Shown here piece by piece: positions 1 through 56,597 of a stretch of 56,597 bases of DNA; the stretch's first letter is position 1, and each line of letters begins with the position of its first letter. The notes under the pieces are model-generated. The model was not told the DNA's origin, did no database searches, and saw nothing but the letters and a program-made list of their open reading frames with translations. The stretch lies in NCBI GenBank assembly GCA_026417625.1, contig JAOACW010000009.1:24777-81373 (forward strand), read 5' to 3'. Position numbers and translations under genes: made by a program. The stretch comes from Syntrophales bacterium (GTDB lineage Bacteria; Desulfobacterota; Syntrophia; Syntrophales; UBA8958).

Positions 1-1351
<1,351 letters not shown>

Positions 1352-1441
1352 ATTTCAACCTTTTTGGCATCCTATAACCGCCACAAAGTAATGTCAAGAT
1401 TTACCTTAAAATGAAAAGTTCAAGTTGTTGCACAAATTTTG

Positions 1442-1470
1442 TTGACAGATATGTGGTTCTAATTTATTTT
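1442..1470 (+). promoter_or_regulatory. Sigma70-type promoter for the first cobalamin riboswitch
   Basis: TTGACA at 1442-1447, a 17-bp spacer, then TATTTT at 1465-1470. Predicted transcription start is near 1477, just before the riboswitch P1 stem at 1478, which supports the assignment. Confidence 0.7.
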
Positions 1471-1477
1471 TTTAAAT

Positions 1478-1616
1478 GGATGGGTTAGTGGAAGAGGGGT
1501 GAGAACCCCCCGCTGCCCCGCAGCCGTGACGGGAGCGAAAACCAAGGACCACTGTCCTCAAATGAGGATGGGAAGGTGGTGAGTAGGTTGCCCGGAGCCG
1601 GAAGACCAACCCATCC
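1478..1616 (+). promoter_or_regulatory. Cobalamin (adenosylcobalamin-class) riboswitch 1
   Basis: This is a B12 aptamer. The 9-bp closing stem P1 pairs GGATGGGTT (1478-1486) with AACCCATCC (1608-1616). Between the arms are the conserved family blocks: GGTGAGAA, GCTGCCCCGCA, GGGAGCGAAAACCA, GACCACTG, GGGAAGG, GAGTAGG, and the B12 box GAGCCGGAAGACC just before the closing arm. The btuC-like start codon lies 22 nt further on with its Shine-Dalgarno at 1627-1634. No U-tract terminator hairpin is visible between aptamer and gene, so control is more likely at translation initiation (inference). High cobalamin should repress uptake. Confidence 0.95.
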
Positions 1617-1638
1617 GAAGGACCTCGAGGGAGGCAAA

Positions 1639-2697
1639 ATGGGTTATCCATCAGATAAAGCATTACATCCTCCGGTTACACTTCCACGAATACTTAAGAT
1701 TTCTCTGGTTTTGTTCTTGGTTCTCGTTATTGTCTCTATATTTTCCCTGTCCACTGGAGTTGCACGCATTTCTTTGTTATCCGTACTTAGAGGTCTCATG
1801 GCCTTGCCAGGGGAAACCATTCAGGGAATCACTCCTCCTGAAGAAGTAATAGTCTTATCTATTCGCTTACCGAGGGTACTGCTGGCTACTTTGGTAGGTG
1901 CAGCTCTATCTGTTGCTGGAGTGGTTTTTCAAGCTCTTTTGCGCAACCCCTTAGCTGACCCTTATATTATGGGAGTCTCTGCCGGGGCTGCACTGGGAGC
2001 TATGACAGGAATTTTACTCAGCTCCGTCACTCGTTGGTTTAGTATTCCCGTACTAGCCTTTGCAGGTGGTCTGTTCTCAGTGGGCATTGTATTTGGTATC
2101 GCTGGTTACAAAAAACGTCTAGAGACTAATACCTTACTTTTAACGGGTGTAATGGTAAACGCCTTTTTCTCCGCCGTTATCCTCTTTGTACTTTCTATAA
2201 GTGACCAATTCCAGCTCCAACGTGCGATTTTCTGGATGATGGGTGACTTGAGTGGAGCCCAAGCCAAAACCATCATCATTAATTTCGTGTTGCTTCTCAT
2301 CGGAGTCTCGTTCATCTACAGTCAAGGTCGAAATTTGAATCTTCTCGTTACTGGGGAAGAAACAGCTGCACAGCTGGGCGTCTCCGTTGAGAAAACAAAA
2401 ATAGCACTATTAATAGCGGCTTCTCTGATCACCGCAGGTGCTGTGTCAGCCTCGGGACCCATAGGGTTTGTTGGTTTGATCATACCTCATATTCTTAGGG
2501 TCATCTGTGGCCCTGATCATCGGATCCTGGTACCGGCGGCGTTTCTCCTGGGAAGTACCTTTCTTGTAGCGGCAGACACATTAGCACGCTGTTTGATTGC
2601 ACCAACCGAGCTACCTGTGGGCGTTATAACTGCCCTATGTGGTGCACCGTACTTTCTATGTTTGCTCCGTCGGAGACTAATGAAAGAAGAAGTGTGA
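1639..2697 (+). CDS. btuC: Cobalamin/iron-siderophore-type ABC transporter permease (BtuC/FecCD family)
   Basis: Inner-membrane permease of a TonB-linked ABC importer. The 352-residue protein is strongly hydrophobic with about ten predicted membrane helices. It carries typical FecCD sequences: RLPRVLLATLVGAALSVAG early, QALLRNPLADPYIMGVSAGA (residues ~100-120), and near the C-terminus ASGPIGFVGLIIPHILR, the coupling region that contacts the ATPase. The frame is open further upstream into the riboswitch, but ATG 1639 is preceded by a strong GAGGGAGG, so it is taken as the start. The B12 riboswitch upstream and btuB downstream argue for cobalamin rather than siderophore as substrate. No BtuF-type binding protein lies in the window. 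Confidence 0.9.
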   Translation: MGYPSDKALHPPVTLPRILKISLVLFLVLVIVSIFSLSTGVARISLLSVLRGLMALPGETIQGITPPEEVIVLSIRLPRVLLATLVGAALSVAGVVFQALLRNPLADPYIMGVSAGAALGAMTGILLSSVTRWFSIPVLAFAGGLFSVGIVFGIAGYKKRLETNTLLLTGVMVNAFFSAVILFVLSISDQFQLQRAIFWMMGDLSGAQAKTIIINFVLLLIGVSFIYSQGRNLNLLVTGEETAAQLGVSVEKTKIALLIAASLITAGAVSASGPIGFVGLIIPHILRVICGPDHRILVPAAFLLGSTFLVAADTLARCLIAPTELPVGVITALCGAPYFLCLLRRRLMKEEV

Positions 2698-2699
2698 AC

Positions 2700-3476
2700 A
2701 TGCTGGAAGTAATAGATGTAAGCTTCAAATACAACGGTCCCTGGGTTCTCAAAGATGTGGGTTTCAAGGTTAATTCCGGGGATTTTGTAGGGATTCTGGG
2801 ACCAAATGGATCAGGAAAATCCACACTCCTTAGGGTTATAGATGGGATACTCTTGCCACAAAAGGGACAAGTTCTATGGAATGGGACCCCCATCCAAAGC
2901 ATGAAGCGCAAAGATGTAGCAAAGATAATTGCCCTCGTTCCACAGGGCTATGCAGGCGTTTTTCCATTTACTGTGCAAGAGATAATTCTCATGGGTCGAT
3001 CACCCCACCTCGGTCTACTGGCCTTTGAAGGGGAAAAGGATCTCGAAATAGTATGGAAGGTGATGGAGCAGACAGAGACCCAACACCTCGCCCACAGATC
3101 ACTCGAAAACATAAGCGGTGGAGAAAGACAGCGTGTGTTAGTAGCTCGAGCCCTGGCACAGGAACCACAACTCCTGCTTCTCGATGAACCTACAGCGTAT
3201 CTTGACGTTCGCCATCAGGCAGACATTCTCAAACTGATCAGAACAATCAATAGAGTAAACGGTCTTACAGTGGTATTAGTAACACATGACATAAACTTAG
3301 CTTCGCTCTACTGCGACAGGGTCATCCTCTTAAAAGAAGGTAGCATATTGGCTGAGGGGACCCCTGAGGAAGTGCTAAGTGAAGAACAGATAAAAATCAC
3401 TTTTGACACAACTGTGATAGCAAGCACGCATACACCTACAGGCCGCCCGTTGATTATACCCTGGATTGAGGTTTGA
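2700..3476 (+). CDS. btuD: Cobalamin-type ABC transporter ATP-binding protein
   Basis: ATPase partner of the preceding permease (258 aa). Walker A is GPNGSGKST at residues 34-42, the Q-loop is in LVPQGYAG around residue 82, the signature is SGGERQR at 139-145, Walker B is LLLLDEP at 158-164 and the switch histidine is H196 in LVTHD. The chosen ATG at 2700 lies 2 nt after the permease stop, so the pair is translationally coupled; the frame extends 63 nt further upstream into the permease gene, but that extension has no homology to the family. FepC/BtuD-like in length. The gene ends only about 20 nt before a second cobalamin riboswitch. Confidence 0.92.
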   Translation: MLEVIDVSFKYNGPWVLKDVGFKVNSGDFVGILGPNGSGKSTLLRVIDGILLPQKGQVLWNGTPIQSMKRKDVAKIIALVPQGYAGVFPFTVQEIILMGRSPHLGLLAFEGEKDLEIVWKVMEQTETQHLAHRSLENISGGERQRVLVARALAQEPQLLLLDEPTAYLDVRHQADILKLIRTINRVNGLTVVLVTHDINLASLYCDRVILLKEGSILAEGTPEEVLSEEQIKITFDTTVIASTHTPTGRPLIIPWIEV

Positions 3477-3494
3477 ATGATGGTCTTTTGGACA

Positions 3495-3640
3495 TTTTCA
3501 TCAGACAAGGAAGCCGGTGAGAGTCCGGCGCTGCCCCGCAACTGTAAGGGGAACGAAAACCATGAAAAACCACTGGTCTTCATGACTGGGAAGGTGAGGC
3601 AAGTAGGATGCCCCGAGCCAGGATACTTGTCTGATGAGAA
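3495..3640 (+). promoter_or_regulatory. Cobalamin riboswitch 2, upstream of btuB
   Basis: Second, separate B12 aptamer. P1 pairs CATCAGACAAG (3499-3509) with CTTGTCTGATG (3626-3636), and can extend outward with A-U/G-U pairs. The conserved core is present: GGTGAGAGTCC, GCTGCCCCGCAACTGTAAGGGGAACGAAAACCA split across the three-way core, ACCACTG, ACTGGGAAGG, AAGTAGG, and a B12-box variant GAGCCAGGATAC. Downstream, TTCTCC (about 3653-3658) can pair with GGGGAA, a small hairpin just before the AGGAGG of btuB; it has no U-tract, so control of translation is more likely than termination. I saw no convincing promoter between the ATPase gene and this element. Confidence 0.95.
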
Positions 3641-3679
3641 AATAAATCTTTTCTCCCGCGGGGGAAGGAAGGAGGATGT

Positions 3680-5674
3680 ATGAAACGCTCAGTATTTGTT
3701 TTTTTACTAATGATTCTCATTTTCAGTACGGGCGAAACTGTTAGTGCCCAGATGGAAGGAAAAAAAACGGAGGGAAAAGAAACGGTACGTCTGGAAGAGG
3801 TTGTGGTTACAGCAAGTAGAATTGAGGAGAAAAAGCGGGAAGTTGTGGCCAATGTTATAGTTATAGACGAGGAAGAGATCCGGAGCTCCTCTGCGAAAGA
3901 TCTGGGGGATCTTCTCGCTGAAAAAGGTGTGGGAACAATCATGAAGTACGATAGTTCCACAACCTCAATAGGGATAAGAGCTTTCAGAACGGATGCAACA
4001 GGTATCGATCTTGCGAGTAGGGTCCTTATCCTCATTGACGGTAGGCGTTCAGGAACCGCCAATGCTGCCAAAGTCATGACTAACAATATAGAAAAGGTGG
4101 AGATTATAAGAGGTCCAGCAGCGGTCCAGTATGGTACAACCGCTGTTGGTGGTGTGGTGAATGTAATTACAAAAAAAGGAACGGGCAAACCGTCTTTCTA
4201 TGCTGATGGCTTCATAGGAAGTTACGATTATAAAGGTGGAACAATAGGTTTTTCTGGTACGTTCAAAAAGATGGACTTTTCAGGTTCATTCACGCGCGAT
4301 TCCCGGGGAGATTACGAGACAGCACAGGGGATAAAGTACTTCAACACAGGTTACAACCACAAGGAAAACGGGAGTATCAACGTAGGTTACGAGTTTCTCC
4401 CGGGGAATAGAATTGGTTTTATCTACACGTTCTTCAAAGTCGATCATCAGGGAAATCCCGGCTACCTGAGCCAGAATGACAAGGACGACTATGTTCAAAG
4501 TCGTAACCATTCGTTCGATGTAATATACGATGGGAAAACAACCACAGGTCTGCTTTCCTGGAAGGTTCGTTACTTTGCTGGTCGCGATAAAAACGAATGG
4601 TTTGATCCTACTGGAAGCAATCCTGACGGTTGGGATGATGGTGTTCCCGATAGAAACGTGGTGGACTTCAAAGGCGCACAGATCCAGGTTTCGTACAATC
4701 GAACTTTGTTCACGGTTACAGGTGGTGGGGATTGGATACAGTACAAAACAGAAAGCACAAGCAGTCCTAAAAATACGGGGTACGATAACCCTGCTGCCTT
4801 TTTGCTCGGCAAACTGAAACTTTTCAACGACAGTTTCATTATTTCCGGTGGTGCTCGTTATGATGAATACAGGGTTGACGTCAAAAGTGAAGGTGGGAAG
4901 GAAAGTGAACATCACATTTCCCCACAGGTCGGTCTTGCCTATATACCCACAAAGTGGTTGAAGCTCCGGGCTAACTACGGTCAGGCTTTCCGTATGCCTT
5001 CGGCGGAACAGCTTGCAGGTAATTACTGGAGTTGGGGAACACATTTCGTGGGAAACCCTGACCTTAAACCAGAGAAAAGCCGCACATACGAGGGAGGAAT
5101 AGATATATCAATATCGGCTTTGAACGCGAGTTTAAGTTATTTCCATACGGATTTCCGGGATAAAATAGAATGGTACACCAAACCAAATGGAGATAGATCA
5201 GCTAGGAACATCGGTAAGGCTGAAATTGAGGGTGTGGAGGGTAGTTTGTCCTACGATCTGGGAAATCTCTTTTCCTGGCCGATCAGGGTTTTGCCTTATA
5301 TCACCGGCACATACATGATGAAGTATCGGGACAAGGACACAAACGAGGATTTGAAGTACACATCTGATCTCCTCGTGACGTACGGTATTACCATTTATGG
5401 CGAAGATTTCTCGGCAAACCTGAACTTCTCTTATGTGGGAAAGCAGCTAATCGACGACTGGGAAAGTGGTGCTTACCCCACACCAGTTATAACAAAAGGA
5501 AGCTTTACAGTGGCTAACCTAGCAATAACAAAAAAACTTTTGACCTTAAACAAATACGGATATCTCACCTTAAGGGGTGAAATTCAAAACTTGTTCGACA
5601 AGGATTACGAATATGTAAAGGGATACCCAATGCCAGGAAGAACTTTCACCCTGGGTTTGAGATATACCTTTTAG
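3680..5674 (+). CDS. btuB: TonB-dependent outer-membrane cobalamin receptor BtuB-like
   Basis: 664-residue outer-membrane gated channel. Residues 1-24 form a signal peptide ending in SAQ. A TonB-box-like segment follows (RLEEVVVTASRIEE, about residues 36-49), then the plug domain (VIVIDEEEIRSSSAKDLGDLL, VLILIDGRRSG, VEIIRGPAAVQYGTTAVGGVVNVITKK), then a 22-strand-type barrel rich in alternating aromatic residues. The C-terminus has the usual receptor ending (EIQNLFDKDYEYVKGYPMPGR then LGLRYTF with terminal Phe). Ligand assignment to cobalamin rests on the riboswitch immediately upstream and the adjoining BtuCD-like genes, not on residues that can be read directly. RBS GGAGG lies just before ATG 3680. 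Confidence 0.92.
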   Translation: MKRSVFVFLLMILIFSTGETVSAQMEGKKTEGKETVRLEEVVVTASRIEEKKREVVANVIVIDEEEIRSSSAKDLGDLLAEKGVGTIMKYDSSTTSIGIRAFRTDATGIDLASRVLILIDGRRSGTANAAKVMTNNIEKVEIIRGPAAVQYGTTAVGGVVNVITKKGTGKPSFYADGFIGSYDYKGGTIGFSGTFKKMDFSGSFTRDSRGDYETAQGIKYFNTGYNHKENGSINVGYEFLPGNRIGFIYTFFKVDHQGNPGYLSQNDKDDYVQSRNHSFDVIYDGKTTTGLLSWKVRYFAGRDKNEWFDPTGSNPDGWDDGVPDRNVVDFKGAQIQVSYNRTLFTVTGGGDWIQYKTESTSSPKNTGYDNPAAFLLGKLKLFNDSFIISGGARYDEYRVDVKSEGGKESEHHISPQVGLAYIPTKWLKLRANYGQAFRMPSAEQLAGNYWSWGTHFVGNPDLKPEKSRTYEGGIDISISALNASLSYFHTDFRDKIEWYTKPNGDRSARNIGKAEIEGVEGSLSYDLGNLFSWPIRVLPYITGTYMMKYRDKDTNEDLKYTSDLLVTYGITIYGEDFSANLNFSYVGKQLIDDWESGAYPTPVITKGSFTVANLAITKKLLTLNKYGYLTLRGEIQNLFDKDYEYVKGYPMPGRTFTLGLRYTF

Positions 5675-5686
5675 TGAAAATGGAGA

Positions 5687-6427
5687 ATGAACGGGTACGG
5701 ACTTGAAGCAGAGAGTTTGAAAAGGGTATTCCTAAACAGTGTTATTATTTCTGCTGTCTTTCACTGCGCATTAGTCGCAATGGTATTAACCGGACCTGTC
5801 CTCTCTGCTTCACCAAACCCATTACTGAACGAAAACTCCTGTCTTTTTGTTGATCTTGTAACCCAGAAGAAAGAAGGAAGCACCATCAATTCTCACGCTT
5901 TTAAGAAACCATTTCGCCACGACTCCATTGAGGTCGTGTCACCCGTGCAGTTATCCTTCAGTAAAAGTAATAATGATGAAAAGACATCCGGGGTGAAACC
6001 CGATTCGCCTCCAGTGCCAGAAGGGTTCAATAATAAGGACCGAAAGGAGGGAAAAAGTATTGTTGCTCCAAACCCGGCATCCGACGCGGTCAAAAGCTCG
6101 AGTTTAACAACGGGTGAGTTTTCCTACGGCTCGTTAGCAGAAGAGCAGTATCACTCAAAAGCGGTACCACGATACGGACATAATCCTCCCCCTCAATATC
6201 CCCCACTAGCCCGTATCCGGGGACAAGAGGGATTGGTGCTTTTATCTGTAGAAGTACTACCTGATGGCCGAGTGGGTCAAGTGGTAGTCAAGCAGACGTC
6301 CGGTTATAATCTTTTGGATCACTCGGCCATCGAAGCAGTAAAAAGGTGGTCTTTTATACCGGGAAAAAGAATGGGGGTCCCCATAACCATGTGGGTGGAT
6401 GTACCTATCAGGTTTGCATTAAAATAA
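5687..6427 (+). CDS. tonB: TonB energy-transducing protein
   Basis: Couples proton-motive force to the receptor upstream. The 246-residue protein has a short cytoplasmic N-terminus, one membrane span (about residues 18-38, VIISAVFHCALVAMVL), a low-complexity periplasmic linker that is less proline-rich than in enteric TonB, and a C-terminal TonB domain from about residue 165 with the family landmarks YPPLARIRGQEG, VLPDGRV, SGYNLLDHSAIEAVKRWSF and a P at MGVPITMWVDVPIRF. It starts 12 nt after btuB. ExbB and ExbD, which it needs for energisation, are not in the window. Probably specific to this receptor. Confidence 0.92.
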   Translation: MNGYGLEAESLKRVFLNSVIISAVFHCALVAMVLTGPVLSASPNPLLNENSCLFVDLVTQKKEGSTINSHAFKKPFRHDSIEVVSPVQLSFSKSNNDEKTSGVKPDSPPVPEGFNNKDRKEGKSIVAPNPASDAVKSSSLTTGEFSYGSLAEEQYHSKAVPRYGHNPPPQYPPLARIRGQEGLVLLSVEVLPDGRVGQVVVKQTSGYNLLDHSAIEAVKRWSFIPGKRMGVPITMWVDVPIRFALK

Positions 6428-6542
6428 GAACCCTTTCATCCAATGCAAAAAGGCAAGGGTCGAAAACTTCACCGTATGCGTGCATACAATACTTCGGCAT
6501 AATGAAGAGAGGTATGTGGGAGAAACCTTCTGGTTAAGATGC

Positions 6543-6740
6543 TTACCCTGGAACCCGTTTGATTGTACCGTTGGATATCAACTCGTGCAGCTGAGAAAGG
6601 AGACGTTGCTCCTCAGGATCGATCTTCATATCCGCATTGGCAATAGCCAGTATCTTCTCATATTCCGTCGTAGTAATTTGATGATCTTCAATAGCTTTTT
6701 CAATCATCGCTCTAAGTTTTGCTACTTCAGTGCTGGTCAT
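6543..6740 (-). CDS. Small acidic helical protein, TerB-like in appearance (65 aa)
   Basis: Function unknown. Start is ATG 6740, preceded by GGGGGAG about 5 nt upstream; a longer frame to 6800 exists but lacks such a site. The protein is soluble, helical and acidic, with ITTTEYEKILAIANADMKIDPEE in the centre. A DxxIDxEE pattern of that kind resembles TerB/EF-hand-like small helical modules, but the match is by eye only. It is followed downstream (convergently) by tonB, and 72 nt upstream in the same direction lies the thioesterase gene, so the two may share a transcript. Confidence 0.6.
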   Translation of the reverse strand: MTSTEVAKLRAMIEKAIEDHQITTTEYEKILAIANADMKIDPEEQRLLSQLHELISNGTIKRVPG

Positions 6741-6812
6741 TTTCTCCCCCTCAATACTCAGAACTGGGCTGGCTATACAAGAAAGGGAATCGTATGTCAA
6801 GAATGGAGAAAA

Positions 6813-7232
6813 CTATAGCTCCGATTTTACATAAGCCTGCCCCGTGAAAAGGGCAATGGTTTCACCCAGATCGTCGTATACCCTTATACTGTAAGTACCA
6901 ACGCGTTTGGTCCTTGAGCACTCCTCTGCTTCAGCGTACAGAGTGTTTCCCCGAGATGACCTCAGAAACATTATAGAAGCATTCAATGCGACAGCAACAG
7001 GACCGTGAGAGTTAGATGCAGCGGCAAAAGCAAGATCCGCAAGGGTGAATATAACACCACCATGAATCATACCAACACCATTTCGGTGACGATCTTGAAT
7101 CTTTAAACGGGTCTTTGCTCTACCCGGGGCCATTTCTTCAATCTCAATACCCACATAATGGGCAAAGTAATCTTTGGAAAAACGTTCCAGCAATCCTTTC
7201 ACAAGGTTCTCATCGAGGGAATACGCTTTCAT
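6813..7232 (-). CDS. PaaI-family hot-dog acyl-CoA thioesterase
   Basis: Predicted cytoplasmic hydrolase of acyl- or aryl-CoA thioesters. The 139-residue protein has a single hot-dog fold. The core motif is NGVGMIHGGVIFTLADLAF (about residues 50-69), with the HGG turn and following Asp that define the PaaI subgroup, and the ending GTYSIRVYDDLGETIALFTGQAYV is typical. RBS GAGAAAAG precedes ATG 7232. It is divergent from the acyl-CoA-ligase-like gene at 7526, which also concerns CoA thioesters; whether they share a pathway is inference. Confidence 0.88.
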   Translation of the reverse strand: MKAYSLDENLVKGLLERFSKDYFAHYVGIEIEEMAPGRAKTRLKIQDRHRNGVGMIHGGVIFTLADLAFAAASNSHGPVAVALNASIMFLRSSRGNTLYAEAEECSRTKRVGTYSIRVYDDLGETIALFTGQAYVKSEL

Positions 7233-7472
7233 CTTTTCTCATTGTAATCATTAAAAAGTCTGAAAAAACACAATGTTCTTTTCATAGGTTAACCATCCCA
7301 ACGAGACTACTTCTTAAATAAAACACCAATACCAAAGAGGGCAAGAGAAAATCTCAATCACACGCATTCTTTTCATATGTCCACACCCATTCCACCTATC
7401 CTATCTTTCCAGCTGAATTCCTGGCATAATCTTGGTGCAGCCCTACAAATTTTCTGCTTTGCATAATCAAAG

Positions 7473-7487
7473 AACATAACGTATGTT
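7473..7487. promoter_or_regulatory. Possible operator: perfect 6-3-6 palindrome
   Basis: AACATA-ACG-TATGTT, in the 293-nt divergent intergenic region (7233-7525) between the thioesterase and the ligase-like gene, about 40 nt upstream of the latter's start. AT-rich sequence around it (CTATTAATAAG) could hold a -10 element. No other convincing feature was seen in this intergenic region. The regulator is unknown and the palindrome could be chance. Confidence 0.3.
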
Positions 7488-7525
7488 TTCTATCTATTAA
7501 TAAGTTTTCCTGGAGGGTGCATCCA

Positions 7526-9007
7526 ATGGGGATCGATTTTGGTATCTATGACTTAATCTCCCGGAACGCTGAGATTAACGGTTCAAAAATAGCCTTTGTG
7601 CAGGATGAAAAGCGGTTGAGCCATGCAGAACTTAAAGAAGCATGCGACCTTTGGGCGGCTTTTTTTAAGAAGAAAGGGTTAAATTCGGGAGAGAGAATCG
7701 CCGTTTTAGCCCCAAACTCCTTTCATGTTCTTGCAGTTCTTGGAGGCGCAGCCAAATTGGGGGTTGTGTGCGTACTGATCAACCCCCGTTTAAGTACGGA
7801 AGAAATAGCATACATCTTGAATGATGTTTCCCCACGGATACTTTTAATATCCGAAGCAACGGAACTTTTGGCTAAAGGAGCCACATCCCGACTACCCTCT
7901 ATACCTCAACACAAAATTGAGACCGTAGAGAAAATCGGTAACTTTGAGGATAGATGTGATCCCGTCCCAGCATCAAACCCGGCGGTGATCATCCATACTG
8001 CCGCTGTAACGGGACGCCCCCAGGGTGCGGTGCTTACCCAAAGAAACCTAATCGCCTGCGCCTTTCAGCTCCTGAACCTTGCAGATTTGAGAAGAGATGA
8101 CTGCTATTTATGTTTTCTACCACTTTTTCATATTGGGGGACTGGGATTTACCCTGGCCACCATGCTCTCAGGGGGTAAAACTGTGATCATGGATCGTTTC
8201 GAAGCCCAGAGAGCTCTCGAACTGATGGAAAGAGAAAAGGTTACTTTCTTTGTGACTTTTCCACCCATTCTTTCTTCCATATTAGATGCCTGGGGAAAAA
8301 CCGACTACGACGTATCTTCGGTTCGGCTCTGTCTTGGCGTAGAACAACCAAACACGATCGAACGGTTCCTAGATAAATTTAAATGGGCACACTTTTACAG
8401 TATATATGGGCAAACAGAGGTTATGCCCGTTTCTGGTTCAAACTACAAAAATAGACCCGGAAGTATAGGCAAACCCGCTTTGCTTACAAGGATCGCGATT
8501 CTCAATGAAGCTGGGCAACCTTTATCTCATGATGAAGTAGGAGAAATTTGTGTACGTTCCCCTTCTGTTTTTGCTGGTTACTGGAATCTACCTGAAATAT
8601 CTGTTAGAACCTTTCGTGAAGGATGGCACCATACAGGCGATCTGGGTCGGATAGATAGAGATGGATTCCTGTGGTTCGAGGGACGCAAGAAGGAGAAAGA
8701 GCTTATAAAAACGGGTGGTGAAAACGTTTATCCAGAAGAAGTAGAAGGAATTCTTCGAGAACACGTCGCAATAGAAGATGTCTGTGTTGTTGGGGTTTCT
8801 GATCAGGTTTGGGGTGAGATAGTGGTTGCGGTGTGTGTCGTTAAGAGTGGACACACCCTGACTGATGAAGAAATAGATGCCTTCTTACTTCCAAGACTGG
8901 CCCGTTATAAGAGACCACGACGACTCCTATTCGTTGATAAAATTCCACGTCACAGCGATGGATCTGTAAATAGAGAGGCGGTAAAAAAACTGTTTCACAA
9001 AGAATAA
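7526..9007 (+). CDS. AMP-binding acyl-CoA ligase-like protein with degenerate catalytic motifs
   Basis: ANL-superfamily fold of 493 residues. The family layout is clear: FLPLFHIGGLGF, FYSIYGQTEV (A5), GWHHTGDLGRIDRDGFLWFEGR (A7), and KTGGENVYPEEVE (A8). Two catalytic elements are abnormal. The phosphate-binding loop, usually TSGTTGxPKG, reads HTAAVTGRPQG (157-167), and the A10 motif, usually GK(I/V)xR with the adenylation lysine, reads DGSVNR with Ser480 in the lysine place. It may have lost or altered adenylation. Start: GGAGG at 7512-7516 abuts a GTG at 7517, so ATG 7526 (9-nt spacing) is preferred. MenE/FadD-like by overall similarity; substrate unknown. Confidence 0.85.
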   Translation: MGIDFGIYDLISRNAEINGSKIAFVQDEKRLSHAELKEACDLWAAFFKKKGLNSGERIAVLAPNSFHVLAVLGGAAKLGVVCVLINPRLSTEEIAYILNDVSPRILLISEATELLAKGATSRLPSIPQHKIETVEKIGNFEDRCDPVPASNPAVIIHTAAVTGRPQGAVLTQRNLIACAFQLLNLADLRRDDCYLCFLPLFHIGGLGFTLATMLSGGKTVIMDRFEAQRALELMEREKVTFFVTFPPILSSILDAWGKTDYDVSSVRLCLGVEQPNTIERFLDKFKWAHFYSIYGQTEVMPVSGSNYKNRPGSIGKPALLTRIAILNEAGQPLSHDEVGEICVRSPSVFAGYWNLPEISVRTFREGWHHTGDLGRIDRDGFLWFEGRKKEKELIKTGGENVYPEEVEGILREHVAIEDVCVVGVSDQVWGEIVVAVCVVKSGHTLTDEEIDAFLLPRLARYKRPRRLLFVDKIPRHSDGSVNREAVKKLFHKE

Positions 9008-9023
9008 GTTCGTGCAGGTGCGT

Positions 9024-9956
9024 ATGAGGGTTCACGTGTTATATCGCGGCAGTCTAATCTTTTTAAAACACGTATGTATACTATCCCTCCTTTCATTGTG
9101 GATAATGGTAGGGTGTGCACCAAAGACCGTTACGCCTCCACCGTCGGAAAAGCCTGCCAGAATATCACTAGTTCTAGGAGCCGGTGCTGCAAGGGGGTTT
9201 GCCCACATCGGTGTCCTCAAGGTTCTGGAAACCCACAGAATTCCTATTGATATGGTAGTGGGAACATCAGCGGGCAGTTTAGTGGGAGCATTATACGCTT
9301 ACGGTTATAATGCTTACCAGATCCAATCATTTTCCCTATCCTTAAGCAGAGATGACCTTTTCGACCTCGTTTTACCTGACAACGGTTTTATAAAGGGTGA
9401 GCGCTTACAGAATTACGTTAACAGAATGTTACGGAATACACCCATAGAGAGTTTACGGATACCCTTCTACGCGATAGCAACGGACATTCAGACAGGCGAA
9501 GAGACGGGATTTGCTAGAGGAAACACAGGTATGGCCGTACGCGCCAGTTGCTCCATTCCAGGTATATTTCAGCCCGTCAAGATATCTGGTAGGATATACG
9601 TGGATGGAGGTGTGGTAAGTCCCGTAGCGGTGGAGTTCGCAAAGAAGCAGGGCGCAGATGTGGTAATCGCAGTGGACATCTCTTCCGGTGTGAACACAGA
9701 TCCTCCCTCTGGAACAATTGAAACCATACTTCAGGCCGTGGATATCATGTATTCAAGAATAGCGGAAAACCAACTACGCCAGGCGGATGTTGTAATAAGG
9801 CCGCGTGTTCGGCATATAGCGTCCAGTGATATTTCTAAACGCCACGAAGCAATTCTTGAAGGGGAAAAAGCTGCGCTTGAAGCTATTCCCAAGATTGTTG
9901 AGATCCTCAGTAAACTAAAAGAAGAGGGAAAATTACCTGCGGGGAAGGCTCCCTAA
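9024..9956 (+). CDS. Patatin-like phospholipase, probable lipoprotein
   Basis: Serine lipid hydrolase of the patatin/RssA group. The N-terminus is basic then hydrophobic and ends in a lipobox-like IMVGC, so C31 (numbered from ATG 9024) is probably lipidated and the enzyme membrane-anchored in the periplasm. The catalytic features are all present: oxyanion loop GAGAARGFAHIGVLK, nucleophile motif GTSAG, and the DGG motif (YVDGGVVSP) carrying the catalytic Asp. In-frame GTG codons at 9012 and 9018 are alternative starts; none has a strong ribosome-binding site. The gene begins just after the ligase-like gene and is probably co-transcribed with it; it converges with the gene at 9962. Confidence 0.88.
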   Translation: MRVHVLYRGSLIFLKHVCILSLLSLWIMVGCAPKTVTPPPSEKPARISLVLGAGAARGFAHIGVLKVLETHRIPIDMVVGTSAGSLVGALYAYGYNAYQIQSFSLSLSRDDLFDLVLPDNGFIKGERLQNYVNRMLRNTPIESLRIPFYAIATDIQTGEETGFARGNTGMAVRASCSIPGIFQPVKISGRIYVDGGVVSPVAVEFAKKQGADVVIAVDISSGVNTDPPSGTIETILQAVDIMYSRIAENQLRQADVVIRPRVRHIASSDISKRHEAILEGEKAALEAIPKIVEILSKLKEEGKLPAGKAP

Positions 9957-9961
9957 AGACC

Positions 9962-10351
9962 TCATTCCTTGTAAAGATGCTCGCTTAAGATTTTCCTTAT
10001 GGGCTCGGGGATAGGAGAAGGTTTTCTAGAAACCTGATCAAGATGGACAAAAGTTGTATTGCTAACAACACAAAGCGCTTCATCCTGGAAGAGCAACTGT
10101 TTTAAGGTTAAACTAGTGTTGCCAATCTTTTCAACGCCCGTAATAAGCTCTACATCTTTACCGAAAAAGAGCTCTCTTAAGAAATCGATATTTATGTTCA
10201 CCATTACCAGGGACGGGTTATTGTGGTGTTGAGGGAAAAGCATCAGTATCTCTTCATAACCTTCTTCCAACCAAACTGGGATAGCACTGTGGCTTATATG
10301 TCCTGTTAGATTGGTCTCCGATATACGGGGGTGAATTTTCCTTTTGAACAT
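9962..10351 (-). CDS. YbgC/FadM-type hot-dog thioesterase, catalytic Asp replaced
   Basis: 129-residue hot-dog protein of the 4-hydroxybenzoyl-CoA thioesterase/FadM group. The N-terminal family block normally reading SDTDxxGHVNN appears as SETNLTGHISHS (residues 11-22), then the conserved VWLEEGYEEI. The second Asp of that block, the catalytic residue in characterised family members, is Asn14 here (codon AAT), so activity may be low or altered. Remaining features, such as PSLVMVNINIDFLRE and the ending FVHLDQVSRKPSPIP, fit the family. No Shine-Dalgarno is evident before ATG 10351. It converges with the patatin gene. Confidence 0.8.
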   Translation of the reverse strand: MFKRKIHPRISETNLTGHISHSAIPVWLEEGYEEILMLFPQHHNNPSLVMVNINIDFLRELFFGKDVELITGVEKIGNTSLTLKQLLFQDEALCVVSNTTFVHLDQVSRKPSPIPEPIRKILSEHLYKE

Positions 10352-10435
10352 GTTTTGTATTTAACATTTGTAGTCAAATTTGTCACCTCTAATACCGGAT
10401 GAAGTCGCATCAGGTAAAACAATAAATTGACGTAC

Positions 10436-10464
10436 TTGACTTTTGATGGTTGTAAAGATACATT
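10436..10464 (+). promoter_or_regulatory. Sigma70-type promoter for the ThiN-Thi4 gene
   Basis: TTGACT at 10436-10441, 17-bp spacer, TACATT at 10459-10464. Predicted transcription start near 10471 leaves only about 12 nt before ATG 10483, and no Shine-Dalgarno is present there, so the mRNA may be nearly leaderless. No TPP riboswitch was found upstream. Confidence 0.5.
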
Positions 10465-10482
10465 AAAAAACAATAAAATTCC

Positions 10483-11841
10483 ATGGAACCTAGAAAAAAA
10501 GAGTACCTTAGCAGGTTAAAAGAGGCAGGCTCAGTTCTCGAGGATAGTTGCCCCGGTTATTTGATCCCAGAGGTGTGTTCCAACCTGGCCTTCGCCCTGC
10601 CCAATGCTCAATCCTTGGAAGAGGTGGCGGCGTTCCCAGGGCGAATAGTCAGAATAGGGGATAGGATAAAGGTTGTCTCTGATCCTCAGTTCGGAGCGTC
10701 AAGTCACGTAGCTAACATTGTACTTACCGTGATGAGGCATGATAGTCAATATAGATCGGCAATGAACATACGTTTTGATGAAGAAATTCTAAAACGCTGC
10801 CAAGAAAAGGGACTCAGTATAGCCGAGTTTGATCGTACGCTGGAACCTGATGATGTAAAAGCGAAAGAAGGTGCAACATTAGAATGGGGAGTGGATTATG
10901 CCATTCGCGAATGTGGGTTTGTCCCTGATATAATATTTGATCGAGGTAGTGTGGGTAAGGAACCTATGATAAGAGTGATCGGTAGGGATCCACAGGACGT
11001 TGTCGACAAGATTATGCGTATAGCTGGAATAGAGAGGAGGATAACTGATCAAATGAAAGAAAAAAGGGAACTAAAAGAATTGGAAATAACAAGGGCTATT
11101 GTTGAGAGGTACATGCATAAATTCCTGAATCACACGGAGGTGGACGTTGCTGTTGTAGGTGGTGGTCCTGCAGGACTCGTCGCTTCTTATTTCCTGGCTA
11201 AAGGTGGACGTAAGGTGGCGATATTTGAGCGGAAATTGTCCATAGGCGGTGGCATGTGGGGTGGTGGAATGATGTTTAATGAAATAGTGGTTCAAGAAGA
11301 AGCGAAGGGTTTACTGGATCTCTTTGGGGTATCAACTGAACCATACGGAGATGGTTACTATACGGCCGATGCCATTGAAGCAGTAACAACCATATGCTCT
11401 TGCGCCATGAAATCAGGTGTTAAAATCTTCAACTGTATAACAGTCGAAGACGTGGTAATTAGAGACAACAGGGTAATAGGACTGGTCATCACTTGGTCCC
11501 CAGTTGAAATGACGGGACTTCATGTAGATCCTCTCACCATAATGGCCAAATGTGTAATCGACGCCACAGGCCATGATACAGAAGTCCTGAGGGTAATAGA
11601 AAGAAAAGCGGATATTACCCTGGAAACTCCCACGGGAAAAATAATGGGAGAACGTTCAATGTGGTCTCACAAAGCTGAGCTACTAACTTTGGAAAATACA
11701 AAACGCATATGCCCCGGTGTGTACGTAGCAGGGATGTCCGCAAACGCGGCCTTCGGAGGGCCACGTATGGGACCCATATTCGGAGGGATGTTGCTATCTG
11801 GAAAGAAGGTAGCAGAACTTATTCTAAAAGATGAATTTTAG
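10483..11841 (+). CDS. thi4: Fusion of thiamine-phosphate synthase ThiN and thiazole synthase Thi4
   Basis: 452-residue two-domain enzyme. Residues about 11-185 match the ThiN domain: [37 protein letters not shown] (69-81), [11 protein letters not shown], and [17 protein letters not shown] (158-174). ThiN joins the pyrimidine and thiazole moieties of thiamine. Residues about 205-452 are a Thi4 adenosine-diphospho-thiazole synthase with nucleotide-binding GGGPAG (226-231), [20 protein letters not shown], and [16 protein letters not shown] near the end. The position that is the sulfur-donating cysteine in yeast Thi4 is His347 (TGLHVDP), as in archaeal enzymes that use free sulfide, so this is expected to be a catalytic, sulfide-dependent, non-suicidal enzyme. 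Both activities are predicted from sequence only. Confidence 0.88.
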
Positions 11842-11849
11842 TGAGCGAT

Positions 11850-12761
11850 CTAACAGCGGGATAAAAGTATATAACGATCATCAGGCAGTTTGACTGCCTT
11901 TTCCTCCCTTATAAGTTTTTCTAGGTGCTTCGACATAATGGCCCATTCACCGAACTCAAAGAAACCTTTTGGTTCCCGTGGTTTGCCATACACGAAGCAA
12001 GCGTTTACAATCTCTTTTATTGTCCGTGGTTCCTGAAGAAACTCCATTAGCCGCGTTTCTCGTTGGAAGATCACATTTCTGTATCGTTCCCAAACCTCCT
12101 CGTCAGGCTGAAAAAACACACCAGTCTCATGACCTGTGATGTATATCTTGGCTTTCAGAGACCTGAGAAGTTCTATGCTCCTTAACGTGTCTTCAATACT
12201 AGAGAACCTATCACCATACCACGGGCCAAAGGGGGTAAGATCATAGTCACCTATAAAGGCAATCTCTAGTGCTGGGAAATAGAAAGCCAGGTGACCAGGT
12301 GTGTGTCCAGGGCAGTGGATAATTTTTACCTTTAGCGACCCAAGATCCAAAACAGAGTCACCCTCCAGGAAACCTGCCATTTCCCTCGGACGGTAGTGGA
12401 ACTTTTCCATCACTAACGTGTGCCAATACGAACGGTATTCTCCTTCTAAACCGTACCAGTCGAGGAAAACATCTATATCTGTTAGGGGTGGATAATCATC
12501 TTTTGATATAAAAATGGGAACGTTGTTGAAAAGATCAAGATAGGTAAAGTGATCTTCATGCCAGTGACTGAGCCAGACCGCGTGTATTTTATTCTTACGC
12601 AGCTCCTGAAGACGTTCCATATGAGAAGCAGGATCTACAATTATACCTCCATCTCCTACCTCTAAAAACAACGAATGCGAGAAAGGGTATCTCCCACCTT
12701 TCTCACCCGGGATGAACCAAAGCGGCCCAAAGTGCATCTCCCTTGGTAAGTTATCCATCAC
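11850..12761 (-). CDS. Metallo-beta-lactamase-fold hydrolase
   Basis: Predicted zinc hydrolase of the glyoxalase II-like MBL superfamily, 303 residues, cytoplasmic. The metal motif HxHxDH is visible as LSHWHEDHFTYLD, followed by IIHCPGHTPGHLAFYF (third His) and AFIGDYDLTPFGPWYGDR (bridging Asp), and later YITGHETGV. A C-terminal winged-helix-like segment (REPRTIKEIVNACFVYGKP) resembles the LACTB2-type extension. Start is GTG 12761 or the adjacent ATG 12758; a GGAAG sequence lies 6-9 nt upstream. It converges on the thiamine gene. Substrate unknown. Confidence 0.85.
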   Translation of the reverse strand: MMDNLPREMHFGPLWFIPGEKGGRYPFSHSLFLEVGDGGIIVDPASHMERLQELRKNKIHAVWLSHWHEDHFTYLDLFNNVPIFISKDDYPPLTDIDVFLDWYGLEGEYRSYWHTLVMEKFHYRPREMAGFLEGDSVLDLGSLKVKIIHCPGHTPGHLAFYFPALEIAFIGDYDLTPFGPWYGDRFSSIEDTLRSIELLRSLKAKIYITGHETGVFFQPDEEVWERYRNVIFQRETRLMEFLQEPRTIKEIVNACFVYGKPREPKGFFEFGEWAIMSKHLEKLIREEKAVKLPDDRYILLSRC

Positions 12762-12844
12762 TTTCCACTTCCGTGAGAATCAATACTTACGATAAAGTCC
12801 CTTTAAAAGGTCAACGCCCAGAAGTCAAGGAGCTTTGCAATTTC

Positions 12845-12873
12845 TTGACCGTAAAAAGACTTTGTCCTATATG
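12845..12873 (+). promoter_or_regulatory. Sigma70-type promoter for adk-uvrD
   Basis: TTGACC at 12845-12850, 17-bp spacer, TATATG at 12868-12873; predicted start near 12880. The leader then carries AGGAGGA at 12899-12905 before ATG 12915. Confidence 0.65.
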
Positions 12874-12914
12874 TGTTCCCCTTCTAACCAAAAAAAGCAG
12901 GAGGACTTGTAAGT

Positions 12915-13562
12915 ATGAGAATCGTGTTGTTAGGCGCACCTGGCGCAGGTAAAGGAACGGTAGCCAAACTTCTGTCCGAATTTGACGGATCTTTGCAAGT
13001 ATCCACGGGGGATATTCTGAGGGCAGCAGTCAAAGAAAACACTCCCCTCGGACAGAAGGCACGATCTTACATGGAAAGGGGAGACCTCGTGCCTGATGAA
13101 ATAATCATCGGCATCATGGAAGAGCGACTTATGAAGGATGACATTCAAAAGGGATTTATCCTTGATGGTTTTCCTAGAACTGTGTCTCAAGCAGAAGCTC
13201 TTAAGGAAATGTTAAATCGACTGAACATGAAACTGGACATGGTGGTTAACCTGGAAGTCCCGAGAGAGGTAATAATAGATCGTTTAACCACGAGAAGAAC
13301 GTGTTCCAATCCCAACTGCCAGGAGATCTACAATATCAAAAGCAACCCCCCAAATCCTGACGGAACCTGCAAAAAATGTGGTAGTCCCACAGTCCAGCGC
13401 GAGGATGAAACGGAAGAAGCAATCAATCATCGTTTGGAAATCTATAGAGTCAAGACGGAGCCATTGATCGAGTTTTATAAAAAAGAAGGACTTTTAATAA
13501 CAATTACCTCATTAAGCAGCAAAGAAACAGTAGAGGAGATAAAGAGAATTTTTAGACCATAG
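12915..13562 (+). CDS. adk: Adenylate kinase
   Basis: Interconverts AMP + ATP and 2 ADP. The 215-residue long-form enzyme has the P-loop GAPGAGKGT (7-15), the AMP-binding STGDILR, GFPRT (85-89), and a LID domain containing a zinc-knuckle Cys4 set C130, C135, C152 and C155, common in Gram-positive and many deltaproteobacterial kinases. The segment between P-loop and STGDILR reads SEFDGSLQ instead of the usual YGIPHI-type sequence, a minor divergence. Strong RBS AGGAGGA. The helicase gene follows after 1 nt. Confidence 0.97.
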   Translation: MRIVLLGAPGAGKGTVAKLLSEFDGSLQVSTGDILRAAVKENTPLGQKARSYMERGDLVPDEIIIGIMEERLMKDDIQKGFILDGFPRTVSQAEALKEMLNRLNMKLDMVVNLEVPREVIIDRLTTRRTCSNPNCQEIYNIKSNPPNPDGTCKKCGSPTVQREDETEEAINHRLEIYRVKTEPLIEFYKKEGLLITITSLSSKETVEEIKRIFRP

Positions 13563-13563
13563 T

Positions 13564-15510
13564 ATGATTGATTACGAACGTGAACTTAACAGAGAACAAC
13601 TGGCTGTTGTAATGGCTGAAGGCGGTCCTCTTTTAGTCCTTGCCGGTGCGGGAAGCGGCAAAACGAGGACGTTGACCTACAGGGTTGCACGGTTACTGGA
13701 GCAGGGGATACATCCCAGCCGAGTTATGCTTGTTACTTTTACAAATAAGGCAGCCCGTTCTATGTTAACCAGAGTGGCTAACCTCATACAATGCGACGTG
13801 AATGTTTTCTGGGGTGGAACTTTTCATCACCTCGGAAATCGCATTTTGAGGAAACAGGCCGATCTTCTTGGATACGACAAAAATTACACAATCCTCGATG
13901 CAGAAGATGCGGTGGGACTTTTAGGACAGTGCATTACAGAGGTTGTTAATAAAAAGGATGCTCGATTTCCCAAGAAGGATGTTCTTTTTGAGATTATCAG
14001 TTTTTCTGTTAACACTGGAACACAACTCCACCGTGTTATTGAGGAAAGATACCCCTTTTTTGCAAAGTACATCGAAGAAATTGAAGCAATCTACGAGAGG
14101 TACAAAAAACGTAAAAAAGAGTTGAACGTAATGGATTTTGACGATCTGCTTCTCAATTGGTGGCTTCTCATGCGGGATTTTCCACATATAGGTGAATATT
14201 ACAGAGAACGTTTCCTACACGTTCTTGTGGATGAGTATCAGGACACGAATTACCTCCAGGGGGAAATCACGGACTATTTGGGTTCATATCACAGAAACCT
14301 TATGGTTGTCGGAGATGACGCTCAAAGTATATACGCCTTTCGAGGTGCGAATTACACAAATATTCTCACTTTTCCGCAACGTCACCCGGACAGTAGAATA
14401 TTTCGCCTAGAAACGAATTACCGTAGCACCCCGGAGATACTCCAGGTGGCAAATCTAAGTATACGTAAAAACATCAATCAGTTTCATAAGAGACTGGTGC
14501 CAGTAAGGGAAAATGGTTCAGTCCCTCTTCTTGTATTCCTTCGTAACGACGAGGATCAAGCCCGATTCGTCGCTAAAAAAGTTGAGGATTGCCTGGCCGC
14601 AGCAATACCTCCACATCAGATAGCTATTCTTTACAGAGCTCATTTTCAATCGGTAGAAGTACAAATGGAGCTTACAAGGAGAGGTATACTTTACGACCTC
14701 CGATCAGGCTTACGTTTCTTCGAACAGGCTCATGTGAAAGATATAGTAGCCTATTTAAGGGTTCTGTCCAACAGCAGAGATGAAATGGCATGGAACAGGA
14801 TTCTCGGGATGTATGAGGGTATAGGTAAATCTACGGTAGACAAGATCTGGAGATACATATCTGAAAGTGAGGATCCTGTGGAGGCTTTCTTCGGGGAGGA
14901 TCTACTTAAAATCGTCTCCAAAGGGGCAAGAGAAAGTGTTTCTTCATGTCAACGTGTGCTTCAGGGAATGTTAAAAGCCTCACCAGAAAAACTTCCCACT
15001 CCTATGATTGACGCCCTTCTTAAGAGTGGTTATGAGGAGTACATACGAAACACATTTGCCAATGCCCAGGAACGAATTGAAGACATTATTGAATTGATTT
15101 TGTTCGCGGAAAAATCCAAATCTCTCGAAGAATTTCTAGCGGAGGTGGCTCTGCAGACAAGCAAATCAGAAGCAGGAGATGATGAAAAGAGCCGTTTAGA
15201 AGGCCGTATCATCCTCAGTACAATACACCAGGCCAAAGGGCTAGAATGGCAGGTTGTTTTTATCTTATGGTGCGCGGAAGGAATGTTACCATACGGCCGT
15301 GCACTACTGGATCCAGGCGGCGAAGAAGAGGAACGGCGGCTATTCTATGTCGCCATAACAAGAGCCAGGGATTCATTGTTTATATGCTTCCCCGCTGTGA
15401 GGAATTCTCGTGGAGGTGGCAGGGAACCTATGCGGATCTCAAGGTTTATAAAAGAAATCGTATCCGCAAGTCCCGATGAAAATCCTTTCCAAATCTGGCA
15501 TGTAAAGTGA
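13564..15510 (+). CDS. uvrD: UvrD/PcrA/Rep-family superfamily 1 DNA helicase
   Basis: 3'-5' DNA helicase-translocase for repair or replication restart, 648 residues. Motif I is GAGSGKT (28-34), motif Ia VTFTNKAA, motif II VDEYQDTN, motif III VVGDDAQSIYAFRGA, motif IV LETNYRS, motif V STIHQAKGLEWQVVF and motif VI FYVAITRARDSL. The C-terminus is shorter than E. coli UvrD and lacks an evident RNAP-binding tudor tail, so Rep-like or PcrA-like are equally good labels. ATG 13564 is 1 nt after the adk stop, making an adk-helicase operon. Confidence 0.93.
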   Translation: MIDYERELNREQLAVVMAEGGPLLVLAGAGSGKTRTLTYRVARLLEQGIHPSRVMLVTFTNKAARSMLTRVANLIQCDVNVFWGGTFHHLGNRILRKQADLLGYDKNYTILDAEDAVGLLGQCITEVVNKKDARFPKKDVLFEIISFSVNTGTQLHRVIEERYPFFAKYIEEIEAIYERYKKRKKELNVMDFDDLLLNWWLLMRDFPHIGEYYRERFLHVLVDEYQDTNYLQGEITDYLGSYHRNLMVVGDDAQSIYAFRGANYTNILTFPQRHPDSRIFRLETNYRSTPEILQVANLSIRKNINQFHKRLVPVRENGSVPLLVFLRNDEDQARFVAKKVEDCLAAAIPPHQIAILYRAHFQSVEVQMELTRRGILYDLRSGLRFFEQAHVKDIVAYLRVLSNSRDEMAWNRILGMYEGIGKSTVDKIWRYISESEDPVEAFFGEDLLKIVSKGARESVSSCQRVLQGMLKASPEKLPTPMIDALLKSGYEEYIRNTFANAQERIEDIIELILFAEKSKSLEEFLAEVALQTSKSEAGDDEKSRLEGRIILSTIHQAKGLEWQVVFILWCAEGMLPYGRALLDPGGEEEERRLFYVAITRARDSLFICFPAVRNSRGGGREPMRISRFIKEIVSASPDENPFQIWHVK

Positions 15511-15527
15511 TTGATCGACACATTTAG

Positions 15528-17417
15528 TTACATAACTCCATGGGGTTTCATGCTGCTTTCGTATTCTGCTCTAAGGGCGATCTTAGTAGCTTCCTCCATA
15601 TCCTCCACACGTTTAACCCAATCTTCAAACTTGATATCCACCCCGAAGATCCCCACCATCTCGTCGTTATCATCAATTATGGGTGCGGAAACCGTAAAAC
15701 ATAAAGCGCCCGTCATTCGAGATATGTAAAAGTTAGTAACGTGAACCTTACCGGTACGTAAGGGGACGATGAACCATTCGCGATCTGACTGATCCGTGCC
15801 CACACCGTAATTCTCGTATTTAGACCTATCCGCTATGTTCGTGATGTTCCTCGTTATCTTCTTACCGTTCATGTCCACAACGTAGGCAAACTGTATGGAA
15901 GGATTCTCCTCAATACATTTCTGCATGATGGGTTCCTGGAGCTCAGGCTTCATTGTTTTCATCACGGGATGCTCAATAACCTGCTTGACCACAGCAATGG
16001 CCGCCTCGGCGGCGCGATGTTTGATCCGATCGAGTTCGGACATGAAAAGTTCAGGAATGTACGTTCGAACCAGTCTTTCCATCTCTTCGTTAGATATACT
16101 GGTTACCCTGCCTTTTTCGTATTCCTCCATTATCCTCTTGTGGATCTTTGATACACCGGGATGTCTCTTATCAACTGCATTTTCGCCAGAAAGCCCCAAG
16201 TGCGTGTTTATCCAAAAGGCAATTCCTGCCTTGCCAGATTTGTCCGTTACCATAGGAACAATAGGTCGTTTGAGCAGTTTCTTCGTGTCAAAGATGTTAT
16301 AAATCTCTTCGTTCTTCAAAATTCCATCTACGTGTATACCTGCTTTTGTCAGATTAAACTCGGCACCTACAAACGGGAAATTCGGCGGTATGCGATAACC
16401 CACTTCCTTTTCGTAATAACGGGCAATATCAGTTATAACAGTGGTATCGATACCATCATGCGAACCTTTAAGGGCAATATACTCCATTATCAGCCCCTCA
16501 AGGGGTGGATTGCCCGTGCGCTCTCCAATACCAAGCAGTGTTCCATTTGCGGCGGCGCACCCGTAAAGCCAAGCTGTCGTCGCGTTTATGAGAGCTTTAT
16601 GAAAGTCATTGTGGCCATGCCATTCCAGTAAATGGCCCGGTACTCCCGCCTCATCAATGAAAGCTCTTACAAGCTTATCCACGCTACGTGGCAAACTTGC
16701 CCCGGGGTAAGTTACACCAAAACCTAGGGTATCGCATAGTCTTATCTTGATATCTATTCCAGATTCCTCTCTGAGTTTCATCAATTCAATGGCAAAAGGA
16801 ATACAGAAACCATAAATATCAGCTCTCGTGACATCTTCAAAATGACAACGAGGAACAATACCCGCTTCAAGTAGGGTTCGAACAACCTCGAGGTATTCTT
16901 CCACAACCTGTTTTCGCGTTTTGTTTAATTTCAAAAAAATGTGGTAATCAGAGACAGAAGTTAGAATCCCTGTCTCCTTGAGTCCAGCCGCAACTACAAG
17001 AGGAACATCTTCTTTTTTTGCTCTGATCCAGCCAGTAATCTCAGGATACCTGTAACCAAGGGCGAGACAGTTTTCCACCGCTTCACGATCTTTCGCGCTG
17101 TAAAGGAAAAACTCCGTCTGCCTTATGACACCCTTTTCGCCTCCAAGCTTGTGCAAAAAAGTATAAAGATCAACTATTTGTTTAACGGTGTACGGTGGTC
17201 TAGACTGTTGACCATCTCGGAAGGTGGTATCGGTGATGAATATCTCATCCGCAGGATCGATGGCGATGATACGATTATCAAAATCTATGCGCGCCACCTC
17301 ATGGTAGGGAAATATTTCTTTCTGAAGATTAGGCTCCAGAACATCCTTCAATTCGTATTGCCAGAATTTTGTGTGTTCATGCTCAAGTACCTTTTTCTTT
17401 TGACTCCACTTTGCCAT
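15528..17417 (-). CDS. Predicted Re-citrate synthase with C-terminal Cache/PDC-like domain
   Basis: Predicted to condense oxaloacetate and acetyl-CoA to citrate with Re stereochemistry, the first step to glutamate in anaerobes lacking Si-citrate synthase. Residues about 50-460 form a DRE-TIM (isopropylmalate/homocitrate synthase-like) module with DTTFRDGQQSRPPYT from D63, the Re-citrate-synthase form of the motif; LEWHGHNDFHKALINA and GNPPLEGLIMEY are also present. Residues about 499-609 read as a Cache/PDC sensor-type domain: NPSIQFAYVVDMNGKK, DREWF, TNFYISRMTGALCFTVSAPI, and MVGIFGVDIKFEDWV. There is no signal or membrane segment, so the domain is cytoplasmic here. About 72 kDa, comparable to the characterised Syntrophus aciditrophicus enzyme as I recall it. 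Alternatives: homocitrate or citramalate synthase. RBS AGGAGG precedes ATG 17417. Confidence 0.8.
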   Translation of the reverse strand: MAKWSQKKKVLEHEHTKFWQYELKDVLEPNLQKEIFPYHEVARIDFDNRIIAIDPADEIFITDTTFRDGQQSRPPYTVKQIVDLYTFLHKLGGEKGVIRQTEFFLYSAKDREAVENCLALGYRYPEITGWIRAKKEDVPLVVAAGLKETGILTSVSDYHIFLKLNKTRKQVVEEYLEVVRTLLEAGIVPRCHFEDVTRADIYGFCIPFAIELMKLREESGIDIKIRLCDTLGFGVTYPGASLPRSVDKLVRAFIDEAGVPGHLLEWHGHNDFHKALINATTAWLYGCAAANGTLLGIGERTGNPPLEGLIMEYIALKGSHDGIDTTVITDIARYYEKEVGYRIPPNFPFVGAEFNLTKAGIHVDGILKNEEIYNIFDTKKLLKRPIVPMVTDKSGKAGIAFWINTHLGLSGENAVDKRHPGVSKIHKRIMEEYEKGRVTSISNEEMERLVRTYIPELFMSELDRIKHRAAEAAIAVVKQVIEHPVMKTMKPELQEPIMQKCIEENPSIQFAYVVDMNGKKITRNITNIADRSKYENYGVGTDQSDREWFIVPLRTGKVHVTNFYISRMTGALCFTVSAPIIDDNDEMVGIFGVDIKFEDWVKRVEDMEEATKIALRAEYESSMKPHGVM

Positions 17418-17432
17418 TCTTTCCTCCTATCT

Positions 17433-17463
17433 AAAAAAAAGGCGCCTGAGATTTCATGCGCCC
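17433..17463 (-). terminator. Intrinsic terminator in the Re-citrate synthase leader
   Basis: On the minus-strand transcript, GGCGC (17458-17462) pairs with GCGCC (17441-17445), extendable by a G-U pair, and is followed directly by eight U residues (17433-17440). It lies 7 nt before the gene's AGGAGG, so it would stop transcription before the coding region unless an alternative fold forms. Confidence 0.7.
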
Positions 17464-17616
17464 TTCTCAGACTTTATTTTGTACGGGCATTACTATCTAG
17501 GGAATTGAGGTGCACCACATGGGAGGCAGGGTTTCGGTTCCCCGCCACGCTGGATTCTTTCTGGAACTTCTAAACAAAAGTGTTTGAACGAACACATACT
17601 TTGTCTTAAAAATTTG
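17433..17616 (-). promoter_or_regulatory. Structured 5' leader of the Re-citrate synthase gene, candidate riboswitch/attenuator
   Basis: Between the predicted start (about 17616) and the gene lies a roughly 180-nt leader. Visible structure on the transcript: a 5-bp GTGTT/AACAC hairpin near its start; a 7-bp hairpin GGCGGGG/CCCTGCC (plus-strand 17540-17546 with 17525-17531) containing a G-U pair that would be A-C on the other strand; a self-complementary GGTGCACC; then alternative pairings around the terminal hairpin. AUGCCC (17485-17490) can pair with GGGC-GC-AU (17456-17463), and CTGAGA (17465-17470) with TCTCAG (17446-17451); both exclude the terminator stem. It fits no riboswitch class I could recall. 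The ligand, if any, is unknown. Confidence 0.5.
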
Positions 17617-17622
17617 CTAGTT

Positions 17623-17651
17623 TTATTACTTTTTTTTTCCTCTCTTGTCAA
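17623..17651 (-). promoter_or_regulatory. Possible promoter of the Re-citrate synthase leader
   Basis: On the minus strand, TTGACA (17646-17651), 17-bp spacer, TAATAA (17623-17628); start near 17616. The -35 is perfect, the -10 is weak. It overlaps the intergenic gap just after the aspS stop. Confidence 0.5.
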
Positions 17652-17657
17652 TAAAAA

Positions 17658-19415
17658 TTACTGCACAACCTTCAAGGAAAGTTCAAGCAACTGTTCCACA
17701 CTTACGCGGGATGGTGCTTCTGTTAGGGGGCACGCTGCCTTCTGAGTTTTCGGGAAGGCTATAACCTCTCTTATCGTTTCTGCACCCGCCATCATCATAA
17801 CCAGTCTGTCGAAACCAAGCGCTATCCCGCCATGAGGTGGAGCGCCGTATTCCAATGCTTCGAGAAAGAAGCCAAATTTAATTTGTACTTCCTCCGAACT
17901 CAAATTGAGCACATCAAAAATTTTCTTCTGCAACTTGGGATTGTGAATCCTGATACTTCCCCCGCCTATTTCCGCGCCATTCAGAACAAGATCGTAAGCT
18001 CTGGCTCTAACACGGTCGGGAGCGTCATCCAGGATTCCGAGATCTTCTGTCTTTGGTGCTGTGAACGGATGATGGACCGAGACAAGCCGTTTTTCTGTTT
18101 CGCTGTATTCAAAAAGAGGGAAGTCGGTAATCCAGGCGAAGGCAAATTCATCGGGACTTATGAGATTCATTCTTTGAGCAATGTAAATACGGAGATTCCC
18201 CAAAGATTCGTGCACAACTGATGGTGCATCAGCTACAAAGAGTAGTACATCTCCTTCCTTAGCCCCTACACACGATTCGATGCCTGCCATCTCCTGTGGG
18301 GATAGAAACTTGGCAATTGGAGATACCCAACTGTCTTTCTGTATGCGGGCCCAAGCAAGGCCTTTTGCGCCGTAATTCGCTGCGTAGTCGCGAAATTCAT
18401 CCAGATCCTTTCTAGACACTGTTCTTGCATCGCTTAACTTAATGGCTTTTACGACACCACCTGCGGCAATTACCTCACGGAAGGCATTAAAGGCCGTATT
18501 TGCCAGAATATCGGTCAGATCCACCATCTCCAAACCAAAACGAAGATCCGGATTATCCTTTCCATAACGAGATATCGCTTCCTGGTAAGTCAAGCGGGGA
18601 AAAGGAATTTTCAATTCACGGTCCAGACATTTCCCGAACAAATCTGCCATATAGCTTTCTATTGTAGCTATTATGTCATCCTCTTCTGCAAACGACATCT
18701 CCACATCAACCTGTGTAAACTCAGGTTGACGATCTGCCCTCAAGTCTTCATCACGGAAACACCGCACTATCTGGAAATACCGATCAAAACCAGCGATCAT
18801 AAGCAACTGCTTAAAAAGTTGGGGTGATTGAGGTAGGGCATAGAATGACCCAGGATAGATCCTACTGGGCACAAGGTAGTCCCGCGCACCTTCCGGTGTG
18901 CTTTTAGTGAGAAATGGTGTTTCTACCTCTATAAATCCAGCATTGTAGAAGTACTCCCTTGTGACAGCAGCAGCATGACTTCTCAATATGATATTTCTCT
19001 GAACAGAGGGTCGTCTCAAATCAAGATAACGGTATTTCAAACGGATATTTTCAGAAATCTCCGTCGCTCCATCGATCACGAATGGAGGTGTCCGAGCTTC
19101 ACTTAAAATGTTGAGCTTATCTGCAAAAACCTCAATTTCTCCCGTTTTGAGCTCGAAGTTTTCCATTCCCTCGGGACGGCGTCTGACCACTCCCTTAATG
19201 GATATTACATATTCATTTCTAATACGGTGGGCCTCTCTGTGAGGTTCGGGATTGAATTCCGGGTTGAATACAATCTGGACGATCCCGCTTCTATCACGAA
19301 GATCCACAAAGATAACCCCGCCATGATCCCTCCTCCTGTGTACCCATCCCATAAGGATAACTTCCCTACCTATATCGCTAACCGTTAGTTCACCACAGTA
19401 ATGTGTTCTTTTCAC
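17658..19415 (-). CDS. aspS: Aspartyl-tRNA synthetase
   Basis: Charges tRNA-Asp (possibly also tRNA-Asn). The 585-residue bacterial-type class IIb enzyme has an OB-fold anticodon domain at the N-terminus ([22 protein letters not shown]), class II motif 1 ([25 protein letters not shown]), motif 2 ([23 protein letters not shown]), the bacterial GAD insertion domain, and motif 3 ([15 protein letters not shown]). The start ATG overlaps the hisS stop by 4 nt (19412-19415), so the two are translationally coupled. Confidence 0.97.
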
Positions 19416-20680
19416 CTTTTTCCCTCTCTATAAAGCCACTGGATTTTCTCAAAGACATCATTAAGGCAAATTAAAACCTGCTCGCTACTTCTCATATCCC
19501 TAAGAATTGCTTTATTTTCCTGTATCTCGCTCTCCCCGATTATCAAAGTATAAGGACAACGGAGCTTATCTGCTCTTTTAAGCTGACTCTTCAAACTCCT
19601 TTCACAGTAATTCATTTCCACAGGTATTCCATTTATACGCAAGGTGTTACACAGATGATAGGCCAAAGACTGGGCAAGTTCACCCAGAGCAGCAATAAAG
19701 AGAAACGGGTTTTCTTCCCGAAGCTCCGGTGGATTAGGAATTATTTCGAGGAGCCTTTCCATACCTACCGCAAACCCTATCCCTGGAATGTCGGGTCCAC
19801 CCAGGGATTTAACAAGCCCATCGTAGCGTCCGCCACCAGCCACTGCATTCTGGGCACCAAGGGCAGTTGTAGTAATCTCAAATGCTGTTCGGGTGTAGTA
19901 ATCAAGTCCTCTGACCATCTTTGCATTAACTTGATAAGGTATTGCAAAACGTGCAAGGGATTCACAGAAAACAGCGAAGTGACTGTTGCAACTTTCGCAT
20001 AGATAGTCTTTTATTGAAGGTGCGAAATTCACTATTTCCCCGCAGGAAGGCACCTTACAATCAAAAACCCTCAATGGATTAACATAGAGGCGACGCTGAC
20101 AGTCCTGACAGAGATCCCATTCCCTTTTATTAAGATAATCTACAATTGCCTCTCTAAAAATAGGACGACAGCTTGAGCAACCCAGGGAATTGACCTCTAT
20201 TTGATAGTCCCGCAGTCCCACATCTTTCAGAAACTGAACAAGCATGAGAATCAGCTCTGCATCGATCCTGGGATCGTTGTAACCCAAGATTTCCACATCA
20301 ATTTGATGAAACTGACGTAATCTGCCTTTCTGTGGACGTTCCCGACGAAACATAGGACCTATGGTGTACAGTTTTGCAATAGGATCAACTGTATACAGGT
20401 GATGCTCGATGAATGCCCTTATGATAGAAGCTGTCGCTTCAGGTCTTAAGGAAAGATACTCATCACTCTTATCAAGAAACGTGTACATCTCCTTTTCCAC
20501 AATATCCGTGGATTCTCCAATACTCCTACGAAAAAGCTCCGTTTTCTCTAATACGGGCACCCTTATTTCCCGGAACCCGAAATGAGAAAAAATCTCTCTA
20601 GCCTTTTCTTCTACAAATCGCCACTTAGGGGAATCCTGAGGTAAAATATCCTTAAAACCTTTTACCGCCTTTATGTTCAC
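19412..20680 (-). CDS. hisS: Histidyl-tRNA synthetase
   Basis: Charges tRNA-His; class IIa, 422 residues, close to the usual length. Motif 1 region [11 protein letters not shown] and [15 protein letters not shown], motif 2 [29 protein letters not shown], the histidine-specific [14 protein letters not shown]-like block ([14 protein letters not shown]), GGGRYDGL, and motif 3 [14 protein letters not shown] are all present. An internal cysteine-rich segment ([26 protein letters not shown]) suggests zinc binding. Starts at GTG 20680 with AGGAG 9 nt upstream; ends overlapping aspS. Confidence 0.97.
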
Positions 20681-20747
20681 CGTTACTTACTCCTGGAATA
20701 GCAGAACCGGTTAACATATTATGCATTTTAACGCAACATAAAGTGAT

Positions 20748-23207
20748 TCACTCTACTTCTTTCTTGTAAGTTTCCACATCTACACCTGAACCATCGGAAG
20801 TAATTGTTACAGCTCCATGTAAATCAGTTCTTAACACCCTTACTCCTCTTTCGGCAAGACGTGTGAGAGTTTCAACGTGAGGGAAACCGAAAGGATTATC
20901 TCTGCCCGTAGAAATGATCGCTATTTTTGGCTTCAAAGTCTTCAACAGTTCATCAGACGTGGCATGATGACTGCCGTGATGGGAAACCACAAGCACAGAT
21001 GCCCTGATATCTGGATGTTCATAAACTATCCTTTTCTCAACTTCCTGAGATATGTCCGACGGAAGAAAAACAGAGCAATCCTTGAACAACAGTTGAAAAA
21101 CCAATGCTCGATCATTGATTGTTCCTTCATCAGAGTCTGCAGAAGGGTTTAGCACCCTAATGGAAATACCACCAAATTCAAAAAATGTTCTTTGCTCTTT
21201 CAATATTCGAACGTAAAGCTTTTTCTTTACAACTGTTGTCTTCAGAATGTGAAACATCTCGTCGTCAACTTCATCACCGTTGTACCAGAATTCTTTTACA
21301 GGAAAATTTTCCACAACGTATAAAAGTCCCCCATAGTGATCGGGATGAGGATGGCTAAGGGCAACGACGTCAAGACTTGTAATCCCACTGTGGAGCAAGT
21401 AAGGCACAACAACAGACCTCCCTATGTCGAAGTGACTTTTATGGTATCCTCCACCGTCAAGCAGAATGTGTTTGCCTTCTGGTGTGGTAATTAAAACTGA
21501 GTTTCCCTGCCCTACATCTAGAACAGTTATACGGAGAGAACCATTCCTGTTTGTTTTTAAAAGAGGATTCGTATAGTGGAAAACAAAGATTGCAATAAAA
21601 AGAATAGTCAATAAAAGCGCAAATCTACACCGCATTTTTGAGGTGTTTCCCTCTTTGTAAAGATCCATTGTTTTAGTGAAACCGATTATCACTATGTACA
21701 GAAGAATTACATCCACCAATTTAGGCGGCGGAATGAAGAGGGAAGCAGATGGCAGTGCGCTAAAAAAATCGACAAGTAACAGTGATTTATCCACAAACCA
21801 TGCCGCAAGATCAAGAAAGATGGAAGCTAAGGAGGTGGAAAAGGGATACGTAAAAAGAACAAACAAACACAGAGGAACTGTGATGAGACCCAGGATGGGA
21901 ACAACAACTAAATTTGCAGGTATACCCACAAGGGGAAGTCTCTGGAAGTGATAGAGTAAAAGAGGCATCGTTCCCAGTGTAGCAGCAATCGTTACGGAAA
22001 GAAAGGTTCGCCCGGAATGTACCATTCTTTGGACGACCCTGGGAGATTCACTATTTTGCGTAGGAATGGGAATGAATGCCATTATGCGGTTTGTCAGATA
22101 TACAATGGATAACACAGCCACGAAGGAGAGCTGAAAAGATGATTCAAAAAGTGAATGCGGTGCCACAAGCAGAATGATAAGAGCAGCCATAAAAAGAACA
22201 TTGTAAATGTCTCTTAGCCTTCCCAGAAATGCAGCAAGAATGAAGAGGATTATCATTAAAGATGCCCGGATAACGGTGACTTTAGCACCGGCAATAGCAG
22301 TGTACACAACAACGGGAAGCATAGCAAACGTCAAAGAGATTTTCTTCACATCAAAACGCAACAGGAGATACGGGGATATACTGAGCAGACTACGAAACAG
22401 ATAAAATGATACTATGGTAACAATTCCTACGTGGAAACCTGATATGGCAAGGATGTGGGACACCCCTGTGGCATTAAACTTATCTCTTATTTGCGGGGGA
22501 ATTTCCTTTGTATCTCCAAGGATGAGAGCCTGGATAATGGCAGAGTTTGGCGGCCTCACTCTCTGATTTATGAGTTCTCTTAAATTTCTCCTAGCTTCGG
22601 AAAGAAGCCCCATAAAGCGACTGGTGTTTACCTTTCGGATAACAACATAATCCGTTTCCCTATTTAACGTGCAACGAACAGTTATCCCCCGGTGAAACAG
22701 AAACTTTGCGTAATCGAAACGCCCTGGGTTTTCAAAGTTTGTCGGCTTTCTAAGACGGGTCTTCAGATGCACGTAATGACCGTAATCCACGGACATATTT
22801 GGTGGGCCCACAGCGAAGACTTTTCCCTGAACGGGCATGGGCTGACCATTTTGGTTGTAAATATAACTGGCACTGAGCACGAATTCTGTTCTTTCGGAGG
22901 TGAATAAAGGGATTTCACTTACAACACCTTCCAGAGCAATCTTTTCATTACTTACGAAATTAACTACATGATTGGCCGGTACTTCGCTGTAAAAGTGGAG
23001 GTGATAGGTAAGCAGTCCTAAGAAAAAAAACCCAGCAAAAACAGAAAGTAGGGAAAGAAGCGGCCGATTCAAATAACGACTTAACAAAATGACAAGGAAT
23101 GAGGCAAAAAGCGCACCAACTATAACAGAAAACTCGATTTGCGACTTAAACGATAAAACGATTCCACCTATAAGCGAAATTAGGGGAAATATAAGAGGTG
23201 TTTCCAT
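20748..23207 (-). CDS. comEC: ComEC/Rec2 DNA-uptake channel protein
   Basis: Inner-membrane channel that carries transforming single-stranded DNA into the cytoplasm; 819 residues. The order is two or three N-terminal membrane helices, an OB-like periplasmic domain (about residues 75-190, VALEGVVSEIP-type sequence IALEGVVSEIP), the Competence multi-span region with AILSGFHVGIV-like ILAISGFHVGIV and LRASLM-type VIRASLMIILF, and a C-terminal metallo-beta-lactamase domain with LDVGQGNSVLI, LLDGGG, LSHPHPDHYGGL and VSHHGSHHATS. All metal-binding motifs are intact. RBS GGAG precedes ATG 23207. Together with the type IV pilus locus this hints at natural competence, which is inference. Confidence 0.95.
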   Translation of the reverse strand: METPLIFPLISLIGGIVLSFKSQIEFSVIVGALFASFLVILLSRYLNRPLLSLLSVFAGFFFLGLLTYHLHFYSEVPANHVVNFVSNEKIALEGVVSEIPLFTSERTEFVLSASYIYNQNGQPMPVQGKVFAVGPPNMSVDYGHYVHLKTRLRKPTNFENPGRFDYAKFLFHRGITVRCTLNRETDYVVIRKVNTSRFMGLLSEARRNLRELINQRVRPPNSAIIQALILGDTKEIPPQIRDKFNATGVSHILAISGFHVGIVTIVSFYLFRSLLSISPYLLLRFDVKKISLTFAMLPVVVYTAIAGAKVTVIRASLMIILFILAAFLGRLRDIYNVLFMAALIILLVAPHSLFESSFQLSFVAVLSIVYLTNRIMAFIPIPTQNSESPRVVQRMVHSGRTFLSVTIAATLGTMPLLLYHFQRLPLVGIPANLVVVPILGLITVPLCLFVLFTYPFSTSLASIFLDLAAWFVDKSLLLVDFFSALPSASLFIPPPKLVDVILLYIVIIGFTKTMDLYKEGNTSKMRCRFALLLTILFIAIFVFHYTNPLLKTNRNGSLRITVLDVGQGNSVLITTPEGKHILLDGGGYHKSHFDIGRSVVVPYLLHSGITSLDVVALSHPHPDHYGGLLYVVENFPVKEFWYNGDEVDDEMFHILKTTVVKKKLYVRILKEQRTFFEFGGISIRVLNPSADSDEGTINDRALVFQLLFKDCSVFLPSDISQEVEKRIVYEHPDIRASVLVVSHHGSHHATSDELLKTLKPKIAIISTGRDNPFGFPHVETLTRLAERGVRVLRTDLHGAVTITSDGSGVDVETYKKEVE

Positions 23208-23283
23208 CTGGCAAACTCCTAAAGCAACAGCATATACATATTCTGTTTCGCAAAAGCTACATTTTCAATTCGTAAAATTTATC

Positions 23284-23312
23284 TTGACATAGTGATTTAC
23301 TTGAAATATGAG
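23284..23312 (+). promoter_or_regulatory. livK: Sigma70-type promoter of the Liv importer operon
   Basis: TTGACA at 23284-23289, 17-bp spacer, TATGAG at 23307-23312; start near 23319. It lies in the 343-nt divergent region between comEC and livK, the rest of which holds the leader described in the next entries. Confidence 0.65.
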
Positions 23313-23336
23313 AATTGCCATAATTTGAGGACGCGC

Positions 23337-23426
23337 ATGAAAACAAAAGTGAGAAATTTTAAAGATCTATTCGGTTTTTGCTTTTTCTTTAGCTTTAGGG
23401 TCAGGGTCTGCCCGATAGGCTCTTGA
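23337..23426 (+). CDS. Putative phenylalanine-rich leader peptide (29 aa)
   Basis: A 30-codon frame (ATG 23337, TGA 23424) preceded by GAGG at 23327-23330 with 6-nt spacing. It encodes 7 phenylalanines, six of them within codons 12-20 (F-G-F-C-F-F-F-S-F), as in the leader peptides of phe attenuators. It is followed at once by alternative hairpins and a terminator. The T-rich sequence could give Phe codons by chance, so the call is provisional. Confidence 0.5.
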   Translation: MKTKVRNFKDLFGFCFFFSFRVRVCPIGS

Positions 23427-23521
23427 CCGTTTATGCAGGAAAAAAGGAGCCGTGGGCAGACCAATAAGTCCCCACGGCTCTAAAATTTTTAAGGGCCGGG
23501 GGTTCAACACGGCCCTTTTTT
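23399..23521 (+). promoter_or_regulatory. Transcription attenuator upstream of livK
   Basis: Alternative pairings can be read directly. Segment A, GGTCTGCCC (23405-23413, inside the leader peptide frame after the Phe codons), is perfectly complementary to segment B, GGGCAGACC (23454-23462). Overlapping B, GAGCCGTGGG (23447-23456) forms a 10-bp stem with CCCACGGCTC (23471-23480, segment C). C can instead pair its CGGCTC with GGGCCG (23493-23498), which is the 5' arm of the terminator AAGGGCCG (23491-23498) / CGGCCCTT (23510-23517) followed by U residues to 23521. So A:B with C:D would oppose termination, and B:C would allow it. A simple stall model does not give an obvious polarity. Confidence 0.6.
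23491..23521 (+). terminator. Intrinsic terminator before livK
   Basis: 8-bp stem AAGGGCCG/CGGCCCTT with an 11-nt loop and a six-U tract, located 30 nt upstream of the livK start. Because comEC is divergent, no upstream plus-strand gene needs it; it most likely acts on the livK leader. Confidence 0.7.
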
Positions 23522-23550
23522 CATATTCATTCAAAGTTTGGGGGTGCAAC

Positions 23551-24765
23551 ATGAAAGGCAAAAAATGGGTGGGAGTTTTACTATGTGCGTGTGTTATTAT
23601 TTTAGGATACCTGTCACCTGCCATTTCCGGACCAGGTAGCATTAAAGTGGGAGCTGCAATAAATCTGACTGGTCCTGCCTCCACCTGGGGTCAATACCAT
23701 GCAAAAGGTATACAGGATTACTTCCGATATGTTAACGAAGTTAAAAATGGAGTAGGTGGGAGAAAAATCGAAATGATCCTTGTTGACACAGCATACAAGG
23801 TGCCAGAAGCAATTGCCGCGGTAAAAAAATTTGCCGTACAGGACAACGTACACATGATTGCCACCTGGGGAGCCGGCGAGGGATTGGCTGCAAAACCCAT
23901 TATCCAAGAGTACCGCATTCCCACAATTAACTTCTCAACAAGCTGGGAACTTCTGGAAAAACCTATAGATTACATGTATTTACCTTTTGGACACTACAAG
24001 ATGGATTGCTACGCCATTCTGGATTATATAAAAGCCATCCACAAGGGTAGTGAACCTCCAAAGGTAGGCTTGCTCACCTTTAATAATGCCTATGGTAGAT
24101 CCATTCACCAACCCAGTTTGGAGTACGCAAAAAAGATCAAAGTGAATATAGTGGCCGTCGAAGAATTCCCTCCCCGGGCAGTTGACCTGACTACTGAACT
24201 CCTCCGTCTTAAAAATAATGGTGTGGAGTACGTATTCATGCAGATGCTACCTTCCGCCATTATAACAGCATTCAAAAGTGCCGACAAAATCCAATACAAT
24301 CCCATGTTTTTTGGGACGTGGACATCAACAGATCCCGATTTCTTCAAAATGGGCAAAGGGCTTATAAGGGATAGACTGATTATTCAGTTCCCTGGAGGAT
24401 TACCCTCGGACAACACTCCGGGAATAAAATTAATGGAACAGTTATGGAAACGCTATGGAACCGTCAAGTCATTCGATGCAGCCTACTGGGAAGGTGTTGT
24501 AGTAGCGATGATAATGGAGAGGGCTTTTACGCGCGCGCTGGAGATGTACAAGGACATAACCAGAGAGACCATCAACAGAGCAATGGAGAATTTCAGAAAC
24601 GAGGATTTCGGTGGGTTAGTGCCTAAAGTTACGTATACTCCAAATGACCATAGTGCATCCTTTAAGGCGCGCATCGTTAAAGTTAACGAAGACGGAACAT
24701 TTGTTCCACTTACAGAATTCTTTACACCCGGCAAAGATAAGATAAAACTTTTGAAGAAGAAATGA
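23551..24765 (+). CDS. livK: Liv-type ABC transporter substrate-binding protein
   Basis: Periplasmic receptor of a branched-chain amino acid/amide-type importer; 404 residues. Signal peptide about residues 1-27 (KGKKWVG then a hydrophobic core ending in SPAISG). Mature start IKVGAAINLTGPASTWGQYHAKGIQDYF is typical of the Peripla_BP_6 family, with KIEMILVDTAYKVPEAIAAVKKF and MIATWGAGEGLAAKPI following. The frame is open further upstream but ATG 23551 has GGGGGTG 4-10 nt before it and begins the signal peptide. Substrate cannot be read: the ligase within the operon suggests an organic acid, the leader peptide hints at an aromatic amino acid or related compound. Confidence 0.9.
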   Translation: MKGKKWVGVLLCACVIILGYLSPAISGPGSIKVGAAINLTGPASTWGQYHAKGIQDYFRYVNEVKNGVGGRKIEMILVDTAYKVPEAIAAVKKFAVQDNVHMIATWGAGEGLAAKPIIQEYRIPTINFSTSWELLEKPIDYMYLPFGHYKMDCYAILDYIKAIHKGSEPPKVGLLTFNNAYGRSIHQPSLEYAKKIKVNIVAVEEFPPRAVDLTTELLRLKNNGVEYVFMQMLPSAIITAFKSADKIQYNPMFFGTWTSTDPDFFKMGKGLIRDRLIIQFPGGLPSDNTPGIKLMEQLWKRYGTVKSFDAAYWEGVVVAMIMERAFTRALEMYKDITRETINRAMENFRNEDFGGLVPKVTYTPNDHSASFKARIVKVNEDGTFVPLTEFFTPGKDKIKLLKKK

Positions 24766-25574
24766 AAACTTTCAGAGGAGAACCAAGCATATTAAAGAAT
24801 AGAAATCCGGAAGATCGGCAGGCTGAACTTTCAGTTCAGAACCTCTCTCTATCATTTGGTGGTGTAAGGGCGCTCATAAACGTAAGCATTGAGGTCCATA
24901 CAGGCGAGATATTTGCCGTGATAGGACCAAACGGTGCAGGCAAAACTAGTCTTATGAACTGCATCACCGGTTTCTACAAACCTCAGGAGGGAAGGATTGT
25001 ATTTAATGGTAAGGATATTACGGGGCTCAACCCCCATAAACTGGTAAAGTTGGGTATAGGAAGAACTTTTCAAAATATAGAGCTCTTCCCACGTATCTCG
25101 GTCATTTCCAATCTGATGCTGGCAAGACATATCCACACACGTTATCCTTTTCTAAAGGCCCTCCTCTTCTCCCGGTCAGTCCGCGAGGAGGAAGTCAGTC
25201 ACAGACGCATCCTGGAGGAGCTCATAGATTTTCTAGAAATTCAGGCGATCCGCAAAAAACCTGTAGGTTCCCTCCCATACGGTATGATGAAAAGAGTGGA
25301 ACTGGGAAGGGCATTGGCACTTGAACCAAAACTCCTCGTTCTTGATGAACCCTTTGCGGGTATGACCTTTGAGGAAAAAGAAGACATGGTCCGTTTCATA
25401 AAAGAGATCAACGAAGCCTGGGGACAGACAATTATCCTTGTGGAACACGACATGTCCATAGTCATGAGCATTTCCCATCGTATTGCCGTGCTCAACTTCG
25501 GTGAGAAAATAGCGGAAGGACTTCCTGAAGAGGTAAGAAATAATCAGGAGGTGATCCGTGCATACCTTGGATAA
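24762..25574 (+). CDS. livG: Liv-type ABC transporter ATP-binding protein LivG
   Basis: One of two ATPases of the importer; 270 residues. Walker A GPNGAGKTS (55-63), Q-loop region GIGRTFQNIELFP, Walker B LLVLDEPFAGMT, and switch LVEHDMSIVMSI are present. The signature motif is LPYGMMKRVELGRAL, the LPYG form normal for LivG proteins. Start ATG 24762 overlaps the livK stop by 4 nt. Its last 17 nt overlap the ligase gene. Confidence 0.93.
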   Translation: MKTFRGEPSILKNRNPEDRQAELSVQNLSLSFGGVRALINVSIEVHTGEIFAVIGPNGAGKTSLMNCITGFYKPQEGRIVFNGKDITGLNPHKLVKLGIGRTFQNIELFPRISVISNLMLARHIHTRYPFLKALLFSRSVREEEVSHRRILEELIDFLEIQAIRKKPVGSLPYGMMKRVELGRALALEPKLLVLDEPFAGMTFEEKEDMVRFIKEINEAWGQTIILVEHDMSIVMSISHRIAVLNFGEKIAEGLPEEVRNNQEVIRAYLG

Positions 25575-27492
25575 ACCACCCGTCACGATTCCGCAGATGC
25601 TAATCTATCAAGCTCACCACTTAGATGACAAAGTATATGCTATTCGAGAAAAGGCATATGGGATCTGGCAAACCTATACGTGGCGGGATTACCTGGAGTA
25701 CACAAAAAAAACTGCGCTTGGTTTGAAGAGACTGGGTGTAAACCGAGGGGATATTGTAGCCATTGTAACAGACAATATCCCCGAATGGTTATTCACAGAA
25801 ATTGGGGCACAATCAATAGGTTGTACCACCATCAATTTGTTCACCTCCTCCATCCCTGAGGAACTCTGCTTTTCTTTGAACAGAGTAGAAGCAACCTGTG
25901 TAGTCGTTCAGAATCAAGAACAAGCAGATAAAATGCTAGAGATCAGGAACAAAACCCCTCATGTCCGCAAAGTTGTTGTAGTGGATACGACGGGCATGAG
26001 GGATTATTGGCAGGATCCCTGGTTTATACCCTTCAGGGAAGTATTGAAGATCGGGGAAAGAGCCGACTCGGAGACACCTGAGGAATTCTACAAAGAGGTA
26101 AGAAGAGGAAAGGCAGACGATATAGCGGTAATGATTCAAACGTCGGGTACTACAGGTGTTTCTAAACAGGCAATGCTCACTCATAGGGGCTTGCTCGCTA
26201 TGGGGCGGAAATGGAAGGAAGCATTGAACTTGGAACCTGGTGAAAACTGGCTTTCCATGTCACCACCGGCCTGGATAGTGGATCAGATGTGGGGGTTAGG
26301 TGTGGCGTTGGTGTGCGGTATGACCATGAATTTTCCAGAAACGCCGGAAACTATAAGTGAGGATTTCAGAGAGATAGGGCCTGCCGTCATAGTCACTTCC
26401 TCTCGATTCTGGGAAGACATGGCCTCTAGAATCCGGGTAAAAATGAGCGATGCCGGTTACATAAAGAGAAAACTCTTCACATGGGCAGAGCTTATAGGGC
26501 GTAGGGTTATAGATTACCGCTTTAACGGCAGCGATATCCCTCTTCATTACAAAGTTCTCCACAGGTTCTCGTCTTTTGTGATCTACAAACCTTTGCTTGA
26601 CCGCATAGGTTGCCTTCGCTTGAGGGCAGCTCTTACAGGAGGACACCCTATAAGTCCCGACGTAATCAAGTTCTTCCAGGCCATCGGCCTTAATCTAAAA
26701 CAGTGTTACGGTCTCACAGAAGGTGGGGGAATATTCCAGGTTCAACCTGACAACGAGGTAAAACTGGAAACTGTTGGCAAACCACTACCGGGAGTAACCG
26801 TTCGCCTATCACCCGAGCAGGAAGTTCAAGTTAAAAGTGACACGCTCTTTGCAGGATACTACAAAGATTACAGGGCAACAGAGGCAGCTTTTACAGAGGA
26901 CGGTTTTTTGCGCACAGGTGATGCGGGCTACATAGATCAGAACGGCCATCTCATAATAATCGGAAGAAAAGAGGACATTATTAGGGATAAAAGGGGGAAT
27001 GCGTTTTCGCCTGATTTTATAGAAACCCGTTTAAAATTCAGTCCTTACATAAAAGAAGCGGTTGTCTTTGGGGAGGGAAGACCGTACATAACAGCCCTAA
27101 TAAATATAGATATGGAGAATGTTGGAAACTGGGCTGAAGAACGTCTTATACCATTTACCACATATATGGATCTCACGCAGCGAGAAGAGGTGGAAGAGTT
27201 GATAAAAGCAGAGGTAAAGTCAATTAATAATCAGTTGCCAGAGGTCATGCGTATTAAAAAGTTCATACTCCTCTTCAAACTTTTGGACGCCGATGATGAA
27301 GAGTTGACCCGTACTGGCAAAGTGAGGAGACGTTTCATCTACGGTGTTTACATAGACCTAATAGAGGCAATGTATCGCCCAGGAACGGAAAAGGTAAAGT
27401 TCACCGGAAAGATCCGCTATCGGGACGGAAGGGTAGGTGAGGTAAGTACCACGGTGAGGATTATTGACGTAGACACTTCAGAGGGGAGATAA
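25558..27492 (+). CDS. Long-chain-type acyl-CoA synthetase (AMP-forming) inside the Liv operon
   Basis: Activates a carboxylic acid to its CoA ester via an acyl-adenylate; 644 residues, FadD15-like. The P-loop reads IQTSGTTGVSKQAMLTHRG, A5 is LKQCYGLTEGGGIF, A7 FLRTGDAGYIDQNGHLIIIGR, A8 KEDIIRDKRGNAFSPDFIE, and the C-terminal lysine motif is LTRTGKVRRRFI, so the catalytic set looks intact, unlike the protein at 7526. GTG 25558 starts inside livG and is preceded by AGGAGGTGATCC (25546-25557), complementary over 12 nt to a typical 16S rRNA 3' end. Its position between LivG and LivH suggests that the imported substrate, or a related acid, is thioesterified on entry. Confidence 0.9.
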   Translation: MHTLDKPPVTIPQMLIYQAHHLDDKVYAIREKAYGIWQTYTWRDYLEYTKKTALGLKRLGVNRGDIVAIVTDNIPEWLFTEIGAQSIGCTTINLFTSSIPEELCFSLNRVEATCVVVQNQEQADKMLEIRNKTPHVRKVVVVDTTGMRDYWQDPWFIPFREVLKIGERADSETPEEFYKEVRRGKADDIAVMIQTSGTTGVSKQAMLTHRGLLAMGRKWKEALNLEPGENWLSMSPPAWIVDQMWGLGVALVCGMTMNFPETPETISEDFREIGPAVIVTSSRFWEDMASRIRVKMSDAGYIKRKLFTWAELIGRRVIDYRFNGSDIPLHYKVLHRFSSFVIYKPLLDRIGCLRLRAALTGGHPISPDVIKFFQAIGLNLKQCYGLTEGGGIFQVQPDNEVKLETVGKPLPGVTVRLSPEQEVQVKSDTLFAGYYKDYRATEAAFTEDGFLRTGDAGYIDQNGHLIIIGRKEDIIRDKRGNAFSPDFIETRLKFSPYIKEAVVFGEGRPYITALINIDMENVGNWAEERLIPFTTYMDLTQREEVEELIKAEVKSINNQLPEVMRIKKFILLFKLLDADDEELTRTGKVRRRFIYGVYIDLIEAMYRPGTEKVKFTGKIRYRDGRVGEVSTTVRIIDVDTSEGR

Positions 27493-27495
27493 ACG

Positions 27496-28374
27496 ATGGA
27501 TTTTCTACTCCAGCTTGTGATCAATGGTTTAAGTCTCGGTTTGTTGTACGGACTTTCTGCGATGGGATTCGTGATGATATTTAAATCATCTAGTGTCCTC
27601 AATTTTGCCCATGGGGAACTTCTCGCCTTTGGTGCTTACCTGTTTCTTGCTCTCACTACTTGGGGTAAGTTGTCAATAGGGTTAACCTTTCTAGTAACAC
27701 TTGTTGGATGCTTCGTCCTGGGGTTTGTGATTGAACGCATTTTTTTGCGTCCCCTCATAGGAGAACCCCTGATATTTGTCATCATGCTTACCGTGGGTCT
27801 TGCAGCTATTTTCAAAGGTTTAATTCTTCTTTTGTGGGGCGGTAATCTCTACACGTACTCCGATTTTCTACCTAATTGGCTGGGCCTATCCCTTGGTTCG
27901 GTGAATATACCACCTGTTTACTCTATGGTGTTCATTGTGGGTATAGTTTTCTTAGCGCTCTTCGGTTTGTTCTTTAAATTTTCCTCCCAAGGTATCTATA
28001 TGCGGTCGGTCGCAGACAATCAAAAAGCCGCTTTATCCCTTGGGGTTAACGTAAGAAGGGTCTTTGCCCTTTCCTGGGCCATTGCGGCGCTTGTCGCTGG
28101 AATGAGCGGCATAGTCCTTGGAATTATAAACGGCGTTAACGTCCATGAACTGAGTGCCATTGGGTTGAAGGTCTTTCCCGTTGTCATACTAGGCGGGCTG
28201 GAAAGCATTGGAGGTGCCATAATTGGTGGCATAATAATCGGTCTTCTCGAATCCATGACTGGCGGTTATGTATCTCCTTCTCTTAAAGATGTGGTACCTT
28301 ACGTAGTCTTAGTACTCATCCTTATGGTGAAACCATACGGACTCTTTGGTGAAGTAGAAATTGAGAGGGTGTAA
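27496..28374 (+). CDS. livH: Liv-type ABC transporter permease LivH
   Basis: First integral-membrane subunit; 292 residues with about eight helices. Typical LivH blocks: LQLVINGLSLGLLYGLSAMGFVMIFKSSSVLNFAHGELLAFGAY at the N-terminus in segments, MRSVADNQKAALSLGVNV (the EAA-like coupling region), and the C-terminal VFPVVILGGLESIGGAIIGG. ATG 27496 is 3 nt after the ligase stop, with GAGGGGAG upstream. Confidence 0.94.
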   Translation: MDFLLQLVINGLSLGLLYGLSAMGFVMIFKSSSVLNFAHGELLAFGAYLFLALTTWGKLSIGLTFLVTLVGCFVLGFVIERIFLRPLIGEPLIFVIMLTVGLAAIFKGLILLLWGGNLYTYSDFLPNWLGLSLGSVNIPPVYSMVFIVGIVFLALFGLFFKFSSQGIYMRSVADNQKAALSLGVNVRRVFALSWAIAALVAGMSGIVLGIINGVNVHELSAIGLKVFPVVILGGLESIGGAIIGGIIIGLLESMTGGYVSPSLKDVVPYVVLVLILMVKPYGLFGEVEIERV

Positions 28375-28380
28375 AAATAA

Positions 28381-29448
28381 GTGAAGAAACTCATTTTTCA
28401 TCCATGTGGTAATTTCAGAGAAAGCTACGAAGAGGAGCTTAACATCTTCGAAACGGATTTTGGACGTTTATTCGTAATTCTCGGTATAGTGTTGTCACTC
28501 TTGCTCCCTTTCATCTGCAAACCCTATGTACTTTACGTAATAAATTTCATCTGCATCATGTCTATTGCCGCCGTGGGTTTAAACATCCTCATAGGTTACA
28601 CAGGTCAGATTTCCCTTGGTCATGGGGCATTTTTCGGTGTTGGTGCTTACGGCGCAGCCATATTAGCCACCCGTTGGGAACTTCCCCTTTTTATCACCAT
28701 TCCAGCTGCTGGGCTCATTTCTGCACTTGTAGGCATGGTCTTTGGGTTACCCTCCAGTCGACTGAAGGGCCTTTATCTAACAATAGCTACTCTGGCCGGT
28801 CAATTTATCATCGAATACGTCCTGGTTCACTGGGAATCAGTCACTATGGGCACAATGGGCATTACTTTACCTGCTCCGGACTTATTCGGATGGAAGATCA
28901 GGGGAGATAGGGCATTTTTCTTCTTAACGTTTCCTATATTTATCGTCATGATATGGTTTGCAGTCAACATTGTGAGAACCAAATACGGTCGCGCTTTTAT
29001 GGCTATAAGGGATAACGATAGGGCTGCGGAAGGCATGGGTATTCCCCTCTTTCCGTACAAACTCCTATCCTTCGGTGTAAGTTCATTTTACGCAGGTGTT
29101 GCTGGTGCCCTTTTTGCTTACTACACGGTAAGCGTCACTTCCGAACCTTTTAACCTAGCCCTTTCGGTGGAGTTCGTAGCAATGGTGATCATAGGTGGTC
29201 TAGGAAGCATAACAGGTTCAGTTTTCGGCACAGTGTTCATAATGCTACTTAACGAATTCCTCCGTGTTATTACGGAAGCACTCATGAACATCCATTTTCT
29301 CTCTCACCTCGCGCTTAACATGGCCCCACTACGGGAGTTCACATTCGGGATTGCTATTGTCTTATTCATTCTTTTCGAACCTCGGGGGCTAGCTGAAGTC
29401 TGGCGCATTATAAAGTCAAGTTTTCGCCTCTGGCCATTCTCTTATTGA
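28381..29448 (+). CDS. livM: Liv-type ABC transporter permease LivM
   Basis: Second integral-membrane subunit; 355 residues with an N-terminal cytoplasmic extension of about 30 residues before the first helix. Family landmarks: GLNILIGYTGQISLGHGAFFGVGAYGAA across two segments, FMAIRDNDRAAEGMGIP (coupling region), and the C-terminal EFVAMVIIGGLGSITGSVFG. Starts at GTG 28381, 6 nt after livH; a GAGAGGG sequence lies somewhat distant upstream. Confidence 0.94.
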   Translation: MKKLIFHPCGNFRESYEEELNIFETDFGRLFVILGIVLSLLLPFICKPYVLYVINFICIMSIAAVGLNILIGYTGQISLGHGAFFGVGAYGAAILATRWELPLFITIPAAGLISALVGMVFGLPSSRLKGLYLTIATLAGQFIIEYVLVHWESVTMGTMGITLPAPDLFGWKIRGDRAFFFLTFPIFIVMIWFAVNIVRTKYGRAFMAIRDNDRAAEGMGIPLFPYKLLSFGVSSFYAGVAGALFAYYTVSVTSEPFNLALSVEFVAMVIIGGLGSITGSVFGTVFIMLLNEFLRVITEALMNIHFLSHLALNMAPLREFTFGIAIVLFILFEPRGLAEVWRIIKSSFRLWPFSY

Positions 29449-29459
29449 GAAGGTGAGTT

Positions 29460-30251
29460 ATGCTTTTACAGGTTAACAATATCTCTGTTGTTTATTCTGA
29501 TGTTATTCAGGTACTGAAAGGTGTTTCGCTTGAAGTGGAGGAACACAAAATTGTTGCCCTCTTGGGCAGTAATGGTGCCGGGAAAACAACAACCCTGAAA
29601 GCTATTTCCGGCTTACTAAAACCTGAAAATGGAAAGGTAACAGATGGAGAGATCATTTTCGATGGAAGACCCATCCATAACCTACCACCAGAAGATATAA
29701 CGAGAATGGGGATCATTCAGGTTCTTGAGGGAAGACAGCCCTTCAAATATCTCACCGTTGAGGAAAACTTGAGGGTGGGAACCGCAACCCGTTTCGGTAA
29801 ACCGTTCAGAGATGACATGGAAATGGTATACAACTACTTCCCCGCTCTAGCCAGCCGGAAGAAAGTTAAAGCCGGTTATCTAAGCGGTGGAGAACTGCAA
29901 ATGCTCGTTATCGGCAGGGCACTCATGGCCCATCCCCGACTATTACTCTTAGACGAGCCTTCTCTGGGTCTTGCTCCCCTGGTTGTGCGGGAGATTTTCG
30001 GAATAATAAAAAGGATCAATGAAGAACAGGGAACTACCATTGTACTTGTGGAGCAGAACGCAAATATGGCCCTGCAGATTGCACACTACGGTTACGTAAT
30101 GGAGAATGGACGAATAGTCATGGAGGGTCCGTCAGAAGAGCTCAGAGAAAATCCCGATATTAAGGAATTCTATCTCGGTATAGGTGCATCAGGAGAAACG
30201 AGAAATTACCAGGTGGTGAAATCTTACAGAAGAAGAAAACGCTGGTTATAA
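29460..30251 (+). CDS. livF: Liv-type ABC transporter ATP-binding protein LivF
   Basis: Second ATPase; 263 residues. Walker A GSNGAGKTT (Ser in place of the usual Pro), signature YLSGGELQMLVIGRAL, Walker B LLLLDEPSLGLAPL and switch LVEQNANMALQIAHYGYVMENGRI, the LivF-specific Gln in place of His. A basic tail (SYRRRKRWL) extends beyond the usual end and overlaps the convergent recJ stop by 6 nt. This closes the importer operon; no strong terminator was seen at its end. Confidence 0.93.
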   Translation: MLLQVNNISVVYSDVIQVLKGVSLEVEEHKIVALLGSNGAGKTTTLKAISGLLKPENGKVTDGEIIFDGRPIHNLPPEDITRMGIIQVLEGRQPFKYLTVEENLRVGTATRFGKPFRDDMEMVYNYFPALASRKKVKAGYLSGGELQMLVIGRALMAHPRLLLLDEPSLGLAPLVVREIFGIIKRINEEQGTTIVLVEQNANMALQIAHYGYVMENGRIVMEGPSEELRENPDIKEFYLGIGASGETRNYQVVKSYRRRKRWL

Positions 30252-31997
30252 AGAGATGTTTTCCTGTATTGCCATATCCAGCATTTTTAGTTGGATTTCC
30301 GACATTCCGTTCCAAAAGTTAATCTGTGGTGTGAAAGCAATATCTGAAGAAACGTTTTTTATATAACCAGCCAAATGACCCATACTGTACCAAATAGAAT
30401 TACAGGTTATACCACTTCCTACAACACGCATTCTGAGGTGGTTGTTGCCCACAACACTTGAAAAAAGAACACTGACGTTGCGGGAATAAAACACGGGCTC
30501 GGGGTTCTGATTACCATACGGGGCAAGCAGTGCTACCTGTGACAGTAGCTCGTGGCTTAAATTGCTCAACTCACAATGAGCATCTATGTGTGTACAACGA
30601 ATGAAATTGCCTTCACCTAATCGTTTACCCACAATTTCCTCGAGCGTCCTGGAAAAATTCTCTATATCTTCCTCCCTTATGCATATACCAGCAGCCAACT
30701 GATGTCCCCCGTATGAGAGTAGGAGGTGATCACACTCACGGAGACTTTCGTATATATTGAAATCATTTACGCTCCGTCCTGAACCCCTGCCAATCCCGTC
30801 CTGGAGGCTGATGAGCATAACAGGGCGACGGTAACGATCAACAAGGCGGGAAGCTACTACCCCTATTACACCGGGGTGCCAATTTTTGGATGAAAAGACA
30901 AGAAAACGTCTACCCTCAAGATCGAAATCTTGCTCAATCTCTTTAAGGATGTCCTGGAGAATAGCCCTTTCCAAAGTTTGCCTCTTTCTGTTGTAGGTCT
31001 CAAGTCGACGTGCAATCTCCCTCGCTTCCTCAAGATCCTCGGTGAGCAGCAGTCGGACTGCGTCTTGAGGTGATCCCACTCTTCCTGCTGCATTTATACG
31101 GGGTATCAAACAAAAAGTAGCCTTGTTGGCATCTATCACTTGGTTCGCCAGACCACTAACTTCTTTTAGCGCCTTTATTCCTACGCGAGAATCCTCAGTG
31201 ATGAGGTCCAGTCCTATCTTGGTCATAATCCTATTTTCGTCTATAAGAGGTGCGATGTCTCCCAATGTGCCTAAGGCAACGAGATCCAAATATTCCTTTA
31301 GATTAGGATAGGTGAATCGACCCCAGAATCCTTCCTGCCGCATAAGGGCTCTAAGAGCGATCAGGAAATTGAAAGCGACGCCCACACCGGTGAGATAGCG
31401 AAAAGCGAAACTACAATCTCTTTGGTTTGGATTTATAACTGCCAATGCTTTTGGTACCTTCGGGGGAATCTCGTGATGGTCAAGGATAATGACGTCCATT
31501 CCTTTCGATTTAGCGTATTCCACATTTTCCGTATCGGAGATACCACAGTCGACTGTAATAATTAAACTCGTACCCGTGTATTTTATTCTGTCAATTGCCT
31601 TCTTGTTTAAACCATAACCCTCCTCAATTCGGTCAGGTATGTAGTAATCAACGTTAGAGGTAACATTGTGAAGAAATTTTAACAGTATTACAGTTGCCGT
31701 GATGCCATCTGCGTCATAATCACCGAAGATCGTAATTTTTTCGTTGTTATGCAAGGCACGTATTACTCGTCTTGCACCTTTACCCATATCCTTCATTAGA
31801 AAGGGACTGTGTAAATCTCTGAGTGAGGGACTGAGATAGCGTTTAGCCGCATCAGTATCCCTAATACCTCTATTCACGAGTATCTGGGCAATCTCCGGAA
31901 GTATCCCAAACTCCTTTGATATCTCCTCTACCAATGTTCTATTTTCGTATGGGAATACCCACCTGGTAACTGGAAGACTACTCTTTTTTCCCATCAT
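30246..31997 (-). CDS. recJ: Single-stranded-DNA exonuclease RecJ
   Basis: 5'-3' ssDNA exonuclease in recombination and repair; 583 residues. DHH-family motifs: I FGDYDADGITATVIL, II TVDCGISD, III ILDHHEIPP, IV LVALGTLGDIAPL, and the DHHA1 domain with SYGGHQLAAGICI. The C-terminal OB domain follows. Complete relative to bacterial RecJ (about 570-580 residues). Starts at ATG 31997 or the following ATG and converges on livF with a 6-nt overlap. Confidence 0.95.
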   Translation of the reverse strand: MMGKKSSLPVTRWVFPYENRTLVEEISKEFGILPEIAQILVNRGIRDTDAAKRYLSPSLRDLHSPFLMKDMGKGARRVIRALHNNEKITIFGDYDADGITATVILLKFLHNVTSNVDYYIPDRIEEGYGLNKKAIDRIKYTGTSLIITVDCGISDTENVEYAKSKGMDVIILDHHEIPPKVPKALAVINPNQRDCSFAFRYLTGVGVAFNFLIALRALMRQEGFWGRFTYPNLKEYLDLVALGTLGDIAPLIDENRIMTKIGLDLITEDSRVGIKALKEVSGLANQVIDANKATFCLIPRINAAGRVGSPQDAVRLLLTEDLEEAREIARRLETYNRKRQTLERAILQDILKEIEQDFDLEGRRFLVFSSKNWHPGVIGVVASRLVDRYRRPVMLISLQDGIGRGSGRSVNDFNIYESLRECDHLLLSYGGHQLAAGICIREEDIENFSRTLEEIVGKRLGEGNFIRCTHIDAHCELSNLSHELLSQVALLAPYGNQNPEPVFYSRNVSVLFSSVVGNNHLRMRVVGSGITCNSIWYSMGHLAGYIKNVSSDIAFTPQINFWNGMSEIQLKMLDMAIQENISL

Positions 31998-32180
31998 GAT
32001 CCCTTAATGTGGTTTGAAAATCTCTTGAGCCTTTTGAGTTGGAAATTGTGCCTTATGTTATCCACCATCACCGGAATGTCAAGAAGAGATTTATTTCTAA
32101 CACGTACAAAAAAGTTTTGCTTAAAATACAAAATTATTTTAAAAGTTTCTAAAATCTCGAAAGTTCCGACGGGCTAAACA

Positions 32181-33416
32181 ATGGCATGTAGAAAAAAAGA
32201 AAAAGGTCTCACACTAGTGGAGATAGCTATTGTTCTTGTCATACTAGGTATTCTCATTGGTCTTGGGGCTGCATTTGTGGGACCTCTAACGAAAAGGGTA
32301 AAAATATCAGAAACACGGGATATCCTCAATGCATCAGTTGAATCAATCGTCGGCTTTGTCGCTAAAAATAACAGACTACCAGGACCTACAGAATTCAGGA
32401 ACGCCGTAAGGAACCCCAATGATGCGTGGGGGAAGGCTCTAGTTTATTTTGTGGATGAAAACCTCACTTCGGTGCCTCCGAATCCTGCTGAAGGTATATG
32501 CGGTAGGAAATTAACCAATATTATCGTCTGCCTAGACGCAACATGCACAAACCAAATACCAAATGTGGCATTTGTTGTGGTCAGTGGCGCAGGGAACTTT
32601 AACGTACAGACAGGTCCCCTCTCAGTGAGTCCCGGAGGGAAACAATTTATCAGAGTGTATGAACAGGACACACCAAACATAGATGAGTACGCAGGAGATT
32701 TTACAAGGCCAGAGGAGTACGACGATCTCGTAAAGTGGGTTGCTCTGGATGAGCTCCGTATTAAAGTAGGATGTCAGGGGTCCCAGTTGAAAATACTAAA
32801 CAATGAACTTCCGTGGGCATACGTGGGAACTCCTTACAGTGCCACTATTTATGCTGAAGGTGGTGTTCCCTTCTCGACCGGGGGAAAATATAAATGGTGT
32901 AGGCAGGGAGATAACCCAGCGGGTCTTACCTTCAACCCGAACGTTTCTTCCACAAACTGCATTACATTACCTGAGGGATCATGGGGCCAGAGCACCAGTT
33001 TGACCATAAGTGGCACACCAACAACGGCAGGAACATATAACCTAACCTTTTTCGTAAGGGATAACCAAGATAGCGCAGGTTCAGACGATAACATCACCCA
33101 AAAATCTTTTGTGCTCACTATAAACACTTCAACCAGTGGTGGGGGAGGCATCAGATTCCGCATATGGAACAACACAGGTGCACAAAGGGACTTTACCCTA
33201 TCTGGAGTATGCCGTAATAACATAAATCAGGGTAGTGAAGTTACTTCTTCTACCCTGTATTTGGAAGAAGGTGGTTACTTTCTTGTACATGCATCTGATC
33301 AAGGTACTTGCAATGCTTCCGTTATTCTTATGCTTGACCATAATAATGCCTTAGCAGCAGATAGCAATGGTAATCGTGAACTATATGTCACCACTTCAGG
33401 TTTCGTGGATAGATAA
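32181..33416 (+). CDS. Prepilin-like protein with C-terminal Ig-like domain (MSHA-type minor pilin or tip protein)
   Basis: 411-residue secreted pilin-like protein. The class III signal is KEKG|LTLVE, cleaved after G9 with Glu14 as mature E5; the mature N-terminus would be Leu instead of Phe. A hydrophobic helix follows (IAIVLVILGILIGLGAAFV). Then a globular region with cysteines, an Ig-like repeat of the He_PIG type (about residues 195-310: ELPWAYVGTPYSATIYAEGG to SLTISGTPTTAGTYNLTFFV), and a separate C-terminal beta-rich segment (RIWNNTGAQRDFTLSG). The large size suggests an adhesive or tip-located pilin. First gene of the pilus cluster; the 184-nt region before it contains no promoter I could assign with confidence. 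Confidence 0.82.
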   Translation: MACRKKEKGLTLVEIAIVLVILGILIGLGAAFVGPLTKRVKISETRDILNASVESIVGFVAKNNRLPGPTEFRNAVRNPNDAWGKALVYFVDENLTSVPPNPAEGICGRKLTNIIVCLDATCTNQIPNVAFVVVSGAGNFNVQTGPLSVSPGGKQFIRVYEQDTPNIDEYAGDFTRPEEYDDLVKWVALDELRIKVGCQGSQLKILNNELPWAYVGTPYSATIYAEGGVPFSTGGKYKWCRQGDNPAGLTFNPNVSSTNCITLPEGSWGQSTSLTISGTPTTAGTYNLTFFVRDNQDSAGSDDNITQKSFVLTINTSTSGGGGIRFRIWNNTGAQRDFTLSGVCRNNINQGSEVTSSTLYLEEGGYFLVHASDQGTCNASVILMLDHNNALAADSNGNRELYVTTSGFVDR

Positions 33417-33418
33417 AA

Positions 33419-34390
33419 ATGGTCTTTCTAGAAAAAAAAGCGAAAGGAGTCCCACCCGGCCTCTTAAGACTAGTTAAGGAAGGAAAACATTTCCCAAAAG
33501 TCGTTTTTATCATTTTGTCTTCAGTACTTGCTCTAATTGCCGGTTTTGGTGTTTTATATCTCTTTGAAAATAAAAACTTCCAGAAAATGCTCACCGTCTC
33601 CCAAAGATCAGAGGGAGTAGGTCCTGCCCTTAGTTCACAGATGCCAGTGGTTTCTTACGAAACAAAAGATACAGATAAAGTAACTCAGCGGAGCGCAAGA
33701 TTCACCGCAGCTTTCGACCCACTCACTCATGGTACAAACCGGCTAGAAAAGAGAAGCGTTCAACAAACGGAGGATATGAAACAACCTAAATTTGAGAAGA
33801 AGGGGGTGATAAAGGAAAACGAGGGAAAGGTTATCTCAGTAAAAGCCGCTATACGGGAGGTGAGAAAGGAAAAATCGTCTGAAGCACATTCAAAAAAGAC
33901 CTTGGCTTCTATTAACGTTGGTCACCTATACAGGGCTTATGATCTGGAAACTGAGGGAAAACTGGAGGAAGCTGTCCGGGAATATATTGAGTACACAAAA
34001 ACCATTGAGCTGAAAGATCCCTTGATCATCCACAAGATCGTTACACTTTATCTACTTCTGGGAAACCTGCAGGAGGCCTCCCGATGGGCGGACTTTGCGT
34101 TGAGAGAATGGCCGAACAATCCTCTTATCTTGGCAAATTGCGGTTTACTAAAGGCGAAACTAGGCAATTTCAATGAGGCGGAGGGTTTATTTAAAAGGGC
34201 AATAGAATTAGATCCGGAAAATAAAAACGCGCTCTTCAACTTTGCCGTTCTTAAAGAGAAAAAGAAAGAGTATCACGAGGCTCTAACGTTATACGAACGC
34301 CTGAGTGAAAGGGGTGACCTTGAAGCCCAAAAGCATGTGATGAGATTGAAAACGCAAGAATCGGACTTAAAAAGTTCCCAGAATAAATAA
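33419..34390 (+). CDS. Membrane-anchored TPR protein of the pilus cluster (MshN-like)
   Basis: 323 residues. A cytoplasmic basic N-terminus is followed by one membrane helix (about residues 28-50, VVFIILSSVLALIAGFGVLYLF), a polar charged linker, and TPR repeats from about residue 165 to 315 (HLYRAYDLETEGKLEEAVREY, LYLLLGNLQEASRWADFAL, AKLGNFNEAEGLFKRAIELDPENKNALFN). It resembles MshN in topology and neighbourhood. Starts 2 nt after the preceding prepilin gene stop, so it is in the same operon. Confidence 0.78.
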   Translation: MVFLEKKAKGVPPGLLRLVKEGKHFPKVVFIILSSVLALIAGFGVLYLFENKNFQKMLTVSQRSEGVGPALSSQMPVVSYETKDTDKVTQRSARFTAAFDPLTHGTNRLEKRSVQQTEDMKQPKFEKKGVIKENEGKVISVKAAIREVRKEKSSEAHSKKTLASINVGHLYRAYDLETEGKLEEAVREYIEYTKTIELKDPLIIHKIVTLYLLLGNLQEASRWADFALREWPNNPLILANCGLLKAKLGNFNEAEGLFKRAIELDPENKNALFNFAVLKEKKKEYHEALTLYERLSERGDLEAQKHVMRLKTQESDLKSSQNK

Positions 34391-34489
34391 ATTTTGCTCT
34401 AAAAAATTTTACCCTTGACAATATGTTGCAAAACAGCTACTGCAGATTAACCCAAACTGAAATAAGCTATAAGAAGGAGGGTAGAAAAA

Positions 34490-35098
34490 ATGAGAAAAGG
34501 CGAGAAAGGTTTTACGTTGGTGGAGTTGGCAATAGTCCTAGTGATCATCGGTATTATACTTGGGGCTGTGCTTAAAGGTCAGGAATTGATGAACAACGCG
34601 AGGCATAAGAAGTTCATAAGCGATACAGGAAAAAAGTTTGAAGTCTCAGCGTGGGCATATTACGACCGTAATGGACGTTTCCCTGGAGACTCCAATAAAG
34701 ACGGAGTGATTGGTGATGGCAATGTAAAGACCGACCTCGTAGACAATGGCAAGTTACTTTCCAGTTCGGATAATCCCGTTACAATTGGTGGATATTCATT
34801 CTTAGTGGGGCTGGGAAATGACAATGGTACTCCCAAGAAGAATGTTTTAGTTATTTGTCCCGCAACGGGTGGTACATGCAATACAAGCATCTCCGATGAT
34901 GAGATTGAGTTCTTCAAAGCTTTAGATAACTCTATAGATGGCACAACGGATGCTGGTGTAGGCGTGGTAAGAGGAGCTTCATCCGCCACGATTAGCTCTG
35001 CCTCATGGGTTGCAACACCTTCTGGTATTGTGAGCTCAACCTCTGATTGGACTTCTGCATCAAAGGCTCTTGTCTATTACTTCGACAGAAAGCCATAA
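34490..35098 (+). CDS. Type IV (MSHA-like) prepilin, probable major pilin
   Basis: 202 residues with a short class III leader cut after G7 (KGEKG|FTLVELAIVLVIIG), Phe at +1 and Glu12 as the conserved mature E5. The mature protein has the usual N-terminal helix, a NARHKKFISDTGKKFE amphipathic continuation and a small globular head with one cysteine pair (CPATGGTCN). A strong ribosome-binding site GGAGG (34476-34480, 9-nt spacing) and a strong terminator straight after the gene suggest high expression, hence the proposal that this is the major subunit. Confidence 0.88.
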   Translation: MRKGEKGFTLVELAIVLVIIGIILGAVLKGQELMNNARHKKFISDTGKKFEVSAWAYYDRNGRFPGDSNKDGVIGDGNVKTDLVDNGKLLSSSDNPVTIGGYSFLVGLGNDNGTPKKNVLVICPATGGTCNTSISDDEIEFFKALDNSIDGTTDAGVGVVRGASSATISSASWVATPSGIVSSTSDWTSASKALVYYFDRKP

Positions 35099-35104
35099 AT
35101 CAGA

Positions 35105-35134
35105 AAAAAGGGGGGCTTTTATGCCCCCCTTTTT
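35105..35134 (+). terminator. Intrinsic terminator after the pilin gene, overlapping the next gene's start
   Basis: GGGGGGC (35110-35116) pairs with GCCCCCC (35123-35129), extended by A-U pairs, loop TTTTAT, U-tract from 35130. The ATG of the next gene (35121-35123) falls in the loop and first base pair, and its only purine-rich ribosome-binding sequence is the 5' arm. Confidence 0.85.
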
Positions 35135-36980
35135 ATTTGCCATTGTGAAATCACCGGAGAAAATCCTATTTTCTCTTCTACTTCTGGTATTCGTCTTAGT
35201 GGGCCACATTTATCTTCCCAACATTGGGGGGATCCTAGCCAAGCAAAACGAACTTATCATCTGGTTCATTTCAGGACTGATTGTTTTTATCTCTTCCTTG
35301 AAAGTCCTTATAAAAAAATCTTTCAGGGAATCCCCTCAAAATGTCTACGTTTTTCTTTTTGTAGCATGTTGGTTAGGAAGTAGTCTCTTTTCAGAGGCAA
35401 TTTACAACCAAGATTTATTTCTCACCCAGTGTTTCTGGCTTCTTGGGGGGGTAGTTCTCTGGATTTCTCTACTTCAGTTCGAACTGGCGGAAAAAGATGA
35501 GCTAATATTCCTTTCGCTGATCTTTATCTCTGCCGTGATTGAATCTTTAATCGGTATTATTCAGTTCTTCGGGTTGTATAAATACATCCCTGTGACCCCT
35601 TCCCCAGCTGAAGGGATCGTAGGTGGCGTTTTCCAGCAGAAAAACCTATTCGCTTCCTGGATTGCTACGGGGGCCGTTGTGAGTCTTTACATCATTACGA
35701 CACCTCATTTCAAGAACCTCACCTCAAGTAAAAAAATTCTTTTTTGGATAGGGGTTTTCACGATCACCCATAGTCTAGCTCTTGCCCAATCTAGGGCAGG
35801 CCTCATAGGTATAGTACTAGCCATTGGTGTAGTTGTTCTGGCGAAGAAAACCGGGTTGCAAAACTTCCGTGATAAAATAATCATCTGGCTAATAATTTTT
35901 GTTTTGGGTTTGACTTCTGGATTCACTCTACTTAAATTCCAATACAAACTAAGCGTAGAGAAATTCACCGAAAAGCAACTATCATGGTTTACAGATCCCA
36001 ACCAGACTACTTACAAAGAACGCATTCTCATGTTAAAGACCTCAGTGGATATGTTTTTGGAAAAACCTTTAACGGGTCAGGGGTTCGGTAACTTCCCGAG
36101 TCTTTATGCCTACTATCAAGCAAAAAACATAAAGGCAGACGATTACTGGAAATCACTGGGGGGGAGCTTTACACATCATCCCCACAACGAAATAGCCCTC
36201 ATCGTTGCTGAAAGTGGGATTCTGGGACTTATCGGCATGGCTATCCTCTTATTGGGTCTTGTGCGATTCGTCCCCACTATGGGTATTCCGAACGCTTTTA
36301 AATATCTGGCTTTCTTGACCCCTTTGCTCTTCCATACGCTAGTCGAATATCCCCTTCACAATTCCGTTCTTCACTGGCTTTCCTTTATACTCATCTTTGC
36401 TCTCGCCACAAGACACGCTGTTAAAGAAACAAAGATCAACATTTCTCCAAAGTTAACCATTACCCTAAGTATTCTTTTTTCTTGCCTTTTCATCTTATTC
36501 TCCGTATATTGGGTAAAAACCTATGTAGCCTATAATCAGTTTGTAATCTGGTTTAATGAGTACTCTTACGGCAAAAACGCAAAAGTACAAAATCTCGAAC
36601 CGGCGACTAAAAATTTCTACCTCAGACCGCTTGCGAAACCCATGTTAATGTTCGCTAAAGCAGAAGAGGCGGTTAAAGATGTTGACAAAAACAAGGAATT
36701 TCTGAATGATTTTTTAAACTGGTCAGAAATGGAGAAGAAAAGATTACCCATCCCGCAGGTGTTTCAATATGAGGCATATGTTTTCCTAAATCTAGGTATG
36801 CACTTCAAAGATATCTCTTACTTTAAAGAAGCTCTAAAAACAGCCAACGAAGGGCTTGAGCTTTACAACAACGATGAGTTTTTAAAAAAGTTAAGAAAAG
36901 TTATTGCTGTTGAAGCAGCGAAAGTAATAATGAATCGTTTAAGATACCCACAGGGGAAAACCTTTTCAAATGAACCATGA
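35121..36980 (+). CDS. O-antigen ligase / pilin O-oligosaccharyltransferase-like membrane protein
   Basis: 619-residue polytopic protein of the Wzy_C/PglL/WaaL group: about ten or more membrane helices, a large periplasmic loop (about residues 290-370) with the family's GQGFGNFPSLYAYYQAKN and THHPHNEIALIVAESGILGL block (the conserved H-N-E segment), and a C-terminal soluble tail with a TPR-like repeat. Adjacent to a pilin gene, such enzymes usually transfer lipid-linked glycan to pilin. Start chosen at ATG 35121; an in-frame TTG at 35070 and GTG at 35145 are alternatives. ATG 35121 sits in a terminator loop, so expression should need read-through. Confidence 0.85.
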   Translation: MPPFLFAIVKSPEKILFSLLLLVFVLVGHIYLPNIGGILAKQNELIIWFISGLIVFISSLKVLIKKSFRESPQNVYVFLFVACWLGSSLFSEAIYNQDLFLTQCFWLLGGVVLWISLLQFELAEKDELIFLSLIFISAVIESLIGIIQFFGLYKYIPVTPSPAEGIVGGVFQQKNLFASWIATGAVVSLYIITTPHFKNLTSSKKILFWIGVFTITHSLALAQSRAGLIGIVLAIGVVVLAKKTGLQNFRDKIIIWLIIFVLGLTSGFTLLKFQYKLSVEKFTEKQLSWFTDPNQTTYKERILMLKTSVDMFLEKPLTGQGFGNFPSLYAYYQAKNIKADDYWKSLGGSFTHHPHNEIALIVAESGILGLIGMAILLLGLVRFVPTMGIPNAFKYLAFLTPLLFHTLVEYPLHNSVLHWLSFILIFALATRHAVKETKINISPKLTITLSILFSCLFILFSVYWVKTYVAYNQFVIWFNEYSYGKNAKVQNLEPATKNFYLRPLAKPMLMFAKAEEAVKDVDKNKEFLNDFLNWSEMEKKRLPIPQVFQYEAYVFLNLGMHFKDISYFKEALKTANEGLELYNNDEFLKKLRKVIAVEAAKVIMNRLRYPQGKTFSNEP

Positions 36981-37150
36981 ATACACTGTTGTTCGTGGGT
37001 ATCTTGTTAATCGTGGTGGGGTACGGATTGCTTTTTTATGTCCCACTTAACTCATCGGCGGATAGGATTTTCGCGCAGGCCATTGTCGGAATGGTACTGA
37101 GCATTGGAGGTGCTTTTTTAATTGCCCTCTATATCTACAGAAAGAGATGA
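36977..37150 (+). CDS. Small membrane protein, 57 aa
   Basis: Unrecognised two-helix protein. ATG 36977 overlaps the glycosyltransferase stop by 4 nt (ATGA), and the stop at 37148-37150 is 12 nt before the next gene. The predicted chain has a first helix (LLFVGILLIVVGYGLLFYV), a short polar turn (NSSADR) and a second helix (AIVGMVLSIGGAFLIALYIY) ending in basic residues RKR, so both ends are likely on the same side of the inner membrane or C-terminus inside. Tight overlap and membrane character support it as a real pilus-operon gene. Function unknown. Confidence 0.75.
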   Translation: MNTLLFVGILLIVVGYGLLFYVPLNSSADRIFAQAIVGMVLSIGGAFLIALYIYRKR

Positions 37151-37162
37151 GTAAAGTTTGAA

Positions 37163-38497
37163 GTGACAAAAAAGGCGTATATAAGTTTTGAAGGAGAATA
37201 CGCGAAAGTCTTTATCCCGGAAGGAGATACAGAGAAAAGCGCATTTTTCCATGTAGAGTCAAACCGCATATTTTCTTTCGTCAAAGATAGAAAAATAAAA
37301 AAAGTTTCTGTTACCCATTTCATTCCTGAACTTCTGTCATTATCTATCCCGCTTGTCTTCTCGCCGGAAACAGTACCTAAGAAAAGAATTTTGGAAAACC
37401 TTATAAAAGTGGAAATTAACCGAAGACAAACTGGCGTAGGAGGTTATTCCTTCAGCTACGAGATATGTGAAGTTTCGGGGAAAGTTCAGCTAAGGGTATA
37501 TGTGGTAGATGAAAAACATCTGGAGAAGGTGGAAAACTTTATAAAACAAGATATAGACGTTTCCTCCTTTTATCCTTTCTTCATGCCTCTCATGGAATTT
37601 GTGAAACAAGAGAAGGGTTCTTTGGAAGGTGATTTTATATTATGTTTTATCTCAGGGGATATGAGGTACCTCTACATATTCCGGGGTAGGGAGATGATAC
37701 TCCAAAGGAGTTTCCAAGGTGTGGAGGGGGAAATTACGGAGGAAGACAACTTCAACATAAGTGCTACCATCAACTACGCGATTCAAAACTTGCGCATAAA
37801 ACCGGAAAAATTTTTTCTCGTTGGAGTTAAGGAAAAAGTTTTCCCAGAAACACCTATTCCCTGTGAAATTATTTCGATAGATAACGGTGTTGAAGACTTT
37901 CTGATGTGTTACTTACTTGCCAAATTTGAAGATCACCTAGAAGGAAAGGGATTCTTGCCACCATCCTACGTGAGTTACAAGAAGGCCAAAAAAATCGGAA
38001 ATTACTTAGTGGCATCTCTAGTTTGTCTTTTTTCTCTTAGTTTTCTCTGGGATGCAGTATTGATCTCTGATACAGTTAAGTTGACAAATACGTTAAAAGC
38101 ACATAAGAGGGAAATTGCTTCTCGAGAAACTGACTTTTTCAAATCCCTTGAATACATAAACCGTTTTGAAAGCAGTGTTAAACCCATTTTAGATCTTCAG
38201 AACAGAAAAAACAGGACAGATGACATAAGAGAAGCACTCTACCCTATAGCGGAGGCTTCAAAAATTGTGCAGGTAAAGTTGGTAAACATAAACGTTGACA
38301 ACGGAAAACCCCAGAAAATATCGGTTACAGGTAGTGTCCCAAAAAGTTCATTTTCTGAGAGACAGATAACGTATATGCAATTTAGAAAGGTACTCCTGGA
38401 AAAAGGTTTGAAAATAGAGAATGAAAAATGGAGTTTTGTAAATGGTGAATTCCACTTAGAGGGAACGTATGACGCTGGTGGAGCACCTAAAAATTAA
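37163..38497 (+). CDS. mshI: Pilus assembly protein, PilM/GspL-MshI-like with PilN-like tail
   Basis: 444-residue inner-membrane assembly component. Residues 1-270 form a divergent actin-like cytoplasmic domain (PilM/GspL type), a single membrane helix spans about 276-295 (YLVASLVCLFSLSFLWDAVL), and residues 300-440 make a coiled and ferredoxin-like periplasmic part similar to PilN. This fusion of PilM and PilN roles is usual for GspL/MshI proteins. Sequence identity to any one family is low by eye, so the call leans on topology and gene order. Starts at GTG 37163; overlaps the next gene by 29 nt. Confidence 0.72.
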   Translation: MTKKAYISFEGEYAKVFIPEGDTEKSAFFHVESNRIFSFVKDRKIKKVSVTHFIPELLSLSIPLVFSPETVPKKRILENLIKVEINRRQTGVGGYSFSYEICEVSGKVQLRVYVVDEKHLEKVENFIKQDIDVSSFYPFFMPLMEFVKQEKGSLEGDFILCFISGDMRYLYIFRGREMILQRSFQGVEGEITEEDNFNISATINYAIQNLRIKPEKFFLVGVKEKVFPETPIPCEIISIDNGVEDFLMCYLLAKFEDHLEGKGFLPPSYVSYKKAKKIGNYLVASLVCLFSLSFLWDAVLISDTVKLTNTLKAHKREIASRETDFFKSLEYINRFESSVKPILDLQNRKNRTDDIREALYPIAEASKIVQVKLVNINVDNGKPQKISVTGSVPKSSFSERQITYMQFRKVLLEKGLKIENEKWSFVNGEFHLEGTYDAGGAPKN

Positions 38498-38969
38498 AAA
38501 ACTGAATCTGCTAGTCGTAGTTACAGCCTTACTTTTTCTGGCTACTCTGCTATTTTCAGGGGGTCTTTATCTTACAAAAATGAAAAATGAACTCAAGGAG
38601 AATATCAGGGTGCTGGAAATAGCAAAATACAAGATTCTTAGAATAACTATGCTGGAACAAGCCCTAAAGCGTATCTCTTTATCCAAGTATTCTACCCATT
38701 ATGCAGTTGAAGTGGCAAGATTGGCTGATACGATTAACGCAAAATTCCCGGAAGCTAAACTGGAATTGCAAGATCCTGCTATTGATGGCAAGGAGGCGGT
38801 ATTCAATTTTACTGTAAAGGGGGGTGGTAATTTTCGAAGGTTTTCAGAATTGGTGGGTTTCTTTGAACAGGAGGGTTATCCCGTCATCTTTTTAAAAAAA
38901 CTCTCTCTCCGAGAAAATGGTAACGTCCTTGAATATGAAATTTCAGGGGAGATAAGGTCCATTCTATAA
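38469..38969 (+). CDS. mshJ: Pilus assembly protein, PilO/GspM/MshJ-like
   Basis: 166-residue bitopic membrane protein: short cytoplasmic N-terminus, one helix (about 14-34, LLVVVTALLFLATLLFSGGLYL), a coiled-coil stalk, and a C-terminal ferredoxin-like domain (residues 85-166) ending in VLEYEISGEIRSIL. This is the layout of PilO and GspM, the partner of the preceding gene product. The start ATG 38469 lies inside the mshI-like gene, implying coupled translation. Confidence 0.72.
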   Translation: MTLVEHLKIKKLNLLVVVTALLFLATLLFSGGLYLTKMKNELKENIRVLEIAKYKILRITMLEQALKRISLSKYSTHYAVEVARLADTINAKFPEAKLELQDPAIDGKEAVFNFTVKGGGNFRRFSELVGFFEQEGYPVIFLKKLSLRENGNVLEYEISGEIRSIL

Positions 38970-38973
38970 GATT

Positions 38974-39402
38974 ATGAAGATAAGACTTATTTCGGCTTTA
39001 TTCCTCTTCTTGTTTTCCACTGCGCTACCCCTCGTGGCTTATAAGGCAGAACCACCGAAGTATTTAACTACTCGGGAGTTGCAGATTGCGAATTACCAGG
39101 AACCGTTTGATGTTCAAGTTGCGGAGAGAAAGGTCTATCACATTTCGACGCTTGATAATCCTTTCCGTTTCAAGTCAGTAATACTAGCTAAAACCGAAGG
39201 GGAAACAGCTCAGAGAACTCCTTTTATTCCTTCGCTTTCGCTAATCTACAGTGGTATCGAGAGATACGCCTTAATAGGCGAAGAAATACTCGAAGAGGGC
39301 AAAAGGGCTGGTGAGTTTGAAGTAATTAAAATTCTTGAGGACAGAGTTTTGATAAAGGACAAAAGAGGGCAGAAGAGATGGTTGAAACTCGAATACTTTT
39401 AA
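38974..39402 (+). CDS. mshK: Pilus assembly protein, PilP/MshK-like periplasmic pilotin-connector
   Basis: 142 residues with a signal peptide (KIRLISALFLFLFSTALPLVAY) and a small beta-rich domain containing DNPFRFKSVI, LIYSGIERYALIGEEIL and RVLIKDKRGQKRWLKL, the pattern of PilP/GspC HR domains that dock on the secretin. The signal lacks a lipobox cysteine. Starts 4 nt after the preceding stop, and its end overlaps the secretin gene by 25 nt. Confidence 0.72.
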   Translation: MKIRLISALFLFLFSTALPLVAYKAEPPKYLTTRELQIANYQEPFDVQVAERKVYHISTLDNPFRFKSVILAKTEGETAQRTPFIPSLSLIYSGIERYALIGEEILEEGKRAGEFEVIKILEDRVLIKDKRGQKRWLKLEYF

Positions 39403-41012
39403 TGCTTACATTTCTTTTTATTTTTATTTTAGGGTGTAGTGAAAAAATAGCAAAAAGTGAAATTCAGATTCCCTTAACGGAGCCTAGCCGCCAGGAAGTT
39501 AAGCACAGCAAGGACGAAAAATCAGTTCCTGATTTTCGTGTAGACAACATTCCTCCTGTTGACCCTCTGAAGATTAAAAAGATTTCCATCAATGTTAAAT
39601 CAGCTCCTCTCAGGGAAGTTCTCATAGTGTTTGCTAAAGATGCCGGCTTGAATTTGATTTTTGAAAATGATGTGAGCTCTGAAATCCCAATTACTCTTGT
39701 GTTAAAAGACGTAACCATGAGAGAGGCGCTCGATGCTATTATGGCATCCACGGACTATTTTTATAACATCGAGAGAAACACATTAAGGATAGCTGCTACA
39801 GAGACAAGGGTGTTTCATATGAACATCTTCCCCATCCACCAGACGTATTCTGTCGATGTGGGTGGCGACATCTTAGGTGGTGTTACTGGAGCACTCACAG
39901 CGGGTGCAACAGCTGCGGGCGGGACCACGGGGTTGAAGGGTAATGTTACCAAATCGGAGAGGTCAGATGACACAGCCTATAAAATCTGGGATTCCATAGA
40001 GAAAGCACTTTCTTCTATTATCGGTGTTTCTGGACCTGCCGCAGCAGGGCTTAGATCTGCTGCTCCACCTTTACCTTCAGAGCCGGGAGCAGTCCAGTCA
40101 GGACAGATTAGGCCCGTTGCACCGATCACTGAGAGTTTCGTGGTTAATCGTGTTACAGGCACCATAGTAGTCACGGCAACTAAGAAGAAGATGGCAAAAG
40201 TGGAACAGTATCTGAATAGTATTAAAGAGGTTATGGGGAGGCAAGTTCTGATTGAGGCAAAGGTGATAGAAGTCGGCCTTTCAGATGCTTTAAGATATGG
40301 AATTGATTGGTCCTTTTTAGGTCAATGGTCTCATGGGACGAAGAACTGGTCCGTGAAGGCAGGGATGCCTCTATCATCTTATCTGCCCACTGTATCGCCT
40401 TACTCTGATTTGAGATTTACACTTACCACAACGGCCATAAAAGATTTCTCCTTGATAGTAAAGGCTCTTGCCGAGTTCGGTGACGTAAGAACCCTTTCTA
40501 ATCCACGTATAAACATCATGAATGGGCAAACTTCCATACTCACAGTGGGGAGGAACACCACGTTTATATCGAAGGCCCAGAGCAACATCACAACCTCTGC
40601 AACAGGTGGAACTATTCTAACTTACACAGTGGAAACTAGTAATTTGCTCTCTGGTTTGATTATGGGCATTGTTCCCTATATTGACGAAAAAGGAGAGATA
40701 ACCCTTACCATAACACCTGTCACATCAAATCTGGTTAGTATAAATGAGAAAGCCCTGGGTTCTTTGGAGTCTCAGACAGTTATCCAGTTACCTGTAGTGG
40801 ACCTTAGAGACTTGAGCACCACTGTGAAAGTAAAAGATGGGGAAGTGGTCATTATCGGAGGTCTGATAAAAAAAGAAGAACATGTTTTGGAAAGCAAAAC
40901 CCCGCTTTTGGGAGATATCCCCCTTCTGGGTTACCTCTTCAGGGGGAAGGATAAATCGCTTAAGAATACTGAACTTGTAATACTCTTGCAGCCAAGGATC
41001 ATTTCAAAATGA
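39378..41012 (+). CDS. mshL: Outer-membrane secretin, MshL/PilQ/GspD family
   Basis: 544-residue channel through which the pilus crosses the outer membrane. N-terminus is a lipoprotein signal (FIFILGC, lipidated C20). Residues about 68-140 form the STN/N0 domain (INVKSAPLREVLIVFAKDAGLNLIF), followed by a low-complexity Gly/Ala-rich stretch, an N1-like KH domain (IVVTATKKKMAKVEQYLNSI), and the secretin domain with VLIEAKVIEVGLSDALRYGIDW, RTLSNPRINIMNGQTSIL and the C-terminal VKVKDGEVVIIGGLIKKEE and LLGDIPLLGYLFRGK blocks. Complete. Start overlaps the mshK-like gene; stop overlaps mshE by 4 nt. Confidence 0.9.
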   Translation: MVETRILLMLTFLFIFILGCSEKIAKSEIQIPLTEPSRQEVKHSKDEKSVPDFRVDNIPPVDPLKIKKISINVKSAPLREVLIVFAKDAGLNLIFENDVSSEIPITLVLKDVTMREALDAIMASTDYFYNIERNTLRIAATETRVFHMNIFPIHQTYSVDVGGDILGGVTGALTAGATAAGGTTGLKGNVTKSERSDDTAYKIWDSIEKALSSIIGVSGPAAAGLRSAAPPLPSEPGAVQSGQIRPVAPITESFVVNRVTGTIVVTATKKKMAKVEQYLNSIKEVMGRQVLIEAKVIEVGLSDALRYGIDWSFLGQWSHGTKNWSVKAGMPLSSYLPTVSPYSDLRFTLTTTAIKDFSLIVKALAEFGDVRTLSNPRINIMNGQTSILTVGRNTTFISKAQSNITTSATGGTILTYTVETSNLLSGLIMGIVPYIDEKGEITLTITPVTSNLVSINEKALGSLESQTVIQLPVVDLRDLSTTVKVKDGEVVIIGGLIKKEEHVLESKTPLLGDIPLLGYLFRGKDKSLKNTELVILLQPRIISK

Positions 41013-42649
41013 GGTTGGGTGACCTTTTAATCACTAAGGGACTGATCACGCACGAGGAACTCGAGATAGCCTTGAGTGTACAGAGGATTACTGGCAAGAT
41101 ACTAGGCAGGTGTCTGAATGAGCTTGGGTTTATCACTCCACAGGAGCTAGCCAGCATACTTGCCATCCAGCATGGGCTTGAGTATATTGACGTGAAGAAT
41201 TATCCTGTTCAGAAAGACCTTGTTCAGAAATTCCCGAGAAATGTAACGTTTGCGGAGCGTTTTTTACCTCTAGAGGAGAAAGATGGTTTGGTGGAAATAG
41301 CCATAGTGGATCCGGGAAATATTTTGGCTGTAGATAGGGTGAGAATGGTAACCGGTAAAAGGGTGAAAACCTATCTCACTGACGAAGAAAGTTTTGCAGA
41401 TGCCATCGAAAAAATTTACTACTTCATTGAGAATCCCACTGATAGAGTAGTAAATGAAATCAATACCACTGTGCTAAACACAGGTACCCTCCCTCCTGAG
41501 AAATTACCTTATCTCGTGGAATCCATAATCGCAGAAAGTATAAGGAGAAGTGCGACAGATATTCATATCTCTGTCAATGCCGGTGTTCTAAGCGTGGCGT
41601 ATCGAGTGGATGGTATTCTCGAATACGCCTTTTCGTTACCTCAAGTCGCTCATGCAGGAGTTGTTTCTCGCTTAAAGGTTCTTTCCAGGATAAACATTGC
41701 AGAACAGAGGCTACCTCAAGATGGCTCTTTCATATTTGATTTTTTGGGCAGGAAGTACGAAGTCAGGGTTTCCACCATACCCACAATCGAGGGCGAGAGT
41801 GTGGTCATGAGAATCCTCTTCGGTGGTTCAGAAGAAATATATCGTCTATCTAAACTAGGTTTCAATGACCAGTTGGTTGATGCCCTACGAGGTCTCATTA
41901 GAAAGCCACACGGCATAATTCTCATTGTGGGCCCCACGGGATCAGGAAAAAGTACAACCTTGTACTCACTTTTAAAAGAGGTAAACCGACTTAAGAGAAG
42001 TGTAATAACAATAGAAGACCCTGTGGAGTACAGAGTGAGCTTTGCAAAACAGAGTCAGGTGAATGAAAAGATTGGCTACGATTTTGCCCTGGCAGGTAGA
42101 AATTTTATGCGGCATGATCCAGATATAATCCTCCTAGGAGAGATAAGGGATGAAGAGACGGCAAGAATCGCCATTCGAGCATCAATAACAGGACATCTTG
42201 TTCTTAGCACATTACACGCCAATGATGCGGTAAGTGCTATTCCACGCTTGGTTGATCTTGGCGCTGATAGGTTTTTACTCAGTTCTTCTTTGTTAGCTGT
42301 ACTGAGTCAGCGTTTGATTAGGAAAATATGCTCTTTTTGCAAAACAGAGAGAGAACCTGATGGAAGGGAAAGAGAACTTCTTCACAGGTTAGGTATGGAG
42401 ATAAATGTAGTTTTTTATGGTCGTGGTTGTAACGCGTGTAGGCAGTCTGGTTTTCTAGGACGTTCGGCTGTTGGAGAACTCATGGTTTTGAATGACGAAT
42501 TAAAAGAGATGGTCTATTCTGGTGCCTCGTATAGTGCTCTTGTTCAGGCAGCCAGGAGGGCGGGTATGGTTCCCCTCATGGTTGACGGGTTAAGGAAGAT
42601 TAAAGAGGGAGTTTCTACCCTTTCTGAAGTTGAGAGGATATTAGGTTGA
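41009..42649 (+). CDS. mshE: Pilus extension ATPase, MshE/PilB/GspE family
   Basis: Cytoplasmic hexameric motor; 546 residues. The N-terminus is a MshEN domain with two repeats beginning RLGDLLITKGLITHEEL and LGRCLNELGFITPQEL, each leading to a conserved Gln (SVQ and AIQ), the pattern that binds cyclic di-GMP in Vibrio MshE. The motor domain has Walker A GPTGSGKS (308-315), the Asp box ITIEDPVEYR, Walker B ILLGEIRDEETA and the His box TGHLVLSTLHAND. A zinc-type Cys4 set is C441, C444, C474, C477. ATG 41009 overlaps the secretin stop. Control of pilus assembly by c-di-GMP is therefore likely. Confidence 0.92.
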   Translation: MRLGDLLITKGLITHEELEIALSVQRITGKILGRCLNELGFITPQELASILAIQHGLEYIDVKNYPVQKDLVQKFPRNVTFAERFLPLEEKDGLVEIAIVDPGNILAVDRVRMVTGKRVKTYLTDEESFADAIEKIYYFIENPTDRVVNEINTTVLNTGTLPPEKLPYLVESIIAESIRRSATDIHISVNAGVLSVAYRVDGILEYAFSLPQVAHAGVVSRLKVLSRINIAEQRLPQDGSFIFDFLGRKYEVRVSTIPTIEGESVVMRILFGGSEEIYRLSKLGFNDQLVDALRGLIRKPHGIILIVGPTGSGKSTTLYSLLKEVNRLKRSVITIEDPVEYRVSFAKQSQVNEKIGYDFALAGRNFMRHDPDIILLGEIRDEETARIAIRASITGHLVLSTLHANDAVSAIPRLVDLGADRFLLSSSLLAVLSQRLIRKICSFCKTEREPDGRERELLHRLGMEINVVFYGRGCNACRQSGFLGRSAVGELMVLNDELKEMVYSGASYSALVQAARRAGMVPLMVDGLRKIKEGVSTLSEVERILG

Positions 42650-43860
42650 ACCTCTATAGGTATAAAGCACTCGATTTGACGGGAAAGATAATAAAGGGTC
42701 TCGTAAGAGCTGAAAACGAAGGAGATGCCTTATCTGCCCTTGTTATGAGAAATTTGTATGTTCTGTCTTTCACTAAACTTCCCGATTTGTTCACACCTTT
42801 TTTCGAAATATTTACGAAGAAAATCAAAAACGGTGAGCTAATAGAATTTACAAGAAATCTTTCCACGATGATCAAGGCCGGCATACCACTCAACCACGCC
42901 CTTGCAGACATTGCAGAGAACACGCTGAATAAGAGATTCGCGGGGATCATTCTGGATTTAAGAGATTTTATTGAAAGTGGGTCCTCATTCAGCGAGGCAA
43001 TAGCCCATCATCGTGATGTTTTCCCCCCTATTTTTTGTAATGTCATCAGGATAGGTGAAGAAACAGGAAACCTGGATGAATGCCTCAATGATCTTGCCGA
43101 CCATTTTCAGCGGATAGAAGATCTAAGGACAACCATAAAAAGGGCTCTAACGTATCCCCTTTTTGCAATTGTTGCCTCTTTTGGAGCCATAGGTTTCTGG
43201 ATAATCTACGTGTTACCGAAGGTGATAGATGCACTTAAAGGTGTCGGGGTAAAGATTCCTTTTATTACAAAAGTTCTTGTTAATATTGGAGCGTTACTGG
43301 GGAAATTCTTCTATCTCGTTCCTATCTTACCCCTATTTCTTGCCATCGCTTACCAAGTTCTTAAGAAAAACGAAAAGTTTAGATGGATAAAGAGTCACTT
43401 GAGTTTTAAGCTTCCCATTTTCAAACAGATTTACTATACACGCTCAGTAGCTCTTTTTTGTGAACAGATGAGGTTGCTTACGAAATCGGGAATACTCGTG
43501 GATAGGGCTCTTGAGATGACAGCTGAAGCCATTGGCAATGAACTTATGAAAAGAGCGGTGAGAAACGCCAGAGAAAAAGTTATAACAGGACAGGGAATCG
43601 CCCAATCGCTCCGGGAGGAAAATCTATTTCCACCCATGCTAATAAGACTTGTTCAAGTGGGAGAGATTTCGGGAAATCTAGATGAGCAGTTTGGTTTTTT
43701 GAACACCCATTATACAAATTATCTAATCAATTATTCGGATAGACTCGGCAAAATAATTGAACCTGTCGTCATCGGCGTTATAGGATTCTTTTTCGCAATA
43801 ATATTGATAAGCCTTTTCGGTCCGTTGTATGAACTTATTTCAAAACTAGGAAAGATATAA
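42646..43860 (+). CDS. mshG: Inner-membrane platform protein, MshG/PilC/GspF family
   Basis: 404 residues with two repeats of the GspF domain (about 70-190 and 270-395) each carrying an E(T/I)GNLDE-like turn (IGEETGNLDECL and VGEISGNLDEQF), and three membrane helices (IVASFGAIGFWIIYVLP, FYLVPILPLFLAIAY, IIEPVVIGVIGFFFAIILISLF). Transmits motor action to the growing pilus. Starts with TTG 42646 overlapping the mshE stop by 4 nt; no nearer ATG in frame. Stop overlaps the next start by 1 nt. Confidence 0.9.
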   Translation: MNLYRYKALDLTGKIIKGLVRAENEGDALSALVMRNLYVLSFTKLPDLFTPFFEIFTKKIKNGELIEFTRNLSTMIKAGIPLNHALADIAENTLNKRFAGIILDLRDFIESGSSFSEAIAHHRDVFPPIFCNVIRIGEETGNLDECLNDLADHFQRIEDLRTTIKRALTYPLFAIVASFGAIGFWIIYVLPKVIDALKGVGVKIPFITKVLVNIGALLGKFFYLVPILPLFLAIAYQVLKKNEKFRWIKSHLSFKLPIFKQIYYTRSVALFCEQMRLLTKSGILVDRALEMTAEAIGNELMKRAVRNAREKVITGQGIAQSLREENLFPPMLIRLVQVGEISGNLDEQFGFLNTHYTNYLINYSDRLGKIIEPVVIGVIGFFFAIILISLFGPLYELISKLGKI

Positions 43861-44702
43861 TGGACTACCTAAGTTTTTACCGATTAAAGGAGGATCCATT
43901 CGGAATTACACCAGATCCAGACTTCTTTTACCCGTCAAAGTGGCACACAGAGGCTATACAATCCATGGAATACCTCATTCAAAAAGGGGAAGGTTTTATG
44001 CTTCTGACCGGCGATCCGGGGACGGGGAAAACCACGCTTATAAGAACCTTCCTGAAGAAATACGATGGGTCTGAACTGTCCACTGTGGTTATATATCACT
44101 CCATCCTATCACCTCAGGAACTTTTGAAGTTAATGGCAAGAGAAATTATGAAAAACAAGGAGCTTTCCAGAGATTTTAACGTAGAAAACATAAATGATAA
44201 AGTTGAATTAATTAATTGCATTTATGAGGCATGCACAAAAAATAGGGAAAAAGGTTCGAAGAATTTGGTCATCATCGACGAAGCGCAAGATCTGCCAGAA
44301 GATACCCTAACCCTCATCAAGCATCTCTCAAATATAGAGTCAGAAAAAGAAAAATTCTTCAATTTTATTCTCCTTGCACAGCCTTACTTTGAGAAGATTC
44401 TCTCTAAACCGAGTTATTCGCAACTGAACCAGAGAATCAGCATTAAAGTTAATCTGTTCCATCTAGATAGAGAAGAAGTGGGAAACTACATCAAATTTAG
44501 GATTCAACGAGCAGGAGACGTCCCTATTAACTTTGACAGAAGGGCCATAAAGGAAATCTACAAAGCATCTAAAGGTATACCGAGACTCATCAATCTCATC
44601 TGTTCAAGAGCCTTAATGGTCGGTTACGTTAAAGGGTCCTACGAAATAAAAAAATCCTTTGTTAAAGCTGCCGTAGAACACCTTAAGTTAAAATTAAAGT
44701 AA
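43860..44702 (+). CDS. mshM: AAA ATPase of the ExeA/GspA/MshM type
   Basis: 280-residue ATPase thought to help secretin placement across peptidoglycan. N-terminus YRLKEDPFGITPDPDFFYPS is the ExeA signature. Walker A GDPGTGKT (51-58), Walker B LVIIDEAQDLP, sensor LLAQPYFEK and the C-terminal ISIKVNLFHLDREEVGNYIKFR plus GIPRLINLICSRALM are as in the family. It lacks the peptidoglycan-binding domain of GspA and so is MshM-like. Last gene of the pilus cluster; 82 nt without evident terminator follow. Confidence 0.88.
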   Translation: MDYLSFYRLKEDPFGITPDPDFFYPSKWHTEAIQSMEYLIQKGEGFMLLTGDPGTGKTTLIRTFLKKYDGSELSTVVIYHSILSPQELLKLMAREIMKNKELSRDFNVENINDKVELINCIYEACTKNREKGSKNLVIIDEAQDLPEDTLTLIKHLSNIESEKEKFFNFILLAQPYFEKILSKPSYSQLNQRISIKVNLFHLDREEVGNYIKFRIQRAGDVPINFDRRAIKEIYKASKGIPRLINLICSRALMVGYVKGSYEIKKSFVKAAVEHLKLKLK

Positions 44703-44784
44703 ATGTGCCGGTCAATGTAAATCCTCTTGATTTTTACAACACGTTGAAAGTAATAAACTTCTAAAAAGACTCGATTATTACAAT

Positions 44785-45582
44785 ATGTTGATGTTCACCC
44801 ATACGTGGCTTCTGAAAAACTATTTGGGACTGTCATCGGTTCCAGAAGAACTTCTCGATCTTTTTGTTTACAATATATGTCCCGATTTCTTGCCTATTGT
44901 CTCAGAATTTAATGCAGCAATGACCCACAGCCCCTCGCGGTTCCGCCCAATACCCCAAAACTATCGCAAGGCTTCTTGTATTGTATTCCACCTACTGGTT
45001 GATGATATATCCCATTACGGATGCATAGACGAAGAACCTTCAACTTTTTTTCGACAGAATGCAAACGGGTACAGTTACGTGAGGGGACGTTACCTCGTGG
45101 ATTCAATCATCACACTCTTTGAAAAGGCTGGAAAACCACTAGATCACATGAGGGCTGCGTATCGTTCCCATATGATAATAGAGATGACTTTTGACCTCAG
45201 CCTATACATTTTGCTAGGTGAGGAAAGCAAATGTTTAGTAAAATTGATGTCCGACGCTCTGCAGTACACAACCACAGAAAAACTCCAGGAATTTTCAGAA
45301 ATAGTAGGTTGGTTCTATAACACCGATCCTGAAATTGTTGGTCGAGCTACTATTATGTGTGCGGAGAGATATACCCTCGAAAGTCTCCAGCGACATCTCA
45401 CACTCCAGGGGAAAATGAATCTCTTTGCGGAAAAATTTGAGCTAGGGTCCCTTAATGATACAACCTATCAAGGGTTAAGAAACATTATGCTTCATGGTAT
45501 GGATTTGGTAAAGGACTACGGTGATTTTCTTAGACCAACAATCGAAACTATACGCAACTCAGGGCTCTTTTCTTCATACTGA
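44785..45582 (+). CDS. Hypothetical protein, possibly related to zinc-dependent phospholipase C-like proteins
   Basis: 265 residues, no signal peptide or clear membrane helix. Not firmly recognised. Histidines and acidic residues are placed as in the helical zinc phospholipase C/S1-P1 nuclease-like group: FTHTWLL at the N-terminus, NICPDFLPI, MTHSPSRFRP, FHLLVDDISHYG (residues 68-79) and SHMIIEMTFD with an HxxxE-like spacing. The match is to the metal-ligand pattern only. Start is ATG 44785 or ATG 44791; neither has a ribosome-binding site. It ends 2 nt from the convergent rpmB stop and may not belong to the pilus operon. Confidence 0.6.
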   Translation: MLMFTHTWLLKNYLGLSSVPEELLDLFVYNICPDFLPIVSEFNAAMTHSPSRFRPIPQNYRKASCIVFHLLVDDISHYGCIDEEPSTFFRQNANGYSYVRGRYLVDSIITLFEKAGKPLDHMRAAYRSHMIIEMTFDLSLYILLGEESKCLVKLMSDALQYTTTEKLQEFSEIVGWFYNTDPEIVGRATIMCAERYTLESLQRHLTLQGKMNLFAEKFELGSLNDTTYQGLRNIMLHGMDLVKDYGDFLRPTIETIRNSGLFSSY

Positions 45583-45584
45583 CA

Positions 45585-45782
45585 TCAAAGGGCTTTCTTA
45601 ACAGCCCCCGACCTGAGACAACGGGTACATATTCTCACACGTTTCACACTTTTTGTTTTCTCATCAATACAGCGCACCCTCTGAAGATTGGGATACCAAA
45701 AACGCTTCGTTTTGTTATTCGCATGGCTTACGTTGTGCCCAATGCTCGGCTTTTTACCACAAATCTCGCAGACCCTGGACAT
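45585..45782 (-). CDS. rpmB: 50S ribosomal protein L28
   Basis: 65-residue ribosomal protein. The zinc-ribbon form is seen: [23 protein letters not shown] at the N-terminus in part, [10 protein letters not shown], and CTRCLRSG near the end, giving two CxxC pairs. Strong RBS GGGAGG before ATG 45782. Confidence 0.96.
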
Positions 45783-45851
45783 GACTACCTCCCTTACGAG
45801 CAGGAATGAAGCGTTTAACTACACTATTCAACATTGCAATTCAAGTATTTT

Positions 45852-47156
45852 TTAGTTTTTCATAGATAGCGGCTGACCTGTGGATTCGATCACACGCATC
45901 CAGAGATGCCCTTCGGGGTCAACCCGTCTACCCGAGGTTACGGTTTTAAAGGGTAGGTGAACGAACTCCCCATGAAAAAGGGCTACCAACATACCCGTTT
46001 TCCCAGCCATACCTGCATGCACAGCATACTGGCCTAAAGCTGCGCAGTACATACCGTCACTGGCTACGGCCCTGACGCTCCTGATCATATAACTAGGGTC
46101 GATGTATTTGATACTTACCTCCAACCCCTTCTCCTTAAAATACGCCTCAATCGCATCACGCAAGAAAACTCCAATATCCTTCAACTTTACATTTCCCGAC
46201 GGATCCGTTTCCAGTGGCTCGTTTTCGCTGTGCATAAATTCCTGACCCGCTCCCTCGGCAACAAGTATCACACAGTGGTTCCTTCTGCGTAAACGTTCTT
46301 CCACTGCTGCAAGAAGTCCCTTCTTGCCGTACAGGTCAAAAGGCACCTCCGGTATAAGAACAAAATTGGCATCGTTCTGTGCAAGCGCTGCATGAACAGC
46401 TATATGCCCTGACTGCCGCCCCATCAGCTTAACAATACCTATTCCCATCGGCGCTCCCTTTGCCTCAACATGGGCACACTGGATAGCTTTTACAGCCTCT
46501 GAAATTGCGGTGTCAAAACCGAAGGTTTTATCCACCAGATTGAGATCATTGTCTATGGTTTTAGGAATCCCAATGATACTGATATTCAAACCTCTCCTCA
46601 ATATCTCCTGTGTGAGGAGATCAGCAGCCCTCATGGTACCATCACCGCCTATGCAGAAAAAAATGTCAACATTCATTCGTTTGAGTGCATCAACCATCTC
46701 CGAAATATCCTGTTTTCCCCGCGATGACGAAAGAATACTACCTCCCATCGTATGAATGTGTTCAACAACCTCTGGTGTAAGGCTAATAACCTCATGTCCA
46801 TACTTCGGTATGAGCCCTTGGAATCCGTATCTTATTCCTACAACGTTTTTGACCCCATAGCGGTGATAAAGTTCCATTACAATCGCCCTTATGACATCAT
46901 TAATGCCGGGGCACAAACCGCCGCACGACACTATCGCGGCCTTCGTTTTCGAAGGGTCAAAATATATCATTTCTCTGGGACCCGCCACCTCAATCGAAAG
47001 TGGCTGACCGCTGGAATCGAGAAAATCGGAGTAGTGTTTGGGATCCCTGTTAAAAAGTGTCCTTTTGTCGTCAGGTGTAAACTGATGAATATTTAACGGC
47101 GAACGAATGCTCGCTCTACCAAGGACAGGAATGGTGAAATCGTACATCAATCCCAT
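45852..47156 (-). CDS. pfkA: 6-phosphofructokinase, plant-like long type, predicted ATP-dependent
   Basis: Phosphorylates fructose 6-phosphate; 434 residues. Phosphate-donor residues read GGDGT (170-174), where Gly at the second discriminating position indicates ATP use (PPi enzymes have Asp), and PKTIDNDL (198-205), the Lys form. GGLCPGINDVIRA (79-91) and MGRQSG are the substrate-binding blocks. This Gly/Lys combination belongs to the plant/trypanosome-like ATP group that derives from PPi enzymes, so the donor should be checked. RBS AGGAGGG precedes ATG 47156. Lies 27 nt beyond purN in the same direction. Confidence 0.9.
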   Translation of the reverse strand: MGLMYDFTIPVLGRASIRSPLNIHQFTPDDKRTLFNRDPKHYSDFLDSSGQPLSIEVAGPREMIYFDPSKTKAAIVSCGGLCPGINDVIRAIVMELYHRYGVKNVVGIRYGFQGLIPKYGHEVISLTPEVVEHIHTMGGSILSSSRGKQDISEMVDALKRMNVDIFFCIGGDGTMRAADLLTQEILRRGLNISIIGIPKTIDNDLNLVDKTFGFDTAISEAVKAIQCAHVEAKGAPMGIGIVKLMGRQSGHIAVHAALAQNDANFVLIPEVPFDLYGKKGLLAAVEERLRRRNHCVILVAEGAGQEFMHSENEPLETDPSGNVKLKDIGVFLRDAIEAYFKEKGLEVSIKYIDPSYMIRSVRAVASDGMYCAALGQYAVHAGMAGKTGMLVALFHGEFVHLPFKTVTSGRRVDPEGHLWMRVIESTGQPLSMKN

Positions 47157-47183
47157 ACTGTCCCTCCTTAAATGAGGTAGTTT

Positions 47184-47849
47184 CTATACAATCTCTAAGG
47201 GGGGATTAAATAGAGGCTCAGTGTTTGGTATCTTCTGCCCTTTAACGATAACTTTCCTTCCTTTAACCTCTAATCTTCCCTCAGCGTACCACTGAATTGC
47301 CTGAGAGTAAATTTTGTGCTCTTCCCTGAGAATGCGGGCTGCAAGGCTTTCCTCTGTATCATCGGGCAATACGGGAACTACAGCTTGTATGATTACCGGC
47401 CCAGTATCAACGCCTTCGTCCGCGAAATGAACGGTGCAACCTGAGAATTTTACACCATACTCAACAGCCTTCTTCTGTCCGTGCAGTCCCGGGAAGGACG
47501 GTAGCAAAGCAGGATGTATGTTCATGATTCTCATGGGGAAAGCATCGAGAAACTCTCTGCTCAGAATTCTCATGAAACCCGCCATAACAACTAATTCTAC
47601 CCCATTTGCATTGAGAACGTCTATCATTGCCCGATCAAAGGACTCCCTTGTAGCATAGTCCTCGTGTCTTATAACAACATAGGGTACACCGTGCCTTCGA
47701 CACCTCTCGAGCGCATACGCCTCTGGATTATTGCTGATCACAATGGCGATGCGGGCATCAAGACGACCCCTTTCTATATTGTCAATAATAGCCTGGAGAT
47801 TGGACCCACTACCCGATACAAGTACGCCTATATTAATTATCCTCTTCAT
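47184..47849 (-). CDS. purN: Phosphoribosylglycinamide formyltransferase
   Basis: Transfers formyl from 10-formyl-THF to GAR in purine synthesis; 221 residues. N-terminal VLVSGSGSNLQAII (phosphate-binding), AGFMRILS, NIHPALLPSFPG (catalytic Asn and His) and EGVDTGPVIIQ (catalytic Asp) are intact. The open frame extends 54 nt upstream into purM, but ATG 47849 begins the conserved fold and lies 4 nt after the purM stop. A C-terminal extension of about 20 residues exceeds the E. coli protein. Confidence 0.94.
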   Translation of the reverse strand: MKRIINIGVLVSGSGSNLQAIIDNIERGRLDARIAIVISNNPEAYALERCRRHGVPYVVIRHEDYATRESFDRAMIDVLNANGVELVVMAGFMRILSREFLDAFPMRIMNIHPALLPSFPGLHGQKKAVEYGVKFSGCTVHFADEGVDTGPVIIQAVVPVLPDDTEESLAARILREEHKIYSQAIQWYAEGRLEVKGRKVIVKGQKIPNTEPLFNPPLEIV

Positions 47850-47853
47850 AGCT

Positions 47854-48897
47854 TTAAACAAACTGTATACGGTTCTCAGTGCCCTCCCTTTTTTCAACAA
47901 CACCTATCATGTAGGCTACCTCTCCCATTTGCCCCAAATGATCAATAATTTTCTTCCCCACCCTCTCAGGCACTATGAGCATCATTCCTATACCCATGTT
48001 GTACACACGAAACATTTCAGAATCATCTAGTTCTCCCTTTTCCTGTATAAGATTGAATATTCTAGGAATATTCCAACTCTCCCTCCTGATAACCGCCTTG
48101 TACATCTCAGGAACAATGCGGGGTATGTTATCCATGAATCCCCCACCCGTAATATGCACTATCCCGTGAACAGGAAAATGTCTTAAAACATTCAAAACTG
48201 ACCTCACATAGATACGTGTGGGTTTCAAAAGTATTTCCCCTAGTGGCTCATCAAAACCCTCAGGAACCTCTGTTATCTTATAACCAACTCTATCAAAAAA
48301 AATCTTCCTCACTAGTGAATATCCATTGCTGTGGAGACCACTGGAGGCAAGGCCTAAAATCACGTCGCCAGTAACAATCGCAGAACCATCAACAATTCTA
48401 GTTTCGTCAACAATCCCAACACAAAAACCAGCAAGATCATATTCATCTTCCCCGTAGAATCCTGGCATTTCCGCGGTTTCTCCTCCAAGTAAAGCACAGC
48501 CAGCCTCAACACATCCCTTGGTTATCCCAGCGATAATCTCAGAGCACCTATTAACATCGAGTTTCCCCGTAGCCAGGTAATCGAGAAAGAAGAGAGGTTC
48601 CGCTCCGTGAACAAGAACATCATTAACAGACATAGCAACAAGGTCTATACCAACTGTATCGTGACGGTTCGCCATTTTTGCAACAATAAGTTTCGTACCA
48701 ACACCGTCGGTAGCCGCCACTATTACAGGTTTCGCCATCTGGGTAAGATTTAGCCGAAAAAAACCAGCGAATCCTCCCAAACCGCCAATTACTTCACTCC
48801 GGGCAGTCCTTTGAACGAGGGGTTTGATCCGTTCAATGAAAAGATTTGCTTTATCAACATCAACGCCAGCGCTTTTGTAAGATAGCTTTTCCGACAT
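47854..48897 (-). CDS. purM: Phosphoribosylformylglycinamidine cyclo-ligase (AIR synthetase)
   Basis: Converts FGAM to AIR with ATP; 347 residues, the family's normal length. Conserved blocks: YKSAGVDVDKAN, VAATDGVGTKL, DLVAMSVNDVLVHGAEPLFFLDY, GCALLGGETAEMPG, SGLHSNGYSLVR, PTRIYVRSV and GIVHITGGGF. No obvious ribosome-binding site before ATG 48897. Forms an operon with purN. Confidence 0.96.
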   Translation of the reverse strand: MSEKLSYKSAGVDVDKANLFIERIKPLVQRTARSEVIGGLGGFAGFFRLNLTQMAKPVIVAATDGVGTKLIVAKMANRHDTVGIDLVAMSVNDVLVHGAEPLFFLDYLATGKLDVNRCSEIIAGITKGCVEAGCALLGGETAEMPGFYGEDEYDLAGFCVGIVDETRIVDGSAIVTGDVILGLASSGLHSNGYSLVRKIFFDRVGYKITEVPEGFDEPLGEILLKPTRIYVRSVLNVLRHFPVHGIVHITGGGFMDNIPRIVPEMYKAVIRRESWNIPRIFNLIQEKGELDDSEMFRVYNMGIGMMLIVPERVGKKIIDHLGQMGEVAYMIGVVEKREGTENRIQFV

Positions 48898-49012
48898 TAA
48901 AAATTTCTACTTTCCAATAATAAAGACTATTGCTCACACTTTTAATACAGAGGATGTTAAATGTCAAATGGCCAATTGTTATATTTTCTTCTTTTTGTTA
49001 TGAAACCCTTGT

Positions 49013-51412
49013 ATGGCTGAGATAAGAGAGCTTATCGCAAAGATGGAAAAACCTCTTCGTTTTTCCGCCCGTGACAATTTTTCCCAGCTAGCAACGATTC
49101 GTCTTTTGGAACCACCACTCAAACGTTCCCTACGTTATCTCAAGGTGGCGGTGGGTGGGGAGGTTGTTCGCCGATTGGAGGAACTCTTAACTGGTGTGGA
49201 CTCAAAACCTCAAGAGGAGAAAAAAAAAGTTATCACCGAAGCTCTTAGATTAATCGAAGAATTGAAGTCTGCAATATCCAGCCCGCCCTCTCATACAGTG
49301 TCATTGGGAGAACGTTTTGCGCTTCTTAATAGATCCGTTCAGTTTATAAAAGGTGTGGGACCACGATTGGCAAAAATCCTTGAAAAGAAAAACGTAAAGA
49401 CGGTAGAGGATCTTCTCTATTTCTTGCCGCGGGCATATGAAGATAGACGCCAGACAAAGCAGATTAAAGAGTTGTCCATAGGTGTGGAGGGAACGATAAT
49501 CGGCAGGGTTTTGCATGCTGGCACGCAGACATACAGAAGAAGAAAAACTTTCGAAGTTATAATCGGTGATGGAACAGGTATGGTAAAAGCAACCTGGTTC
49601 GAGGGCAATATCGCGTACTTGAGCAAAACTTTTCGAAAAGGGAGTAGAGTTATCCTAACAGGCAATTTTAGGTTTTTTGGAGGTTGGCTGAATGTGGTAC
49701 ACCCAGATTTTGAGATTTTGAATAAAGAGGATGTAGAATCACTACACTTTGGCCGGATCGTTCCCATCTACTCCGAGACAGAAGGTTTAAATCAGAAAAT
49801 ACTAAGAGCCATTATAAAAAACGCCCTCGACAACTACGTTCATCTAGTGCCCGATGTTTTACCCGAATCCATCATCCTAAGGCGCAAACTAATTCCTATA
49901 TCTCTGAGCCTTAGATCCTGCCATTTCCCCGAAAATAGCGCTGATATTAGCTCATACGTAGCAGGGGAGAGTGAGGCTCACTATCGGCTAAAGTACGAAG
50001 AATTCTTCTTTTACGAGCTAGCCATGGCGGTAAAACGTAAGAACATTGCCCGCGAAACAGGTATAAGCTTCCGTACAGGAGGTCCCATGAGGGAAATTTT
50101 TTTTGCAACACTACCATTCAATCTCACCAATGCACAGAAGCGTGTGATTGATGAGATAGACAGTGACATGAGAAAACCCTATCCAATGAATCGCATGCTT
50201 CAAGGTGATGTAGGTAGTGGAAAAACAATAGTTGCCATGGCGGCAGCGATAACCGCTTATGAAAACGGATACCAAACCGCAATAATGGCACCAACTGAAA
50301 TCCTCGCAAAACAGCACTACGAAAGACTCGTTTCATGGTGTGGGAAAATTGAAATGAAAATTGCGCTCCTTACTAGTACTGTGAAAGGCAGAAAACGCAG
50401 GCATCTCCTAAGAGATATTGCGGAAGAAAAAGTGGGAATTGTAGTTGGCACCCACGCCCTGATCCAAAACGAAGTTAATTTTGCAAAACTGGGGTTGGTT
50501 ATCATCGACGAACAACACCGTTTCGGGGTACTCCAGCGAGCGCAATTACGGGCCAAGGGGTTGAAGCCCGATGTACTTGTTATGACGGCTACTCCCATTC
50601 CCAGAACACTGGCCATGACAATTTATGGCGATCTCGATGTTTCCATAATTGACGAACTACCTTCAGGAAGAAGAGCTGTGAAAACGAAGGTATACTTCAA
50701 CACCCAGCGAGAGGAAGTCTACGAATTAGTGAGAAAAGAATTGAAAAAAGGACACAAGGTGTTTATTGTTTATCCCCTCGTTGAAGAATCAGAAACCCTA
50801 GATCTTAAAGATGCGACCCGCATGGCAGAGGAACTCCAAAGGAACATTTTTCCCGAATACACCGTAGGACTCATACACGGAAAAATGAGAGCCAAAGAAA
50901 AAGACACCACAATGGCAAGATTTCGTGCTGGTCTCATTGATATACTCGTAGCAACAACTGTCATCGAGGTGGGTATAGATATTCCCGAGGCCTCATTAAT
51001 GATTGTTGAACATGCGGAACGATTCGGCCTTTCCCAGCTCCATCAATTACGGGGCAGGGTAGGGCGAGGTGATACACCTTCTACGTGCATACTTCTTGCG
51101 CATCAAACAGGCACTGAAGATGCGATGAAACGCCTCAGTGTCATGGAAAAAACTAACAACGGTTTTAAGATAGCTGAAGAAGATCTGCTCATCAGAGGTC
51201 CTGGTGACTTTGCAGGAACAAAGCAATCGGGCTTCCCCGAGTTCCGAGTCGCAGATATTGTCCGCGATTTTAGAATATTAGAAGAGGCCAGAGCTGATGC
51301 ATTTGCCGTTGTTGATGCAGACCCATTACTGGAGAAAAATGAACACAGGGCCTTAAGGGAGGTATTACTAAACCGCTGGTCAAATCGTCTCGAGCTAATT
51401 GATATTGGATAA
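49013..51412 (+). CDS. recG: ATP-dependent DNA helicase RecG
   Basis: Branch-migration helicase that regresses stalled forks; 799 residues, about 100 longer than the E. coli enzyme because of an N-terminal helical extension (residues 1-100) of the kind seen in Thermotoga and deltaproteobacteria. The wedge/OB domain follows (IIGRVLHAGTQTYRRRKTFEVIIGDGTG in pieces), then helicase motifs I GDVGSGKT, II DEQHRFG, III TATPIPRTLA, V ATTVIEVGIDIPEA and VI QLRGRVGRG, and the C-terminal FAGTKQSGFPEFR block. ATG 49013 lacks a visible Shine-Dalgarno. Confidence 0.96.
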   Translation: MAEIRELIAKMEKPLRFSARDNFSQLATIRLLEPPLKRSLRYLKVAVGGEVVRRLEELLTGVDSKPQEEKKKVITEALRLIEELKSAISSPPSHTVSLGERFALLNRSVQFIKGVGPRLAKILEKKNVKTVEDLLYFLPRAYEDRRQTKQIKELSIGVEGTIIGRVLHAGTQTYRRRKTFEVIIGDGTGMVKATWFEGNIAYLSKTFRKGSRVILTGNFRFFGGWLNVVHPDFEILNKEDVESLHFGRIVPIYSETEGLNQKILRAIIKNALDNYVHLVPDVLPESIILRRKLIPISLSLRSCHFPENSADISSYVAGESEAHYRLKYEEFFFYELAMAVKRKNIARETGISFRTGGPMREIFFATLPFNLTNAQKRVIDEIDSDMRKPYPMNRMLQGDVGSGKTIVAMAAAITAYENGYQTAIMAPTEILAKQHYERLVSWCGKIEMKIALLTSTVKGRKRRHLLRDIAEEKVGIVVGTHALIQNEVNFAKLGLVIIDEQHRFGVLQRAQLRAKGLKPDVLVMTATPIPRTLAMTIYGDLDVSIIDELPSGRRAVKTKVYFNTQREEVYELVRKELKKGHKVFIVYPLVEESETLDLKDATRMAEELQRNIFPEYTVGLIHGKMRAKEKDTTMARFRAGLIDILVATTVIEVGIDIPEASLMIVEHAERFGLSQLHQLRGRVGRGDTPSTCILLAHQTGTEDAMKRLSVMEKTNNGFKIAEEDLLIRGPGDFAGTKQSGFPEFRVADIVRDFRILEEARADAFAVVDADPLLEKNEHRALREVLLNRWSNRLELIDIG

Positions 51413-51423
51413 CGGTTCTCTTT

Positions 51424-51452
51424 TTGACACAGAGGTGTTTGTGTAATATATA
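51424..51452 (+). promoter_or_regulatory. hom: Strong sigma70-type promoter of the homoserine dehydrogenase operon
   Basis: TTGACA at 51424-51429, 17-bp spacer, TATATA at 51447-51452; start near 51459. Downstream AGGAAG serves ATG 51492. No threonine leader or T-box was seen in the short leader. Confidence 0.75.
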
Positions 51453-51491
51453 AAATTTTGATACTTCTAAAGTCTGAAAGGAAGAACTCTC

Positions 51492-52802
51492 ATGAAATCA
51501 ATAAATGTGGGGCTCATAGGATTCGGAACAGTTGGCACAGGTGTTGTGCGCCTGCTTATGGAGAACAGTGAACTTATTAGAAAACGCCTAGGTTGCACCT
51601 TAAGGTTGAAAAAAATAGCAGATATAGATGTAACTTCCCCTAGACCGGTGCAGGTTCATCCTGAGTTGCTCACCACGGATGCTTGGGACATTATCCGTGA
51701 TCCCCAGATCGATATAGTTATCGAACTTATAGGTGGTTTTGAGCCTGCCAAAACTTTCATTATTGAGGCTCTCTCCCGAGGCAAACACGTTGTGACTGCT
51801 AACAAGGCGCTTCTTGCCACATACGGAGATGAAATTTTCGGTAAAGCGAGAAGTGAAAACCTAGCGATTGGCTTTGAGGCAAGTGTAGGTGGGACAATTC
51901 CTATTATAAAAACGTTAAAGGAATCCCTTGTAGCGAATGAAATACTCTCATTCATGGCTATAATGAACGGTACGTGCAACTATATATTGACGAAGATGGG
52001 AGACGAAGGAAAACCTTTTGATCTTGTTCTCAAAGAGGCTCAGGAACTGGGTTTCGCTGAAGCGGATGCCTCAATGGATATAGAAGCCATCGATACTGCC
52101 CATAAAATGGTGATTGCCTTAACACTGGCTTACGGGAAAAGGGTGAAACTGGAATCTATCTACAGGGAGGGAATAACAAACATAAGTCCCCAGGATATAG
52201 AATTCGCCAAAGAATTTGGGTATAAAATCAAACTCTTAGGTCTTGCTTTTAAAAGGGGGAATCGCGTGGAAGCGAGGATACACCCTACACTTATCCCTCT
52301 CGACCACATGCTTGCCAATGTAGGTAGCAATTACAATGCCTTTCATATTGTAGGGAGTGCCTCCGGTCCTGTATTTCTCTACGGTCAGGGGGCAGGAAGC
52401 ATGCCCACAGCAAGTGCTGTCGTAAGTGACGTAATTGATATTTCAAGAGAAATACTAAAGGAGTACCCGGGAAAGTCTTTCCACAAGATACCCGAAGTGG
52501 AAGAAATGGAGGAAATTGATCTGGTACCTTTCGAAGACATTGAAACTAACTATTACTTTCGGTTCATGGCAGCAGATAGACCAGGAGTGCTCTCGAAAAT
52601 TTCTGGTATATTGGGTGAGAACAACATCAGCATCGCCGCAGTGATCCAGAAGGGCCGCAAAAAGGATGGCGCCGTTCCGGTTGTAATGACCACCCACAAA
52701 GCCAGGGAAAAATCAGTACAAGACGCTCTCAAAAGGATTGACCAGCTTGACGTTGTCATGGACAAAACCATAATTTACCGTATTGAGGACGAGAAGTTGT
52801 AA
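51492..52802 (+). CDS. hom: Homoserine dehydrogenase with ACT domain
   Basis: Reduces aspartate semialdehyde to homoserine for Thr/Met synthesis; 436 residues. Rossmann motif GFGTVGTG (10-17), AKALL-type VVTANKALLATYG, EASVGGTIPIIKTL, MNGTCNYILTKM, and the catalytic block FAEADASMDIEAIDTAHKM are present. The C-terminal ACT domain (about residues 354-430, YYFRFMAADRPGVLSKISGILGEN) usually mediates threonine inhibition. The stop overlaps the next start by 1 nt (TAATG), so this gene and the ApgM-like gene are coupled. Confidence 0.96.
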   Translation: MKSINVGLIGFGTVGTGVVRLLMENSELIRKRLGCTLRLKKIADIDVTSPRPVQVHPELLTTDAWDIIRDPQIDIVIELIGGFEPAKTFIIEALSRGKHVVTANKALLATYGDEIFGKARSENLAIGFEASVGGTIPIIKTLKESLVANEILSFMAIMNGTCNYILTKMGDEGKPFDLVLKEAQELGFAEADASMDIEAIDTAHKMVIALTLAYGKRVKLESIYREGITNISPQDIEFAKEFGYKIKLLGLAFKRGNRVEARIHPTLIPLDHMLANVGSNYNAFHIVGSASGPVFLYGQGAGSMPTASAVVSDVIDISREILKEYPGKSFHKIPEVEEMEEIDLVPFEDIETNYYFRFMAADRPGVLSKISGILGENNISIAAVIQKGRKKDGAVPVVMTTHKAREKSVQDALKRIDQLDVVMDKTIIYRIEDEKL

Positions 52803-54040
52803 TGAAGTATCTTGTGCTTTTAGGCGATGGTATGGCCGATTATCCCCTTCCAGGACTTGGCGGGAAAACCCCACTGGAAGTAGCTTACACACCTCATATG
52901 GATTGGATTGCGGGCAAAGGAACAATCGGGCTTGTGGATACCATACCTCAAGGATTCACTCCCGGCAGTGATGTGGCAATCATGAGTATCTTAGGCTACG
53001 ATCCCCTGAAGTATTATACGGGAAGGGGACCATTAGAGGCAGCTAGCATGGGCGTAAAGCTTGGAGAAATGGACATAGCCTACAGATGCAACTTGGTTAC
53101 CCTCAGTAACGATGGTGATCCAGTAATGTTGGATTTCACCGCAGGTCATATTTCAACTTCTGAGGCTAGGGAAATAGTAAAATACCTCCAGGAAAAACTC
53201 AGCGGTGATGAATGCGACTTTTTCCCCGGTATCAGTTACCGCCACATATTTGTATGGCACAACGGAAGCGATAGAATCCAAACGACCCCTCCCCACGACA
53301 TTGTCGGAAAAAGAACGGGTGAATATTTACCCCAGGGAGACAGAAGCGACTTTCTACTTAGGGTTATGGATGAGGCGAAAATTCTTCTTCGGAACCATCC
53401 TGCAAATGCCCGTCGTATTGCCGAAGGAAAAAGACCGGCGAATGCCATATGGTTGTGGGGGCAGGGGAGAGCTCCCCAACTCTCAAAAATAGCAGAGAAG
53501 TACGGCTTAAAGGGGGGTATGATATCGGCAGTTGACCTTTTAAAGGGTTTGGGTATATACGCAGGGCTCACACCGATCGAGGTTGAAGGCGCAACAGGTT
53601 ACATTGATACCAATTACCGTGGCAAAGCAGAAAAAGCCCTAGAAGCCCTTAGAGTGATGGATTTTGTATTCGTCCATGTGGAAGCCCCTGATGAAATGGG
53701 CCACGAAGGAAATGTAGAAGGAAAAATTAAAGCGATAGAAGACTTTGACGAAAAGGTTGTGGGTACTGTTCTGGAAGCTTTACCCAAATTAGGACCGGCA
53801 AGACTCATGGTGCTTAGCGATCATCCCACACCGATTACATTACGCACACACGCATCTAGTCCGAGTCCTTTTGCAGTTTTCTCCACAGAACTCCAGGAAA
53901 ACATGGGTAAAGGTTTATCTTTCTCTGAGAAATCAGCAGAGGAATCCGGTTTGTTGATATCGCCAGGAACAAAGCTGTTAAATCTATTCATCCAAAATTG
54001 GTCTAGTTTTATAAGTAAACAAGATCTGGGGGTTCAATAG
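52802..54040 (+). CDS. apgM: ApgM-type phosphotransferase, probable homoserine kinase (otherwise cofactor-independent phosphoglycerate mutase)
   Basis: 412-residue alkaline-phosphatase-superfamily protein of the archaeal-type iPGM group. Metal and phosphoryl-transfer residues are visible: LLGDGMADYP at the N-terminus (Asp), GFTPGSDVAIMSILGYDP (nucleophile Ser), HVEAPDEMGHEG (Asp, His) and VLSDHPTPITLRTHASSPSP (Asp, His, His). A branch of this family has been proposed as a replacement homoserine kinase in genomes lacking ThrB. The 1-nt overlap with hom strongly favours that role here, making homoserine phosphate for threonine synthesis. Mutase activity cannot be excluded from sequence. Confidence 0.85.
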   Translation: MKYLVLLGDGMADYPLPGLGGKTPLEVAYTPHMDWIAGKGTIGLVDTIPQGFTPGSDVAIMSILGYDPLKYYTGRGPLEAASMGVKLGEMDIAYRCNLVTLSNDGDPVMLDFTAGHISTSEAREIVKYLQEKLSGDECDFFPGISYRHIFVWHNGSDRIQTTPPHDIVGKRTGEYLPQGDRSDFLLRVMDEAKILLRNHPANARRIAEGKRPANAIWLWGQGRAPQLSKIAEKYGLKGGMISAVDLLKGLGIYAGLTPIEVEGATGYIDTNYRGKAEKALEALRVMDFVFVHVEAPDEMGHEGNVEGKIKAIEDFDEKVVGTVLEALPKLGPARLMVLSDHPTPITLRTHASSPSPFAVFSTELQENMGKGLSFSEKSAEESGLLISPGTKLLNLFIQNWSSFISKQDLGVQ

Positions 54041-54069
54041 TCTCGATATCTCGTTCAGGATCGTGAAAA

Positions 54070-54753
54070 ATGGGAAGAAAAATTAAGAAGGAAGAATTGA
54101 AAGGGCCTGAAAGATTGCAGGTTATTTTTTTATCATTTCTAACATGGGCAAGAGAACACAAAAGGAAGATCATAATAGCAAGTATCGTTATCGGTTTTGT
54201 TGCAGTTTCCCTCACAGGCTGGTTTCTATGGCAACAGAACAGAGAGGGTAAAGCAATGAAAGAGTACAACCAAGCGGTGGAAAGTCTTCACCTACTGCGC
54301 ACCCATGGTAAAGAGAACGAAGTAACAAAAAAATTTGAAGAAATTGCCAATAACTACAGAGGAACCCGAGCTGCAGAGCTATCTCTATATAGACTTGGCA
54401 TATTACATATAAGGACAAACCACCTCGAGGAGGCATTAAAGGCTTTTCGAGAATTTCTTACTTCAGGTGCACCAGACGATGAAATTCGAGCCCTTGTAGT
54501 GAGCAGCATGGGTTACTGTTATGAAGTGAAGGGAGACTATAAAAAAGCCCTGGAAGAATACGAGAAAGTCATAAACAGCAAAGGCGGAAAGGCATTTGTT
54601 AGCACAGGGTACGCAAACATAGCCCGTTGTTACGAGCATCTCAAGGACTACGAAAAGGCAAAATACTACTATCAGAAAGCACTAGAACAGAGTGTCGATC
54701 AAAACATGAGGGAGATACTCAACTGGAAATTGATTTCCCTGGGGGTAATGTAA
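54070..54753 (+). CDS. Membrane-anchored TPR protein (YfgM/BamD-like in layout)
   Basis: 227 residues: basic cytoplasmic N-terminus, one membrane helix (about 36-56, IIIASIVIGFVAVSLTGWFLW), and a periplasmic TPR domain with repeats at AELSLYRLGILHIRTNHLEEALKAF, VVSSMGYCYEVKGDYKKALEEY and YANIARCYEHLKDYEKAKYYY. Similar in layout to the YfgM family that assists envelope protein folding; specific function unknown. Lies 29 nt after apgM and 16 nt before iorA in the same direction. Confidence 0.75.
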   Translation: MGRKIKKEELKGPERLQVIFLSFLTWAREHKRKIIIASIVIGFVAVSLTGWFLWQQNREGKAMKEYNQAVESLHLLRTHGKENEVTKKFEEIANNYRGTRAAELSLYRLGILHIRTNHLEEALKAFREFLTSGAPDDEIRALVVSSMGYCYEVKGDYKKALEEYEKVINSKGGKAFVSTGYANIARCYEHLKDYEKAKYYYQKALEQSVDQNMREILNWKLISLGVM

Positions 54754-54769
54754 CAGGAGAGGTGTACTA

Positions 54770-56563
54770 ATGAAGGTTTTAATGTCCGGTAACGAAGCAG
54801 TAGCGAGAGGAGCTTATGAGTGTGGTGCACGTTTTGGCGCCGGATATCCCGGCACACCAAGTACGGAGATACTTGAAGAATTTGCCAAGTACAATGGTGT
54901 TTATGCGGAGTGGTCACCAAATGAAAAAGTTGCATTGGAAGTGTGTATTGGCGCCGCATTGGCTGGTGCCAAGGCCCTGGTAACTATGAAGCACGTAGGT
55001 GTTAACGTAGCAGCAGATCCTCTATTCACAGTGAGTTACACTGGTACCAATGGGGCCCTAGTAATTGTCACGGCTGATGATCCTTCCCTTCACAGTTCCC
55101 AAAATGAACAGGATAACAGAAATTATGCCAGATTTGCTAAGATACCCATGCTTGAACCTTCAGACAGTCAAGAAGCAAAAGACTTTGTGAAGTTGGCTTT
55201 CGAAGTAAGCGAAAAGTTCGATACACCCGTTTTTTTACGTATGACTACGAGGGTTTCACACTCCAAATCTCCTGTAATATTGGAAGAACCAACACCAACT
55301 GCTTATAACTACACCCTAAAGTTCAACCCACAGAAGTACGTTATGGTACCAGCACTTGCACGTATTAGAAGGGTTGAGCTAGACAAACGGATGGCCGCCC
55401 TTCAGGAATACGCAGAAGTATTTCCGGAAAACAAAATGGAGATCAATGATCCGGAAATAGGGATTATCACAGCCGGTATGCCTTACAACTATGCAAAGGA
55501 TGTTCTCCCCGAAGCATCCTATTTGAAATTGGGCATGGTTTACCCTTTACCTGTGCATTTGATACGCGAATTTGCCAAAAGGGTAAAACATCTCTATGTA
55601 TTAGAGGAGCTGGATCCATTTATCGAAGAACAGGTAAAGGCATTGGGGATAAAGGTCAAAGGCAAAGAGGTCTTCCCCTATACGGGAGAATTCGACCCAG
55701 GCGTAGTCCTTCAGGGCATAACAGGGCGGGCATCAGGTTCGGTCTTTACACCTGAAATTGCAGTTCCACCACGCCCTCCAAACCTATGTCCTGGTTGTCC
55801 CCATCGAGGACTTTTTTACGTTCTTGGCAAACTGAAATGTCATGTGTGTGGTGATATAGGTTGTTACACCCTTTCATTCATGAAACCTTTAGAAGCACTC
55901 CATTCGTGTGTCTGTATGGGCGCGAGTATTGGTATGGCCCACGGTATGAGTAAAGCTCTCGGGGAAATAGGCAAAGGGAAAATCGTAGGTGTTATAGGTG
56001 ATTCCACGTTTATCCACTCGGGGATAACATCCCTCCTAAACGTGGCTTATAATAGGAGTGATGTGGTAATTGTAATATGTGACAACCGAACCACAGCAAT
56101 GACAGGGATGCAGGAACATCCCGGAACGGGCTTTACCCTTCAAAGAGAAGCAACAAAAAAGCTGGATTTTGTGAAGCTTGGCGAAACTCTTGGTATAGAC
56201 AGCGTCAGGGTAGTCGATCCTTACGACATTAGCAGTACAAAAAGTGTTTTAAAAGAAGAATTGTCAAAGAAAGGTTCATCACTTGTCATTGCCCAGAGGT
56301 CGTGTGTCCTTCTCCAGAGAGAGGAAAGAGAACATAGAGTGCCTCTTAAGGTCGTTACTGAACAATGCACAGGATGCCGAGCGTGTATTGGTCTCGGGTG
56401 TCCTGCCATTTCATGGCAACGTCTTAACGATTCACAACCAGAAAAGTTCGCTCAAAAGAAAAAAAAACAGAATGGTTACGCCTTCATAACAACCGCTATG
56501 TGTACAGGATGCACACTATGTGAGCAGCTATGTAAAGCGGGAGCTATCGTCAAAGTCCAGTAA
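54770..56563 (+). CDS. iorA: Indolepyruvate:ferredoxin oxidoreductase, alpha subunit
   Basis: Oxidatively decarboxylates aryl pyruvates (from Phe, Tyr, Trp) to aryl-acetyl-CoA, or the reverse, with ferredoxin; 597 residues. N-terminal pyrimidine-binding domain GNEAVARGAYECGARFGAGYPGTPSTE in parts, the PCPGCPHRG-like NLCPGCPHRG block, TPP-binding VIGDSTFIHSGITSLLNVAYN and CDNRTTAMTGMQEHPG, and a C-terminal ferredoxin part with two cluster motifs, CTGCRACIGLGCP and CTGCTLCEQLCK. The first is a divergent cluster with irregular spacing, as usual in IorA. Strong RBS AGGAGAGG before ATG 54770. The beta subunit should follow. Confidence 0.95.
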   Translation: MKVLMSGNEAVARGAYECGARFGAGYPGTPSTEILEEFAKYNGVYAEWSPNEKVALEVCIGAALAGAKALVTMKHVGVNVAADPLFTVSYTGTNGALVIVTADDPSLHSSQNEQDNRNYARFAKIPMLEPSDSQEAKDFVKLAFEVSEKFDTPVFLRMTTRVSHSKSPVILEEPTPTAYNYTLKFNPQKYVMVPALARIRRVELDKRMAALQEYAEVFPENKMEINDPEIGIITAGMPYNYAKDVLPEASYLKLGMVYPLPVHLIREFAKRVKHLYVLEELDPFIEEQVKALGIKVKGKEVFPYTGEFDPGVVLQGITGRASGSVFTPEIAVPPRPPNLCPGCPHRGLFYVLGKLKCHVCGDIGCYTLSFMKPLEALHSCVCMGASIGMAHGMSKALGEIGKGKIVGVIGDSTFIHSGITSLLNVAYNRSDVVIVICDNRTTAMTGMQEHPGTGFTLQREATKKLDFVKLGETLGIDSVRVVDPYDISSTKSVLKEELSKKGSSLVIAQRSCVLLQREEREHRVPLKVVTEQCTGCRACIGLGCPAISWQRLNDSQPEKFAQKKKKQNGYAFITTAMCTGCTLCEQLCKAGAIVKVQ

Positions 56564-56585
56564 AAATGGGGGAAACTTATACGTC

Positions 56586-56597
56586 ATGATAGTGAAG
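56586..56597 (+). CDS. Possible start of the next gene (iorB expected)
   Basis: ATG 56586 opens a frame of four codons before the window ends. It follows iorA by 22 nt, where the beta subunit gene iorB is usually found. A purine-rich GGGGGAAA lies upstream but is distant. The evidence is position only. Confidence 0.25.

Follow-up and report, generated by a model that had tools for sequence, protein, structure and literature searches.

A predicted Re-citrate synthase with a C-terminal Cache domain in a Syntrophales bacterium and its relatives

The locus and its surroundings

The window, meaning the whole 56,597-nucleotide stretch of contig JAOACW010000009.1 that was analysed, comes from a Syntrophales bacterium and carries on its minus strand a complete open reading frame in which a catalytic barrel of the HMGL superfamily is followed by a Cache/PDC domain. 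The gene and its parts are as follows.

15528..17417, minus strand: complete open reading frame, predicted Re-citrate synthase with C-terminal Cache domain (629 aa, ATG start; full-length model)
16419..17240, minus strand: catalytic HMGL-like TIM barrel, residues 60-333 (PF00682, E 2.6e-31)
17205..17219, minus strand: RDGQQ active-site motif, residues 67-71, invariant in 65 relatives
16605..16619, minus strand: HGHND motif, residues 267-271, invariant in 65 relatives
16050..16397, minus strand: post-barrel subdomain, residues 341-456 (partial HCS_D2; helices in the model)
15600..16049, minus strand: Cache/PDC sensor domain, residues about 457-606 (domain-only model, Foldseek, VIA-align)
15621..15932, minus strand: MCP-like_PDC_1 match, residues 496-599 (Pfam PF22673)
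15795..15797, minus strand: T541, in the slot of the first aromatic of the amino-acid motif, non-aromatic here (alignment)
15771..15782, minus strand: R546-x-W548-F549, counterpart of the R/W pair that binds the carboxylate in amino-acid Cache domains (alignment)
15726..15728, minus strand: Y564, equivalent of PctA Y144 (alignment)
15636..15638, minus strand: D594, matching PctA D173, the Asp that binds the amino group (alignment)

From knowledge of the family, the HGHND residues are presumably ligands of a divalent metal. The post-barrel subdomain matches HCS_D2 (PF22617) at residues 358-381 weakly and under the cut-off (E 0.00097), and a Pfam scan of the 629-aa protein found neither LeuA_dimer (PF08502) nor any domain other than the enzyme and Cache parts. 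The full-length AlphaFold2 model, built from the alignment of 65 sequences that also underlies all conservation counts given here, has a mean pLDDT of 88.0 and a pTM of 0.69, at which the relative placement of the domains is uncertain.

In the window and in its closest relatives, the gene is flanked by aspS and a uvrD-like gene. These neighbours are uninformative, and a local operon was therefore discarded as a functional clue; the neighbourhoods of distant orthologues are informative. Elsewhere in the window (10483-11841, plus strand), a 452-aa open reading frame fuses the thiamine-phosphate synthase ThiN (residues 12-177, E 3.8e-62) to a Thi4-type thiazole synthase (residues 203-433, E 2.8e-80), uniting two steps of thiamine synthesis in a single polypeptide. 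In a further cluster (23452-30251, plus strand), genes for a Peripla_BP_6-type periplasmic binding protein and for an ABC ATPase precede one for an AMP-binding acyl-CoA ligase (25558-27492), and a ligase in this setting suggests that an organic acid is taken up and activated; by size, the later reading frames of the cluster are candidate permease and ATPase genes.

Identity of the enzyme

The best PDB matches of the catalytic part are homocitrate, methylthioalkylmalate and isopropylmalate synthases. The closest of these is the RAM-deleted form of Sulfolobus homocitrate synthase (6ktq), an enzyme that likewise bears an additional C-terminal domain but differs in its kind (RAM rather than Cache) and in its product (homocitrate rather than citrate). 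The possibility that the protein is itself an isopropylmalate, citramalate or homocitrate synthase, perhaps supplying the LeuA activity missing from its genome, draws on this shared superfamily, on the significant scores of the TIGR02090 and LeuA models, and on the lack of a LeuA match in the genome at the threshold used. However, all of these scores lie far under the NCBIfam cut-offs: 147 bits against 485 for TIGR02090, 143 against 517 for the LeuA subfamily NF002085, 136 against 463 for NifV, and at most 119 for the LeuA equivalogs. Moreover, the genome already encodes a citramalate synthase (CimA), and among genomes of the phylum that carry the gene for this enzyme, a separate LeuA is also present in 63 of 73.

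Genome content points instead to citrate synthesis. The genome, which is 97.8% complete, encodes five HMGL-family proteins, namely the citramalate synthase, two HMG-CoA-lyase-like proteins, a carboxylase-type subunit and the Cache-fused enzyme, and no Si-citrate synthase (PF00285) was found in it. Aconitase and a PF00180 (Iso_dh) gene adjoin each other on its contig C6. Across a sample of 148 genomes of the phylum, 63 have only the gene for this enzyme, 64 only Si-citrate synthase, 10 both and 11 neither. This mutual exclusion is strong (Fisher p 2.7e-19, uncorrected for relatedness; p 1.8e-16 when only full-length PF00285 matches are counted). Within six families (f2, f17, f33, f35, f41 and f46), some genomes have only this enzyme and others only Si-citrate synthase, a split that argues for repeated replacement of one by the other.

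The genes that follow distant orthologues, identified by NCBIfam, are likewise of the TCA type. NADP-isocitrate dehydrogenase adjoins the orthologue in a Desulfovibrio (L055) and a member of the Syntrophorhabdaceae (L032), the NAD-type enzyme adjoins it at L036, L067 and the unfused L131, aconitase at L063 and L067, and malate dehydrogenase at the unfused L130. On plasmids of two Deinococcus species (L134 and L135), an unfused distant homologue, about 38-41% identical, lies divergent beside a gene annotated as citrate/2-methylcitrate synthase; the reading frame in L134 seems broken.

An orthologue in genome G181 is 76% identical over residues 1-624, has the same length of 629 aa and includes the Cache domain. 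Its computed mass is 71,766 Da, which a Ser-Strep tag would raise to 72,893 Da, and the tagged Re-citrate synthase subunit of Syntrophus aciditrophicus was reportedly found by Kim et al. (2013, J Bacteriol 195:1689) to be 72,892 Da. G181 is probably S. aciditrophicus (SB), whose Re-citrate synthase has the locus tag SYN_02536. To our knowledge, the C-terminal domain of the S. aciditrophicus enzyme has not been described as a Cache sensor. The G181 orthologue shares with the window enzyme both the aspS and uvrD-like neighbours and the Cache domain, and no important difference between the two was seen. Clostridium kluyveri and the Heliomicrobium/Dehalococcoides clade have Re-citrate synthases of the same reaction and superfamily, which are shorter. 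With the Syntrophus and C. kluyveri enzymes, HM1_2993 shares an identity of only about 28% (PMC12016533). The Re-citrate synthase of S. aciditrophicus is known and has been isolated (PMC12016533); this also speaks against an isopropylmalate-type activity.

Genome content, gene neighbourhoods and orthology thus back the reading offered in the initial annotation, that the protein is a Re-citrate synthase; it is very probably one, and would be the only recognisable citrate synthase of the cell. An isopropylmalate, citramalate or homocitrate synthase, the outcome named there as contrary and checked here computationally, is set aside by model cut-offs, genome content and neighbourhood and is highly improbable. 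As for leucine synthesis in this organism, which has a citramalate synthase, the missing LeuA match may mean that the organism cannot make leucine, that it makes leucine by another route, or that the assembly has a gap there.

Fold and pocket of the C-terminal domain

The sequence pattern that had drawn attention to residues about 499-609 is in place (YVVDMNGK at 512-519, REWF at 546-549, TVSAPI at 575-580 and VGIFGVDI at 588-595), and residues 496-599 match the Pfam family PF22673 (E 4.1e-12; score 47 bits, cut-off 27). The second Pfam match, dCache_1, is sub-threshold. PF22673 is matched (E <= 0.001) by every one of the 65 relatives scanned, so the match is not a chance event in one sequence. 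When residues 457-629 were modelled alone (mean pLDDT 89.5, pTM 0.81), the domain was composed of a long N-terminal helix, a PAS-like sheet and a C-terminal helix, and the top PDB matches of this model were the sensor domains of the sporulation kinase KinD, of WalK/YycG and of the Campylobacter chemoreceptor Tlp3. Foldseek gave E values of about 1e-7 to 1e-6, with the KinD and Tlp3 domains best, and VIA-align gave Z scores of 15-17 to WalK/YycG, KinD and Tlp3; CitA domains likewise match in fold. Both a curated profile scoring above its cut-off and the predicted fold therefore place the domain in the Cache superfamily, and it almost certainly has a Cache fold, as proposed in the initial annotation, rather than the LeuA-type or unrelated fold named there as contrary. 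The layout of a transmembrane receptor is absent: the protein has no signalling output domain and, in agreement with the initial annotation, no membrane segment (the 19-residue Kyte-Doolittle mean peaks at 1.28).

Cache domains that bind amino acids carry the motif [YFWL]xxxx[RK]xW[YFW]x(13-17)[YFW]x(27-34)D, in which the carboxylate of the ligand is bound by the first Tyr, the Arg and the Trp, and its amino group by the second Tyr together with the Asp (PMC11237719). In the chemoreceptor PctA, these residues are Y121, R126, W128, Y129, Y144 and D173 (PMC10104139). The corresponding residues of the enzyme are T541, R546, W548, F549, Y564 and D594, of which five of six fit. The five later positions also fit in 60 of the 65 relatives. 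The full motif occurs in only 10, mostly of the Desulfovibrionales type, and 50 miss nothing but the first position. By column, R546 is kept in 60 of 65 sequences (S or H replaces it in 3), W548 in all 65 and F549 in 64, Y564 is Y in 55 and F in 8, D594 is invariant (65/65), and the T541 column holds Y in 8, mostly of the Desulfovibrionaceae type. Mean column identity across the Cache domain is 46%, and only four of its columns are invariant, W548 and D594 among them. Membership in the class dCache_1AA was considered and rejected, since the first motif position is T541 and there is one Cache module where the class has two; with the first aromatic missing, the domain can formally be said only to work like a member.

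In a clade of Lentisphaerota, Spirochaetota and Fibrobacterota (L062, L065, L068, L070, L074 and L079), R546 is replaced by K or H in several members, and a QVHTQRG-like sequence stands where others have TRNITxxxD. This altered pocket suggests a different or lost ligand in that clade.

KinD, Tlp3 and PctA have both the fold and pocket residues in common with the enzyme's domain, but they lie outside the membrane, contain two Cache modules and drive signalling, whereas the enzyme has one module, in the cytoplasm, on a metabolic protein. KinD raises the possibility that the domain senses a 2-oxoacid or other carboxylate, like KinD with pyruvate or CitA with citrate, and reports substrate supply or product level. 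Its sensor, for which PDB entry titles give a pyruvate complex and an R131A mutant, is the best match of the isolated domain by both sequence and Foldseek; R131 aligns with R546, and the match in fold to CitA points the same way. However, KinD has F and A where the enzyme has the invariant W548 and D594, residues typical of amino-acid binding, and no CitA-type sequence match rose above the cut-off. In the alignments, Tlp3 and PctA have both W and D, a distribution that favours the amino-acid type. By its residues, the pocket is closer to those of amino-acid sensors than to that of KinD, and a 2-oxoacid or carboxylate sensor of the kind described is rather unlikely.

Spread of the fusion

The initial annotation treated the Cache domain as a peculiarity of one protein. 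The fusion is real, but within the phylum most members of the family have it as their normal form: 73 of the 148 sampled genomes, a more even set than the list of best relatives, carry the gene, and in 71 of these 73 the match reaches the Cache region. In the other two (G016 and G034), it stops at about residue 457. A scan of named genomes found at least 589 stretches encoding relatives, from which the best 80 were kept, a selection biased to full-length and similar sequences. Judged by record names, fused relatives occur in Thermodesulfobacteriota, Nitrospirota, Spirochaetota, Omnitrophota, Elusimicrobiota, Lentisphaerota, Fibrobacterota, Margulisiibacteriota and others, and orthologues are found in about ten bacterial phyla. 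Recurrence in independent genomes and contigs rules out a chance or assembly-artefact fusion. As a possible donor, no other Cache domain of this type was found in the organism's own genome.

Unfused forms also exist. Those of G016 and G034 and the Deinococcus plasmid homologue comprise the HMGL part only, with a weak HCS_D2 match in L131, and a Planctomycetota relative (L082) ends at 461 aa. In the tree of the catalytic part, the unfused forms are spread over three positions, with support too modest to order fusion and loss; the fusion itself is old. Since unfused relatives exist, the Cache domain is not needed for catalysis. These relatives also bear on the earlier statement that ordinary homologues have a LeuA allosteric domain in this position. 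It holds for LeuA and for the organism's own citramalate synthase, in which the barrel is followed by HCS_D2 and then LeuA_dimer (PF08502 at 380-518), but not for the three unfused close relatives scanned (L130, L131 and L135), in which the regulatory domain is absent.

The occurrence of unfused relatives and the loss of R546 in a few sequences could also mean that the Cache domain senses nothing and is a purely structural module for dimerisation or tetramerisation that replaced the LeuA domain; Cache/PAS domains are described as acting as dimerisation modules too (PMC8694187). However, the positions of W548, D594 and the near-invariant R546 are those of ligand contacts in amino-acid Cache domains, and they are conserved in a domain that elsewhere falls to about 25% identity. 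A structural module that senses nothing is accordingly unlikely.

A candidate regulator of citrate synthesis

The domain is likely to be ligand-responsive, and the Re-citrate synthase is probably regulated by it, through cytoplasmic binding of a small alpha-carboxylate metabolite, most plausibly an L-amino acid, which might be glutamate or a related compound. Several features of the sequences would count against such regulation, namely T541, the single Cache module (the motif was defined on double-Cache domains), the unfused relatives and the R546 replacements. In this model, the enzyme would open the oxidative branch, which leads through citrate, isocitrate and 2-oxoglutarate to glutamate, by condensing acetyl-CoA with oxaloacetate. 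The single cytoplasmic Cache domain would occupy the slot held in LeuA and citramalate synthase by the LeuA allosteric domain; barrel, linker and a C-terminal regulatory domain are shared with those enzymes, but LeuA_dimer and the Cache fold belong to different families. The regulatory domain would thus have been swapped, a weak HCS_D2-like linker and a Cache domain standing against the HCS_D2 and LeuA_dimer of CimA. A ligand in the Cache pocket would place its carboxylate at R546 and W548 and its amino group at Y564 and D594, and binding may alter the catalytic tetramer via the long N-terminal helix of the domain (residues 461-481). The outcome would be feedback control of citrate synthesis.

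As to the ligand, a small amino acid or a carboxylate is plausible from the residues of the pocket, and the chances that its class is amino acid are evenly balanced. Glutamate is attractive because it is the end product of the pathway, but as the specific ligand it is a doubtful candidate. The wider proposal, that in many anaerobic phyla Re-citrate synthase is controlled by an amino acid through the pocket that chemoreceptors use outside the cell, is tentative and falls somewhat short of an even chance.

Cache domains have been described as essentially extracellular and as occurring exclusively in proteins with output signalling domains, YkuI_C and Diacid_rec being the only principally intracellular families (PMC4822843). 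These two families offer a precedent for a cytoplasmic Cache domain, and YkuI is a weak match to that of the enzyme, but they sit on signalling or regulatory proteins and not on a central-metabolic enzyme. In the open-access papers searched, no citrate, isopropylmalate or homocitrate synthase is described as bearing a Cache domain, although domain-architecture databases may show it. The arrangement is a familiar scheme, an HMGL synthase with a C-terminal regulatory domain, with an unexpected domain in it. A conserved Cache domain that looks competent to bind a ligand, on the enzyme at the entry to the oxidative TCA branch, would break the rule that such domains are confined to extracellular sensing and signalling. 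If regulation of this kind is real, the output of the Cache domain would be catalysis rather than signalling, a direct allosteric switch of a central-metabolic enzyme, and it would provide a soluble, assayable system in which ligand binding by a Cache domain is read directly as enzyme rate. If G181 is S. aciditrophicus, the characterised Re-citrate synthase has carried a Cache domain all along. For syntrophs, sulfate reducers and other anaerobes, the domain would fill the place of the regulator that their Re-citrate synthase has lacked, and its spread suggests that, across about ten phyla, the first step of glutamate synthesis is controlled by a borrowed sensor.
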